A model generated the notes under the pieces. That model searched no databases, was not told the origin of the DNA, and saw only the letters and a list, made by a program, of their open reading frames with translations. A stretch of DNA of 51,884 nt from Herbiconiux sp. (GTDB lineage Bacteria; Actinomycetota; Actinomycetes; Actinomycetales; Microbacteriaceae), in NCBI RefSeq assembly GCF_023264895.1, contig NZ_JAHFUY010000001.1:1-51884 (forward strand). Reading direction: 5' to 3'. Of this stretch, positions 1 through 51,884 are shown one piece after another (the stretch's first letter is position 1; each line of letters begins with the position of its first letter). The position numbers were made by a program, and so were the translations under genes.

Positions 1-395
1 CGGCGGCTCCGGTGGCAGCGGCGGCTCCCGCCCCGGCCCCCGTGGCTGCGCCGGCTCCCGCGGCTGCCGCACCGGCACCGGTGCCTGCCGCTCCCGCCAC
101 AGCTGCCCCCGCCGCACCGGCTGTCGCCCCCTCGGGCGGTCTCGGATCCGACGAGGTCGCCATCAAGGCGCCCATGGTAGGCACCTACTACTCCTCCCCG
201 AAGCCGGGGGCCCCGTCGTTCGTCTCAGTGGGAGACACCGTCACCAAGGGCACCGTTCTCGCGATCGTCGAGGTGATGAAGCTCATGAACAACATCGAGG
301 CCGAGGTCGACGGCACCGTCACCCAGATCCTGGTCGAGAACGAGCAGGCCGTCGAGTACGGCCAGCCGCTGCTGGTGATCAAGCGCCATGGCTGA
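1..395 (+). CDS. accB: Biotin carboxyl carrier protein (5' truncated by window edge)
   Basis: This is the C-terminal part of a biotin carboxyl carrier protein. The reading frame is open to the left edge, so the true start lies outside the window; the GTG at 12 is probably internal. The visible protein starts with an Ala/Pro-rich flexible linker of about 40 residues, then a biotinyl domain with the EVMKLMN motif; the biotinylated lysine is encoded at 279-281. The carrier shuttles carboxybiotin between biotin carboxylase and a carboxyltransferase. Its stop overlaps the accC start by 8 bp, so the two are translationally coupled. Which carboxyltransferase it serves cannot be seen here; a fatty-acid ACC role is possible, but the neighbours suggest a dedicated catabolic carboxylase. 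Confidence 0.9.
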   Translation, partial: AAPVAAAAPAPAPVAAPAPAAAAPAPVPAAPATAAPAAPAVAPSGGLGSDEVAIKAPMVGTYYSSPKPGAPSFVSVGDTVTKGTVLAIVEVMKLMNNIEAEVDGTVTQILVENEQAVEYGQPLLVIKRHG

Positions 396-1803
396 GCCCG
401 TCACCTCCACCTCCACCTCCACCCCCAAGGTCGGGAGCGGAAGCATCCGGAGCGTGCTCATCGCCAACCGCGGTGAGATCGCGCTCCGCATCATCCGCGC
501 CTGCAAGGAGCTGGGCATCAAGAGCGTCCTGGCGTACTCCGAGGCGGATGCGGACTCGCTCCCGGTGAAGCTCGCCGACCAGGCCGTGTGCATCGGCCCC
601 GCGCGCGTCAATTCGAGCTACCGCAACGCCCACGCCGTGGTCGGGGCGGCCCTGGCCTACCGGGTGGACGCCATCCACCCCGGCTACGGCTTCCTCAGTG
701 AGAACGCCGACTTCGCCGCGATGTGCGAGCAGGAGGGCGTGACCTTCGTCGGCCCCGCCTCCGACGTCATCTCCCGGATGGGCGACAAGATCGAGGCCAA
801 GATCATCGCCCGCCGCGCTGGTGTGCCCACGGTCCCCGGATCGGTCGGAGCCATCTCGGAGTACACCGAGGCGCTCGCCGTCGCGAGCGAGGTGGGCTAC
901 CCGCTGCTGATCAAGGCGGCGGCCGGCGGCGGCGGTCGCGGCATGCGCGTGGTGCAGGCCGCCGAGACGCTCGAGAAGGATCTGCAGGAGATCATGTCCG
1001 AGGCCGAGGTGGCCTTCGGCGATCCGTCGGTCTACATCGAGCGCTACCTCACCGACATCCGGCACATCGAGATCCAGGTCATCTCCGACGGCGAGACCGT
1101 GCTGCACCTCGGCGAGCGGGACTGCACCGCCCAGCGGCGCAACCAGAAGCTCGTGGAGGAATCGCCCTCGCCGGTGCTCGACGCCGAGCTGCGGCAGGGT
1201 CTCGCCGACGCCGCCGTGGCGCTGTGCCGGGAGGTGGGCTACACGAACGCCGGCACGGTGGAGTTCGTGTTCGACAACATCGAACGCACCTATTACTTCA
1301 TCGAGATGAACACGCGCATCCAGGTCGAGCACCCGGTCTCCGAGATGGTGAGCGGCATCGACCTCATCAAGCTGCAGCTGCAGATCGCCGGAGGCGTGCC
1401 GCTCGAGCTCCGTCAGGACGACGTCGTCATCCGCGGGCACGCCATCGAGTGCCGCATCAATGCGGAGGACCCGGATCGCGACTTCGCCCCGAACCCCGGC
1501 ACGATCGCGCGGTTCCGGGCACCAGGCGGCTTCGGGGTGCGCCTCGACACGCACATCGAGACCGGCTACGTCATCCCGCCGTTCTACGACTCGATGGTGG
1601 GCAAGCTCATCTGCTGGGGCCAGGACCGCGACGAGGCCATCGCCCGCACCCTGCGTGCCCTCGAGGAGCTCGAGATCGAGGGCATCGTGACCACGGCTCC
1701 GCTCCACGCCCGGATCGTCTCGTCAGAGCGCTTCCGCAGCGGCGACTTCAACACCGCGTTCGTCGCCGAACTCCTCGCCACCACTTCGAACCCCTCGACC
1801 TAA
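388..1803 (+). CDS. accC: Biotin carboxylase subunit
   Basis: A 471-residue ATP-grasp biotin carboxylase, close to the usual length of about 450. It carboxylates the biotin on the carrier protein using ATP and bicarbonate. Visible hallmarks are the N-terminal IANRGEIALRI segment, the glycine-rich ATP-binding loop GGGGRGMR, the catalytic EMNTRIQVEHPVSE segment and the C-terminal biotin carboxylase domain. The start ATG lies inside the end of accB. There is no fused carrier or transferase domain, so it is a stand-alone subunit. bioY follows after 10 bp, which fits a local supply of the biotin cofactor. Confidence 0.95.
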   Translation: MAEPVTSTSTSTPKVGSGSIRSVLIANRGEIALRIIRACKELGIKSVLAYSEADADSLPVKLADQAVCIGPARVNSSYRNAHAVVGAALAYRVDAIHPGYGFLSENADFAAMCEQEGVTFVGPASDVISRMGDKIEAKIIARRAGVPTVPGSVGAISEYTEALAVASEVGYPLLIKAAAGGGGRGMRVVQAAETLEKDLQEIMSEAEVAFGDPSVYIERYLTDIRHIEIQVISDGETVLHLGERDCTAQRRNQKLVEESPSPVLDAELRQGLADAAVALCREVGYTNAGTVEFVFDNIERTYYFIEMNTRIQVEHPVSEMVSGIDLIKLQLQIAGGVPLELRQDDVVIRGHAIECRINAEDPDRDFAPNPGTIARFRAPGGFGVRLDTHIETGYVIPPFYDSMVGKLICWGQDRDEAIARTLRALEELEIEGIVTTAPLHARIVSSERFRSGDFNTAFVAELLATTSNPST

Positions 1804-1813
1804 GGAGACCCTC

Positions 1814-2458
1814 GTGTCCCTCTCAGCAGCCTCCGGGCGACTCGTCCTCGCCGACCTCGTCGCCCGCCCGTCCACCCGCGCCCGTGCGCTCGCGGTCGAC
1901 GCCACCCTCGTGCTCGCCGGCGTCGCCGTGGTCGCCCTCCTCGCGAAGGTCTCGTTCTTCATCGGCCCGATCCCCATCACGGGCCAGACCCTCGGGGTCA
2001 TCGCCGTCGGCGCGGCCCTCGGCTCCCGGCGCGGAGCGGCCGCGCTGACGACCTACCTCCTGGCCGGCCTCGCCGGGCTCCCCGTGTTCGCCGGCGCCGT
2101 TGCGGGCCCCGCCTACGTGCTCGTGCCGTCGTTCGGCTTCGTGCTCGGCTTCATCCCGGCCGCGTTCGTGGCCGGCTGGTTCGCCGAGCGCGCGTGGGAC
2201 CGCAAGCCGGTGCTGGCCTTCCTCAACTTCGTCGCCGCGTCCGTCATCCCGTTCCTCGTGGGCGTGCCCTACATGGCGCTCATCCTCTCGGCCGTGCTCG
2301 GCCAGCCGGTGACGGCCGCGGGGGTGCTCGAGGCCGGTGTCTGGCCGTTCATCGTCCCCGGTCTCCTCAAGGCGGCGGCCGCGGCTCTCATCATCCCGGG
2401 GGCCTGGCTCCTCGTGCGGAGCGCCGACAAGACGACCGGCAGGGCTCCGCGGCGATGA
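1814..2458 (+). CDS. bioY: BioY biotin transporter (ECF S component)
   Basis: A 214-residue hydrophobic protein with about six membrane segments, matching the BioY family: the signature region near ITGQTLGVIAVGAALGSRRG and the segment VFAGAVAGPAYVLVPSFGF are recognisable. BioY binds biotin in the membrane and imports it, alone or with an ECF energising module. The GTG start follows a strong Shine-Dalgarno (AAGGAGA) just after the accC stop. The stop overlaps the next ATG (ATGA). Its position between biotin enzyme genes and CoA-transferase genes ties biotin supply to this operon. No bioM or bioN energising genes lie beside it. Confidence 0.92.
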   Translation: MSLSAASGRLVLADLVARPSTRARALAVDATLVLAGVAVVALLAKVSFFIGPIPITGQTLGVIAVGAALGSRRGAAALTTYLLAGLAGLPVFAGAVAGPAYVLVPSFGFVLGFIPAAFVAGWFAERAWDRKPVLAFLNFVAASVIPFLVGVPYMALILSAVLGQPVTAAGVLEAGVWPFIVPGLLKAAAAALIIPGAWLLVRSADKTTGRAPRR

Positions 2459-3219
2459 TCGACAAGACCGTCGCCGGCACCGCCGAGGCGGTGGCCGGCA
2501 TCGCCGACGGCTCGACGGTGATGATCGGCGGCTTCGGCCGGGCAGGCCAGCCGGTCGAGCTCATCGACGCCCTCATCGAGCAGGGCGCGGGCGACCTCAC
2601 CGTCGTGAGCAACAACGCCGGCAACGGCGACGTGGGCATCGCCGCTCTGCTCGCGGAGGGACGAGTCCGGAAGGTCGTCTGCTCGTTCCCCCGGCAGCAC
2701 GACTCCTGGGTGTTCGACCGGCTCTACCGGGCGGGCGAGCTCGAGCTCGAACTCGTCCCCCAGGGCAACCTGGCGGAGCGCATCCGGGCTGCCGGTGCCG
2801 GCATCGGGGCGTTCTACAGCCCCACCGGTGTCGGCACCCTGCTCGCCGAGGGCAAGGAGGAGCGCACCATCGACGGTCGGCGCTACCTGCTCGAGCACCC
2901 GATCCGAGCCGATGTGGCCCTCGTGGCCGCGTATCGCGGCGACCGCTGGGGCAACCTGGTCTACCGGGAGACGGCGCGCAACTTCGGGCCGATCATGGCG
3001 GCCGCGGCCACCACGACGGTGGTGCAGGTCGACGAATTGGTGGAGCTCGGCGCGCTGGATCCGGAGAGCGTCGCGACGCCCGGCATCCACGTCGACCGCG
3101 TGGTGGCCGTCGGCTACCGGCCGTGGATCCACGAGGGCCGGTTCGTGGGCGGCGTCGACGTGAACGGGGCGCCGCTCGAGCAGAGCCCCGAGTCGTCAGT
3201 GGCGGGAGCGGTGCGATGA
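2455..3219 (+). CDS. 3-oxoacid CoA-transferase, subunit A
   Basis: A 254-residue alpha subunit of a family I CoA-transferase (PcaI/ScoA/AtoD type). The start was set at the ATG in the ATGA overlap with bioY; a longer open frame upstream lies inside bioY and is a shadow. The N-terminal CoA-binding glycine motif reads MIGGFGRAGQP, followed by the conserved LTVVSNNAGNGDVGI region. It transfers CoA from a donor acyl-CoA (often succinyl-CoA) to a 3-oxoacid as a complex with subunit B encoded next. Substrate (3-oxoadipate, acetoacetate or an aryl beta-keto acid) cannot be fixed from sequence. Coupled by ATGA to subunit B. Confidence 0.9.
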   Translation: MIDKTVAGTAEAVAGIADGSTVMIGGFGRAGQPVELIDALIEQGAGDLTVVSNNAGNGDVGIAALLAEGRVRKVVCSFPRQHDSWVFDRLYRAGELELELVPQGNLAERIRAAGAGIGAFYSPTGVGTLLAEGKEERTIDGRRYLLEHPIRADVALVAAYRGDRWGNLVYRETARNFGPIMAAAATTTVVQVDELVELGALDPESVATPGIHVDRVVAVGYRPWIHEGRFVGGVDVNGAPLEQSPESSVAGAVR

Positions 3220-3899
3220 CCGGACTCTCGCGCGACGAGCTCGCCCGGCGCATCGCCGCCGACATCCCCGAGGGCGCCTACGTGAACCTCGGCATCGGGG
3301 CCCCGACCCTCGTGGCCAACCACCTGCCGGAGGACCTCGAGATCGTCCTGCACACCGAGAACGGCCTGCTCGGCATGGGGCCGGCTCCCGAGGACGGGCT
3401 GATCGACCCCGACCTCATCAACGCGGGCAAGCAAGCCGTGACGGCGCTTCCCGGTGCCGCCTACTTCCACCACGCCGACTCGTTCGGCATGATGCGCGGC
3501 GGCCACCTCGACATCTGCGTGCTCGGCGCGTTCCAGGTGAGCGAGCGGGGCGACCTCGCCAACTGGTCGACGGGCGAGCCAGGGGCGATCCCTGCAGTGG
3601 GCGGGGCGATGGATCTCGCGATCGGTGCGAAGCAGGTGTTCGTCATGACCGACCTGCTCACCAGGGACGGCGCGTCGAAGCTCGTCGCCGAGTGCACCTA
3701 TCCGCTCACCGGGGTCGCGTGCGTCTCCCGGATCTACACGGGCGACGCCGTGTTCGACGTGACGCCGGAGGGCCTCCGGGTGCGTGAGGCGTTCGGCGAG
3801 CACACGGTCGCCTCGCTCGAGGAGCTGACCGGACTGACGCTGCAGGCTGCGGCGCCCGAGCTCGCCTCTGCAGCAGAGGAAGAAGGAGGATCGCGATGA
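3216..3899 (+). CDS. 3-oxoacid CoA-transferase, subunit B
   Basis: A 227-residue beta subunit of the same family I CoA-transferase (PcaJ/ScoB/AtoA type). The catalytic glutamate that forms the glutamyl-CoA thioester is in HTENGLLGMGP, at residue 48. The conserved NLGIGAPTLVANHLP and GGAMDLAIGAKQ segments are present. The start is the ATG in the ATGA overlap with subunit A, so a 1:1 complex is expected. A Shine-Dalgarno (AAGAAGGAGG) near its end serves the next gene, whose ATG again overlaps its stop. Confidence 0.9.
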   Translation: MTGLSRDELARRIAADIPEGAYVNLGIGAPTLVANHLPEDLEIVLHTENGLLGMGPAPEDGLIDPDLINAGKQAVTALPGAAYFHHADSFGMMRGGHLDICVLGAFQVSERGDLANWSTGEPGAIPAVGGAMDLAIGAKQVFVMTDLLTRDGASKLVAECTYPLTGVACVSRIYTGDAVFDVTPEGLRVREAFGEHTVASLEELTGLTLQAAAPELASAAEEEGGSR

Positions 3900-5063
3900 C
3901 CGTGAGCGTCGTGCACGACGCCGTGCGCACACCGTTCGGCCGGGCCGGAGGCGCCCTCTCGGGCGTGCGGCCCGACGATCTCGCGGCCGTGGTGATGGCC
4001 TCGATCGTGGAGCGCTCGGGCCTCGATCCGGCGCGGATCGACGACGTGATCTTCGGCGACGCCAACCAGGCCGGTGAGGACAACCGCAACGTGGCGCTTA
4101 GGGGCGCTGCTCGCCGGGTTCCCCACGAGCGTGACCGGCACCACCGTCAACCGGCTCTGCGCCTCGTCGCTCGAGGCGGTCATCCAGGGCTCGCGGGCCA
4201 TCGAGGCGGGTGACGCCGAGGTGGTGCTCGCGGGCGGGGTCGAGTCGATGAGCCGGGCACCCTACGTGGTCGAGAAGTCGCCGAAGCCGTGGCCGGCCAG
4301 CGGCAACCCCACGATGTGGAACACCTCGATCGGGTGGCGGATGACGAATCCGGCGCTTCCCCAGGAGTGGACGGTCAGCAACGGCGAGGCCGCCGAGCGC
4401 ATCGCGCGGGCCTGGAGCATCTCGCGCGAGCAGCAGGACGGGTTCGCGCTGCGATCGCACCGGCTCGCGGCCGAGGCCTGGGCGTCGGGCCTGCTCGACG
4501 GCGAGATCGTGCAGGTGCCCGGTGCTCCGCTCGAGCGCGACGAGGGCATCCGCGAGGGCACCACGATGGAGCGGCTCGCCGCGCTCAAGCCGCTCTTCGC
4601 CGCCGACGGATCGGTGACCGCCGGCAACTCGTCGTCGATCAACGACGGTGCGTCGGCCGTGCTGATCGCCGCCGAGGGGGTGCTCGACGGCGAGCCGCTC
4701 GCGCGGATCACGGGTCGGGCCGCGCACGGGGTCGATCCGCAGGACTTCCCGATCGCACCCGTGGAGGCGGCGAACAAGGCGCTCGCGCGGGCGGGTCGCA
4801 GCTGGGCCGACGTCGACGTCGTGGAGCTCAACGAGGCCTTCGCCTCGCAATCGCTCGCGTGCCTCGCGGGCTGGCCCGGCCTCGATCCGGAGAAGCTCAA
4901 CGCCCACGGCGGTGCGCTCGCCATCGGGCATCCGCTCGGCGCGTCGGGCGGGCGGGTGATCGGGCGCGCGGCGCACGAGCTGGCGCGGCGCGGCGGCGGG
5001 ATCGCTGTCGTGGCGGTCTGCATCGGTGTGGGCCAGGGCCTCGCCGTCGTGCTCGAGCGCTGA
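3896..5063 (+). pseudogene. Acetyl-CoA acyltransferase (thiolase), frameshifted
   Basis: A thiolase split across two frames. The first frame gives the N terminus (DAVRTPFGRAGGALSGVRPDD through GEDNRNVA, bases 3896-4096). The second, from about 4104, carries the rest: active-site cysteine in NRLCASSLEAV, the NEAFASQSLACLAGW region, the GGALAIGHPLGASGGR motif and the second cysteine in VCIGVGQG. The switch lies in the 7 bases 4097-4103, where a family member would have a multiple of three. Joined, the product is about 390 residues, normal for PcaF-type thiolases. All catalytic residues survive, so this is either a recent inactivation or a sequencing error. It would cleave the beta-ketoacyl-CoA made by the upstream transferase. 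Coupled to subunit B by ATGA. Confidence 0.85.
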
Positions 5064-5095
5064 CCGCCATCCGAACCCAATAGAAAGGAACGACG

Positions 5096-5635
5096 ATGAA
5101 CAACGCTGCAGAAGCCACCCCCGACGAGGCCGCGATCCCGTACCGGGGTGAGCAGCCTTTCGGCATGGTCGACGACCTCGTGGTGCCCGGCGCCCTCTCG
5201 CTCGACGACGACGAGCGGTTCTGGGTGCCCCAGTCGAAGGACGTCTCGTTCAAGCCGCTCGTGCTCTCGGTGAGTCAGGGCTACTTCGTGAACGTGCTCC
5301 GGGTGCGCAAGAACGGCATCCTCTCCCGGCACCGGCATGCGGGCCCCGTGCACGCGACCGTGCTGCGCGGCCGCTGGCACTACCTGGAGCACAGCTGGTG
5401 GGCGGAGGAGGGCTCCTACGCGTTCGAGCCGCCGGGCGACATCCACACCCTTGAGATCCCGGACGACGTGGAGGAGATGGCGACGCTGTTCCACGTCACG
5501 GGCGCCTACATCTACGTCGACCCCGACGGGAACCCGACGGGTGTGGAGGACGTCTTCACGAAGATCGAGAACGCGCGCGCGCACTACGAGCGCGTGGGGC
5601 TCGGGGCGTCGTACGTGGAGCAGTTCATCCGATGA
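5096..5635 (+). CDS. Cupin, 2,4'-dihydroxyacetophenone dioxygenase family
   Basis: A 179-residue single-domain cupin. The pattern RHRHAGPVHATVLRGRWHY with downstream EPPGDIHTLEIP gives the metal-binding histidines of the two cupin motifs. Family resemblance is to 2,4'-dihydroxyacetophenone dioxygenase-like proteins, non-haem iron enzymes that cleave a C-C bond next to a ketone. A good Shine-Dalgarno (GAAAGGAA) precedes the ATG. It lies 32 bp after the thiolase in the same orientation and is likely the last gene of the operon. The substrate is inferred only from the family; related sequences also have unknown roles. Confidence 0.75.
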   Translation: MNNAAEATPDEAAIPYRGEQPFGMVDDLVVPGALSLDDDERFWVPQSKDVSFKPLVLSVSQGYFVNVLRVRKNGILSRHRHAGPVHATVLRGRWHYLEHSWWAEEGSYAFEPPGDIHTLEIPDDVEEMATLFHVTGAYIYVDPDGNPTGVEDVFTKIENARAHYERVGLGASYVEQFIR

Positions 5636-5669
5636 CGGCGGCGTGCCGCGCGTGCCGGGGCGGGCCTCG

Positions 5670-5990
5670 TCAGGGCGCGACGGCTAGGGAGAAGAGTCCC
5701 ACCACGAGCGGCACCACCACGGCGGCGAGCGCCAGGTAGGAGAGAACGAGCCCCACGGTCGCCCGCACCTGCCCGCCCTCGCGCCGGCGCGCGACGTGCC
5801 CCACGACGACGCCGGCGAGGGGCAGGAGGTACGAGAGCGCCGTTACGACGCCGATCGTGACCGGGTCGCCCGGAGCCAGCGTGAGCGGCACCCAGCCGAG
5901 TGCCGCGACTGCGGCGGCGGCGATGCCCAGGACGAGGGCGGCGGTGCTGAGCGGGCGGGAGGTCGTGGTGACTTCTGACGTGCGCGACAT
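5670..5990 (-). CDS. Small DUF4190-like membrane protein
   Basis: A 106-residue protein with a short polar N terminus and three hydrophobic segments. The layout (S-T-A-A-L-V-L-G-I start of the first helix, a GVVVGHVARRR loop, and a last helix beginning GLVLSYLALA) resembles DUF4190 proteins of actinobacteria. No enzymatic motif is visible. It is transcribed toward the preceding operon, convergent with the cupin gene. Confidence 0.6.
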   Translation of the reverse strand: MSRTSEVTTTSRPLSTAALVLGIAAAAVAALGWVPLTLAPGDPVTIGVVTALSYLLPLAGVVVGHVARRREGGQVRATVGLVLSYLALAAVVVPLVVGLFSLAVAP

Positions 5991-6051
5991 CGATTCACCC
6001 TAGCCCGGTCACCCTGCGTCGCACAGGGAGCCGCATCCGGTGCCTCGTGGC

Positions 6052-6057
6052 TATAGT
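6052..6057 (+). promoter_or_regulatory. Candidate -10 box for the riboswitch transcript
   Basis: TATAGT stands out in a GC-rich stretch about 10 bp before the riboswitch. No convincing -35 is seen. It would start transcription near 6064, just ahead of the aptamer. Confidence 0.4.
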
Positions 6058-6067
6058 GGTCCTGAAC

Positions 6068-6155
6068 ACACGGGAGCCCGGTGAGCCGGGCTGAGAGGAA
6101 GCGAACCACGCTTCGACCGTCGAACTTGATCTGGATAATGCCAGCGCAGGGAGAG
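6068..6155 (+). ncRNA. TPP riboswitch (THI element)
   Basis: The sequence has the conserved thiamine pyrophosphate aptamer parts in order: ACGGGAGCCCG at the start, GGGCTGAGAGG in the pyrimidine-sensing arm, then GAACTTGATCTGGATAATGCC and CAGGGAG at the end. It sits on the strand of, and upstream of, the ykoFEDC thiamine-uptake genes. TPP binding is expected to switch the operon off. About 190 bases separate it from ykoF; no clear intrinsic terminator is visible there. Confidence 0.95.
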
Positions 6156-6164
6156 TGAGAGCGA

Positions 6165-6278
6165 ATGCTCGTCGTCGATCGACACCGCCGCCAGTCGGCC
6201 GTCACCATGATCGGTTCTGAATCACAGCCGAAGGCCCTCGGCCTCGGCACCTTCACCGCGCCTGCACGTCGCTCCTGA
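6165..6278 (+). CDS. Possible 37-codon leader ORF after the riboswitch
   Basis: An ATG at 6165 opens a 37-codon frame ending in TGA at 6276-6278. The purine-rich 3' end of the aptamer (AGGGAGAG) lies about 10 bases before it, so TPP binding could hide its ribosome site. No family is recognised and the frame may be chance. Confidence 0.2.
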   Translation: MLVVDRHRRQSAVTMIGSESQPKALGLGTFTAPARRS

Positions 6279-6342
6279 TCGGTCGGCCCTCCGCGCCCGC
6301 CGCCGGTGAGCGCGAACCGTCTGCAGTGAAAGGCACGCCATC

Positions 6343-6993
6343 ATGTCCCTGAATCCGACCCTGCCGTCCGCGCCCGCGGCCCCGGCCCTGACCCCGGAAG
6401 ACCTCGGCGTGGGCGCACGCTTCACGATCGCTGTGATGGACGGCGACTTCGCCCGCATCATCGTCGACGCCCTCGCCGCCGCCGACTCCACCGACCTCGT
6501 GGTCGTCACCGATCCGGTCAGCACCCTCGTGCGCGGATCGGAGCAGCGCGTGCTCGAGTACCTCTCCGACGTCATCGCGGGCGCCTCCCGCGGCGGCCAC
6601 CACGTCACCGCCTCGCTGCTGCTCTCCCGCGGCTGCCCCGGCGAGGTCACCTGCAGCACCACCCCCGGCCTCCTGGCCGAGGCGGCCGCTGTGCCCGTGC
6701 TGCCCGCCACCGGCATCCGCGCCTCGGCGCACTGGTCGCTCTACCCGCTCGACGACACGGGCCGCCCGGGTGAGACCCCCGACCACCTCCGCGACATCTA
6801 CGAGGCCATCGACTACGCCAAGGAGCTCGGCGCCTACGTGCGCGGCGAGCACTACGCCACCCTGCTCGAGGGCGACCTCGCCGACGTGCTGGGCGCCGTG
6901 GCGGCCGGCTGGGTGCTCGTGGGGCGGAGCGTGCAGCACGTCACGAGCCACGCCACCCTCTCCATCGCGAGCCCCTCGGAGGCGGCACGATGA
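6343..6993 (+). CDS. ykoF: YkoF family thiamine/HMP-binding protein
   Basis: A 216-residue protein of the YkoF family, which binds thiamine or its hydroxymethylpyrimidine moiety and belongs to the riboswitch-controlled ykoFEDC group. The two-repeat form is visible: ARFTIAVMDGDFARIIVDAL in the first half and IRASAHWSLYPLD in the second. A GAAAGG Shine-Dalgarno lies 9 bases before the ATG. The stop overlaps the ykoE start (ATGA). The role is inferred from the family, the riboswitch and the uptake genes that follow. Confidence 0.9.
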   Translation: MSLNPTLPSAPAAPALTPEDLGVGARFTIAVMDGDFARIIVDALAAADSTDLVVVTDPVSTLVRGSEQRVLEYLSDVIAGASRGGHHVTASLLLSRGCPGEVTCSTTPGLLAEAAAVPVLPATGIRASAHWSLYPLDDTGRPGETPDHLRDIYEAIDYAKELGAYVRGEHYATLLEGDLADVLGAVAAGWVLVGRSVQHVTSHATLSIASPSEAAR

Positions 6994-7598
6994 CCGCCAC
7001 GGCCACCACCCGCCGCACCTCGCTGTTCGCCTGGCAGCTGAAGGACATCATGCTGCTCGTCGTGCTCGGAGCGGTCTTCGGGTTCCTCTACTGGGCCCTC
7101 GTGCAGGGCTGGATCGCGCTCTCGGTCGCCACCGGCCCCTTCGGCGACCTCACGCAGCACGTGCTGCTCGGCGGCTGGCTGCTCGTGGCACCCATCGCGA
7201 TCGCGATCATCCGGCGGCCGTTCGCGGGCATCCTCGCCGAGATCATCGCCTCCGTCATCGAGGTCGTCTTCCTCGGCTCGGCGGTCGGCCCGCTGCTGCT
7301 CGTCGCGGCCGCCCTCCAGGGGGCAGGCAGCGAGCTGCCGTTCGCCCTCATGCGCTACCGGCGCTACGGCTGGCTCGTCTACGCGGTGTCGGGCGCGCTC
7401 GGCGCAGGCCTCGTGTTCTTCTACTCGGCCTTCCGGTCGGGGTGGTACGGCACCGATCTGCTGCTCCTTCGCCTCGTGATCCAGGTGGTCTCGGGCATCG
7501 TGATCGGCGGGCTGCTCGCCAAGGTGATCGTCGACGGGCTGGCCCGCACCGGGGTCGTCGACAACTTCGCCATCGGCCGGGCCCGCCTTGGCGCCTGA
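6990..7598 (+). CDS. ykoE: YkoE, substrate-binding S component of thiamine/HMP ECF transporter
   Basis: A 202-residue membrane protein with about six helices, beginning WQLKDIMLLVVLGAVFGFLYW, typical of YkoE S components. It binds thiamine or its pyrimidine precursor in the membrane and docks on the energising module made by ykoD and ykoC. The ATG overlaps the ykoF stop. The next gene starts 7 bp after its stop. Confidence 0.92.
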   Translation: MTATATTRRTSLFAWQLKDIMLLVVLGAVFGFLYWALVQGWIALSVATGPFGDLTQHVLLGGWLLVAPIAIAIIRRPFAGILAEIIASVIEVVFLGSAVGPLLLVAAALQGAGSELPFALMRYRRYGWLVYAVSGALGAGLVFFYSAFRSGWYGTDLLLLRLVIQVVSGIVIGGLLAKVIVDGLARTGVVDNFAIGRARLGA

Positions 7599-7605
7599 AG
7601 GCGTG

Positions 7606-9579
7606 ATGTCTGACACGGATCGCGCGGCGGCGCGCACGGTCGACGTCACCGTGCGCGCCCCGGGTTCGCCTCGCCCGCTGCTTGCCGGGGTGTCGCTCGA
7701 GCTGGCACCGGGTGAGCGGATGCTGGTGCTCGGCCCCTCGGGATCCGGCAAGTCGAGCCTCGTCAACGTGCTCACCGGGGTCATCCCCTTCTCGCAGAAC
7801 CTGTCGGTCGAGGGCGCGGTGCTGCTCGGCGGGGCCGACGTGAGCGAGCTGCCCGTGGTGGAGCGGGCGCGACGGGTGGGCGCGGTCGCTCAGGATCCGG
7901 CGGCCGCGGTGTGCCTCGCCCGGGTGGACGACGAGATGGCGCTGCCGCTGGAGAACCACGGGGTGGACCCGTCGGCGATCTCGGGGCGGATCGATGACGC
8001 GCTCGGCCTCGTGGGCGCCGGCGGGCTCCGGGAGCGGGCGACATCGGCGCTCTCGGGTGGGGAGCTGCAGCGGGTGGCGATGGCCGCGGCGCTCGCCGGG
8101 TTGAGTGAGGGCGGTGGGATCGGCCTGGCCGGCCCGACCGGGTCGCCTGCGGACGGTGGGGTCGCCGGCGCCCGAGGGACTGGCGCGCTCGGCGGTGGCG
8201 GTGGCGGTGGGGGCGCGTCGGCGGTGCTGCTGCTCGACGAGCCGACGTCGATGCTCGATCCGGCGGGTGTCCGTGCGGTGCGCGGGGCAGTCGCGCGCGT
8301 GGCGGAGCGCGGCGAGGTGGCCGTGCTGCTCGTCGAGCATCGCCTGGACGAGTTCGCCGGGGAGGCCGGCGCGCGCGGGCTGCCGGAGAAGGCCCTCGTG
8401 CTCGACGGCTCGGGCGGGGTGGTGGCGTGCGGTCCGACCGTGGAGGTGCTGGCGCAGAATGCGCAGCGGCTGCATGATGCGGGCTGCTGGCTGCCGCTCG
8501 AGACCGAGCTGCTCGCGATCACCGGGCGACCAGGGGGCCTCGACTCGGCGGAGGTGGGGGAGTGGCTGCGCGGCTGGCTGCGGATGCGGCCGGTCGCGAC
8601 CGCGGCACGGTCATCGCCGGTAGACGGCCCAGGTGAGGGTGATGTCGAGGCGCCGGACGTGGCGTCGGTCGCGAACCACGATGACCGCGATCCGTTGCTC
8701 TCTGCGCGGTCGCTCGTGGTGGGGCGGCCGGCTCCCGGCGCACGCCGATCACGGGGACGGCGCGCGCCGGTCGATGCGGTGCTCGCGGGTGTGGATCTCG
8801 AGCTGCCTCCCGGCGAGGTCGTGGCGCTGCTGGGCGCCAACGGATCGGGGAAGACGAGCCTGCTGCTCACCCTCGCCGGGCTCCTGCCTGCGGCCGGGGG
8901 AGCGGTCGCGGGGGCGCGGCCGAGCATGGTCTTCCAGAACCCCGAGCTGCAGTTCCTGGGGCACCGGGTGCGCGACGAGATCGGGATCGGCGTCGCCGGC
9001 AGCCGCGACGAGGTGGCTGAGATCGTCGACCGCCAGCTCGCCGTGCACCGGCTCGAGCACGTCGCCGATCGCGACCCCTACCGCCTCTCGGGCGGGGAAA
9101 AGCGGCGGCTGAGTCTCGCCGCCATGCTCGCCCACGCCGACCGCCCTGTGCTGCTCGCCGACGAGCCTGCGTTCGGGCTCGACCGTCGTGACACGGTCGC
9201 CACCGCCGACGTCTTCCGCACCGAGGCTGCCCGCGGGCGGGCCGTGGTGTTCTCCAGCCACGACCTGCGGTTCGTCGCGACCGTCGCCGACCGCGTCATC
9301 GTCCTCGCCGACGGCGGGATCGCGGCCGACGGTCCGACCGTCACGGTGCTCCGGAACGCGGACGTCCTGCGCCGCGCCGGCCTCGAGCTGCCGCCCCTCG
9401 TGGCCTGGCTGCTCGCCGAGACCGCCCCGGCCGACCCCACCACCCCAGCGCGGGATGTGGGCGACGTCGACGCCGTACGCGTGCTCCGCTGGCTCTACGC
9501 GACCGGCGCGCATCCGGAGGCCACCGCACCGCCGCTGCCCACGGCCGCCGGCACGTCGCTCGAGGAGGCGGCACGATGA
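7606..9579 (+). CDS. ykoD: YkoD, duplicated ABC ATPase of thiamine/HMP ECF transporter
   Basis: A 657-residue protein with two ABC domains that drive thiamine/HMP uptake. Domain 1 has Walker A GPSGSGKSS (residues 43-51), signature LSGGELQR (149-156) and Walker B VLLLDEP (207-213). Domain 2 has GANGSGKTS, LSGGEKRR and VLLADEP. The start was set at ATG 7606, preceded by GAAGG; a TTG frame extension overlaps ykoE and is less likely. An unusual glycine-rich insert of about 35-40 residues lies between signature and Walker B of domain 1, encoded by a GGTGGC-type repeat near 8190-8216. The stop overlaps ykoC (ATGA). Confidence 0.92.
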   Translation: MSDTDRAAARTVDVTVRAPGSPRPLLAGVSLELAPGERMLVLGPSGSGKSSLVNVLTGVIPFSQNLSVEGAVLLGGADVSELPVVERARRVGAVAQDPAAAVCLARVDDEMALPLENHGVDPSAISGRIDDALGLVGAGGLRERATSALSGGELQRVAMAAALAGLSEGGGIGLAGPTGSPADGGVAGARGTGALGGGGGGGGASAVLLLDEPTSMLDPAGVRAVRGAVARVAERGEVAVLLVEHRLDEFAGEAGARGLPEKALVLDGSGGVVACGPTVEVLAQNAQRLHDAGCWLPLETELLAITGRPGGLDSAEVGEWLRGWLRMRPVATAARSSPVDGPGEGDVEAPDVASVANHDDRDPLLSARSLVVGRPAPGARRSRGRRAPVDAVLAGVDLELPPGEVVALLGANGSGKTSLLLTLAGLLPAAGGAVAGARPSMVFQNPELQFLGHRVRDEIGIGVAGSRDEVAEIVDRQLAVHRLEHVADRDPYRLSGGEKRRLSLAAMLAHADRPVLLADEPAFGLDRRDTVATADVFRTEAARGRAVVFSSHDLRFVATVADRVIVLADGGIAADGPTVTVLRNADVLRRAGLELPPLVAWLLAETAPADPTTPARDVGDVDAVRVLRWLYATGAHPEATAPPLPTAAGTSLEEAAR

Positions 9580-10403
9580 TCCTGAACCCCGCCCAGGTGC
9601 CCGACTCGCCGCTCGCCCGCCGCAACCCCACCGTGAAGCTCGCGGTGCTGTTCCTCGCCTCGGTGGCGCTGCTGTTCGTGCTCGACCCCGTCACGCCGGC
9701 GGTGATCTACCTCGCCGGGTTCATCGGCGCCGCCGTGGGCGGGCGCATCCCGCTGCGCACCCTGCTGGCCGTGCAGCTGCCCTTCTTCGCCTTCGCGGCG
9801 GGCGTGCTCACCATCAACGTGCTGAGCCGGCCGGGCACCGCGCTGTGGGAGGAGGGCCCGGTGCGCCTCACCGTCGAAGGGCTCGTCGTCGGCGCGGCGC
9901 TGGCCGGACGCACGCTCGCCATCGGCATCCTCTCGGTCGGCTTCCTGCTCACCACCGACAGCCTCGCGCTCATGACGAGCCTGCACCAGAACGCCCGCCT
10001 CGGCGCCCGCCCGAGCTACGCGCTCATGGCCGGCCACCGGCTGCTGCAGCAGCTGCCGGGGGAGTGGGCGGTCATCCGCGCCGCCCAGTCGGTGCGCGCA
10101 CCGCTCCGGCGTGCCGGCACCGTACGCCAGGGCACCGTTCGCCAGGGCACCGTACGCCGAGGGCCCGGGGCGTTCGGCCGGGCGGGCTTCGCCCTGCTCG
10201 TGCAGTCCATCCGCCGGGGCGAGCGGATGGCGCAGTCGCTCGAGTCGCGCGGACTCGGCCTCACGCCCCGCACGGTGTGGCGACCGGTGCACGTGACCTC
10301 CGTCGACCTCGCGTTCGGAGCAGTCGTGCTCGCCGGCCTCGCGACCGTGATCGGGGTCGCCGGCGCGCTCGGGCTGCTCCGGGGCCCGGGAGCTCTGTTC
10401 TGA
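9576..10403 (+). CDS. ykoC: YkoC, transmembrane T component of thiamine/HMP ECF transporter
   Basis: A 275-residue integral membrane protein of the EcfT/CbiQ type. Several hydrophobic helices precede the cytoplasmic coupling segment near RGERMAQSLESRGLG, which matches the Ala-Arg-Gly coupling motif of the family. It links the YkoD ATPases to the YkoE S component. A short tandem repeat (consensus Arg-Gln-Gly-Thr-Val) sits in the coupling loop, near 10125-10160. The stop overlaps the next gene (TGATG). Confidence 0.9.
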   Translation: MILNPAQVPDSPLARRNPTVKLAVLFLASVALLFVLDPVTPAVIYLAGFIGAAVGGRIPLRTLLAVQLPFFAFAAGVLTINVLSRPGTALWEEGPVRLTVEGLVVGAALAGRTLAIGILSVGFLLTTDSLALMTSLHQNARLGARPSYALMAGHRLLQQLPGEWAVIRAAQSVRAPLRRAGTVRQGTVRQGTVRRGPGAFGRAGFALLVQSIRRGERMAQSLESRGLGLTPRTVWRPVHVTSVDLAFGAVVLAGLATVIGVAGALGLLRGPGALF

Positions 10404-11728
10404 TGACGCCGAAGCAGGCCCGACTCGTGGCGCTCGTCAACCCGCCGACGAGCCAGTACGCCGCCAACTGGAGCAACCCGCTGAGCCGCTCCGACTGGCT
10501 GCGCGGCACCTTCTACGCCGACCTCGGCCGGCTGCTCGAGCGGGGCCGGTTCGACATGGTGTTCCTCGCCGACGCGCTCGCCGTGCCCGAGGACGCCGAC
10601 GGCGAGATCGCCACGACCCTCCGCACCGGCGGCAAGGGCGCGATCTACCTCGACCCGATCGTGGGCCTCTCGCACATCGCCGCCGCGACCACCCATCTCG
10701 GGCTCGGGGCGACCGTGTCGACGACGTTCCAGCATCCGTTCACCATCGCCCGCAGCCTGCTCAGCCTCGACCAGCTCTCGGGAGGGCGGGTGGCCTGGAA
10801 CATCGTCACCTCCACGACGGATGCGGAGGCCCGCAACCACGGGCTCCCCGCCATCCCCGACAAGGCCGCCCGCTACGACCGCGCCGACGAGGTGGTGCAG
10901 GCGGTGATCGACCTCTGGGAGGGGTGGGAGCCGGATGCGCTCCGGCTCGACCCGATCGCTGGGGTCTTCGCCGATCCCGTCCGGGTGCGCCGCGCACCAC
11001 GGCGGGGCGGCGACCTGCCCTACGCCCCGGGGCCGCTGGCGATGCCGCGGAGCCCGCAGAACCGCCCCGTGCTCATGCAGGCCGGGGCCTCCCCGCGGGG
11101 ACTCGAATTCGCCGCGCGCTGGGCCGAGGTCGTCTTCGCCACGGGCGGCTCGCCGGAGGCGCACCGGACTCAGCGGGCGGCCTTGAAGGAGCGGTGCCGG
11201 CAGCTCGGGCGGGATCCGGAATCACTCCTCTACCTGCCGGCCATCCAGCCCGTGCTCGGATCCTCGGCGTCGGACGCCCGCCGCAGGCTCGCGTCGCTCG
11301 AGGAGGCGCTGGATCCCGATGCGGTGCTCGTGGCGCTCGGCCGGCTGCTGCACGCCCGGCCGCACGAGCTCGATCCGGATGCCCCCGCCGTGCCCCTGAT
11401 CGAGGCCCACCGGGGCGCGACGGGCAGCGACGGCTTCGAACGGTCGATGCTGCACGCGGCCGAGAGCGAGTCGCTCACCGTGCGGGGGCTCGCCTTCCGC
11501 CAGGCGCTCAGCCAGTTCAATCTGCAGCCCGTCGGCACGCCGGCGGCGGTGGCCGACGAGCTCGAGCACCTCCTCGACAGCGGCGCGGCCGACGGCTTCG
11601 TGGTGATGCCGGCGCTCTACCTCAGCTCGTTCGACGACGTCGTGAACGGTCTCGTGCCCGAGCTGCAGCGGCGCGAGCGGCTCCGCGAGGAGTACGAGCA
11701 CGCGACGCTTCGGGGGAACCTCGCCTGA
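10403..11728 (+). CDS. NtaA/SnaA/DszA-family flavin-dependent monooxygenase
   Basis: A 441-residue luciferase-like FMNH2-dependent monooxygenase of the nitrilotriacetate/pristinamycin/dibenzothiophene-sulfone group. Recognisable features are WSNPLSRSDWLRGTFYADLGRLLERGRFDMVFLAD at the N terminus (quoted in part), the GRVAWNIVTST segment and VLMQAGASPRGLEFAARWAEVVF. The start is the ATG in a TGATG overlap with ykoC, so it belongs to the thiamine-regulated operon. It needs reduced flavin from a separate reductase, not seen here. The substrate may be a damaged or bulky thiamine-related compound, by context only. Confidence 0.85.
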   Translation: MTPKQARLVALVNPPTSQYAANWSNPLSRSDWLRGTFYADLGRLLERGRFDMVFLADALAVPEDADGEIATTLRTGGKGAIYLDPIVGLSHIAAATTHLGLGATVSTTFQHPFTIARSLLSLDQLSGGRVAWNIVTSTTDAEARNHGLPAIPDKAARYDRADEVVQAVIDLWEGWEPDALRLDPIAGVFADPVRVRRAPRRGGDLPYAPGPLAMPRSPQNRPVLMQAGASPRGLEFAARWAEVVFATGGSPEAHRTQRAALKERCRQLGRDPESLLYLPAIQPVLGSSASDARRRLASLEEALDPDAVLVALGRLLHARPHELDPDAPAVPLIEAHRGATGSDGFERSMLHAAESESLTVRGLAFRQALSQFNLQPVGTPAAVADELEHLLDSGAADGFVVMPALYLSSFDDVVNGLVPELQRRERLREEYEHATLRGNLA

Positions 11729-11739
11729 GGGTCTCCGCG

Positions 11740-11762
11740 GGCCGGGCGGTGCCCGATCGGCC
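11740..11762. terminator. Possible bidirectional hairpin between convergent genes
   Basis: GGCCGGGCGGTGCCCGATCGGCC can fold into nested stems (GGGC/GCCC inside GGCC/GGCC). It lies in the 36-bp gap between two convergent genes. No T tract follows, so termination is only suggested. Confidence 0.35.
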
Positions 11763-11764
11763 GC

Positions 11765-12772
11765 CTACGCCGCCACGCGCGCGTGCGCGTCGGCCAGCAG
11801 CTCCACCGACCGCAGCCGAGCGGCCGTCTCGAGAGACGCGTGCGCCACGATGACCTCGTCGACGTCAGCCGCGCGCGCGAAGTCCTCGATGTAGTCCGAG
11901 ACATCCGCACCGGTGCCGAGACCGGTGTAGGTGGCCATGCTCTGCACCTGCGCACCGGCCGGGGTGGTCAGCAGGTAGTCGAGCTCGTCGTCGCCGAACT
12001 GGCGGTCGAGGGGGATGCGGCCGCTCTGGCGCAGCAGCATCACGAGCCGTGCGCGCTTGACCCGGGCGAGCTGCGCCGCCGCATCGTCACGGTCGTCGGT
12101 GACGATCGCGTTCACGCCGGCGATGACGTGGGGCCGCTCGAGCTGCTCCGAGGGCGTGAACTCCCGGCGATAGATCGCCACCGCCTGGTGCAGGGCATCC
12201 GGGGCGAAGTGCGACGCGAACGCGTAGGGCAGCCCGAGGGCGGCGGCCAGCCGGGCACCGAACAGCGACGATCCCAGGATGTAGAGCGGCACCCGCGTGC
12301 CGGCACCGGGCGTGGCGTTGACCCCGGGCACACGCGACTGCCCGGCGAGGAAGGCCTGCAGCTCGAGCACGTCGTCGGGGAAGTGCTCCGACGACGCCGG
12401 GTCGCGGCGGAGCGCCCGGAAGGTCGCCTGGTCGCTGCCGGGCGCCCGCCCCAGCCCCAGGTCGATGCGGCCGGGGTGCAGGGACTCGAGGGTGCCGAAC
12501 TGCTCCGCGATCGTCAGCGGCGCGTGGTTGGGCAGCATCACACCGCCGGCGCCGAGCCGGATCGTGGAGGTCTGGGAGGCCACATGAGCGATCAGCACCG
12601 CCGTGGCGCTCGACGCGATGGTCGCCATGTTGTGGTGCTCCGCGTACCAGACGCGCCGGTAGCCGCTGGCCTCGGCCTGCTGGGCGAGGGCGACGGAGGC
12701 CGCGAAGCTGTCGCGCACGGTCTCCCCGGGAGCGATGGGGGCGAGGTCGAGGATCGAGAGAGGAACAGTCAC
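11765..12772 (-). CDS. LLM class flavin-dependent oxidoreductase (MsnO8-like)
   Basis: A 335-residue luciferase-like protein of the MsnO8 group. Typical segments are [45 protein letters not shown] and [14 protein letters not shown]. The GTG at 12770-12772 (protein [10 protein letters not shown]) was chosen because family members begin at this point; an in-frame ATG farther upstream would add 38 residues without similarity. Function is an uncharacterised flavin- or F420-linked oxidoreductase. It is divergent from fbiC, with about 137 bp between starts. Confidence 0.85.
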
Positions 12773-12818
12773 ACGAGGTGCAACGCCGGAGCGCGGCTCG
12801 TGCTTCCCGATCGCGAGG

Positions 12819-12878
12819 TAGAATGGGATCACTTCAGATCGGGCCTGGATTTGGGCTCGCGACGTTCGTCGAAACGTC
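12819..12878 (+). promoter_or_regulatory. Candidate promoter and operator-like palindrome upstream of fbiC
   Basis: TAGAAT at 12819-12824 resembles a -10 box. Downstream, GACGTT-N6-AACGTC at 12861-12878 is a perfect 6+6 inverted repeat in the leader region between the divergent starts. No clear -35 is visible. Either a repressor site or a leader hairpin is possible. Confidence 0.35.
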
Positions 12879-12909
12879 TGCACCATCCACCGAGCCTGAA
12901 AGCCGCACC

Positions 12910-15378
12910 GTGACCTCCTCCGAGTTCTCCCGTTCTTTCACCGACCTCGTTCCGCATCCCTCCGCGCTCTCCGCGCGCGGGGCTCTCGACCGCATCGAGG
13001 GTGGTGAGCCGATCGCCCTGCCCACCGCCACTGCTCTGCTGGGCGCCCGTGGCGACGACCTCGACCGGCTGCTCGCCCGGGCCTCCGCCATCCGCGACGA
13101 CGGTCTCCGGCGGGCCGGCCGCCCCGGGGTCATCACCTACTCCAAGAAGGTGTTCCTGCCGATCACCCGGCTGTGCCAGGATCGCTGCCACTACTGCATC
13201 TTCGTGGACACCCCCGGCGGGCTCGCGAAGCACGGCATCACCACCTTCATGGAGCCCGACGAGATCATCTCGATCGCCCAGGTGGGCGCCGGAATGGGCT
13301 GCAAGGAGGCTCTCTTCACCCTCGGCGACCGCCCCGAGAAGCGCTGGCCCGCCGCCCGCAGCTGGCTCGCCGAGCACGGCTACGGCTCCACGCTGGAGTA
13401 CGTGGGCGCGATGGCGCAGCGCGTGCTCGACGAGACCGGCCTCATCCCGCACCTCAACCCGGGCGTGATGTCGTGGAACGAGATGCAGCGGCTGCGCCCG
13501 TGGGCGGGCTCGATGGGGATGATGCTCGAGACCACCGCCACCCGGCTGTGGTCGGAGCCGGGAGGCGCCCACTTCGGCTCGCCCGACAAGGATCCGGCGC
13601 TGCGGCTGCGGGTGATCGAGGATGCCGGGCGCTCCCGCATCCCGTTCACCTCCGGAGTGCTGCTCGGCATCGGCGAGAACCACGCCGAGCGCGCCGAGGC
13701 GCTGTTCGCGCTGCGCGACCTGCACGGCCGGTTCGGGCACCTGCAGGAGACCATCGTGCAGAACTTCCGCTCCAAGCCCCGAACGGCCATGCAGAACGAC
13801 CCCGACCTCGGGCTCGACGAGTACATCGCGGCCGTCGCCACGGCCCGCATCGTCATGGGTCCGGATGCCACGGTGCAGGCGCCGCCGAACCTCACCGACC
13901 TCCCGGAGCTGGGGCTGCTGCTGCGGGCCGGCATCAACGACTGGGGCGGCATCAGCCCGCTCACCGCCGACCACGTCAACCCCGAGCGGCCCTGGCCCGA
14001 CATCGACCTGCTCGCCGAGCTCACCAGCCGTGGTGGCTTCGCCCTGAAGGAGCGGCTCACCGCCTACCCCGAGTACCTCGCCGACGCCGACCGCTGGCTC
14101 GACCCGAACATCACCCCGGCGCTGCAGGCGCTCATGGATCCGGAGACGCTGCTCGCCGACGAGTCGGCACGGGTGGCGCCGCGCCGCACGGCGGACGTGC
14201 CCGCCGACGAGTCGGCTGCCGACGTGCCCGCCGGAGCCGGTCGTGCCCACCGAGCCGCCCACGTCGACGACGGCCTCCGAGCCGCTCTGCTCTCCGCGGC
14301 GCGGGGATCCGGAGACGCGATCACCGACGACCAGGCCGTCCTCCTGCTGGGTGCTCGCGGCGGAGCCCTCGACGAACTCGCCGGCATCGCGGATGCGGCG
14401 CGCGAGGCGAGCGGCGACCGGGCCGTCACGTACGTGGTCAACCGCAACGTCGACACGAGCCTGCTGACGCTGGGCGGCGAGCACGACGCCGATGACCCCG
14501 GGGCGCCCACCCCCGCGCTCACCCTCGACATGGTGCAGCAGCTCGCCGCCGAGGCCGCCCAGCTCGGCGCGAGCGAGCTCTGCCTGCAGGGCCGACCCGC
14601 GGCGCACCTGCCCGGCACCGTCTACCTCGACGTCGTGCGCGCCATCCGCGAGGCCGCACCCGAGCTCAGCATCCACGGCTTCCGCCCCACCGAGCTGCAG
14701 GACGGGGCGCGCCGCACCGGTCGCAGCCTGCCGCAGTTCCTCAGCGAGCTCCGCGAGGCCGGCCTCAGCAGCGTGCCCGGCACGGCCGCCGTGGTGCTCG
14801 ACGACGGCGTGCGCGCTGCCTTCAGTCAGGGGCAGCTGCCCCCGGCCGCCGAGTGGATCGCGACCGTCGAGGCCGCGCACCGTGCCGGCCTCGGTTCCAC
14901 CTCGACCCTCGTCTTCGGCCACGTCGAGACCCCCGCCCAGATCGTGGCGCACCTGCGGGCCCTCGCCGCCCTGCAGGAGCGCACGGGCGGCTTCACCGAG
15001 TTCATCCCGATGCCGTTCGTGCCGGGCGACGCGCCGCGAGCGCTGGCCGCCCTGGCGGGCCGTGGGCCCTCGCCCGAGGCCTCACGCGCCGTCATCGCGG
15101 TCTCCCGCCTGCTGCTGGCCGGCCGCATCGACCACGTGCAGGCCGCCTGGACCAAGCTCGGCCTCGGCACCACCGGCCAGGTGCTGCGTGGCGGCGCCGA
15201 CGACATCGGCGGGGTGCTCCTCGACGGCGCGCTCTGGCCCGAGGCGGGGCCCGAGGCGCGCCTCACCCTCACCGATGCCGACGTCGAGTCGCTGGCCCGC
15301 GCATCCGGTCGCCCCGCCCTCCGCCGCGACACCGCCTACCGGCCCATCGCGGAGGCACTCGTCGTGAGCGGGCGTTGA
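12910..15378 (+). CDS. fbiC: FbiC-like FO synthase (CofG-CofH fusion) with degenerate CofH half
   Basis: An 822-residue fusion like mycobacterial FbiC, which makes the F420 chromophore FO from tyrosine and a ribitylaminouracil with two radical-SAM centres. The N-terminal CofG half is intact: cysteines 89, 93 and 96 in LCQDRCHYC, then [28 protein letters not shown] and NPERPWP. The linker near residues 415-450 is Ala/Asp-rich. The C-terminal CofH half keeps the barrel ([41 protein letters not shown]), but the cluster-binding cysteine segment after VNRN is replaced by [15 protein letters not shown] with no cysteine. The frame is clean across this. The GTG start was chosen by alignment to the family; upstream codons are open but unrelated. 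Confidence 0.85.
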
Positions 15379-16925
15379 TGACGACGCCGTCGCTGTCGCA
15401 GCAGCCGGCCCACCCGGCTCCGGATGCCTCGCCGCGCGAGGTCGACACCATCGTGGTGGGGGCCGGGATCGCGGGCATCGCCGCCGCCGCCCAGCTGCGG
15501 CGGCGAGGCATCACCGACGTGCTGGTGGTGGAGCGTGCCCACGACGTGGGCGGAACGTGGCGCGACAACGTCTACCCGGGTGTCGCCAGCGACATCCCCG
15601 CGCACCTCTACTCCTATTCGTTCCGGCCGAACCCGGGCTGGAGCCGGCGGTTCGCGCCCGGGGCCGAGATTCAGGAGTACCTGCGGGGCGTGGTGCGCGA
15701 CGAGGGTCTGGCCCCGCAGCTGCTGCTCGGGACCGACTTCACCGACATTTCCTGGGACGACGACCGGCGGCGCTGGCGGCTGGCGACCAGCCGGGGCGAG
15801 CTCGTCTGCCGTGTACTGATCCTCGCGGCGGGCCGGCTCTCCGAGCCCGTGCTCCCGCAGCTGCCCGGCCGGGAGTCGTTCACCGGCGCCGTGATGCACA
15901 GCAGCGCCTGGGTGCCGGGGCTGGATCTCGCGGGCGCGCGGGTCGGCGTCGTCGGCACCGGGGCATCCGCTGTTCAGCTGGTGCCGCACCTGGCGGGGGT
16001 GGCCGCCGGGGTGACCGTGTTCCAGCGCACGGCGCCGTGGGTGGTGCCGCGGGCGGATGCGCCGGTCCCGGCGGCCGTCCGGGCGACGTTCGCGCGCGAT
16101 CCGGGGGCCATGCACGCGCAGCGGGAGTCGCTCTTCCGCGAGTTCGAGGCCGGGCACGCCGCGCGGGTCGCCGAGGGGCCCGAGCGGGAGGCGCTGCGGC
16201 AGGTGGCGCTCGGTCACCTCGCGGCCCAGGTGCCCGACGCGTCGCTCCGCGCCCGCCTCACCCCCGACTACGAGATCGGCTGCAAGCGCATCCTGCTCTC
16301 CGACGACTGGTACCCCGCCATCGCGTCGGGGGCGGTCACGTTGGAGCCCTCGGCCATCGTGGCGCTCGAGGGCAACCACGCCGTGGCCGCCTCGGGTGCC
16401 CGGCACGAGGTCGACGCCCTCGTGTTCGCCACCGGTTTCGCCGCGACCCGCCCGCCGTTCGCCCAGCACGTGCGGGGGCGCGGCGGCCGGCTGCTCGCCG
16501 AGCACTGGGCCGAGGGGATGACGGCGTACGCGTCGATCCTGATGGCCGGCTTCCCGAACCTGATGGTGCTCGACGGGCCGAATGCGGCGCTCGGCCACAA
16601 CTCGGCGTTCGCCATGATCGAGGCCCAGGCGGAGCTCGCCGGATCCCTGGCCACGCGGATGCGCACCGAGGGCGCCGAGGTGATCGAAGCCTCGCCCGCG
16701 GCCGAGCAGGCCTGGACCGACCAGCTCGACGCCGCCAGCCGCGGAACCGTCTGGCTGAGCGGCTGCCGCTCCTGGTACGTCGACGACCGCAGCAGCCGCC
16801 TCACCCTGCTCTGGCCCGGCACCGCCACCACCTTCCGCGCCGCCCTCAGGGCAGTCGCCGAGCAGCCCTTGCCCCTCCCCGACGCTGACGTCGCCACGAA
16901 CGAGCTGATGTCACTGCTCGGCTGA
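15378..16925 (+). CDS. Flavin-containing/Baeyer-Villiger-type monooxygenase
   Basis: A 515-residue FAD- and NADPH-dependent oxygenase. FAD-binding GAGIAG is at residues 28-33, the BVMO/FMO fingerprint FTGAVMHSSAW (F-x-G-x3-H-x3-W) at 168-178, and the NADP-binding GTGASA at 193-198. The GGTWRDNVYPGVASDIP segment is typical of Baeyer-Villiger enzymes. It starts in a TGATG overlap with fbiC, so the two are co-translated. It could insert oxygen beside a ketone; the substrate is unknown. No link to F420 chemistry is known for this family, so the coupling may be incidental. Confidence 0.88.
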   Translation: MTTPSLSQQPAHPAPDASPREVDTIVVGAGIAGIAAAAQLRRRGITDVLVVERAHDVGGTWRDNVYPGVASDIPAHLYSYSFRPNPGWSRRFAPGAEIQEYLRGVVRDEGLAPQLLLGTDFTDISWDDDRRRWRLATSRGELVCRVLILAAGRLSEPVLPQLPGRESFTGAVMHSSAWVPGLDLAGARVGVVGTGASAVQLVPHLAGVAAGVTVFQRTAPWVVPRADAPVPAAVRATFARDPGAMHAQRESLFREFEAGHAARVAEGPEREALRQVALGHLAAQVPDASLRARLTPDYEIGCKRILLSDDWYPAIASGAVTLEPSAIVALEGNHAVAASGARHEVDALVFATGFAATRPPFAQHVRGRGGRLLAEHWAEGMTAYASILMAGFPNLMVLDGPNAALGHNSAFAMIEAQAELAGSLATRMRTEGAEVIEASPAAEQAWTDQLDAASRGTVWLSGCRSWYVDDRSSRLTLLWPGTATTFRAALRAVAEQPLPLPDADVATNELMSLLG

Positions 16926-17053
16926 CGACGTCCCGAACCGAACGGCCGCAGATTCCGGTGGTTCCCGTGACGATTCCCACGCGGGCGGCTGCGGCGTAAA
17001 GTGAAACTCCAGCGCGCGTACGACTCACAATGACCAGGAATGGAGGTAGTGCG

Positions 17054-17230
17054 ATGCCGACCAGGAAGCCGATCAGCCCGAAGCGACTGCGCGAGAGTGT
17101 GGTGAAGTCGACGATGAAGACCATGAGCATCGAAGGACGGCTGCCTCCGCACGAGCCGAGACCGAGCACCGCGAGCAAAGACTCTTTGGTGGCGAACTTC
17201 AAGTCCACGTCGCGTCAGATGATTGGCTGA
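17054..17230 (+). CDS. Short antitoxin of a Fic module (VbhA-like)
   Basis: A 58-residue basic protein just before fic. It contains TMSIEG (residues 23-28), fitting the Fic inhibitory motif [S/T]-x3-E-[G/N], whose glutamate blocks ATP in the Fic active site. Start chosen at ATG 17054 because GGAGG lies 7 bases upstream. Its stop overlaps the TTG start of fic by 8 bp, as in class I Fic modules where the inhibitor is a separate protein. The family is inferred from motif and position. Confidence 0.7.
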   Translation: MPTRKPISPKRLRESVVKSTMKTMSIEGRLPPHEPRPSTASKDSLVANFKSTSRQMIG

Positions 17231-17840
17231 GCTCTCTGCCGAGTACGGGGCCACTCCCGTCGATCCGGATGACGAGGTGGCCTTCCTGCCGGGCATCGGC
17301 TTCGAGAACAGAGCTGCCCTGTACGAGGCGGAGGCACAGGCGCTCAGCGATCTGCGATACCAGCTCTACGACGCCGTGGCGTCCGGAGAGCTGACCGCTG
17401 CGGACATCACGGGTCGTTTCAACCTGGAGAAGATGCACCAGCTGGCCAACCAGCAGATCTGGCAGTGGGCCGGCCGATTCCGCGATCGTGAGTTGAACGT
17501 CGGTGCTCCGCCGGAGTACATCCGAGAGCGGCTCTACGGCGCACTGGAGAACCTCACGTGGCAGGTGGAGAACGCCGACGCCATCGGATTCTCGCCCGAG
17601 TTGCTCGCGATGAGCGCGCACCACCAGCTCGTCAAGATCCACCCCTTCGTCGACGGGAACGGGCGGATCACGCGGCTTTTCGCCGATGTCCTCCTGCTGG
17701 CGCTGACGGGGGATCGCGTCTTCGACTGGTCGGTCGAACCGTCCGACTACGTCGCTGCGGTGAGGCGGGCGGATGCGTCTGGAGACATGGCCGAGCTGCT
17801 CGAGATGGTCGGAGTCGAGTACCTGACCGACGAGGTCTGA
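17223..17840 (+). CDS. Fic domain protein (AMP-transferase toxin)
   Basis: A 205-residue Fic protein. The core motif HPFVDGNGR is complete at residues 140-148, giving the catalytic histidine and the ATP-phosphate-binding residues. The upstream helix region WQWAGRFRDRELNVG is typical of Fic toxins that AMPylate targets such as topoisomerases. It probably starts at TTG 17223, overlapping the antitoxin stop; no better start lies before the conserved region. It is convergent with the uvrA-like gene. Confidence 0.88.
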   Translation: MAELSAEYGATPVDPDDEVAFLPGIGFENRAALYEAEAQALSDLRYQLYDAVASGELTAADITGRFNLEKMHQLANQQIWQWAGRFRDRELNVGAPPEYIRERLYGALENLTWQVENADAIGFSPELLAMSAHHQLVKIHPFVDGNGRITRLFADVLLLALTGDRVFDWSVEPSDYVAAVRRADASGDMAELLEMVGVEYLTDEV

Positions 17841-17877
17841 GCGCTCTCAAGCTGGGCCGGATCTCCCGGCGGCGGGT

Positions 17878-20499
17878 TCAGCGCGGGTCGCGGGCGAGGC
17901 GGGCGGCCAGGTAGGGGGCCGTGCGGCTGTCGGGGGAGCTCGCCACGGTCTGCGGGGTGCCGGTCGCCACGATGCGGCCGCCCGCGTCGCCTCCGGAGGG
18001 GCCGAGGTCGATGACCCAGTCGGCGGCCGCCACCACGTCCATCTCGTGCTCGACCACCACGACCGTGTCGCCCGAGTCGACGAGGGCGTTCAGCTGGGCG
18101 AGCAGGCGCCGCACGTCGGCGGGGTGCAGGCCCGTGGTCGGCTCGTCGAGGAGGTAGAGGGTGTGGCCGCGGCGCACCCGCTGCAGCTCGGTGGCGAGCT
18201 TGATGCGCTGGGCCTCACCGCCCGAGAGCTCCGTGGCGGGCTGGCCGAGCCGCAGGTAGCCGAGACCCACGTCGAGCAGGGTACGGAGACTGCGGGCCGC
18301 CGCCGGGACCGCCGCGAGGAAGCCGGCCGCCTCGTCGACCGTGAGGGCCAGCACCTCGGCGATCGACTTGCCCTCGTAGGTCACCTCGAGCGTGTCGGCG
18401 TTGTAGCGCGCGCCGTGGCACGTGGGGCACCGGCCGTAGCTGCCGGGCAGGAACAGCAGCTCGACCGACACGAAGCCCTCGCCCTGGCAGGTCTCGCAGC
18501 GGCCGCCCGCCACGTTGAACGAGAACCGGCCCGCGGTGTACCCGCGCTCCCGCGCCAGGTCGGTGGCGGCGAAGGTGGCCCGCACGGAGTCGAAGAGGCC
18601 CGTGTAGGTGGCGAGGTTCGAGCGCGGGGTGCGGCCGATCGGCTTCTGGTCGACCCGCACGAGGCGGTCGATGTGCTCGAGTCCGGTGACCCGGCGGACG
18701 GTCAGGGTGTCGACGCGTGCGTCGGCGAGCACGGCCTCGGCGAGGTCTGCTCCGGCTCCGGTGGTGTCATCCGCCCCGGCAGCCCCGCCTGCGCCGCGGC
18801 CGCCGGCGCCCGCCCCCGCATCCGGTGCGTCGTCGTCCGCCGCGTCATCCGCCCCGCCCGGGCCTGCCCGCAGGTGCTCGCGCACCACCTCGCGGAGCAC
18901 CCGGCTCACGAGCGTCGACTTGCCCGATCCGGAGACGCCGGTGACTGCCGTGAGCGTCCCGAGCGGGATGGCGGCGTCGACGTCGACGAGGTTGTGCAGC
19001 CCGATCCCTTCGACGTTCAGCCACTCCCGGGCCTCGCGCGGCGCACGCCGATCCGCGGCCTCCCCGCTCGGCGAGGGGAAGAGGAACGGCCGCGTCGCCG
19101 ACTCCTCCACCTCGGCCAGCCCCGCGACCTCACCGCTGTAGAGCACCGCGCCGCCGCCCTCGCCGGCACCGGGGCCGACGTCGACGATCCAGTCGGCCCG
19201 CCGCACGACATCCATGTTGTGCTCGACCACGTAGACCGAGTTCCCCGAGCGCTTCAGCTGCTCGAGCACATCGAGCAGCGGCTCCGCGTCGGCCGGGTGC
19301 AGGCCCGCCGACGGCTCGTCGAGCACGTAGATCACGCCGCTGAGCCCATAGCGCAGCTGGGTGGCGAGCCGCAGCCGCTGCATCTCGCCGGGCGAGAGCG
19401 TCGTCGTCACCCGGCCGAGCCCGAGGTAGCCGAGCCCGAGCTCGGTGAGCACCCGGATGCGCGCCAGCAGGTCGGTCGTGATGGCGACCGCCACGTCGGT
19501 GCGCTCGCCCGAGAGCGTCGTCGGCAGCGCGGGCGCCGCATCCTGGAGCAGGGTCGTGGGGCGGATGACCTCGGCGAGCTCGGTGAGCGGCAGCGCGTTG
19601 AGCTCGGCGATGGAGTGCCCGGCGAAGGTGACCGCGAGAGCCTCGCGGCGGAGTCCGGTGCCGTGGCAGAGCGGGCAGGGGCCCGAGCGCACGAACTGCA
19701 GCACCTTCGCCCGCATCATGGCGCTCTTGGAGTCGGCGAGGGTGTGGAAGACGTACTTCTTGGCGCTCCAGAACATGCCGTTGTAGGGCTTCGCCACGCG
19801 GTCGCGCTGCGGCGTGATCTGCACCACGGGCTGCTCGTCGGTGAAGAGGAGCCAGTCGCGGTCGGCCTGGTCGAGCTCCCGCCAGGGCCGGTCGACGTCG
19901 TAGCCGAGCACGATCGTGATGTCGCGGAGGTTCTTCGCCTGCCACGCCCCTGGCCAGGCCGCGATGGCCCCGTCGCGGATGCTGAGCGAGGGATCGGGGA
20001 CGAGAGATTCCTCGGTGACCGTGTGGGCCACGCCGATCCCGTGGCACTCGGGGCACGCGCCGGCCGCGGTGTTGGGCGAGAAGGCGTCGGAGTCGAGCCG
20101 GGTCGTGAAGCCCTCGGGGAAGGTGCCGGCGCGGGAGAAGAGCATCCGGAGCGAGTTCGACAGCGTCGTGACGGTGCCCACGCTCGAGCGTGAGCTCGGA
20201 GCCCCGCGCCGCTGCTGCAGGGCGACGGCGGGCGGGAGCCCCGAGATGGAGTCGACGTGCGGATCGTGCCCCTGCTGGATGAGCCGCCGCGCGTAGGGGG
20301 CGACCGACTCGAGGTAACGCCGCTGGGCCTCGGTGAAGATGGTGCCGAACGCGAGCGACGACTTGCCGGAGCCGGAGACGCCGGTGAAGGCGACGATCGC
20401 ATCCCTCGGCACATCGACGTCGACGTTCCGCAGGTTGTTCTCGTTCGCCCCCCGCACCCTCACGAAGCCGTCGGACAGGTCGCGCGGGGTTTCAGGCAT
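17878..20499 (-). CDS. UvrA-like ABC excinuclease subunit
   Basis: An 873-residue UvrA paralogue with two ABC units. Both Walker A motifs read GVSGSGKS. The first signature is LSPGEMQRLRLA and the second LSGGEAQRIKLA; Walker B segments are VYVLDEPSAGLHP and LYLLDEPTTGLHP. Zinc-finger CxxC pairs are CPECHG, CPLCHG, CETCQG and CPTCHG. It is shorter than housekeeping UvrA (about 950) and has an Ala/Gly/Asp-rich low-complexity insert encoded near 18760-18870. No uvrB or uvrC is nearby. It most likely belongs to the UvrA2/DrrC-like group linked to drug or damage tolerance. Start set at ATG 20497-20499, where similarity begins. Confidence 0.85.
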   Translation of the reverse strand: MPETPRDLSDGFVRVRGANENNLRNVDVDVPRDAIVAFTGVSGSGKSSLAFGTIFTEAQRRYLESVAPYARRLIQQGHDPHVDSISGLPPAVALQQRRGAPSSRSSVGTVTTLSNSLRMLFSRAGTFPEGFTTRLDSDAFSPNTAAGACPECHGIGVAHTVTEESLVPDPSLSIRDGAIAAWPGAWQAKNLRDITIVLGYDVDRPWRELDQADRDWLLFTDEQPVVQITPQRDRVAKPYNGMFWSAKKYVFHTLADSKSAMMRAKVLQFVRSGPCPLCHGTGLRREALAVTFAGHSIAELNALPLTELAEVIRPTTLLQDAAPALPTTLSGERTDVAVAITTDLLARIRVLTELGLGYLGLGRVTTTLSPGEMQRLRLATQLRYGLSGVIYVLDEPSAGLHPADAEPLLDVLEQLKRSGNSVYVVEHNMDVVRRADWIVDVGPGAGEGGGAVLYSGEVAGLAEVEESATRPFLFPSPSGEAADRRAPREAREWLNVEGIGLHNLVDVDAAIPLGTLTAVTGVSGSGKSTLVSRVLREVVREHLRAGPGGADDAADDDAPDAGAGAGGRGAGGAAGADDTTGAGADLAEAVLADARVDTLTVRRVTGLEHIDRLVRVDQKPIGRTPRSNLATYTGLFDSVRATFAATDLARERGYTAGRFSFNVAGGRCETCQGEGFVSVELLFLPGSYGRCPTCHGARYNADTLEVTYEGKSIAEVLALTVDEAAGFLAAVPAAARSLRTLLDVGLGYLRLGQPATELSGGEAQRIKLATELQRVRRGHTLYLLDEPTTGLHPADVRRLLAQLNALVDSGDTVVVVEHEMDVVAAADWVIDLGPSGGDAGGRIVATGTPQTVASSPDSRTAPYLAARLARDPR

Positions 20500-20567
20500 C
20501 AGTCGAGTGTAGGTGGGTTTCCGGGGCGCGCTCTGTGGCCGGTGGATGTGTGGTCGCTCGGGGTGGC

Positions 20568-20672
20568 GCGGCGCGGGGTGGATCTTCCGGTCGAGTTGTC
20601 TCCCGCATCCGCTTCGCGGACGCACGCCAGACCCGAGCCAACAACTCGACCGGAAGACCCACCCCGCGCCGC
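20568..20672. repeat. Long inverted repeat (32-bp stem), related to a copy near 44951
   Basis: The left arm 20568-20599 and right arm 20641-20672 are reverse complements at 31 of 32 positions, with a 41-bp loop. The right arm and its continuation to 20694 resemble 44951-45008. It sits between the uvrA-like start and a lipoprotein gene. It may be a dispersed intergenic element, a REP-like sequence or a strong hairpin terminator. Confidence 0.75.
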
Positions 20673-20718
20673 ACCGGTGTGCGCAAGGGGGAGGTCTGAG
20701 CGGCGGCAGACAGCTCGT

Positions 20719-21339
20719 CTACAGCAGCGTCGGCTCCTCGGCCTCCCGGTCGATCCGCAGGTAGGGCCCGTACGCCTCGAACAACCGGGCGACCTGCTCG
20801 TCGCTCGCGCCTGCCAGCCCGATGCCCACGACCCCGTCTTCCTCCACACCGAAAGTCACGAACTTCATCCCACTCTGCTGGAGGGCCGCGAGATCCGCCC
20901 ACAGCGCTTCCTCCACGACCTTCGCCTTTGCAAGGGACTGATACGCCTCGACGAAGGCGACCTTCTCCCGGGGCAGCCCGACCTCCTGCCGAATCTGCTC
21001 CTCCACCGAGTCGGTGCCGTGAGCGAGGTAGATCACCAGCACATCGGCAGATGCCGGTGTCCCGGATGACACCCCCGCGTAGTTCTCCTTGAACGCAACC
21101 GGCCCGAGGTCCCGAAAAGCCAGCAATGCGGACACCACCTCCCCGGACAGTTCCCCGGGCCCGACCTCGGTGCTGAGCGGAGGGATGGGGGTCGGGAGCT
21201 GGGGCGCTGCAGATGCAGCTGAGGGTGGCCGCGTTCCGGTACCGGGCGAGCCCACCGTGCCGGCGCACCCGGTGAGCGCCACCGCGACCGCGACGACGAC
21301 GCAGGGCAGCCCTCGTCGGAAACGAGCCAACCCATACAT
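20719..21339 (-). CDS. Lipoprotein, paralogue of the one at 26008
   Basis: A 206-residue protein with a signal peptide ending in lipobox LTGC, then a Pro/Ser/Ala-rich tether and a compact domain. It is similar in layout to the lipoprotein at 26008: ADVLVIYLA versus PDVLRIYIT, REKVAFVEAYQSL versus AEKVAFYTSLRSE, and a final RLFEAYGPYLRID versus LLWERYGPHVRFE. No known family was recognised. A Shine-Dalgarno (GGGAGGT) lies about 8 bases before the ATG. Confidence 0.75.
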   Translation of the reverse strand: MYGLARFRRGLPCVVVAVAVALTGCAGTVGSPGTGTRPPSAASAAPQLPTPIPPLSTEVGPGELSGEVVSALLAFRDLGPVAFKENYAGVSSGTPASADVLVIYLAHGTDSVEEQIRQEVGLPREKVAFVEAYQSLAKAKVVEEALWADLAALQQSGMKFVTFGVEEDGVVGIGLAGASDEQVARLFEAYGPYLRIDREAEEPTLL

Positions 21340-21489
21340 GTGGGCTCACCTCCCATCCGCCTATCGAGGCGATACGAGAGTTTCTCATTAAACAGGAAGC
21401 CATGGGGTTCCAGCCGCGATCCGATCGGGCCGCGATAGTAGGGTGCCGATCGGGAAGACCCGGAATTGTGGGTGTCGAAGGAAGGCGCC

Positions 21490-22356
21490 ATGATCGCGGA
21501 GCTCAACAGGCTGGTCGAGCGGGTCGAGGAGAGGCTCGGCGACGACCTCGATGTCGCGGCGTTCGCGACCGAGGTCGGCACCACCGAGTACCACCTGCGG
21601 CGGATGTTCTCGTCGCTCGCGGGCATGCCGCTGTCGGAGTACATCCGCCGGCGCCGCATGTCGGTGGCGGCAGCCGACGTGCTCCGGGGCGACGACCTGC
21701 TGAGCACCGCAGTGCGCTACGGCTACGGATCGACCGAGGCGTTCGGTCGGGCGTTCCGTTCCGTGCACGGTGCGAGCGTGGGCGACGTCAGGCGAGACGG
21801 CGGCCCCCTTCGCACGCAACCGCAGCTCAGGTTCCGCCTGACCGTCGAAGGGAACATCACCATGGACACCCGCATCACCGATCGACCGGCCTTCCGTCTC
21901 GTCGGCCACGCGATCCGCGTGCCGCTCGTGCACGAGGGCATCAATCCGCACATCCAGGCCCACATCGCCTCACTGCCGCCCTCGGAGCACGCGCGGCTCA
22001 AGGAGCTGAGCGACACCGAACCGGCAGGGCTCCTCCAGGTCAGCGCCGACGTCGATCCCGACTACGAGGAGGGCAGCGACCTGACCTACTTGCACGGCGT
22101 CGCCGTCACCGAGACGACGGCCGTTCCCGGCGACCTCGACACGATCGACGTCCCCGCCGGCACCTGGGCGGTCTTCCGCACCGAGGGCGAGCACCCGGCC
22201 GCACTGCAGCAGGCCTGGGTCGCGACCGCCACCGACTGGTTCCCCTCCAACCCCTGGCGGCTCCGCCCCGGACCGTCGATCGTCTCGGTGCTCGAGCGCG
22301 CCGCCGACTTCAGCAGGGCCACGTGTGAGCTGTGGCTCCCCGTCGAGCGCGCCTGA
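21490..22356 (+). CDS. AraC-family regulator with GyrI-like effector domain
   Basis: A 288-residue transcription regulator. The N-terminal AraC DNA-binding domain includes DVAAFATEVGTTEYHLRRMF and the second helix-turn-helix GYGSTEAFGRAFRSVHG. The C-terminal part from about residue 125 is GyrI/SoxS-ligand-like (rob-type), as in multidrug-sensing regulators. The ATG at 21490 follows GAAGGAAGG. It is divergent from the lipoprotein gene. Confidence 0.85.
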   Translation: MIAELNRLVERVEERLGDDLDVAAFATEVGTTEYHLRRMFSSLAGMPLSEYIRRRRMSVAAADVLRGDDLLSTAVRYGYGSTEAFGRAFRSVHGASVGDVRRDGGPLRTQPQLRFRLTVEGNITMDTRITDRPAFRLVGHAIRVPLVHEGINPHIQAHIASLPPSEHARLKELSDTEPAGLLQVSADVDPDYEEGSDLTYLHGVAVTETTAVPGDLDTIDVPAGTWAVFRTEGEHPAALQQAWVATATDWFPSNPWRLRPGPSIVSVLERAADFSRATCELWLPVERA

Positions 22357-22453
22357 CCTCGAAGGCCCGCGCGGAGGGCGACCAGGCCCAACACAGCTGC
22401 GAGTGTCGCGCAAGGGGGAGGCGGTGTCGGTGGTGAGGCGTACTGTCGAAGGC

Positions 22454-22726
22454 ATGATCGAGACCCCGACCGAGCGACTGCTCGGCATCCAGCGCGTGCA
22501 GCGTGCGGGCTCGGTCCTGCTCGTGCTCGGCGTGCTGGCGCTCCTCGGCGGTCTCTGGCTCCTGACCACCACGCACGCCGGCCCGCTGGCGGGCATCGCG
22601 CTCGCGTTCGCGCTCATCGGTGCGGGCATCGACCGCCGGCTCACCGCCCGCCGTCGCCGCCAGCGCTTCGGCATCGAACTCGAGTACGAGCTGCTCTCGC
22701 GGCCCTCGCTCACCTCGAACCCGTAG
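22454..22726 (+). CDS. Small two-helix membrane protein
   Basis: A 90-residue protein with two hydrophobic segments (about residues 19-41 and 46-62) and a basic RRLTARRRRQR stretch after the second. Start taken at ATG 22454; an earlier in-frame extension overlaps the AraC gene. No family recognised. Confidence 0.6.
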   Translation: MIETPTERLLGIQRVQRAGSVLLVLGVLALLGGLWLLTTTHAGPLAGIALAFALIGAGIDRRLTARRRRQRFGIELEYELLSRPSLTSNP

Positions 22727-22738
22727 CGGGCAGCCTCT

Positions 22739-22754
22739 GACCCGGCGGCGGGTC
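22739..22754. terminator. Hairpin between convergent genes
   Basis: GACCCG-GCGG-CGGGTC is a perfect 6-bp stem with a 4-base loop in the 30-bp gap between convergent genes. There is no T tract. It may terminate transcripts from both sides. Confidence 0.4.
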
Positions 22755-22756
22755 GG

Positions 22757-23095
22757 TCAGGCGCCGACGTGCTCGTACTGCTCGAAGAACCAGTCCGGGC
22801 GGGTGATGGTCATGAAGGTGAGGCCGTCGGTCTCGATGGAGTGCGCGACCATCGGCTCGACGACGACAATGTCCCTGTCGCTCACCTCGAACGTCTCGTC
22901 GCCCACCGTGAACGTGGCGGTGCCCTGGATGATGAAGTAGATCTCATGGACCTCCTTGTTCAGGTGTCGCCCGGACTCCGGACTGCTGGTGTTCAGGGTC
23001 TGGTACGAGATGCCCACCTCGTCCTTCACCGCGTACTTCCAGATGGTGCCGTCGGGCGTGGTGATCTCTCGGGATGAGCTGGCCGGGATGTGCAT
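22757..23095 (-). CDS. Small cupin protein
   Basis: A 112-residue single cupin domain. Motif 1 is around HLNKEVHEIYFIIQGTATF and motif 2 around VVVEPMVAHSIET. A strong Shine-Dalgarno (GAAGGAG) precedes the ATG. It lies 21 bp downstream of the Xre-type regulator on the same strand, so they are probably co-transcribed. Substrate unknown. Confidence 0.8.
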   Translation of the reverse strand: MHIPASSSREITTPDGTIWKYAVKDEVGISYQTLNTSSPESGRHLNKEVHEIYFIIQGTATFTVGDETFEVSDRDIVVVEPMVAHSIETDGLTFMTITRPDWFFEQYEHVGA

Positions 23096-23116
23096 GGGGG
23101 TTCTCCTTCATCGGGT

Positions 23117-23971
23117 TCATCGGGGTGAGGTGGGCAGTCCGAGGTCCTGGCGACCGATGACCTTGAGGAGGTCGAGCTTGCTGCGGTTGTCTCCGCCGAC
23201 GCCGGGATTGAGCACGAGGAGGGTCTGCGAGCGGTTCTCGGTGAAGAGCATCTGCGCGTCGATCTCGATCCGTCCGAGCTGCGGGTGAACGAGCACCTTG
23301 CAGTCGTCGTAGCGGAGGGCGACCTCATGGAAGTTCCACAGGCGCACGAACTCCACGCTCAGGTGGGAGAGCTCGGCTGCGAGGTGCTGGGCCCTCGCGG
23401 TGTCGCTGCCCGTGGTGGTAGCCATCCGCAGGCGGGCGACGAGGAAGCGTCCGTGGATCTCATGCGCCTCGGGTGGGTAGAGACGACGCTCCTCCGGATC
23501 GGTGAACCAGCGGTAGAAGCCGCTCCTGGCGAGACCCGTGTGGGCGGTCTCGTCACCGATCAGGGCCTCGGCGAGCGGGTTCATCGCGAGGGTGTCGTGA
23601 AGATCGTTCTGCACGAGGCACGGGATGTCGACGAGTCCATCGAGCACGCTCATCAGGGCGGGACTCACGTGGTCCGTGCGGTCGAACCGGCTGGGTGCGT
23701 TGTGGCCGATGAGCGCGAACAGATGGTCTCGCTCATCGAGCGTCAGCCGGAGGGCCCGTGCCAGGGAGGCGGCGACCTGCGTCGACGGGGTGGGAGACCG
23801 TTGCTGCTCGAGACGGGTGTAGTAGTCGGTGGAGATGCCCGCCAGCTGAGCGAGCTCCTCGCGGCGGAGCCCGGGCGCTCGTCTCCGCGGTCCCTCGGAG
23901 AGGCCCACGTCACGCGGCCGCAGCAGCTCGCGGCGTGACCGCAGGAACTCGGCGAGGAGGCGTTTGTCCAT
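23117..23971 (-). CDS. Xre-type regulator with MmyB-like ligand domain
   Basis: A 284-residue regulator. The N-terminal helix-turn-helix reads LRREELAQLAGISTDYYTRLEQ (quoted in two parts: LRREELAQLAGIS and TDYYTRLEQ), and the C-terminal part (from about residue 110) is the MmyB-like PAS-type domain with FHEVALRYDDCKVLVHPQLG near the end. These proteins commonly control an adjacent SDR gene; here an SDR starts upstream on the same strand. Confidence 0.88.
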   Translation of the reverse strand: MDKRLLAEFLRSRRELLRPRDVGLSEGPRRRAPGLRREELAQLAGISTDYYTRLEQQRSPTPSTQVAASLARALRLTLDERDHLFALIGHNAPSRFDRTDHVSPALMSVLDGLVDIPCLVQNDLHDTLAMNPLAEALIGDETAHTGLARSGFYRWFTDPEERRLYPPEAHEIHGRFLVARLRMATTTGSDTARAQHLAAELSHLSVEFVRLWNFHEVALRYDDCKVLVHPQLGRIEIDAQMLFTENRSQTLLVLNPGVGGDNRSKLDLLKVIGRQDLGLPTSPR

Positions 23972-24052
23972 GCACTCATCATGAGGCGGCCGGCCGCTGT
24001 TATCCAGAGAGCGCCGATCCCCCGCTCGGGAGCGAGGGACCGGACGCCGCGC

Positions 24053-24796
24053 TCAGAGGGTGCTGAAGAGTGCCAGGAGATCGTCGTACGAGCCGTCGGC
24101 GGTGGCCCCGCGGATTCCTCGGGCGGGCTCCGCGACCAGCTCCGGGGCGCCGGGGTTCTCACGCCATTGGGTCATGATCTGGTCGAGGAACTCGTCGAGC
24201 GGCATGGCATCCGGGTTGTCCTTCTGGTCGAGCAGATCGGTGCGGACGCCCGCTGGCACGATCTCGACGACCTGGATGCCGGTCCCGGCAAGGCGGATCC
24301 GCTGGCTCTCGGTGAACGAGTGCAGCGCCGCCTTCGTCGCGCTGTAGGTCGGAGTCGCGGGGAAGGGCACGAAGGCGAGGGCCGAGGTGACGTTGACGAT
24401 CGCGGCTCCCGTCTGGCCGGCGAGGAGGGGTGTGAACGCGTACGCCATCCGGATCGGCCCGAGGAGGTTGGTGGTGATCTGCTGCTCCGCCACCTGGAGG
24501 TCGAGCGGCTCGAGGGGGTTCTCCCTGAGCTGGATCCCGGCGTTGTTCACGAGGATGTTCAGATCGGGATGGGTCATCACGAGGCTCGCGCGTGCCCGGT
24601 CGATGGAGTCCGGGTCGGTCACGTCGAGTTCGACGGCGGCGATGTCGGGGTGCTCCGCGGTGATGGCGTCCAGGAGTTCCTTCCGGCGACCGGCGATGAT
24701 CACCGCGTTGCCCGCCTCCCGCAGCCGCAGCGCGAGACCGAGGCCGATGCCGGAGGTGCCGCCGGTGATGAGGACTGTGTTCCCGGTGATATTCAT
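24053..24796 (-). CDS. Short-chain dehydrogenase/reductase (DltE-like)
   Basis: A 247-residue SDR with cofactor motif TGGTSGIGLGLA, NNAG in ILVNNAGIQLRENP, and catalytic Ser, Tyr and Lys in VTSALAFVPFPATPTYSATKAA (split here: catalytic Tyr-x3-Lys is YSATK). A GAAGGAGC ribosome site precedes the ATG. Substrate unknown. It lies 81 bp before the MmyB-like regulator, the usual partner of such SDRs. Confidence 0.88.
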   Translation of the reverse strand: MNITGNTVLITGGTSGIGLGLALRLREAGNAVIIAGRRKELLDAITAEHPDIAAVELDVTDPDSIDRARASLVMTHPDLNILVNNAGIQLRENPLEPLDLQVAEQQITTNLLGPIRMAYAFTPLLAGQTGAAIVNVTSALAFVPFPATPTYSATKAALHSFTESQRIRLAGTGIQVVEIVPAGVRTDLLDQKDNPDAMPLDEFLDQIMTQWRENPGAPELVAEPARGIRGATADGSYDDLLALFSTL

Positions 24797-24864
24797 GGAT
24801 CGTGCTCCTTCGTGAGGCGTCCCGAGCGGGACCGCTCAAGCGACGTTAGGCGGAGCAGCCGCCG

Positions 24865-25338
24865 TCAGGGAGAGTCCGGCTGTCCGTGGATAACCGCGGA
24901 GCGCTCCGGCGCTGTTGCACTCTCGCGCAGCAGCCGCAGTGTGCGCCGGTTCAGGCTGAGGTTGCTGAGGCCCATCACCAGGAAGAAGGCCACATAGAGC
25001 AGCTGCCACCAGTTCCGGCTGATGATGCTGAGGATGGCGAGAGCGATCAGGCCCACCCACAGGATGCTGCCGACGACCGACATCACGCGGAGTCGGCGAA
25101 GCTGTTGCTGCACCGACCGCGTCGCATCCGGTGGCCACGGCTCGTGCCAGGAGCGCCGGTGGAGCCACACGGTCCCGACCGACAGCAGGATCGTGGCCGC
25201 CACCAGCACGAACGCGCCCAGGATGCTCCAGGGCGGGTTCGCGATCAGGAAGCCTCCCGTGACGGCGATGACGAGCGAACCCGAGATGGCCAGCCACCCG
25301 GCCACTCGCGGACTCACCCGGCTCGTTGTGGTGTGCAC
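24865..25338 (-). CDS. Membrane protein, unknown function
   Basis: A 157-residue protein with four hydrophobic segments in two pairs, separated by a charged region (about residues 60-85). GTG start, 3 bp after the SRPBCC stop, so the two are translationally close. No family recognised. Confidence 0.65.
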   Translation of the reverse strand: MHTTTSRVSPRVAGWLAISGSLVIAVTGGFLIANPPWSILGAFVLVAATILLSVGTVWLHRRSWHEPWPPDATRSVQQQLRRLRVMSVVGSILWVGLIALAILSIISRNWWQLLYVAFFLVMGLSNLSLNRRTLRLLRESATAPERSAVIHGQPDSP

Positions 25339-25341
25339 CGG

Positions 25342-25806
25342 CTATTCCTTCGTGGGGGCCGACGGAGACTCGGCCAGGAACGAGCCGCGATCGGCGATGA
25401 GCCGACGCAGGTAGGGCTCGAGCACGAGCTTCTCCGCCACGCGGCCGACGGGTCCGAACGGCGCCGTGAAGCGGATGCGATCGATCATCACTGAGCCCCC
25501 ATCGGCCGGTTCGAACACGTGCTCATGCCGGAACGCCTTGAACGGCCCCCGGGTCTGCTCATCGACGGAGCGGTGCGGAGGGTCGAACTCGGTGATCGCG
25601 CTGGTGAGCGAGAACCGGATCCCGAAGTGTCGAGCGGTCCACGTGACATCCTGGCCGGCGCCGATGAGCCCCTGTGTGACCCCGGCGACGGCCTCCTCCG
25701 CCGAGCCTGCCTGCGACTCCGTGTGGGCCTCGATGCTGCGCGCCAGATCGAACATCTCCTCGACCGACCTGCTCGACCGGGTCACGCACTCGAACGACGC
25801 CACCAC
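25342..25806 (-). CDS. SRPBCC-family ligand-binding protein
   Basis: A 154-residue protein with the START/Bet v1-like pattern: a beta strand start (VASFECVTRSSRSVEEMFDLA), TSAITEFDPPHRSVDEQ, FRHEHVFEPADGGSVMIDRI and a C-terminal helix EKLVLEPYLRRLIADR. Start chosen at GTG 25804-25806, with GAGGAG 7 bases upstream; an ATG farther up has no ribosome site. It probably binds a small hydrophobic ligand. Confidence 0.75.
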   Translation of the reverse strand: MVASFECVTRSSRSVEEMFDLARSIEAHTESQAGSAEEAVAGVTQGLIGAGQDVTWTARHFGIRFSLTSAITEFDPPHRSVDEQTRGPFKAFRHEHVFEPADGGSVMIDRIRFTAPFGPVGRVAEKLVLEPYLRRLIADRGSFLAESPSAPTKE

Positions 25807-26007
25807 GGGCTCACTCCTCTTTCTTGCGCCTGGGCGCCGGGAGCGTGAGGCCAAGCATCCCGGCCAGGAACAGTACCGACCCGATCACGTGCTCCGTCCA
25901 CCCGGCTCGCAGCGGTATGCGGCGAACTCTCTTCAACAAGTGTCACATGCTTGCTCGAGCGCCATCCTCCTCCCATAATTGCCGGAACAGCGAGTGAGGG
26001 GTGCCGG

Positions 26008-26667
26008 ATGGTGATGTCGCCGAGAACGCGGCTGCTCGTCGCTGCGGGTGTGGTCGCCGCAGCGCTCCTGACCGGATGCGCGTCACACACGCCCCAGACA
26101 GAGGCGCCTGCGACGGTAGCCGCTGAGCCCAGCCCCACCCCGTCGGTCGGGCCCATGTCGGTGTTGGACCCGGCCGAGCACGGCACAGGGAACCCCGAGG
26201 TCGACATGGGTCTCATCAGCGCCGAGTTCGTCGCCGGGCTCCAGGCGATCCGGGAGTACGGTCCGCGCGTCCACCCCGACGTCTACACCGGTATCGGCGG
26301 CGGGATTCCGGGCGATCCGGACGTGCTGCGCATCTACATCACCGATCGCTCCCCGGAGATGGAGCAGGCGTTCCTGGCCGCGTCGGGCCTGCCGGCCGAG
26401 AAGGTGGCCTTCTACACGTCGCTCCGGTCCGAGAAGGACGCCCTCGCTCTGCAGCAGCGCATCATGGATGACTTCGACTCCGGAGCCGTGCCCCGGAGTG
26501 CGGTGTCGGAGGTGACCACGTTCGGCCCGGATGCCGACGGCCTGGTGTTCTTCGGCATGACGGGCACCACGCCGAACGAGGCCCAGATCGACCTGCTCTG
26601 GGAGCGCTACGGCCCCCACGTCCGCTTCGAGACGGGCCACAGCACGGCCATCGCCAGCCCCGCGTAG
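26008..26667 (+). CDS. Lipoprotein, paralogue of the one at 20719
   Basis: A 219-residue protein with a signal peptide and lipobox LLTGC, a Thr/Pro/Ala-rich tether and a domain similar to the 20719 lipoprotein (conserved positions listed there). Start at ATG 26008 with a GAGGGG-like ribosome site. It is convergent with the sigma-factor partner gene. Function unknown. Confidence 0.75.
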   Translation: MVMSPRTRLLVAAGVVAAALLTGCASHTPQTEAPATVAAEPSPTPSVGPMSVLDPAEHGTGNPEVDMGLISAEFVAGLQAIREYGPRVHPDVYTGIGGGIPGDPDVLRIYITDRSPEMEQAFLAASGLPAEKVAFYTSLRSEKDALALQQRIMDDFDSGAVPRSAVSEVTTFGPDADGLVFFGMTGTTPNEAQIDLLWERYGPHVRFETGHSTAIASPA

Positions 26668-26701
26668 GCGCTCTGCCAGAAGGACGACCCCGAGGAGGAG
26701 G

Positions 26702-27535
26702 TCACTGACCCGACGGGCACGGGGGCAGGGCCGTGAGGGGCTGGCCCGGGCGGGGCTGGCCGGCGATGAGGAACTCGCCGATGACCGTCGTGCCGTCGGA
26801 TTCGTAGACCGGGATGTACTTGTCGAGGTGGACCTCGTTCTCCATCCACTCGGTCACCTCCTCGAAGCTTGAGATGTTGCCGCCCGAGGCTTCGTTCTCC
26901 TCCTCCCAGCGGATGTACCCGGTCTTGCAGTTCGTGGCGTGGGCGGCGATGAGATCCGGTCCGGGATTCTCGTTCATCGCGTACGTGCGGGTGTCATCGG
27001 GATCCCCGACACCCGATCCGTAGGTCTCGCCCGCCGCATTGACACCGAACTCGGTCTTGATCTTCTTGCTGTAGGCGGCCGTCACCGTCACCTCTGTGCC
27101 CGGCTGGAGCTCGAAGAGCACGATGGACTGCTGCGAGAGAGTGAGCGGGATGGTGCCGCTTCGGGCCGAGCCGATCCCCACCTCGCTGCAGTTCGCCCCT
27201 CCGTAACCCTCCAGCGACCAGGAGCCCTCGGTGTGGCAGACGACGGTGAAGCTGATGCTGGTGGCCCCCTCCGGTGGCGCGCCGAGGTCGAGGGTGCCGG
27301 TCTCGGTGAGGGTCGCCGTGACCTTCTCGCCGAACTGCTCATAGGCGGGCATCCCCGGAGGCGACATCAGGGTGGCCGTGGCCACCCCACCCGCCCCCGT
27401 CGCCAGCAGGATCCCGGCGAACACGGCGCCGAGCCAGACCCGGCGTCGGCGCGGCCGCTTGCCGAGCGCAACCTCGTCGACGAGTGCGGTGCGGAAGGCC
27501 TGGGAGAAGGTGGGGTCGAGTTCGAGGTCGTTCAT
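26702..27535 (-). CDS. Membrane-anchored partner of ECF sigma factor (module 1)
   Basis: A 277-residue protein with a short cytoplasmic N terminus of about 33 residues, a basic RRRR patch, one membrane helix (about 34-55) and a secreted domain with several cysteines, including CHTEGSWS, NCSEVG, NCKTGYIRW and a C-terminal PPCPSGQ. The segment KYIPVYESDGTTVIGEFLI recurs almost unchanged in the paralogue at 48698. ATGA overlap with the sigma gene implies coupled translation. No zinc-binding anti-sigma motif is seen, so an anti-sigma role is inferred from context. Start at ATG 27533-27535. Confidence 0.7.
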   Translation of the reverse strand: MNDLELDPTFSQAFRTALVDEVALGKRPRRRRVWLGAVFAGILLATGAGGVATATLMSPPGMPAYEQFGEKVTATLTETGTLDLGAPPEGATSISFTVVCHTEGSWSLEGYGGANCSEVGIGSARSGTIPLTLSQQSIVLFELQPGTEVTVTAAYSKKIKTEFGVNAAGETYGSGVGDPDDTRTYAMNENPGPDLIAAHATNCKTGYIRWEEENEASGGNISSFEEVTEWMENEVHLDKYIPVYESDGTTVIGEFLIAGQPRPGQPLTALPPCPSGQ

Positions 27536-28107
27536 GAGATGTCCCCTTGTCCGGAGAGTGCCGGCGCGATGGTGAGTCGGAGGCGCGCTTTCATGCGGGA
27601 GAGCCGCGTCTTGGCGGCTGCGGGAGTGAGGTCGAGGAGTTCGGCGGCCTCGCCGATGGGGTAGCCCTCCACGATCACGAGGGTGGCGAGACTCCGATCG
27701 ATCGACCCCAGCTGCTGCAGGAGCCGATGGAGGTCCTCTCCGAACGGCGCCAGCCTTGCCAGCACCTCTTCTTCCACCGCCGGCAGGTGCTCGGTGCGCG
27801 GTATGCGGTCGAGGAGGGTTCGGTAGCGAGACGTGGCGCGCCGGGTGTTCGCCGCCGCGTGGCCCGCGGTCACGAGGAGCCACGGCAGCAGCGATCCGTC
27901 GACGACCCGGACGGTGGCGCGCTTGCGCCAGAGCTCCAGAAAGGCGGTGCCTGTGACGTCCTCCGCGTCATGGCGGTCGAGCAGCAGCCTGTACGCGTGC
28001 CGGAACACCCGGTCCTTATGCAGGTCGAAGATCTCCCCGAAGGCTTTTGCATCCCCGTCGAGCCCCCGACGCCAGATACTGGCCTCACTCGATTCTGTAT
28101 CGCCCAT
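27532..28107 (-). CDS. ECF RNA polymerase sigma factor (module 1)
   Basis: A 191-residue ECF sigma factor. Region 2 includes FDLHKDRVFRHAYRLLLDRHDAEDVTGTAFLELWRK (shown in part by RHDAEDVTGTAFLELWRK), and region 4 has VIVEGYPIGEAAELLDLTPAAAKTRLSRMKARL (its helix-turn-helix is EAAELLDLTPAAAKTRLSR). About 60% of positions look shared with the factor at 49474. ATGA overlap with its membrane partner. Its ATG lies within a conserved promoter-proximal block (see 28104-28141), suggesting a leaderless, self-controlled transcript. Confidence 0.9.
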   Translation of the reverse strand: MGDTESSEASIWRRGLDGDAKAFGEIFDLHKDRVFRHAYRLLLDRHDAEDVTGTAFLELWRKRATVRVVDGSLLPWLLVTAGHAAANTRRATSRYRTLLDRIPRTEHLPAVEEEVLARLAPFGEDLHRLLQQLGSIDRSLATLVIVEGYPIGEAAELLDLTPAAAKTRLSRMKARLRLTIAPALSGQGDIS

Positions 28108-28141
28108 ACCCTGTATTGTCCGGATGCCCGGGAAAGGTTAC
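28104..28141 (-). promoter_or_regulatory. Conserved ECF promoter of sigma module 1
   Basis: On the minus strand: GTAAC, 25 bases, then GGGTATGG, whose ATG is the start codon. The same arrangement and spacing occur before the second sigma gene (50061-50098). Upstream of GGGTATGG both have GG[AG]CA[AC]TAC[AG]. GTAAC is a plausible ECF -35 element and CA[AC]TA a -10 region, which would start RNA at or next to the ATG. Confidence 0.6.
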
Positions 28142-28315
28142 GTCGTCGTCGCGTCTTCTCGAGAGACCTGTGGGCAACGGATCGGGTCATTCGCCGTCCG
28201 CATAGTCAGGGGAGCTAATAGTTCGTCTAGCTCTAGACCGCTAGCTCTGCTCTGGCAGACGGGGCTTCTCCGCCTACAGGCGGCGGGGTTAGGTTCGGTG
28301 GAAACAGTGCATCCA
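28142..28315. other. Intergenic stretch with nested small palindromes, atypical composition
   Basis: This gap is less GC-rich than its surroundings. It has AGCTA/TAGCT and CTAGC/GCTAG arms at about 28213-28247 and CCGCC-TACA-GGCGG at about 28270-28283. A 26-codon minus-strand frame beginning MDALFPPNLTPPP exists, but its codon use is unlike the genes here. No gene can be supported. Confidence 0.3.
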
Positions 28316-28795
28316 TTACCAAGTTGCTCCGCGTGACATGTGGAGCTCGGCGCCGTACGGAGGGTCGAGCCGGCGCCGGCCGTCGAGCGAGAAGCCGTGG
28401 CGCTCGTAGAAGCGCAGGGCCCGCTCGTTCCCCTCGAACAGCCAGAGGTGGGCCGCCCCCGACGGCAAGCACTGCAGCAGCAGCCGGCTTCCCAGTCCGG
28501 AACGCCAGTACCGCTCTCGCGTGTAGAGCCCCAGAAGCTCGTGGCTCTCTCCCGGAGCCGGCGCCGTCGTGCGTGCATAGCCGACGATCTCGATGTCAGC
28601 CAGGGCGACGAAGACCTCGTTCTCCGCGATCCGGTTCACCCACCGTTCCCGTCGAACAGCCGACGGCTCGTCGTGGCGGCGGCGCAGTGCATCCGGGTCC
28701 AGGATGTCCCGGTACGCCTCGTCCCACGCGACAAGACTCAGCAGGGCGAGCTGCTCCGAGTCGGCCTCGATCGCCCGACGGATCGTGGGTTCCAT
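28316..28795 (-). CDS. GNAT family N-acetyltransferase
   Basis: A 159-residue acetyltransferase. Motif A is around LLGLYTRERYWRSGLGSRLLLQCL (acetyl-CoA loop RSGLGSRLL), followed by AHLWLFEGNERALRFYERHGF. Start at ATG 28793-28795 with a weak G-rich site. Acceptor unknown. Divergent from the next membrane protein gene. Confidence 0.85.
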   Translation of the reverse strand: MEPTIRRAIEADSEQLALLSLVAWDEAYRDILDPDALRRRHDEPSAVRRERWVNRIAENEVFVALADIEIVGYARTTAPAPGESHELLGLYTRERYWRSGLGSRLLLQCLPSGAAHLWLFEGNERALRFYERHGFSLDGRRRLDPPYGAELHMSRGATW

Positions 28796-28907
28796 CCCCC
28801 CATGGTGCACCGGAACCCCGGCTGGTCGCCTGGGGTCGGGGTCATCGGCGCCGGAGCGCGCGTGCCGCGCCGGGGGAGTACGGCACAATGGGCGCAGGGG
28901 GTGCCGG

Positions 28908-30146
28908 ATGGCTGCACAGGAGCGCGACGTCGAGCGATGGCTGCGAGCGGTGGGCCTGCCCCTGTTCGTGCGCACGGAGGCGCTGGGCGACCGGCTCGTG
29001 AGCCGGGTCGTGCCGTTCATGGTGTTCGCGCTGGTCGCCGGCCTGTTCGTGCAGCTCGGTGTCGACGCCGACATCGATGTCGAGCTCGATTCCACGATGA
29101 TCGTGGCGCTGCTCGTCGGCGGGGTGCTGGTCGTCGGTGTGGGGTTCGTGGCCGTGCCGATCGTTCTCGGGATCCTCTCCGCCCGGGTGCTCCGGGCGCA
29201 TCCGCGAGCCGCCCTTCCGACCGGGATCGTCGTGCTCGTCTGCTACCTCGTCGTCCTGCCCGGCGTGACGGCCCTGACATCGCCGCTCGGCGAGGCCGCC
29301 TGGCACGCGGGCGTCCACCTCCTCATCGTGGCGATCGCGGTGCTGCTCACCTGGCTCGGCGTCGGTTCGCTCCTCGCCTGGGCGGCCCACGCGGCACTGC
29401 AGCAGCTCACCGCGATCGGCGCTCTCGTCACGCGCGCCCTCCCCATCCTCATGCTCGTCGTCGTGTTCGCGTTCTTCTCCAAGCCCCTGTGGGATGTCAC
29501 GAGCACGATGTCGCCCACCCGCCTGGTCGCCGTCGCGATCTTCTTCCTCGTGCTCGGGCTCCTCTTCGTGATCCCGGTCAGCCGGGTCGAGATGAAGGAG
29601 CTCGACGAGAGCATGCAGCCGGCGGAGCGCATCCGTCTCGTGCAGTCGTCGGCCCTCGCCGAGCTCGACGGCTACGCCTCGACGCCCGGTCCTCCGCTGG
29701 CCCGTCGCGAACGAGCCAACCTGCAGGCCGTGCTCGTGCTCGCCCTCGTGCTCCAGACCCTGGTCTTCGCGGCGATCGTGTGCGTGTTCCTCATCGTGCT
29801 CGGCTCCTTCGCGTTCTCACCGGAGGTGCTGCGGGCGTGGGTCGGCGACCGGCTCACCATGGTCGAGCTGTTCGGCGTGGAGGTGCCGTTCACCTGGGCG
29901 CTCGTCAAGACGTCGATCTTCCTGAGCTGTGTCTCGTCGCTCAACTTCCTCGTGTCGGTCACCACCAACGCGGCCTACCGCACGGCCTTCTTCCACCCCC
30001 TCATCCACGACGCCCGAGCGGGCCTCGCCGTGCGCGCCGCCTACCTCCGGCGCCACGAGGGAGCCGCCCCCGACGTCCCGGCCGAGGGCACCGCGAATGA
30101 GCAGAGGCGGCCCTCTTCGACCGCCAGCACTCGACGTGCCCGGTGA
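28908..30146 (+). CDS. Multi-spanning membrane protein, unknown function
   Basis: A 412-residue protein with a soluble N terminus (about 35 residues) and about eight predicted helices. A cytoplasmic loop near PVSRVEMKELDESMQPAE (about residues 225-242) separates the second and third groups of helices. The ATG at 28908 follows AGGGGG. The stop region overlaps the GTG start of the next gene (GTGA), suggesting a coupled pair. No known transporter or enzyme motif seen. Confidence 0.65.
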   Translation: MAAQERDVERWLRAVGLPLFVRTEALGDRLVSRVVPFMVFALVAGLFVQLGVDADIDVELDSTMIVALLVGGVLVVGVGFVAVPIVLGILSARVLRAHPRAALPTGIVVLVCYLVVLPGVTALTSPLGEAAWHAGVHLLIVAIAVLLTWLGVGSLLAWAAHAALQQLTAIGALVTRALPILMLVVVFAFFSKPLWDVTSTMSPTRLVAVAIFFLVLGLLFVIPVSRVEMKELDESMQPAERIRLVQSSALAELDGYASTPGPPLARRERANLQAVLVLALVLQTLVFAAIVCVFLIVLGSFAFSPEVLRAWVGDRLTMVELFGVEVPFTWALVKTSIFLSCVSSLNFLVSVTTNAAYRTAFFHPLIHDARAGLAVRAAYLRRHEGAAPDVPAEGTANEQRRPSSTASTRRAR

Positions 30147-30817
30147 GCAATCAGTTTCCGATCCACCGAGGCTGGCGGAACGTTTCCGGTCCAATGCGCG
30201 ATGTCGTGCGATTCACTCTCCGTCTTGCGGCGGGGTTGCTGCTCGTTTTCGGTCTCATCTTCTGGGGAGTCGGTCGTGACGGTGTGACGACCGGCGACGC
30301 CCTCGCATATGCCACCGTCAGTTCAGTGTCGGTGATGGTCGGGGTTGTCTTGATGATCTGGGGTGCTGCTCTTGTCGGGGGATGGGGCGTTCGGCGGCGA
30401 GCGCTGCGCACGATGGACGTCGGTGTGAAGCAGACGCTCGAGATCAACTCGACCGACGATGTGCTGCATCACATGCGCCAGCTCGACGGTGTTCCGCCTC
30501 TCTTGCAGTTGCCGTGGGGACTGACTCTCTCTGTGTCCGAGGAGGCGCTCGGCATCTGGGTGGGCCGAAGAGAACCGCATGAGCTTCTGCACCTGCCGTG
30601 GGGTGTGGTCCACTCCGTGGATCCGGTGCAGGCGCAGCGTCGGTGGGACGGGGAGTGGTGTCTGAACGTGGTGGTGCTGACACCTGGAGGTCTCGTGCCA
30701 CTGAGATTCCCCCTCTTGGGCGGCTTCCCCTTCGGAGCGCTGCCCGCCAGCCTGCGGACGACCACCGAGGTGGCTCACCGGCTCCGATCGGCTGATCCGA
30801 CGACGAGGCCACAGTGA
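30143..30817 (+). CDS. Two-helix membrane protein with C-terminal soluble domain, unknown
   Basis: A 224-residue protein: two hydrophobic segments (about 25-43 and 55-80) then a soluble domain of about 140 residues rich in beta-strand patterns with the repeated LPWG motif (LLQLPWGLTLSVS and LLHLPWGVVHSVD). GTG start overlaps the previous stop. Codon use is slightly less GC-biased than in the preceding genes. Function unknown. Confidence 0.6.
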   Translation: MSNQFPIHRGWRNVSGPMRDVVRFTLRLAAGLLLVFGLIFWGVGRDGVTTGDALAYATVSSVSVMVGVVLMIWGAALVGGWGVRRRALRTMDVGVKQTLEINSTDDVLHHMRQLDGVPPLLQLPWGLTLSVSEEALGIWVGRREPHELLHLPWGVVHSVDPVQAQRRWDGEWCLNVVVLTPGGLVPLRFPLLGGFPFGALPASLRTTTEVAHRLRSADPTTRPQ

Positions 30818-30826
30818 CGTGCATCA

Positions 30827-31228
30827 CTACCGGTCTTTGGTCTCGGCCTCCTGCAGGATGTCGCGCGCCCATCGGATCAGGTTGGCCGCATCGCTCGCGC
30901 TGATGGCATCCGCACCGTACTGCACCGGCGTCTTCTGAGTGAGGAGCCGTTTCAGACTGGTGGCGGACTTGGTCGACGGGTGGATGGCTTTCTTGAGCAG
31001 GTTGATGGCCTGAGCATGGTCATCGCCGGCGCTGCGTTCTCCCAGCACGAGCCCGCAGATCGCATCGGCTGCAGCGATGCCGGCAAGAATCGCGTTGGAT
31101 CCGGCGACCTTGTTCTCGGCGGCGTTGCCTGGTCCGGCGAGTTCGGCCATGGCGAGATAGACGCGGGCCTCCTGCAGCCTGGCCCGAGCTCCCCCTCTGT
31201 CCAGGCTCACCGTGCTGTGCTTAGGCAT
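30827..31228 (-). CDS. HEPN-domain toxin of a HEPN-MNT module
   Basis: A 133-residue all-helical protein. RSAGDDH (residues 65-71) fits the R-x4-6-H catalytic motif of HEPN RNases. The preceding helix pattern NKVAGSNAILAGIAAADAICGL is typical of HEPN proteins beside nucleotidyltransferases. Start at ATG 31226-31228, overlapping the MNT stop by 8 bp. In characterised modules the MNT protein AMPylates the HEPN toxin to silence it; here that is inference. Confidence 0.75.
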   Translation of the reverse strand: MPKHSTVSLDRGGARARLQEARVYLAMAELAGPGNAAENKVAGSNAILAGIAAADAICGLVLGERSAGDDHAQAINLLKKAIHPSTKSATSLKRLLTQKTPVQYGADAISASDAANLIRWARDILQEAETKDR

Positions 31229-31853
31229 TCGCGAGCCTCGCGGAGTGGGGCTCCCGGAGGAGCTGCTCGAACTCGGGGCCCACCAGCGCCACTGCATCTT
31301 CGCGGACGGACATCATGACGGGGTCGGAGCCTTCGATCGCCTCGTGGAGCCACATGCGCGTCGCGTTGTACAGGTGCCCCTCATTGCCGGTCCACGCCGT
31401 GATCTGCTCGCTGAGGCCGGAAGCGAAGTCGATGATGGCTTCCTCCGAGGTGTCATCCGGATACACGATCAGGATGTCGATGTCGGACTGGGGGCCGGCT
31501 GACCTCCTCGCGAATGATCCGTAGAGGTACGCTGCGACTCCGTCCTGCTTGGCCAGTTCGTCACGCAGACGCTCGAGCAGCACCCGACGGGCATCGACGG
31601 CCGATTCGATCGCAGGCCAGAGAACGTGCTGTCGATTCCCGCGCCAGAACGTCGAGTTGCCGCGGGATGTCGGCAGGACGAGGCCGGCGTCGGCGAGGCG
31701 CGCGAGAGCCTTGCGCACTCCATAGGGCGACGCAGTCTCGATGAGTCGATGAACCTGCGACGCGCTGAACTCGGTGTCCGCTCCGGCCAGGACACGAAGC
31801 GCCTCGGCTTCGACCGGGTTGGCGATCGTGCGGAGGGGGGATTCGAGATCCAT
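31221..31853 (-). CDS. MNT nucleotidyltransferase antitoxin with N-terminal HTH
   Basis: A 210-residue protein. Residues 1-70 form a winged-helix domain (SASQVHRLIETASPYGVRKAL). Residues 105-130 hold the minimal nucleotidyltransferase motif GSFARRSAGPQSDID, with Gly112-Ser113 and Asp124/Asp126. Such proteins AMPylate and neutralise the HEPN toxin encoded just downstream. The DNA-binding domain and the repeat array 21 bp upstream of the start suggest self-regulation. Confidence 0.82.
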   Translation of the reverse strand: MDLESPLRTIANPVEAEALRVLAGADTEFSASQVHRLIETASPYGVRKALARLADAGLVLPTSRGNSTFWRGNRQHVLWPAIESAVDARRVLLERLRDELAKQDGVAAYLYGSFARRSAGPQSDIDILIVYPDDTSEEAIIDFASGLSEQITAWTGNEGHLYNATRMWLHEAIEGSDPVMMSVREDAVALVGPEFEQLLREPHSARLANA

Positions 31854-31873
31854 TCACCAATTCTGCTACTAGA

Positions 31874-31918
31874 GTTGCGAATAAGCAACCAGAGTTGCGC
31901 TAGGGCAACTGGAGTTGC
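31874..31918. promoter_or_regulatory. Operator array upstream of MNT-HEPN, 20-bp periodic
   Basis: GTTGC occurs at 31874, 31894 and 31914, exactly 20 bp apart. GCAAC occurs at 31885 and 31905, so two perfect GTTGC-N6-GCAAC palindromes and a third half-site stand on the same helix face. They lie 21-65 bp upstream of the MNT start. The likely reader is the N-terminal HTH of the MNT protein. Confidence 0.75.
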
Positions 31919-32002
31919 GGGCGTTCGTGCTCTCCGACCCGCATTGGGTGGCACCAAATTACTCAGCACGGCCGCTCCCGACTGGGCGGTAGCCTCCCGG
32001 GG

Positions 32003-32860
32003 ATGACTAGCTGTCCCTGGCCCGCCCAGAGGTTGCGCAAGCTCGGCGACTGCATCCGCGATGATCGGCCAGTGCCGGAAGGAACGCCTTCATATTCTCA
32101 GGCTATGGTCTGGTACGCCGACGTGTTGACCGACGTACAGAGCGTCATCGAGAACGTGGACTGGACGCCATTGCTCGGAGAGCGGCGACCTGAGATCACG
32201 TCTCGAGTCAAGACGATCGACACCCTTCGCGACAGGCTGCGCGATCAGCGCAGCATGAAGCTGCCGAACATCCAGGATGTTGCCGGATTGCGATTCGAAG
32301 CCGAGATGACGTTGGCTGAGCAGGATGCGGTCATCACTGCCATCCGTGGCTGCTTCGACCACGATGAGGCAGCCGTCCACGATCTTCGGGAGGGTGACCA
32401 TTCTGGTTATCGTGCGGTTCACCTCTGGCTCAGACTGGATGCGCGCGTCGAGGTTCAGGTCCGCACTCACCTCCAGAGCGCCTGGGCCAACGCCTACGAG
32501 GCCGCCGGCGATGTCCTGGGTCGGAGTATCCGGTACGGGGCGATCCCAGAAGCTGCTTCCAGCGCCGAGATCGTCCGATCGATGCAACGCATCTCGTGCG
32601 TCGGCATCGCACGCGTGGAAGACTCAGCAGTCGAGATTCAACGGCTTGCGCTGACCATTCACGAGGCCGAACAGAACCTGGGGCACGTTCCTGCTCATGA
32701 CACCGAGAAGGCTGCGGCGCAACTCTCGGAAACTAGAGCTAGATTGGAACGAATGCAGCAGGCACAGCGAGGTCGGGAGAACGATCTCCGTTCTGGACTG
32801 GACGAACTACGAGACCTGCTGATCGATATGCATCGAGAAGCACGAAGGGACGCGCACTAG
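32003..32860 (+). CDS. RelA/SpoT-domain protein, candidate toxic small alarmone synthetase
   Basis: A 285-residue single-domain pyrophosphotransferase. Synthetase motifs are ITSRVKTID (Arg68, Lys70), QDVAGLRF (Asp92, Gly95, Arg97), SGYRAVHLWL (Tyr136, Arg137, His140) and VEVQVRTHLQSAWANAYE (Glu150, Gln152). No hydrolase, TGS or ACT domain. The last 75 residues look like a long helical or coiled-coil segment. It is followed without a gap by a 76-residue gene, as in toxSAS pairs. It might make (p)ppGpp-type alarmones or modify tRNA; sequence alone does not decide. Confidence 0.85.
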   Translation: MTSCPWPAQRLRKLGDCIRDDRPVPEGTPSYSQAMVWYADVLTDVQSVIENVDWTPLLGERRPEITSRVKTIDTLRDRLRDQRSMKLPNIQDVAGLRFEAEMTLAEQDAVITAIRGCFDHDEAAVHDLREGDHSGYRAVHLWLRLDARVEVQVRTHLQSAWANAYEAAGDVLGRSIRYGAIPEAASSAEIVRSMQRISCVGIARVEDSAVEIQRLALTIHEAEQNLGHVPAHDTEKAAAQLSETRARLERMQQAQRGRENDLRSGLDELRDLLIDMHREARRDAH

Positions 32861-33091
32861 ATGCCAGCCTTCCTGGTCGAATACAACCGACGCTCTCGTG
32901 AAGTACGGGTGCAAGAGTTCGATGGCCCTTCCGGTCATCGCGATGCTCTTCTCCGCCGCATCGAGATCGAGAACGAGCGTGAGGACGGCGACTGGGAGAT
33001 CGCCTCCCTCAACGCTGACTCCCTCGAGACGATCCGGCGGACGCACTCGCGTTACTTCGACGGATCGACTACTGCGCTCTTAGCCACCTAG
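32861..33091 (+). CDS. 76-residue partner of the RelA/SpoT protein (candidate antitoxin)
   Basis: A small charged protein beginning MPAFLVEYNRRSREVRVQEF and ending near DSLETIRRTHSRYFDGS. Its ATG follows directly on the stop of the synthetase gene (TAG-ATG), so translation should be coupled. No known family was recognised. Alternating hydrophobic and charged residues suggest a beta-beta-alpha fold. It could be the immunity partner of the synthetase, by context only. Confidence 0.6.
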   Translation: MPAFLVEYNRRSREVRVQEFDGPSGHRDALLRRIEIENEREDGDWEIASLNADSLETIRRTHSRYFDGSTTALLAT

Positions 33092-33146
33092 ACGCCGTAC
33101 GCCTCGGCGGCCGTGCTCCACGACGTTCGCCGAACTCGGGCGGCAA

Positions 33147-34283
33147 CTAGTCGAGGCGCCCGAGGAACGCCGAGATGTCGGCCGCGAGCAGGTCGGGCTC
33201 CTCGTGCGGGGCGAAGTGCCCGCCCCGCGGCATCACGGTGTACTGCTCGAGCGCGTAGGTGCGCTCCGCCCACTCCCGAGGCGGCCTGCCGAGGTCGAAG
33301 GGGAAGACCGCCACGGCCGTCGGCACCTCGACCGCGGTGATCGGCCCCGGATACCCCTGCGCGAACTCGAAGTAGGGGCGGAACGACGTGGAGATCGAGT
33401 TCGTGAACCAGTAGACCGACGCCTGGGTGAGCAGCACGTCGTCGCTGAAGCGCGTGCTCACGTCGCCGCCGCAGTCGCTCCACGCCGTGTACTTCTCCAG
33501 GATCCACGCAAGCAGACCGACCGGCGAATCCGAGAGGGCCGGCGCCAACGACAGCGGGCGGGTCTGCTGCTGGTGCTCGTAGGCGCCCTCGTCGGCGGTC
33601 CACCGGGCGGCCGAGCTCAGGTACTGCTGCTCGGCAGGTGTCAGCGAGTCGGCATCCGGATCGCTGGGCCCCGCGACCGCCATCAGGTGGATCCCGGCGA
33701 CGGCCTCCGGATGCGCCTGCGCGAGACGCGACGTGATTCCGGCTCCGAGATCCCCACCGTGAGCGGTGTAGCGCTCGAAGCCGAGCACGTCGTGCATCAG
33801 CTGGTGCCACAGCTCGTGCGTGTGCACACCGAGCTGAGGGCGCTGCGGCGAGAAGGGGAGCCCGGGCAGTGCGGGCAGGATGACGGTGCGAGGGGTGGTG
33901 CCGGCGAGACCGTAGCGGGCCGGCGCCGCCAGCCTCCGCGCCAGCTCGACCATCTCCAGCATCGAGCTCGGCCAGCCGTTGGTCAGGATGATCGGGAGGC
34001 CGCCGGCCCCTGCGCCCTCGGGCTCGAACCGCAGGAATCGGACCTCCGTGCCGTCGAGCGTGGCACTGAACGAGGGCAGCTCGTCGATCGCCTGCTGCTG
34101 CGGAGGCCAGAAAAACCCGTCGGCCCAGTACTCGGCGAGCCGCCGCAGAACGCGAGGGTCCGTGCCGGCGGTCGACCCCTGCAGAGGCCACTCGGGAGCC
34201 CAGCGCGTGGCGCGAACCCTGCGCTCCAGGTCGGCCAACTCGTCGTCGGAGACGCGGATCAACGTCGTCTGCTCCACCTTCAT
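33147..34283 (-). CDS. Epoxide hydrolase family alpha/beta hydrolase
   Basis: A 378-residue protein of the microsomal-type epoxide hydrolase family: an N-terminal EHN region (WAPEWPLQGSTAGTDPRVLRRL in part) then the alpha/beta hydrolase core. The nucleophile Asp is in AHGGDLGAGI, an HGxP-like oxyanion segment reads TNGWPSS (the usual His is replaced by Asn), and the catalytic His is in PRGGHFAPHEEPD. It would open epoxides to diols. No partner gene nearby. Confidence 0.85.
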   Translation of the reverse strand: MKVEQTTLIRVSDDELADLERRVRATRWAPEWPLQGSTAGTDPRVLRRLAEYWADGFFWPPQQQAIDELPSFSATLDGTEVRFLRFEPEGAGAGGLPIILTNGWPSSMLEMVELARRLAAPARYGLAGTTPRTVILPALPGLPFSPQRPQLGVHTHELWHQLMHDVLGFERYTAHGGDLGAGITSRLAQAHPEAVAGIHLMAVAGPSDPDADSLTPAEQQYLSSAARWTADEGAYEHQQQTRPLSLAPALSDSPVGLLAWILEKYTAWSDCGGDVSTRFSDDVLLTQASVYWFTNSISTSFRPYFEFAQGYPGPITAVEVPTAVAVFPFDLGRPPREWAERTYALEQYTVMPRGGHFAPHEEPDLLAADISAFLGRLD

Positions 34284-34445
34284 CCGGGTCGCACCGCCTT
34301 CGCTCTCTGCACTTCCCTGAGGTGGACCGTACCGTCACAGCGCTCCTCGCGCGCCGCAAGCACCATCGCCGATGAAGGTCAACCCGCTGGGCGATGTCGT
34401 CGGGAGGGAGTGTGTGGGAAGCCTCCCCAGCGAATGGAGGCGCCC

Positions 34446-35072
34446 ATGCGAGTCGTCCACCGGCCCCGATTCCTTCGAGGTCGGCCCATCGAAGTCCCGG
34501 TCGAGGCCCCGCGGATGACCACGGCGCGCCTGACACTGCGCCCCTACGCCCCCGGTGACGAGGAATCCTGGCACCAGATCACGTCTGACCCGACGATCGT
34601 CCGATACCTGTCCTGGCCCGCGCGCACTCGCGCGGAGTCCCGGATGCACCTGCGAGACCGCATGCACCACACCCATCTCGGTCAGGCCGACGACATCCTC
34701 GCCCTCGCGGTCGAGAGAGATGGTCAGTATGTCGGTGATGTCTCCCTGCAGCTGCGCGCGATCGCCCCGGAGGTGCGCATGGTCGAGGCGGGCTGGCTCC
34801 TGCACCCCGAGCACCGGGGCCGCGGCTACGCGACGGAGGCCTGCACGGCGCTCATCTGTTTCGCGTTCGACTCCGTGCACGCGCGAGTGGTGACCGCGGT
34901 CATCCACCGCGACAACGAGCCGTCCCTCTCGCTGGCCCACAGACTCGGCTTCCTGACGATCGACACCTCCGAGTCCAACGTGCTGCTCGTGCTGCCCGTC
35001 TCCCACTTCCGCCGCCACCTCGAGGTCCGGGCCGCGAACCGTCGCGGCGTCCTCCACCGTGCCGGCACCTGA
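34446..35072 (+). CDS. GNAT family N-acetyltransferase (RimJ-like)
   Basis: A 208-residue acetyltransferase. TTARLTLRPYAPGDEESW at the start and HPEHRGRGYATEACTALICFAF with IHRDNEPSLSLAHRLGF are typical of RimJ/RimL-like enzymes. ATG 34446 has GGAGG five bases upstream. Acceptor unknown. Divergent from the epoxide hydrolase. Confidence 0.87.
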   Translation: MRVVHRPRFLRGRPIEVPVEAPRMTTARLTLRPYAPGDEESWHQITSDPTIVRYLSWPARTRAESRMHLRDRMHHTHLGQADDILALAVERDGQYVGDVSLQLRAIAPEVRMVEAGWLLHPEHRGRGYATEACTALICFAFDSVHARVVTAVIHRDNEPSLSLAHRLGFLTIDTSESNVLLVLPVSHFRRHLEVRAANRRGVLHRAGT

Positions 35073-35124
35073 GATCCGTCGGGAGGCGGATGCGCGACGT
35101 CCGCTCGTTGCCTAGCGTCGAAGC

Positions 35125-35319
35125 ATGGATGATGCGAAAGAGAGCAACCGTGTGTACCTCGGCGTCGGAGCCGCCTTCATCGCCCTCGCCGCTGCCCTGG
35201 GTGTCGCGATGGACAACTGGGTGTTCGCCTTGCCGTTCGCCGTGCTGGCGCTGACCTTCGTGGTCGTGGGGCTGAAGCCGTCCCGGCCGGCCGATGACGG
35301 TGCCGATCCCCACCGTTGA
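35125..35319 (+). CDS. Small two-helix membrane protein
   Basis: A 64-residue protein with two hydrophobic segments separated by MDNWVF. It has the same size and layout as the protein at 45120 (helix, QNWM, helix). Unknown function. Confidence 0.5.
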   Translation: MDDAKESNRVYLGVGAAFIALAAALGVAMDNWVFALPFAVLALTFVVVGLKPSRPADDGADPHR

Positions 35320-35437
35320 CGCTGGTCGCCAGCCTGCCTGCCTGCCTGCAGTAAGCATGACCGGAACCTTTACGCCGTTCGACCCGGCTGAGCCGAAAAG
35401 AAGATCACTCTCGGCCAAACTAGGGTGACCTGCTTCC

Positions 35438-35932
35438 TCAGCCGGCACCTTCGTCGGCTTGTGCTCGTGCTTCAGCGTCCTGACTGCGCAGGCGATGCTC
35501 GATCCACACCATCACCACGCTCGCGTCGCGCCGGTCGAAGAGCTGCATGCCCACGTCGAGGTCCCCGTTCCGCCACAGGACCGGCGTGGGCTGATCGGGC
35601 CACACCCGCTCAGGTGCGCCGAGGGTGAGGTCGAGTGAGGCGATGAGGGCTTCATAGGCCGACCTCGTCGTCGCACTCTCGGGCTCCGGCGAAGCCCCCA
35701 CGAAGAAATTGACCGTGGTGGGCTTCCCCTCCAGGCTGGACAACGACGGCTGCTCGATCCCCGCGGTGGCTTCGAGCTCCCATTGGATCAGGCCTGGCGA
35801 CAGCTCGGTCTCCGTTCCCGGCCTGACCGGGAAGCCGAGCTCGGCGAGCTGCGCCGATGCCGTCGCCTCGTCCCGGAGCCACCGTCCGTCGAGCAGTGAG
35901 GTGATGATGGCGGTCGCGCGTTCCACGGTCAT
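35438..35932 (-). CDS. Hypothetical soluble protein
   Basis: A 164-residue protein of unknown family. It starts at ATG 35930-35932 (MTVERATAIITSLLDGRW). It has a central ERVWPDQPTPVLWRNGDLDVGMQLF and a C-terminal VVMVWIEHR strand. The pattern resembles small actinobacterial DUF proteins (possibly DUF6301). No signal peptide. Confidence 0.6.
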   Translation of the reverse strand: MTVERATAIITSLLDGRWLRDEATASAQLAELGFPVRPGTETELSPGLIQWELEATAGIEQPSLSSLEGKPTTVNFFVGASPEPESATTRSAYEALIASLDLTLGAPERVWPDQPTPVLWRNGDLDVGMQLFDRRDASVVMVWIEHRLRSQDAEARAQADEGAG

Positions 35933-35990
35933 ACGACCACCCTCCACCAGAACCCCGGAAAGCGATCAGCGGCTCGGATAGGTTGTCAGC

Positions 35991-36404
35991 ATGACGGGCG
36001 GTCGGGTCAGGGTGGGGGTCGTGGCGCTGGCGGTGCCGCTGCTGCTGCTGCTCAGCGGATGCTCGCTCATCGGCGGTGCGCAGGAGAACTGTCTCCCTCA
36101 CATCACCGTCTCGCCGTCCCCTGCCGTCGCCGGTGAGCCGATCGTTCTCGCGTCGGCCGACGTCTGCGGCGCTGATGTCCCCGCGGAGGGCTGGACGGTC
36201 GTGGTGGGTCACGCCGAGCAGCCGCCCATCTCCGTCACCACCGCCGAGCCCTTCGACGGATCGTTCGAGGTGACCGTCGATCTCCCGCCCGATTTTCCCG
36301 CCGGCCGGGCGTACGTGAACATACGCAACTGGGACTACTCGACCTGCAACGACACCGGCAGCTGCGCCACCCTCGACGTCGGCTTCGAGGTCGTCGCCGA
36401 GTAG
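35991..36404 (+). CDS. Small lipoprotein
   Basis: A 137-residue protein with signal peptide and lipobox LLSGC, then a beta-rich domain with cysteine pairs (ADVCGADV and DYSTCNDTGSCATLDV). It looks like a secreted Ig-like fold. Function unknown. Confidence 0.7.
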   Translation: MTGGRVRVGVVALAVPLLLLLSGCSLIGGAQENCLPHITVSPSPAVAGEPIVLASADVCGADVPAEGWTVVVGHAEQPPISVTTAEPFDGSFEVTVDLPPDFPAGRAYVNIRNWDYSTCNDTGSCATLDVGFEVVAE

Positions 36405-36450
36405 CCCGATAGCCCGGCCGCCCGTGCGGCGGAACGTGCCAGCGGTGGGC

Positions 36451-37896
36451 CTAGGCTCGAGCGCAGTCGTCCAGGCTCTCGGCGGTGCGCACGCTCGGGA
36501 GGTCGGGCGGCCGGGGCGCCAGCCGGTCGAGGGTGACGACCGTGACGTCGTCTTCACGATCGGCTCTTTCGGCGAGAGCTCGGACCCTGTCGACTGCGCT
36601 CTCCGACGTCGTTCCGGTGGCGGGGGGTGCCAGCGCGAGGTCCACGGCGAGATCCAGCGACGCGAGCGACCCGTCGAACAGGTCGAGCACACCGTCGCTG
36701 AAGACGAGCAGCTTGTCGCCGACCTCGAGCGACCGCGTCTGGGTGGTCCAGCCGGTGCTGTCCGCGGCAGCGAGATTGTTCAGGCCGAGCGGGAGGTTGG
36801 CCGATCGGATCGGCTCGTGGCTGCCATCCAGACGCACCACGACGGCGAGTCCGTGGCCGGCATCGAGCACCGTCAGCCGTCCGGTTCCGTGGTCGAGGTG
36901 GGCATGGAAGAGCGTCACGAACGAGTTGTTGCGCGCGAGGTCGTCGCCGACCGCCTTCATCATGCGCGGCACCGTGGTTCCCGGATCGTCGGTGCGCGCC
37001 AGGCGGAGACCGGCTCGCACGGTCGCGCCGAGCATCGCGGCCCCCGCACCCTTGCCCATGACGTCACCGACGGTGATGACCAGGTGATCTCCGGTGTCCT
37101 CCCAGTCGAAGAAGTCACCGCTGAGGGTGCGGCTGGGCACGCAGACGCCCGCGACCGAGAAGCCGTCGCCGGTGAGGGGGCGATCCGGCATGAGGTTCCG
37201 CTGCACCTGAGCGCCCTCGCTCAGTTCGCGCGTGATGCTCGATGTCTTCGCACGCAGGCGCCTGGCGGCTTCGTCGTGGCTGAGCTCGGCCATGCTGAAC
37301 GACACGACGACGAGCACCAGCTGGGTGATGACCGTCGTCGTCGCATCACTCGTCAGCACGGCGGGCGCCATCACGCCGCCCAGCGCCGCGAGGTGCACCA
37401 CGACCTGGAGGCCGTAGTAGATGGACAGCACCGTGGCGGCGGTCAGCAGAGAACGCCGGGACCGGGAGATGCGGCCGTCGAGCAGGAACAGGTCGCGGGC
37501 CGCCAGACCCATCACCACGGCGCTGACGGCGGCCACGGCGAGGAAGCCGGCCAGATCGTTCGCGGCGGGATCGTCGAGAACCGTGACGATGCCCACGACG
37601 ACGGCCGGAACGGCGAAGTGCCACCATCGGAGCGAGCGCGCCTTCAGCGACCGGACCGCCCACCACGCCCACACCAGACCCACGACGGTGAGCGCGTTGC
37701 CCACGGGGATGGCCCACGCCTGCGCGGAGGTGCCGATCAACAGGAACAGTGCGGATCCGGCCAGCAGGAAGGCCAGCGCCGCGGTCCAGCCCAGACTGTA
37801 GCGCGACCGGGTCCGGTGGAACGACGAGGTGAACAGCGCCAGGAGGGTGACCGCGTTGAGGGCGAAGATCACCCTCAAGCTGAAATCGTCCAACAT
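36451..37896 (-). CDS. Membrane-bound SpoIIE-type PP2C phosphatase
   Basis: A 481-residue protein. Residues 1-215 contain about seven membrane helices; a coiled-coil-like link follows, then the phosphatase: RTLSGDFFDWEDTGDHLVITVGDVMGKGAGAAMLGATVRAG (key metal Asp in SGDFFDW and GDVMGKG), LPLGL and LLVFSDGVLDLFDG. Such proteins dephosphorylate anti-anti-sigma factors in partner-switching systems. No STAS or kinase gene is nearby. Confidence 0.88.
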   Translation of the reverse strand: MLDDFSLRVIFALNAVTLLALFTSSFHRTRSRYSLGWTAALAFLLAGSALFLLIGTSAQAWAIPVGNALTVVGLVWAWWAVRSLKARSLRWWHFAVPAVVVGIVTVLDDPAANDLAGFLAVAAVSAVVMGLAARDLFLLDGRISRSRRSLLTAATVLSIYYGLQVVVHLAALGGVMAPAVLTSDATTTVITQLVLVVVSFSMAELSHDEAARRLRAKTSSITRELSEGAQVQRNLMPDRPLTGDGFSVAGVCVPSRTLSGDFFDWEDTGDHLVITVGDVMGKGAGAAMLGATVRAGLRLARTDDPGTTVPRMMKAVGDDLARNNSFVTLFHAHLDHGTGRLTVLDAGHGLAVVVRLDGSHEPIRSANLPLGLNNLAAADSTGWTTQTRSLEVGDKLLVFSDGVLDLFDGSLASLDLAVDLALAPPATGTTSESAVDRVRALAERADREDDVTVVTLDRLAPRPPDLPSVRTAESLDDCARA

Positions 37897-38034
37897 AAAC
37901 TGCGGCCCTTCATCGCCATCGACCGTTCGGCCACACCGCTGCGAGTCGAGCGTTGAGAAGAACTGCAGCTCTCACAGTACGTCACACCGGCAACGGGGCA
38001 AGCCCTTGCCTTTTCGCCATGCTGCCCGCATAAA

Positions 38035-38059
38035 TTGGCTATGTTTATGACATAGTCAA
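38035..38059. promoter_or_regulatory. Operator palindrome over the glycosyltransferase promoter
   Basis: TTGGCTATG-N7-CATAGTCAA is an inverted repeat with 8 of 9 paired positions. It covers a possible -10 (TATGTT, 38040-38045) that lies 18 bp after TTGCCT (38016-38021). The TetR gene convergent with the glycosyltransferase is the natural candidate regulator. Confidence 0.6.
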
Positions 38060-38079
38060 TACGTGGTGAGGGGGACGTG

Positions 38080-39366
38080 ATGGGTGAGAGACGGTCGGCG
38101 TTGGTGTGCAGCATGCCGGCGGTGGGGCATGTGGGGCCGCTGCTCGTCGTCGCGAGCGAGTTGCTGCGGCGCGGGTGGCGGGTCCGGTTCCTCACCGGGC
38201 GCCGTTACCGGGCCCAGGTGGAGGCGGCCGGGGTGGAGTTCGTCGAGCTCCCGCCCGAGGCGGACACGCTGGATGCGGTGGGGGAGGGTGAGCGCAACCG
38301 GGGTCTCGCGACGATCAATCGCGGTGTCGAGGAGGCGTTCGTGCGTCCCGCCTATTCGGCCGCCGGCCGCGTGCTGCAGCTCCTTGAACGGGAGTCGGCG
38401 AACGTGGTGTTCCACGACATGACTTTCCTAGGGGTGCAGGCGCTGTTCGGGCGACCGGCGGGGGAGAGGCCCCTGACGGTGATGTGCGGGATCGGCCCGG
38501 CCGGGTTCTCCAGCAGGGACTGCCCGCCGTACGGCATGGGGATCGTGCCCCTCCAGAACCGCGGGTGGGGGCGGGTTCGTGATGCGGTGCTGAATCGATC
38601 GGCGAAGATGGTGCTCCGTCCGGCGCACCAGGCGCTCGACCGGTTCCTGGCCAGCGTGGGGGCGCCAGGGCTGAAGGGCGCGTTCTTCATGGATGTGCTC
38701 GGACGAAGCGACGTGCTGGCACAGTTCACGGTGCCCGAATTCGAGTACCCCCGCAGCGACGGCCCACAGAACCTGCGCTTCTACGGGCCCATGGTGTCCC
38801 CGGCGGCCTCGCCGCGTCCGTTGCCGGACTGGTGGGGGCGGCTGAAACCGGATGCGCCGTTGGTGCATGTCACGCAGGGGACGGTGGCGAACACCGATTT
38901 CTCCGAGGTCATCGAACCCACCCTCGAGGCGCTGGCGGACGAGGACGTGCAGGTGGTGGTGTCGGCGGGCGGCGCTGACGTGAACGCGCTTCCGAAGCTG
39001 CCGGCGAACGCATTCGCGGCGTCGTATCTGGACTACGACGTGCTGCTGCCGCGCACCTCCGCCTTCGTGACCAACGGGGGATATGGAGGTCTGCATCAGG
39101 CGATGCGGTTCGGGGTGCCGATCGTGATCGCAGGAGATTCCGAGGACAAGGTCGAGACCTCTGCCCGCGTGCAATGGGCGGGTGTCGGCGTGAACCTCCG
39201 CACGGGCCGGCCCACCGCTGCCCAGGTCCGGGCCGCAGTGCACCGAGTCCTGGACGACCGCGCGTTCGCCGGGAGGAGTGCGGCGGTCGGGGAGTCGATC
39301 GCCGCCGCGACAGGGGCGCGTGGTCTCGTCGACGACGTCGAGATCGCGCTTACGCGGGTTCGGTGA
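38080..39366 (+). CDS. UDP-glycosyltransferase-like protein (MGT family)
   Basis: A 428-residue GT-B glycosyltransferase. N-terminal acceptor domain begins CSMPAVGHVGPLLVVASELLRRGW; the C-terminal nucleotide-sugar domain has VTQGTVANTDF and the signature region TNGGYGGLHQAMRFGVPIVIAGDSEDK. It resembles macrolide glycosyltransferases that inactivate macrolides or decorate natural products. ATG 38080 preferred over GTG 38077 because of the GAGGGGG spacing. Its end overlaps the convergent TetR gene by 17 bp. Confidence 0.87.
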   Translation: MGERRSALVCSMPAVGHVGPLLVVASELLRRGWRVRFLTGRRYRAQVEAAGVEFVELPPEADTLDAVGEGERNRGLATINRGVEEAFVRPAYSAAGRVLQLLERESANVVFHDMTFLGVQALFGRPAGERPLTVMCGIGPAGFSSRDCPPYGMGIVPLQNRGWGRVRDAVLNRSAKMVLRPAHQALDRFLASVGAPGLKGAFFMDVLGRSDVLAQFTVPEFEYPRSDGPQNLRFYGPMVSPAASPRPLPDWWGRLKPDAPLVHVTQGTVANTDFSEVIEPTLEALADEDVQVVVSAGGADVNALPKLPANAFAASYLDYDVLLPRTSAFVTNGGYGGLHQAMRFGVPIVIAGDSEDKVETSARVQWAGVGVNLRTGRPTAAQVRAAVHRVLDDRAFAGRSAAVGESIAAATGARGLVDDVEIALTRVR

Positions 39367-40006
39367 TCTCCGCAGGCTGAGGGAGCTGCTCGGCGAGGTG
39401 GGTGAGCTGGTGGGCGGTCCAAGCCTTCCATCTGTCGCGGGTCCACCCGCGGGTGTGGGTGAAGTGGAGGTAGGCATCGGCGCCGGTGATGTAGCCCAGG
39501 ATGTCGGCGGCGTCGGGGATGCGGTCGTCGGGGATGCGGTTCCTGCTGGCGAACCAGCCCGCGGCCAGGAGCATGTCCCGGTGACGGCGCTGCTCGAGCT
39601 CGTCGTAGGCGGCGCGTGCTGCCGGGTCTGCGTCTGCAGCCGCGCCCATCGCCCGGATGATGCCGGCGGCGCGCTGGTTGGCGTCGTCCAGGAACGTCAC
39701 GTACCGGTCGATCGCGGTCGCGAAGTCGGGCTCGGCCATGATCGCGGCCACGTCGGCCCGCTCCGCGAGGGAATGGGTTCCCTCATCGCCGGCGAACGCG
39801 ACCTCGAACGCTGCGATCAGGAGCGAATGCTTGCTGCCCTGCAGCTGCACCGTCGGCACGGCCACGTTCGCTTCCTTCGCGATCGCCTTCAACGATGTCG
39901 CGACGTATCCGTCCCGGACGAACAGCGTCGACGCGGCCGCGATGATCGCAGCACGGGTCGAGGCGGCCTCCGCCGTCCGGCGAGGAGAGCTGTACGCGCG
40001 AGCCAT
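39350..40006 (-). CDS. TetR-family regulator
   Basis: A 218-residue regulator with N-terminal helix-turn-helix (SLKAIAKEANVAVPTVQLQG) and a ligand-binding C-terminal domain. Convergent with and overlapping the glycosyltransferase, which it likely represses through the palindrome at 38035. Induction by the glycosyltransferase substrate is plausible. Confidence 0.87.
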   Translation of the reverse strand: MARAYSSPRRTAEAASTRAAIIAAASTLFVRDGYVATSLKAIAKEANVAVPTVQLQGSKHSLLIAAFEVAFAGDEGTHSLAERADVAAIMAEPDFATAIDRYVTFLDDANQRAAGIIRAMGAAADADPAARAAYDELEQRRHRDMLLAAGWFASRNRIPDDRIPDAADILGYITGADAYLHFTHTRGWTRDRWKAWTAHQLTHLAEQLPQPAEITEPA

Positions 40007-40015
40007 GACTCGACG

Positions 40016-40666
40016 TTACCTCGCCCGGTTCCGCGTGGTCGCCAGCACCAGCCCGACGACGATCTGCGCCCCCGTCGAACAGAGCAGAGCCACCGTCGCG
40101 ATCTCCGTGCTCTCGGTCGTGTTCGCAGTCGCCCCGGTGATGATCGCGACGACGGTCAGCGCCAGGAACGCCCAGCGGGCAGCCCCCGTCGCAACCCCCG
40201 CCCTGATGATCACGAGCGACCCGATCAGCAGCAGCGCCAGCTGGACCACGCCCAGCACCGTGGTCAGCGCCAGCACACCGGAGTAGTCATCCGCGGCAGG
40301 GAGCGCGTAGGTGACGGTGTAGTAGACCGTCTGCATCGTCAGGAACACGGCACCGAACCCCAGCAGCGCCACCCGGCCGACGAGCGACCGGCCGACGATC
40401 CCGTCAGAGCCGGTCCGGCCGCCGGACAAGGGGATCATCGCGACAGCGTGGGCGACCGTGCTCCCCAGAAACAGAACGGTGAACACCGCGAGCAAGCCGG
40501 GATTGAGGGTCTCTTCCTGCCAGAGTGGCACCTCGATGAGTGTGGCGACGAACAGCAGAGCCCCGCCGAGAGTGATCGCCGACCCACCCCACAGCCCCCA
40601 CGCAGGGCGCACCTCGGTTGTCGCCTGACCGACGGGATTCTCTGTCGCCGCACCTGCACTGTTCAT
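40016..40666 (-). CDS. Membrane protein, unknown
   Basis: A 216-residue protein with about six hydrophobic segments. It may be co-transcribed with tetR, which lies 9 bp downstream. Start set at ATG 40664-40666 with GGAGTGGG upstream; an earlier ATG 18 bases before is possible. No family recognised. Confidence 0.6.
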   Translation of the reverse strand: MNSAGAATENPVGQATTEVRPAWGLWGGSAITLGGALLFVATLIEVPLWQEETLNPGLLAVFTVLFLGSTVAHAVAMIPLSGGRTGSDGIVGRSLVGRVALLGFGAVFLTMQTVYYTVTYALPAADDYSGVLALTTVLGVVQLALLLIGSLVIIRAGVATGAARWAFLALTVVAIITGATANTTESTEIATVALLCSTGAQIVVGLVLATTRNRAR

Positions 40667-40700
40667 CGTTCCCACTCCACTCATCGCGCTTCGGCACACT

Positions 40701-40739
40701 TTGAGTAGTGCGCCGTAATGGTTAATGTTACAGTGCACT
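40701..40739 (+). promoter_or_regulatory. Promoter with overlapping inverted repeat, likely leaderless transcript
   Basis: TTGAGT (40701-40706), 16 bp, TAATGT (40723-40728), with the ATG of the next gene 12 bp later. AGTGCGCCGTAA (40707-40718) and TTACAGTGCACT (40728-40739) form a 12-bp inverted repeat with 10 matches around the -10. A repressor bound there would block RNA polymerase. Confidence 0.55.
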
Positions 40740-40740
40740 C

Positions 40741-41211
40741 ATGAAAAGTTTGACATGGTGGTTCCGGGGCGTAGGCCTCGTCTATCTCATCCTCGGGTCC
40801 ACGTTCATCCCCGCGATCAACACCGGGCGGGTGACGCAGCTCGTCCCGGCTTTCGACGGGGCCGTGTATGGTCCGGGCTGGCAGGGCTTCGTGGACTACC
40901 TGTTCATGTTCGGTCTCGAAGAACTCGTGCTCGGGGTGTTCCTGATCGCGGCGTCGTTCGTGCCCCGCTGGTTCGAACCCCTGGTCCTGCTGCTGTGCGG
41001 GCTGTCGCTCGTGCGGGGGATCGGGCACGACATCTACATGATCAGCCAGGGCTACTCGCTGCTGAACAACCTCGTGTTCATCACCCTCCACGCGGTCATC
41101 ATCGTCACCGGGCTGATGCTCCTTCGCCGGGCGCGCCTTCGCCCCGGGCAGTACGACCGCCGCCTCGCCGACCGCTCCCAGACCACGGCTGCGGGGGCCC
41201 TGCACGGTTAG
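40741..41211 (+). CDS. Four-helix membrane protein (BphX-like)
   Basis: A 156-residue protein with four hydrophobic segments starting MKSLTWWFRGVGLVYLILGS, resembling BphX-type membrane proteins by length and the WFR-x-VG-x-Y start. No ribosome site precedes the ATG, and the promoter is only 12 bp upstream, which fits a leaderless mRNA. Confidence 0.6.
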   Translation: MKSLTWWFRGVGLVYLILGSTFIPAINTGRVTQLVPAFDGAVYGPGWQGFVDYLFMFGLEELVLGVFLIAASFVPRWFEPLVLLLCGLSLVRGIGHDIYMISQGYSLLNNLVFITLHAVIIVTGLMLLRRARLRPGQYDRRLADRSQTTAAGALHG

Positions 41212-41233
41212 CGTACGCGGCAGGGTCATCGCG

Positions 41234-41569
41234 GTGAACGCGGTCGTGGTCGACGTCGTCGAGCGTCGGTCCCTGCGCCGTCCCGGCCATGGCGCGCCAC
41301 CGGATGCTGTCATGCCGGCGGAGGGCGAAGCATGGCCCTTCGTCGGCCGCGAGGTGGGCGACGGGGTGTCTCTCGGAACCACGCCCTCTCGCTACATGAT
41401 CGAGATCGTGCCGGTTCCGGATTCGGCGATCCTGACTCCCGCTCGAGGAGTGCGCTCGGACGCTGCCGAGCCCCTCGCACCTGCAGCGGCGCTCGCCGCC
41501 GACCCGCCGCCGGAGCGCCGCCGGCCTTCACACGCGGGCTGGCTGGTAGACGTCCACGAGACCGCGTGA
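41234..41569 (+). CDS. Doubtful hypothetical ORF
   Basis: A 111-codon frame from GTG, in a 421-bp gap between genes. Third positions are fairly GC-rich, but no ribosome site and no family are seen. The rest of the gap (41570-41632) has an imperfect inverted repeat at 41578-41609 (CTCTGTGTG/CACACGGAG) before the next gene. Confidence 0.25.
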   Translation: MNAVVVDVVERRSLRRPGHGAPPDAVMPAEGEAWPFVGREVGDGVSLGTTPSRYMIEIVPVPDSAILTPARGVRSDAAEPLAPAAALAADPPPERRRPSHAGWLVDVHETA

Positions 41570-41632
41570 GACGCTCGCTCTGTGTGTACCCGAGGGCGGG
41601 CACACGGAGTCGTGAAGAGGGAGGCGTCAGCT

Positions 41633-42448
41633 ATGCCCGAGGTGCGCAGGCCCTTCCGCTTCGGCGTCGTCGCGCCGGTCGTGGGCAGCATGACCGCGTG
41701 GCAGGAGCAGGTGCGACGCATCGCCGGCCAGGGCTACTCGACGGTGCTCATGCCGGATGTCCCGGGCTGGCAGCCGGCCCCGGCGCCGACGCTGGCTGTC
41801 GCGGCGAGCATCTCCGACCTCCGCGTGGGCACCTGGGTGTACGCCTCGCCCCTGCGCCCCGCCTGGGACGTCGCGTGGGAGGCGCACTCGCTGACGCAGC
41901 TCACGCAGGGCCGCTTCGACCTGGGCATCGGAACGGGGCGCCCGGGCATCGAGGATCTCGTGCGCGACCTCGGCCTGCCGCCGGTGACTGCAGGCGAGCG
42001 CCTCGATCGCATCCGCGCGGTGGTCGACGAACTGCGGCGGCTCGACGGCGCGGATGTGCACACGCCCGTGGCCATGGCCGTGCGCGGCCCCCGGGCGCGG
42101 ACCCTCGCGGCCGACGTCGCCGACATCGTCACCATCGCCACGACGCCCGCCGACCCCCGCGACGAGATCGAGGCCATCGCACGCGAGTTCCGCGGCATCC
42201 GGGACATCGTGCTCGCTCTGCACGTCTCCGTGGTCGGCGAGACCGTCGCCCCGTTCATGACGGGGCCCGACACCCGGCCCGCCGAGCTCCGGGCTGCCGG
42301 CTCCCTCGCGTACCTCCCGGATGACCCGGCCGCAGCTGTCGACGAGCTCCAGCGCCGACGCGAGGAATCCGGCTTCTCCTACGTCGTCATCGGCTCGAAC
42401 GCCGCAGACGCCCTGGCCCCGGTGGTCGCGCAGCTCGCCGGCCGCTGA
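41633..42448 (+). CDS. LLM class F420/flavin-dependent oxidoreductase
   Basis: A 271-residue luciferase-like protein, short for the class and like the TIGR03621 F420-dependent group, with FRFGVVAPVVGSMTAWQEQV at the start, RFDLGIGTGRPGIEDL and a C-terminal YVVIGSNAADALAPVV. GAGGGAGG lies 8 bases before the ATG. If F420-dependent, it would depend on FO synthesis, which matters given the odd fbiC. Convergent with the tetR gene. Confidence 0.8.
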   Translation: MPEVRRPFRFGVVAPVVGSMTAWQEQVRRIAGQGYSTVLMPDVPGWQPAPAPTLAVAASISDLRVGTWVYASPLRPAWDVAWEAHSLTQLTQGRFDLGIGTGRPGIEDLVRDLGLPPVTAGERLDRIRAVVDELRRLDGADVHTPVAMAVRGPRARTLAADVADIVTIATTPADPRDEIEAIAREFRGIRDIVLALHVSVVGETVAPFMTGPDTRPAELRAAGSLAYLPDDPAAAVDELQRRREESGFSYVVIGSNAADALAPVVAQLAGR

Positions 42449-42466
42449 CCGCCTGCGGGCATCGGA

Positions 42467-43087
42467 TCACGCGCCTTCGGATCCGACGCGAACGCGGTGC
42501 AGCGGATCGAGGGCCGAGTCGAGCGCTGCTTCGAGCGGCCACGCCGACCGCAGCGGCTGACTCATGACGAGGCCGCCCTGCACCGCGGTGAGGATCACCA
42601 TCGCGATGCGCTCGGGGTCGGCTGATGCGTCGACGTCGCCCGACGCCTGCATCTTGCGCACGCCCGCCGAGAGCAGGTCGCGCCAGGCGCCCATGCTCTC
42701 GGCGATCACGCGCTCGAGCTCCGGATCGGTGGCCGCCGCCTGCGTGGCGAGCGAGCCGATCGGGCAGGCCCAACGGCCGAGGCCGAGATAGTAGTCGACG
42801 AGGGCCGCGCGCCACGCGCTCCACGACTCCCAGGAGCCGAGGTCGTCGACGTGCGGCTGCTGCGCCGCGAGGAGCTGCGCGCCCTCCCAGGCAGCGACCT
42901 CGCGCACGAGCTCGGCCTTGCCGCCGGGGAAGTAGTGGAACAGCTGGCTCTTGCTCGTGAGGGTCGCCGCCCGGACGGTGTCGAGGGTCGTGCCGCCGAT
43001 GCCCGAGGCGAGGATCTGCTCGCCCGTGGCCTCGATGATGCGCTGCCGGGTGGCGCGGCCCCGCGCTGTCAGCTTCATGTCGTCCAT
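42467..43087 (-). CDS. TetR-family regulator of the adjacent SDR
   Basis: A 206-residue TetR regulator with HTH segment TLDTVRAATLTSKSQLFHYF and a TetR C-terminal domain (WACPIGSLATQAA). Start at ATG 43085-43087. Divergent from the SDR at 43144; two palindromes between them mark it as the local repressor and self-regulator. Confidence 0.88.
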   Translation of the reverse strand: MDDMKLTARGRATRQRIIEATGEQILASGIGGTTLDTVRAATLTSKSQLFHYFPGGKAELVREVAAWEGAQLLAAQQPHVDDLGSWESWSAWRAALVDYYLGLGRWACPIGSLATQAAATDPELERVIAESMGAWRDLLSAGVRKMQASGDVDASADPERIAMVILTAVQGGLVMSQPLRSAWPLEAALDSALDPLHRVRVGSEGA

Positions 43088-43106
43088 CACGACGATCCTA
43101 CCTCGC

Positions 43107-43153
43107 TGGACCATCTGGTCCAATTGTCTGCTAAGAATGGACCATGAAGTCCA
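43107..43153. promoter_or_regulatory. Pair of TetR operators
   Basis: TGGACCATCTGGTCCA (43107-43122) is a perfect 16-bp palindrome. TGGACCATGAAGTCCA (43138-43153), 31 bp later, is the same with an imperfect centre and contains the SDR start codon. They lie between divergent tetR and SDR genes. Confidence 0.8.
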
Positions 43154-43941
43154 ATCAGGAAGAACTGCAGGCCCTCGTTCCCGACACCCGCCTGGCAGGC
43201 AAGACCGCTCTCGTCACCGGCTCGACCAGCGGTATCGGCGAGGCGATCGCCCGCGTGCTCGCGGCATCCGGAGCCGAGGTCGTCGTGAGCGGTCGCAGCG
43301 CCGACCGCGCCGACGCCGTCGTGCGCGCCATCACCGAGGTGGGCGGTCGCGCCCACGCCGTCGTCGGTGACCTGGGAGGGAGCGCATCGGAGGTGCGTCG
43401 CATCGCCTCCGCGGCCGAGGCCGCACTCGGAGGGCGCGTCGACGTGCTCGTCAACAACGCCGGCATCTACCCCGTGGGCCCCACCGCCGACCTGACCGAC
43501 GCCGATCTCGACGCCGTCCTCGCCACCAACATCCGGGCACCCCACGTGCTCGTCGCCTCTCTCGCCCCCGCCATGGCCGAGCGCGGCTCGGGCTCGATCG
43601 TCAACATCGGATCATGGATGGCGCGCGTCGGGGTCCCTTTCGGCGCCGCGTACACGGCGTCCAAGGCCGCCCTCGAGCAGATGACCCGCACCTGGTCGGC
43701 CGAGTTCGGGCCGCGCGGCGTGGGCGTCACCACCGTCGCTCCCGGAGCGACGAGCACGCCCGGAAACGCCGAGAGCGCCGACGTGCTCGCGGCGATGACG
43801 GCCGGGACGGTCGCCGGGCGCCCCGTCCGCCCGATCGACATCGCCTTCGCGGTGCGCTGGCTCGTCTCCGGCGAAGCCGCGTTCGTGCACGGCAGCACGA
43901 TCGACGTCGACGGCGGGATCGCCGCCGTCCGACTCGGCTGA
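43144..43941 (+). CDS. Short-chain dehydrogenase/reductase
   Basis: A 265-residue SDR: TGSTSGIGEAIA cofactor motif, NNAG in LVNNAGIYPVGPT, catalytic Ser in NIGSWM, Tyr-x3-Lys in YTASK, and a C-terminal GSTIDVDGG typical of FabG-like enzymes. The start codon sits in the second operator. The next SDR starts 2 bp after its stop. Confidence 0.88.
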   Translation: MKSNQEELQALVPDTRLAGKTALVTGSTSGIGEAIARVLAASGAEVVVSGRSADRADAVVRAITEVGGRAHAVVGDLGGSASEVRRIASAAEAALGGRVDVLVNNAGIYPVGPTADLTDADLDAVLATNIRAPHVLVASLAPAMAERGSGSIVNIGSWMARVGVPFGAAYTASKAALEQMTRTWSAEFGPRGVGVTTVAPGATSTPGNAESADVLAAMTAGTVAGRPVRPIDIAFAVRWLVSGEAAFVHGSTIDVDGGIAAVRLG

Positions 43942-43943
43942 TC

Positions 43944-44960
43944 GTGGGACCCAGGATCCAGCCGGGGCCGCGACCCGACCGCGCCACCGGCAACCCCGTC
44001 GCTGACGACTCGGATCGGTTCGGGGAGCACTCGACCGCTCTCGACGTGGTCGAGGGGATCGATCTGCACGGGCGGACCGCACTGGTCACGGGCGCCAGCT
44101 CGGGGATCGGTGTCGAGACTGCGCGGGCTCTCGCCGAGGCCGGCGCAGCAGTCGTCCTCGCGGTGCGGGACGTCGACGCGGGCCGGATGACGGCCGCGGA
44201 GATCAGGGCGCGGAATCCGGCCGCGGATCTCCGCGTGCTGCAGCTCGACCTCGCCGACCTCGACTCCGTGAGTCGCCTGGCGAGCGAATGGTCGGGCCCG
44301 CTGCACCTGCTGGTGGCCAACGCCGGCGTCATGCACGTCCCCGAACAGCGCACGGCACGGGGTCACGAGTGGCACTTCGGGGTGAACCATCTGGGTCACT
44401 TCGCCCTGGCCACACGTCCGCACCGGGCGCTGGCCGACGCTCAGGGAGCTCGAGTCGTCTCCCTGTCGTCGAGTGGCCACGGTGCGAGCGGCATCCGGTT
44501 CGATGACCTCGACTTCCGGATGAGGCGGTACGACGCCGGATTGGCCTACGGGCAGTCCAAGAGTGCGAACGTGCTGTTCGGCATCGAGGCGACGAGGCGA
44601 TGGCACGACGACGGCATCGCGGCTGCGGCCGTGATGCCCGGGGGGATCTGGACCGGGTTGCAGCGCCACTGGGACCCAGCGGTGCTGGCCGACATGAAGC
44701 GTCGGTACTCCGACGGCGTCAAGACGGTGGAGCAGGGGGCGGCGACGACCGTGTTCGTCGCCACCCGGGCCGAGCTCGGCATGGGTGCCCCGGCGTATTG
44801 GGAGGACTGCGGGCCCGCGCAGGTCGTGGACAGCATCGTCGACGGAGTCCACGGCGTGATGCGGCACGCGCTCGATCCGGATGCGGCACACCGCCTCTGG
44901 GCGGTGTCCGAGGCGCTCGTCGGTGTCGCACCTCCCGCAGCGTCAGTCCCGAGCCGATAA
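43944..44960 (+). CDS. Short-chain dehydrogenase (retinol/protochlorophyllide reductase-like)
   Basis: A 338-residue SDR with TGASSGIGVETARAL, VANAGVM, NHLGHFAL, Ser in SLSSSGH and Tyr-x3-Lys in YGQSK. This layout matches the retinol dehydrogenase / light-independent protochlorophyllide reductase-like group. GTG start 2 bp after the previous stop, so likely one operon under the TetR. The last codons lie in a repeated element (44951-45008). Confidence 0.87.
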   Translation: MGPRIQPGPRPDRATGNPVADDSDRFGEHSTALDVVEGIDLHGRTALVTGASSGIGVETARALAEAGAAVVLAVRDVDAGRMTAAEIRARNPAADLRVLQLDLADLDSVSRLASEWSGPLHLLVANAGVMHVPEQRTARGHEWHFGVNHLGHFALATRPHRALADAQGARVVSLSSSGHGASGIRFDDLDFRMRRYDAGLAYGQSKSANVLFGIEATRRWHDDGIAAAAVMPGGIWTGLQRHWDPAVLADMKRRYSDGVKTVEQGAATTVFVATRAELGMGAPAYWEDCGPAQVVDSIVDGVHGVMRHALDPDAAHRLWAVSEALVGVAPPAASVPSR

Positions 44961-45008
44961 CTCGCCCGAAAGACCCACCCCGCGTCGTGCCGGTCTGCGC
45001 GGGGGAGG
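44951..45008. repeat. Copy of the dispersed repeat also found at 20635-20694
   Basis: GAGCC-N-A-N-AACTCG ... AAGACCCACCCCGCG ... CCGGT-N-TGCGC ... GGGGGAGG matches 20635-20694 with few substitutions and a 2-bp gap. The SDR stop codon (44958-44960) is inside. A 14-bp piece (GCGCAAGGGGGAGG) also occurs at 22408-22421. Confidence 0.65.
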
Positions 45009-45119
45009 AGTTTCAGCTCTCCGTCGTCAGACGGATGTGCCGAGCCGGCGGGCTCCCTACCCTCGAAGCAGGAGCAAGCAGAAGCAGTCAGAAGCAAACA
45101 GGAGCGAAGGGCAATCCGT

Positions 45120-45296
45120 ATGAACAGCGCATCGATATCGACCCTGTACCGGGTCGCAGCCGCCATGACGGTCGTCATCGCCGTCGCCTTCATGATCGTC
45201 GGACTCGTCATCCAGAACTGGATGGTCCTGGGTGTGTTCGCAGTGATCGGGATCGCGGGGCTCAGCGTGTGGCCGTCGGCCACCCGGAAACCCTGA
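45120..45296 (+). CDS. Small two-helix membrane protein
   Basis: A 58-residue protein with two hydrophobic segments separated by IQNWMV, similar in build to the 64-residue protein at 35125. The leader (45060-45119) is rich in purines with near-direct repeats of AGAAGCA. No strong ribosome site. Unknown function. Confidence 0.5.
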   Translation: MNSASISTLYRVAAAMTVVIAVAFMIVGLVIQNWMVLGVFAVIGIAGLSVWPSATRKP

Positions 45297-45315
45297 CCGT
45301 GCTCCTCGATCCGGC

Positions 45316-45537
45316 TCAGCCCTGGGTGAGGCGGGCCTCCAGGGCGGCGAGGCGCTGCTCGAGGTACTGGATGTAGTCGGCGAAGTAGGCCGTCTTGGCG
45401 TCGAGTCGATCGAGGCGCGGGCCGGTGATGCTCTGGTCGTAGTGCCACGGCGACCGCAGCGGGTGCTCGGCGTCGATCGCGGCGATCGACGCTCGGAACA
45501 GGTCGGCATTCGAGGCACTGCTGTGGGAGCTCATCAT
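45316..45537 (-). CDS. Small coiled-coil protein, unknown
   Basis: A 73-residue protein whose C-terminal half (YFADYIQYLEQRLAALEARL) has heptad-like leucines. Two adjacent ATG codons could start it. It lies just downstream of the kinase-like gene. Unknown function. Confidence 0.55.
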   Translation of the reverse strand: MMSSHSSASNADLFRASIAAIDAEHPLRSPWHYDQSITGPRLDRLDAKTAYFADYIQYLEQRLAALEARLTQG

Positions 45538-45562
45538 GCGGCCAGTGTAGGTCGGAGGCGCC

Positions 45563-46591
45563 TCAGCGCCCGCTCCGCACGAGCTCGCGGTGCATCGAAC
45601 CGTCGGGCCTGCCGATGACGACGGATGCGGCGAGCTCCGCGCCGGTGGCCGTCAGGCGCACCGTGACGCTGCCCGCGGTCACCCCGTCGAGCACCTCGGC
45701 CACGCGGCGCACGACCGCGTCGCGGGCATCCTCCACCCCGTCGGCCGTGCGGAGGCCCGTGTCGTCGAGGAGCGAGACGTCGACCCCGCGGAGGCGCGCC
45801 CGGCGGACACCGGCGGTGAGCGGCTCCACCGCCAGGAGACGCCCGCGGATGGAGTCGCGGAGGCCGCCCTCCAGTGTGCGGTAGGCCGCTCGATCATCCG
45901 GTGTCGAGGGCTCGCCCGTGGCGATCCGGGCGATCGCGTCGCGCACCGGCCCGGTCAGGCGCTGCAGCTGGATCGTGCGCTCGGCCTGTGACTCCTGCGC
46001 CGCAGCGGCGGCGGCCGCGTGCGACGCCTCGAGGCGGTGCAGCTCCGCCAGGGGGCGGATGATCCGGGCGAGCCCGACGGCGAAGAGGGTGCCGGCGAGC
46101 AGGGCGACGGCTTCGTGCGCGACCATCAGCAGGCCGGTCACGGGGCCGGCGCCGTCGACCGTCGTCCACAGGGCGGTGAGCGCGGCCATCACGGCGAACC
46201 CGCTCCAGGCGGCGGCGATCCGGCCGCGCACGGCCAGCGCCAGCAGCAGCAGGGTGCCGGCCAGGATCTGCCAGGTGGAGTAGCCGTTGCCGATGCGGGC
46301 GTCGAGCTCGAGCGGCACCAGGATGCTCGCGAGGGTCGTCGCCCCGACGACGACGAGCGTCTTGGCGAGCGGCAGCGGATGGGTGCGCCCCGACACCGCG
46401 ACCACGGCGGCGGCGACGACCACCGCGAGCGCCGCCCAGCCCGACCAGCTGCGCATGGGCGCGCCGCCGGCGCTCAGCGCAAGGGTGACGACGGTCACCA
46501 GGTAGACGGCCAGCAGGATGCTCGAACCGGCTCCCGGGATGCCCACCAGCGCGGCGAGGTCGACGGGAGCCGCCCGGTCAACCCGCCGCAT
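45563..46591 (-). CDS. Histidine-kinase-like membrane protein lacking kinase motifs
   Basis: A 342-residue protein with about seven membrane helices (to about residue 175), then a helical region ASHAAAAAAAQESQAERTIQ that resembles a kinase dimerisation domain, and a C-terminal domain without the phosphoacceptor His, N box or G boxes. It overlaps the histidine kinase stop by 14 bp, so the three genes form an operon. It may be an accessory or decoy partner of the kinase. Confidence 0.7.
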   Translation of the reverse strand: MRRVDRAAPVDLAALVGIPGAGSSILLAVYLVTVVTLALSAGGAPMRSWSGWAALAVVVAAAVVAVSGRTHPLPLAKTLVVVGATTLASILVPLELDARIGNGYSTWQILAGTLLLLALAVRGRIAAAWSGFAVMAALTALWTTVDGAGPVTGLLMVAHEAVALLAGTLFAVGLARIIRPLAELHRLEASHAAAAAAAQESQAERTIQLQRLTGPVRDAIARIATGEPSTPDDRAAYRTLEGGLRDSIRGRLLAVEPLTAGVRRARLRGVDVSLLDDTGLRTADGVEDARDAVVRRVAEVLDGVTAGSVTVRLTATGAELAASVVIGRPDGSMHRELVRSGR

Positions 46592-47780
46592 CCGCCCGCC
46601 ACCCGATCACGACGCTCGTGCCCTCGCCCGGCTGCGACGAGACGAGGGCGCGGCCGCCGGCGAGGGCGGCGAGCCGCTCGGTGACGCTGAGCCGGATGCC
46701 GAGACGGTCGGGGCGCACCGCCGCGAGGTCGAAGCCGGCGCCGTCGTCGAGCACGGCGACGTGCAGCTCACGATCGCGCACGTCGACCACGACGGTGCGG
46801 GCGACGCCCTCGGCGCCGGCGTGCTGGAGGGAGTTGCGGAGGGCCTCGGCGACCGCGTCGACCACGACATCCGCCACCATCGCCGGCAGTTCGAGCTCGG
46901 AGGCGACCGTCCACACGAACTCCGCGTAGGGGTCGAGATCGGTGGTCAGCGCCTGCACCCGCCAGACGAGCTCCTGGCCTCCCACCGGGCCGGCCGCCAC
47001 GGTCGGGGCGGCCAGCTGCTCGATCTGCTGGAGCCCGCGGCGGGCCAGCTCGGCGGCCCGCTGGTCCGGGGCACCGGATGACCCACGGGCGGCGAGGAGC
47101 AGCGTGGCCAGCACGGTGTCGTGGATCAGGGCATCCGTGTGCCGCTGCTCGCGGGCGCGCGCCTCGGCCTGGGCGTCGGCGACGGCCTGGGCTCGGGCCG
47201 CCGTGGCAGCCGCGTCGAGCGAGCGGGCCGCCCGCAGCGTGGCGAGCGTGAGACCTGCGAACACCGACTGCAGCAGCAGGGCGACGAGGGCATCCTGCAG
47301 AGCCACGTCGGCGATCGACTCGGGGAAGGCGAGCATCCGGGCGACCGCGACGAGGGCGGCGAGGGCCAGCGAGTAGCCCCAGGCGGCCAGCGGTGGCAGC
47401 ACGAGGGCAGCGGTCGCGGCGGCCAGCGGCGTGATGCCGAGGATCCAGGGCGCCCCGGCCTCCGGCGGCAGCGTGCCCGAGCGGAGGCCGAGCTCGAGGG
47501 TGAGCAGCAGCACCACGAATCCGGCGCTGGTGAGCACGAGCCCGGCCCGCACACCGCGATCCGAGCCGGCGAGGGCGGCGACGGCGGTGGCCACCGGCGA
47601 TCCGAACACGATCAGGAGCGACGCCACGGCCCAGAGCGGCGTCTCGAAGCCCGACTGAGTGAGGATCGGCCCCGTGACCACCGCCCCGAAGGCGACGGCG
47701 GTCGCGGCAAGGCAGAGCACCATGGTGCGGGTGAAGCGCCGCTCGGTCACCCCGGGCCGCGCGCGACCGCTCTGCTTCAC
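46578..47780 (-). CDS. Sensor histidine kinase (NarX/DesK-like)
   Basis: A 400-residue kinase: N-terminal membrane helices (about 18-190), coiled coil rich in Ala/Arg, phosphoacceptor His in DALIHDTVLATLLLAARG, then ATPase motifs EALRNSLQHA (N box), VLDDGAGFD (G1) and GEGTSVVIGW (G2). Its ATG overlaps the response regulator stop by 4 bp. Signal unknown. Confidence 0.87.
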   Translation of the reverse strand: MKQSGRARPGVTERRFTRTMVLCLAATAVAFGAVVTGPILTQSGFETPLWAVASLLIVFGSPVATAVAALAGSDRGVRAGLVLTSAGFVVLLLTLELGLRSGTLPPEAGAPWILGITPLAAATAALVLPPLAAWGYSLALAALVAVARMLAFPESIADVALQDALVALLLQSVFAGLTLATLRAARSLDAAATAARAQAVADAQAEARAREQRHTDALIHDTVLATLLLAARGSSGAPDQRAAELARRGLQQIEQLAAPTVAAGPVGGQELVWRVQALTTDLDPYAEFVWTVASELELPAMVADVVVDAVAEALRNSLQHAGAEGVARTVVVDVRDRELHVAVLDDGAGFDLAAVRPDRLGIRLSVTERLAALAGGRALVSSQPGEGTSVVIGWRADAAG

Positions 47781-48505
47781 AGCTGCGGGACCGGTAGGAG
47801 GCCGTCTTCCACGGCCCGTTTGTAGAGGTCGATCTTGGTGTGCGCGGGCCGCCCTGCCGCGCTGTACTTCGAGCGGATGCGGCGCACGTAGTCGTCGACG
47901 GTGCCCGGGGCGATGCCGAGCTCGCTGGCGACGACCTGCGACTTCACTCCGTCGGCGAACAGCTGCAGCACCCTCACCTCCTGCGGGCTCAGGCCGGCGC
48001 TCCGGATGCGCGGGTCGGAGTGGATGGCCGCCGCGAGGTCGGCCGAGAGCAGGTGGGCACCCCGCCGCACCCCTTTGACCGCATCGACGAGCGCGCTCAT
48101 GGGTGCCGACTTGCGCACGAGCGCCATCACGTCGCTGGTGGCGGCGAGCCTGATCAGCTGCGGGTGCTCGCCCGAGGTGTAGGCGATGACCCGTGCTCCC
48201 CGCTCCGAGAGCCGCTCCGCGTTGCTGACGGGCGACGACCCGTCGGCCAGCCGCAGGTCGAGCACCACCACCTCGAGGGCCTCCACGTCGACCGCCCCCA
48301 GCGCGGCGATCAGCCCGTCGACGGTCGGTGCCGACGCGACCACCTCGACGCTCGGGTCGTCGCGGAACGCCTCCCGCACTCCCAGCGCGACCGACTCGTG
48401 ATCATCGACGATCCCGAGCCGGATGACCTCGCGAGCCCCGACCTCGGCCCCGGTCACGTCGCCCCCGATGCGCACCGCCTCGGCCCCACTGTCCTCTGTC
48501 GCCAC
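47777..48505 (-). CDS. NarL/FixJ-family response regulator
   Basis: A 242-residue response regulator. The receiver domain has DDH near the start (IVDDHES), phosphoacceptor Asp in VVVLDLRLADG, Thr in AYTSGEH and Lys in VRKSAP. The C-terminal LuxR HTH reads LSPQEVRVLQLFADGVKSQVVASELGIAPGTVDDYV (core: QVVASELGIAPGTVDDYV). GTG start at 48503-48505 after GGGGGGAG. First gene of the operon with the two kinase genes. Confidence 0.88.
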   Translation of the reverse strand: MATEDSGAEAVRIGGDVTGAEVGAREVIRLGIVDDHESVALGVREAFRDDPSVEVVASAPTVDGLIAALGAVDVEALEVVVLDLRLADGSSPVSNAERLSERGARVIAYTSGEHPQLIRLAATSDVMALVRKSAPMSALVDAVKGVRRGAHLLSADLAAAIHSDPRIRSAGLSPQEVRVLQLFADGVKSQVVASELGIAPGTVDDYVRRIRSKYSAAGRPAHTKIDLYKRAVEDGLLPVPQL

Positions 48506-48697
48506 GCCATCTCCCCCCGGATGCCCCCAGCGTAGACGGTGCCGGCGACCGCCGGTTGTCCCCGTGTGCGTGCCCGGGCGTCGGTGACGTCCGCGAGTCC
48601 CGTGCTCAGCGCATCGTGGCCGGCACCGAGGCCGGCAGGCGGCATCCTTCACCGGGCGGAGCAGGTGACTGCCGACTGCGCCCCCGCACTCCGCTGC

Positions 48698-49477
48698 CTA
48701 GGGGCAGTCGAGGGAGATCGGCGTGCTGTCGGTGCCGGGTATGAGGAACTCACCGACGACGGTCGTGCCGTCGGACTCATAGACGGGGATGTACCGGTCG
48801 AGCCGGTTGGCCCCGTTGACGAAGGCGATGCCCTCGTCCCACGTCATCTCGGTGATGTCGTTCACGGCATAGAGGTCGTCGTGCCGTGCGTACCCGCGTG
48901 TGCAGTTCAGGGCGGTGACCGGCACGAGGTCCGGGTTCTCGAGGCCATCGGCCTTCGGCGCCCCGAAGGTCTCTCCGGATGCGTTGGTTCCCCAGTCCGT
49001 GTCAATCGTCTCGACGTAGTGGGCCGTGATCGACCAGGATGCCTCTGGTGTCGTCTCCAGCGTGATCGTGCCCTGTTGATCGAGGCCGAGCGGCACCGTG
49101 CCCCACGCATCCGTGGTGGATCCTTCGGCGCAGGAGAGACTGCCGAACGATCCGAAGCTGAACGTGCCGTCTGTGTGACAGGTCACGGTGACGGAGATTC
49201 CGGTGGCGTGGGCGGGGACTGGGCCGAGATCGAGCGTCCCGGTGCCGGTGAACGATCCGGAGACCGGATCCGCAAGGGCATGGATGATCGGGGTACCCGG
49301 CGGGGTGAGGAGCTTCGCGGTCGCGATGCCCGCGGTGCCGGTGACCATTGCGATCCCGAGCACGGTGACGCCGAGCCACCAGCGTCGCCTGCGTGCAGGT
49401 GTTCGCGATCCGACCTGCTCGAGCAGGGCACCTCGCAGGGCGCTGGAGAATTCAGGTCCGGGGGAGAAGCTGTTCAT
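48698..49477 (-). CDS. Membrane-anchored partner of ECF sigma factor (module 2)
   Basis: A 259-residue protein built like the one at 26702: short cytoplasmic N terminus with RRRR, one helix (about 33-54), secreted domain with HTDGTFSFGSFGSLSCAEG, NCTRGYARHDD and DRYIPVYESDGTTVVGEFLI, ending in a cysteine (SLDCP). ATGA overlap with the second sigma factor. A proposed anti-sigma or sensor role is inference. Start at ATG 49475-49477. Confidence 0.7.
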   Translation of the reverse strand: MNSFSPGPEFSSALRGALLEQVGSRTPARRRRWWLGVTVLGIAMVTGTAGIATAKLLTPPGTPIIHALADPVSGSFTGTGTLDLGPVPAHATGISVTVTCHTDGTFSFGSFGSLSCAEGSTTDAWGTVPLGLDQQGTITLETTPEASWSITAHYVETIDTDWGTNASGETFGAPKADGLENPDLVPVTALNCTRGYARHDDLYAVNDITEMTWDEGIAFVNGANRLDRYIPVYESDGTTVVGEFLIPGTDSTPISLDCP

Positions 49478-50064
49478 GAGCTGGCCTCTTCGGTCGGGAG
49501 TGCGGGGGCGCTTGTGGGGGAGAGTTCGAGCCGCAACCGGGTGCGCACTCGGGAGAGGCGGGTGCGAGCCGTGCCGGGAGTGATGCCGAGGGCGGCTGCA
49601 GCTTCGGCGGTGGGGTAGCCCTCGAGCATCACCAGCGCCACGAGGCCGCGGTCGATGTCTCGGAGTCGATGCAGCGCTTCGCGCAGACGGGAGTCGAGTG
49701 TCTCCTGGCGGGCGAAGGCCTCCTCCTCCGCCGAGGGGAGGGCTTCGTCGTGGGGGATCCTGCCGAGAAGCTTCTGGTATCTCTGCCGAGCGCGGCGCGA
49801 ACTGAGCGCGGTGTTCGATGCGGTGACGAGCAGCCACGGCAGCACAGACCCATCGACCAGCCCTACCGTGTCCCGTCGGCGCCACAGCTCGAGGAACGTC
49901 GTCGCCAGGACGTCCTCTGCGTCGTGGCGATCGGCGACGAAACGGTACGCGTGGCGGAACACCCGGTCTCGGTGGGCGTCGAAGATCGCCCCGAAGGCCG
50001 ATTCGTCACCTGCCCGAGCCAGCTCCCATTGAGTGGTGCCGTCCCGTGAGCTCACTCTCTCCAT
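49474..50064 (-). CDS. ECF RNA polymerase sigma factor (module 2)
   Basis: A 196-residue ECF sigma factor: region 2 includes AHRDRVFRHAYRFVADRHDAEDV and LELWRRRDTV (in part), region 4 VMLEGYPTAEAAAALGITPGTARTRLSRVRTRL (helix-turn-helix AEAAAALGITPGTARTRLSR). Clearly paralogous to 27532. Its ATG lies in the GGGTATGG block shared with module 1. Confidence 0.9.
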   Translation of the reverse strand: MERVSSRDGTTQWELARAGDESAFGAIFDAHRDRVFRHAYRFVADRHDAEDVLATTFLELWRRRDTVGLVDGSVLPWLLVTASNTALSSRRARQRYQKLLGRIPHDEALPSAEEEAFARQETLDSRLREALHRLRDIDRGLVALVMLEGYPTAEAAAALGITPGTARTRLSRVRTRLRLELSPTSAPALPTEEASS

Positions 50065-50098
50065 ACCCCGTAGTGCCCCGAGGCGCCTCGATTGTTAC
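50061..50098 (-). promoter_or_regulatory. Conserved ECF promoter of sigma module 2
   Basis: On the minus strand: GTAAC, 25 bases, GGGTATGG, identical in arrangement to 28104-28141. The start ATG is inside. The shared sequence around the -10 region and start suggests that each factor, or one for both, reads these promoters. Confidence 0.6.
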
Positions 50099-50134
50099 AC
50101 CGGCGCGAGGATGGGCGGCGCGGGGCGCGATCGT

Positions 50135-50569
50135 CTACCGTCCCTGTTCCGCAGCGTCGCTGGCGACGTAGAGGTTGTCAGCGACCTCGATCCATTCGTC
50201 GCTGTCGCCACCCACGGTGACGCTGAGCATGTACTCGGGCTGGCCGCCGAGTCCGACCGTGATGGGGAGGCCGCCGCAGGCGCTGTGCCCTTCGCTGCCG
50301 GCGAAGATCACCAGGCAGCTGTATCCGTCGCTGGTCCCCGTGCCCCGAGCCGCATAGAACGTCGTGCCCGTCTCGTCCTCCCAGAGGAAGCGAGTGGACG
50401 CCTCCTCCACCGAATCCAGCACGTCCGCTGTGCCGTCGGTGGGCAGTCGGTCGCGTTCTTCCTGCGGCTGCGAGAAGGCCGGCAACTCGTCCTGGGCTGC
50501 ACACGCGGTGAGCACCCCGGTGAGCGCTGCTCCCAGAACCACCGCGGAGACCAGTGACGAAGCTCTCAT
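50135..50569 (-). CDS. Small lipoprotein
   Basis: A 144-residue protein with signal peptide and lipobox LTAC, then a beta-rich domain with FYAARGTGTSDGYSCLVIF and CGGLPITVGLGG. It lies upstream of sigma module 2, on the same strand, with 70 bp between. Function unknown. Confidence 0.7.
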   Translation of the reverse strand: MRASSLVSAVVLGAALTGVLTACAAQDELPAFSQPQEERDRLPTDGTADVLDSVEEASTRFLWEDETGTTFYAARGTGTSDGYSCLVIFAGSEGHSACGGLPITVGLGGQPEYMLSVTVGGDSDEWIEVADNLYVASDAAEQGR

Positions 50570-50709
50570 GCGCCGAAAGTAATCGACAGCTGTCTACACC
50601 GCAAGTGACGGCAGTCTGGGCGCTGCCACAGTGAGGCCCCGGGAGGATCGCCGCTACCGGCACCAGCTTCGACGGTTGCACCTGCGTTCAAGGCCTACGC
50701 TGTGTGGAA

Positions 50710-51066
50710 ATGAGTGACGAGACGGCGTTGACCGAAGGCGAGCTTGCGTTACTTCGTGATGCCGAGATTGACGACGTGCACACCGTCTCAATGCTGTTCG
50801 ACCTCGGGCTGATCGAGAGCACCAAGGACAGACCTACGCCGGACGCCGTGAGTGCGGCATTCGAGAGCCTCGCTCGATTGCTCGACCTGGGTCTCATCCG
50901 GGTTGGTCGCCTCGAAAACAGCGATGGTGGGCCGGACGGGCGGCTGGCACCAGTTCGACACGTTGCTGAACCTCTGGACGTTGTCCACGCTCGCGTAACC
51001 ACGGCCATAGCTGCCGCCCAGGAGCCGAGCGATTGGTGGTTTGCGTCGTGGGTCGTAGCTACATAG
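50710..51066 (+). CDS. Hypothetical protein
   Basis: A 118-residue acidic protein; helix-rich pattern (LTEGELALLRDAEIDDVHTV, DAVSAAFESLARLLDLGLIR). Could start at GTG 50704. No ribosome site and no family. It and the next gene are less GC-rich than the genome average here and lie by an IS element. Confidence 0.5.
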   Translation: MSDETALTEGELALLRDAEIDDVHTVSMLFDLGLIESTKDRPTPDAVSAAFESLARLLDLGLIRVGRLENSDGGPDGRLAPVRHVAEPLDVVHARVTTAIAAAQEPSDWWFASWVVAT

Positions 51067-51088
51067 CCGACTCTCGTAGGCTCATGAT

Positions 51089-51580
51089 GTGGGACAAACA
51101 GAGGGCATGGTGTCATTCGAGATCAGCGAGCTGATCGCCACGTTCCGAGAGTCGATACTGACACTGATGCCGGTAGCTGACCGAGCGCTCCTCAGCTGGC
51201 GTGACGAGGACGCTCATGACGACTGGGAGCGTCTGGTCGAGTCAGCCTTTCACGTGTTCGTTCAGTCGCCCATCTCTTTGGACCCTGCCCACCGGACCGC
51301 CTTGCCTCTCGCTCGGTACGACTTCAACATCCCGACATACAAGCATTCGAGTTGGATCGAGGTCGTGTCCGCTGACCGACCCAGCGGGCTCGCTCTGGTG
51401 CGCTTCGAAGCAGGAGCGGGTGACTTCCGCACGATGTGGCTCGCGGACCCTCGCGCTGCCGGATATCCATCGCCGCAAGGAGAGAGCCGGGAATGGAGCC
51501 CCGACGTGAAGTTCCGGTTTGCACGAAGAGATCGCAGAGCAGGCATATCGCTGCACGACGCCGTGACGCCCATCGAGTAA
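51089..51580 (+). CDS. Hypothetical protein
   Basis: A 163-residue protein without signal peptide or membrane segments; contains a tryptophan-rich segment (LSWRDEDAHDDWERL) and IPTYKHSSWIEVVSADRPSG. GTG start; ATG 51107 is an alternative. Family not recognised. Next to the truncated gene and IS element. Confidence 0.5.
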   Translation: MGQTEGMVSFEISELIATFRESILTLMPVADRALLSWRDEDAHDDWERLVESAFHVFVQSPISLDPAHRTALPLARYDFNIPTYKHSSWIEVVSADRPSGLALVRFEAGAGDFRTMWLADPRAAGYPSPQGESREWSPDVKFRFARRDRRAGISLHDAVTPIE

Positions 51581-51638
51581 GGGGCACGCCGCCGACCGTC
51601 AGCCGCCCTGCTTTTTCATTGGCACTTCCGGCTGGGTT

Positions 51639-51763
51639 TCAGGAGGTCAGCTTCGCGACGGTCTCTCGAGCCGGAAGAAGCCACTCGTCTAGCTCGTCAG
51701 TTTCTTCCCACAGCTCGAACAACTCCGACAGTTCACCCGATGCGACGGCTCGACTTGCATGGT
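51639..51763 (-). pseudogene. 3' remnant of a gene cut by the IS element
   Basis: The minus strand reads an open frame of about 40 codons with sense-like composition (AVASGELSELFELWEETDEL, then LLPARETVAKLTS-stop at 51639-51641), but has no start codon and runs into the IS end. It looks like the C terminus of an interrupted gene. Confidence 0.45.
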
Positions 51764-51884
51764 TGTCGGCGGCGGTTGAAAACTGGACAGTTGTGGCGGT
51801 GAAAAGTGAACACTCGACGATTGGAGAGTGATCACTTTGGAAGATTGGGCGCTGATCAGGCGGCTGGCGGCAGAGGGCGTGCCG
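51764..51884 (+). mobile_element. Left end of an IS21-type insertion sequence
   Basis: From about 51764 (TGTCGG) come two near-direct repeats: GGCGGTTGAAAACTGGACA (51771-51789) and GGCGGTGAAAAGTGAACA (51795-51812), the multiple terminal repeats usual for IS21-like elements, followed by the start of a transposase. The right end lies beyond the window. Confidence 0.75.
51828..51884 (+). CDS. istA: IS21-family transposase IstA (3' end outside window)
   Basis: GTG start, 19 codons visible: ITLEDWALIRRLAAEGVP, matching the N-terminal helix-turn-helix region of actinobacterial IstA proteins. The remainder lies beyond the window. Confidence 0.75.
   Translation, partial: MITLEDWALIRRLAAEGVP

Follow-up and report, generated by a model that had tools for sequence, protein, structure and literature searches.

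The aminofutalosine synthase MqnE, which takes part in menaquinone synthesis, is a radical SAM enzyme, and HemF is an oxygen-dependent stand-in for the radical SAM enzyme HemN. In FO synthase, the closest described system to the locus analyzed here, the CofG and CofH halves may be joined in one protein, FbiC. FO, the F420 precursor, is made by two SAM-radical domains in all studied producers, according to a review (PMC8498797). In the same review, CofH is described as making a radical cut of the Cα–Cβ bond of tyrosine and adding the p-hydroxybenzyl radical to the diaminouracil, after which the adduct is oxidized (PMC8498797). Judged from its listings, our literature search, with subscription papers outside it, gave no paper that describes a cysteine-less CofH or a Baeyer-Villiger monooxygenase (BVMO) in FO synthesis, and a passage on Arthrobacter aflatoxin tests (PMC3034190) carries no information on FO synthesis.

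The FbiC described here is encoded in a 51,884-nucleotide stretch of Herbiconiux sp. DNA (the window). It resembles FbiC and the CofG–CofH FO synthases in its CofG half, the fold of its CofH half, its domain order and the F420 pathway genes in its genome, but it differs in that the CofH half (CofH') lacks both CxxxCxxC and GGIxP, falls below the CofH and CofGH family cut-offs, and has a BVMO gene alongside. We propose that CofH' and this BVMO probably replace the radical SAM CofH in making FO, through a step that depends on O2 and involves no radical.

A cysteine-less CofH half and its BVMO partner

The CofG half retains its C-x3-C-x2-C motif (CQDRCHYC), as the initial annotation had stated, and scores 461.6 bits against NCBIfam CofG TIGR03550, above the cut-off of 213.35. 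The CofH half reaches 315.1 bits against NCBIfam CofH TIGR03551 (cut-off 374.1) and the whole protein 968 bits against NCBIfam CofGH NF006687 (cut-off 1018), so that both fall below. Pfam Radical_SAM has a single match, to residues 82–263 of an 820-aa query, which is the CofG half; the Pfam scan of FbiC gave no Radical_SAM match in the CofH half, where CofH_C is still matched at residues 692–806. Canonical FbiC reads NFTNVCYTGCRFCAF after VNRN. In CofH' the CxxxCxxC motif is absent at this site, and the first cysteine past VNRNV is that of LCLQG. Both the missing cluster-binding cysteines and the lack of a frameshift had been read correctly from the DNA in that annotation, the reading frame being open up to the stop at 15378.

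The loss extends well beyond this strain. A search with FbiC residues 360–820 gave 701 homologues; among the best 120, which are by design the window's nearest relatives, CxxxCxxC is absent from the CofH half in 111 and present in 9. Because the loss is common to 111 of these 120, it is not a sequencing error, and an assembly artefact, which had been considered at the outset, is ruled out. Where a source is named among these best 120 of 701, it belongs in most cases to Microbacteriaceae or Micrococcaceae and in some to Cellulomonas; the closest named homologue comes from Herbiconiux sp. CPCC 203407. Of the best 80 of 579 loci in named genomes, 19 are cysteine-less, among them those of Curtobacterium, Humibacter, Arthrobacter, Kineococcus rubinsiae, Rathayibacter, Promicromonospora, Gordonia jinhuaensis, Actinomycetospora and Cryobacterium. 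Another of the 19 is the actinobacterial-looking cassette of a MAG filed as Acidobacteriaceae (L021), probably through a binning error.

The gene that follows fbiC, overlooked in the initial annotation, is identified by its sequence and its predicted fold as encoding a type I BVMO. Among solved proteins it comes closest to the cyclohexanone, steroid and phenylacetone monooxygenases, and its model (pLDDT 89.5) has only BVMO-type enzymes among its 50 best PDB matches. The protein carries GGTWRDNVYPGVASD and FTGAVMHSSAW, so that both type I fingerprints, which we take to be [AG]GxWxxxx[FY]P[GM]xxxD and FxGxxxHxxxW, are present. Across the 39 unique cysteine-less loci the long fingerprint is found in 36, the short one in 37 and both in 35, and D72 and R304, presumably equivalent to the active-site D66 and R337 of phenylacetone monooxygenase (PAMO), are invariant in the 34 sequences (of 39 loci) that could be aligned. 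The enzyme is thus like the known type I BVMOs (cyclohexanone, phenylacetone and steroid monooxygenases) in sequence, both fingerprints, the Asp and Arg, and predicted fold; it is unlike them in sharing just 22–30% identity with the 50 best structural matches and in being linked to CofH'. Coordinates are collected in Table 1.

Table 1. Positions of the fbiC–BVMO features within the window
Feature	Position	Strand	Remarks
FbiC	12910-15378	+	822-aa form; this start was chosen, and the ATG further upstream at 12823 is open as well
CofG half of FbiC	12910..14121	+	Radical SAM motif CQDRCHYC
Cysteine-less CofH half (CofH')	14206..15378	+	TIGR03551 match 14320-15348
Lost cluster loop site in CofH'	14437..14530	+	VNRNV 14437-14451, cysteine-less stretch from 14452
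TGATG junction	15376..15380	+	FbiC stop and BVMO ATG share one base
Type I BVMO (predicted)	15378..16925	+	515 aa; sequence and predicted fold

Linkage, phylogeny and selection

In 39 of 39 unique loci with the cysteine-less CofH, a BVMO gene follows it on the same strand, −18 to 1454 bp downstream, and in none of 73 canonical loci was one found by tblastn over 200 bits across the whole locus on both strands. The downstream flank of the canonical loci reached 1.5 kb or more in 68 cases and 3 kb or more in 61. Selection of both sets of loci was based on CofH/FbiC or CofD and took no account of the BVMO. Seven additional cysteine-less loci from a class-level survey also have the BVMO; they were fetched around BVMO matches and are therefore a weaker test of linkage, although six of the seven genomes had already been flagged by low CofH scores. 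Five fragmentary genomes with low CofH scores (G127, G133, G170, G186 and G188) do not appear in the class-level BVMO list.

The same association holds at the level of genomes. Among 100 Microbacteriaceae genomes, 16 are cysteine-less and 6 canonical; with up to 15 BVMO candidates scored per genome, a BVMO at 50% identity or more occurs in 15 of the 16, and the sixteenth (G056) has an adjacent BVMO gene at 44%. None of the other 84 reaches 50%, the best being 46%. BVMO relatives at 45–50% identity do exist without CofH', with one at 50% in a class-level genome (G167), and those at 45–47% belong to a looser group with different neighbors. Over 37 loci, pairwise distances correlate more closely between CofH' and the BVMO (r 0.77) than between CofG and the BVMO (r 0.51) or CofG and CofH' (r 0.57).

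In a tree of the CofH half computed with the cysteine loop removed (39 cysteine-less rows with 38 canonical ones, namely 8 from Microbacteriaceae and 30 taken at random from 65 others), all 39 cysteine-less rows fall on one side of a single branch (SH-aLRT 100). The CofG tree requires three changes and has no single cysteine-less group, but the test does not reject such a group (p-AU 0.077). Gene architecture varies: in some Actinomycetospora, Kineococcus and Gordonia loci the cysteine-less CofH is a stand-alone gene, and in the Gordonia-type loci L050 and L232 CofH' and the BVMO are adjacent separate genes followed by CofG. An Arthrobacter wenxiniae protein of 1022 aa (P0060) is a cysteine-less FbiC fused with CofC and nucleotidyltransferase domains.

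When the window is compared with four relatives, dN/dS is 0.16, 0.34, 0.28 and 0.32 for CofH', similar to the 0.19, 0.23, 0.35 and 0.29 of the BVMO, with 0.10–0.23 for CofG. These values mark purifying selection, so CofH' is not decaying; taken with the 111 of 120 homologues and the single CofH' branch, they show the cysteine loss in the CofH half to be a real trait, neither sequencing error nor decay. They also bear on the idea of a CofH half that survives only as a dead relic, in strains that import FO or the CofH product. Importing strains may exist: of the 45 CofD-positive genomes among the 100 from Microbacteriaceae (G000–G099), 23 are without CofG and CofH, and such strains, with CofD or CofE and neither FO synthase half, may take up FO from their neighbors. 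The relic reading nevertheless has to accommodate purifying selection on CofH', a single CofH' group across many genera, a BVMO in every one of the 39 loci, and stand-alone CofH' genes retained without CofG fusion, and we regard it as very unlikely. With CofD so common in the absence of CofG and CofH, F420 genes alone are no proof of local FO synthesis. Among CofE-positive Microbacteriaceae genomes, 33 of 55 also have neither CofG nor CofH.

Gene replacement within Herbiconiux

The cassette replaces canonical fbiC within the genus Herbiconiux itself. Nine of 16 genomes have the canonical FbiC, seven have the cysteine-less cassette and none has both, and a BVMO at 52% identity or more is found in exactly those seven, the best in the other nine being 47%. 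One genome with a low score (G106) was considered as a further cysteine-less case and rejected, its canonical FbiC being split across two contigs. The canonical gene order is cofD, deaminase, fbiC, glpK; in two cysteine-less genomes (G105 and G101) the deaminase and glpK genes are present and fbiC is missing from between them. A third (G108) has in this slot (L218:5790-7136) a 449-aa CofG alone, which is 74% identical to the canonical protein and groups with canonical CofG (support 96), and carries a stand-alone CofH' with the BVMO on another contig (L216:5732-9242). In this natural half-swap, CofH' and the BVMO appear to serve a CofG from the canonical lineage, an argument for their delivering the intermediate that CofH makes. 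With both versions in one genus, and with the half-swap strain, Herbiconiux lends itself to a direct test of the question.

In the window's own genome, contig C131 ends past cofD and C132 starts before glpK, leaving the fbiC slot in the gap; three other genomes (G104, G107 and G111) are also non-contiguous there. As this assembly is 92% complete, a canonical CofH in its unassembled part could in principle do the work. Its assembled part gives one CofH match only, the other six cysteine-less Herbiconiux genomes (95–99% complete) yielded no second CofH, and in G105 and G101 the slot is visible and empty of fbiC, so we assign this explanation the slightest probability of those considered. Across the 100 Microbacteriaceae genomes, second CofH matches fall on the CofG half, with the exception of a weak one in G070 (2.6e-6). 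The initial annotation had offered two readings of the CofH half: a new role, which is compatible with the evidence presented here, and a CofH supplied elsewhere, which as a second CofH gene finds no support in the single match of the strain's own assembly.

The remainder of the F420 pathway is retained. CofE and the F420-dependent G6PDH family occur in 16 of 16 Herbiconiux genomes, with one G6PDH-family copy beside CofE in the window's own genome, which also has CofD and CofC. CofD occurs in 22 of 22 CofG-bearing Microbacteriaceae genomes (the copy in G099 is a fragment only), and in G028, G056 and G057 the CofH'-containing FbiC lies within 3 kb of it.

One genome, G190 (L229 and L230), has a canonical FbiC and a cysteine-less cassette together, and its canonical FbiC is not a pseudogene, the stop falling at the end of the reading frame. 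Such coexistence would fit a cassette that made a deazaflavin other than FO, for a purpose of its own. This is difficult to reconcile with Herbiconiux, where the cassette takes the place of fbiC while CofE and F420-dependent enzymes remain and where the CofG of the half-swap strain is of canonical lineage, or with the A. wenxiniae protein, in which cysteine-less FbiC and CofC domains are united; we consider a separate deazaflavin improbable. Taken on sequence evidence, CofH' and the BVMO are a real, conserved and widely spread two-gene variant, predicted to serve FO synthesis.

Remodeled CofH' and proposed chemistry

Near-invariant columns of CofH were defined as those conserved at 95% or more in 73 canonical sequences, and as kept when at least 80% of the 39 cysteine-less ones agree. 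Of 107 such columns, 57 are kept, 22 are intermediate and 28 are lost, so the earlier description of the remaining CofH barrel as conserved holds for the first group and fails for the last. The lost columns comprise all three cysteines together with the loop that carries them, G110, I111 and P113 of GGIxP, and E176, K190, W225 and S293, among others. New residues have become fixed or nearly so: S140 of canonical CofH is Arg in 39 of 39 cysteine-less sequences, E320 is Gly in 97% and R324 is Pro in 95%. Judged from the alignment, the losses form a coherent change.

The CofH' model, predicted from an alignment of 36 of 39 sequences, shows a confident TIM barrel (pLDDT 89.4) of the MqnE/CofH type. 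Within this barrel, confidence is low at the former cluster loop, near residues 91–100 (block mean 57). MqnE is its best solved structural match (TM 0.75–0.76; PDB 6xi9 and 6xig) and thus the nearest solved fold, although CofH', unlike MqnE, is without the cluster motif.

For the step assigned to CofH' and the BVMO we infer a substrate, a chemistry and a product as follows, and we put this particular route forward tentatively, as a possibility somewhat short of even. The predicted route would combine an O2-dependent, radical-free cleavage of the tyrosine skeleton with an ionic C-alkylation by CofH'. Using O2 and NADPH, the BVMO would act on a 4-hydroxyphenyl ketone derived from tyrosine, for which 4-hydroxyphenylpyruvate or a derivative is a candidate, and insert an oxygen atom into the bond that joins its benzylic carbon to the carbonyl. 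The bond broken in this way would be the Cα–Cβ bond, as in the radical scission by CofH. A 4-hydroxybenzyl ester readily yields a p-quinone methide, and the ester formed here could do so by losing its carboxylate. CofH', in which the barrel is kept and the cluster and SAM sites are gone, would hold 5-amino-6-ribitylaminouracil with C5 of the uracil placed for attack on the quinone methide. The adduct would be the CofH product, equal to it in oxidation level, and ring closure to FO would then fall to the CofG half, still an intact radical enzyme. There is precedent for esters of this kind: PAMO converts phenylacetone to benzyl acetate (PMC3404926), and PAMO or TmCHMO converts phenylacetones to acetate esters, which an esterase then cleaves (PMC10840651). 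As with HemF and HemN, an O2-using enzyme would take over a radical SAM step; what sets this case apart is that a homologue of the radical enzyme, without the cluster, stays on as a partner.

It is also possible that the BVMO alone supplies a 4-hydroxybenzyl or other oxidized donor and that CofH' is a scaffold joining the BVMO, donor and CofG, with coupling to the diaminouracil occurring spontaneously or through CofG. The loss of every cluster column and most SAM-site columns would be consistent with such a role, as would the Gordonia-type loci, where the genes for CofH' and the BVMO lie side by side with that for CofG next. The 57 kept columns and the new invariants, R140 for example, exceed what a scaffold needs, and we consider a purely structural CofH' unlikely.

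If replacement of the radical CofH by CofH' and the BVMO is correct, the rule of two radical SAM domains would not hold in a large share of Microbacteriaceae or in parts of other actinobacterial families, and a radical SAM fold would have been turned to non-radical chemistry. It would also provide an oxygen-tolerant first F420 step, of value since F420 production is now limited by oxygen-sensitive enzymes, and many genes named CofG or FO synthase would carry the wrong chemistry in their annotation.

In 14 of the 39 loci the gap between CofH' and the BVMO exceeds 300 bp, and gap ORFs scanned in 6 of these 14 scored above the Pfam α/β-hydrolase cut-off in 5. With gaps of this size in only 14 of 39 loci, an α/β-hydrolase is ruled out as an obligate third member; an esterase beside the BVMO is compatible with the ester route, though not universal. 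In Agreia, the BVMO proteins P0172 and P0174 have an N-terminal stretch of ~180 residues that resembles a degenerate α/β-hydrolase. Among 31 conserved neighbor families, partly annotated, no tyrosine-processing gene was recognized, and the frames that recur in 19 other cysteine-less loci are only FbiC, the BVMO and their overlapping or antisense shadows.

Upstream of fbiC, at 6990-11728 (+ strand), the window has ECF-type transporter genes (a PF09819 permease, paired ABC ATPases and a CbiQ-like gene) and then a gene for an NtaA/DmoA-family FMN monooxygenase. The transporter, NtaA/DmoA and MsnO8 genes were each considered as parts of the system and rejected, not being conserved beside FbiC; MsnO8 recurs only in L212 and L213. 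The initial annotation had suggested that two luciferase-like genes in the window could need F420. Their best matches, both above cut-off, are to the FMN-dependent NtaA/DmoA family and the MsnO8 family, and they therefore give no support for F420 use. Past the BVMO gene, at 17223-17840 (+ strand), the window encodes a Fic-domain protein whose similarity to 'mobile mystery protein B' stays below the cut-off (83.9 against 124.4 bits).
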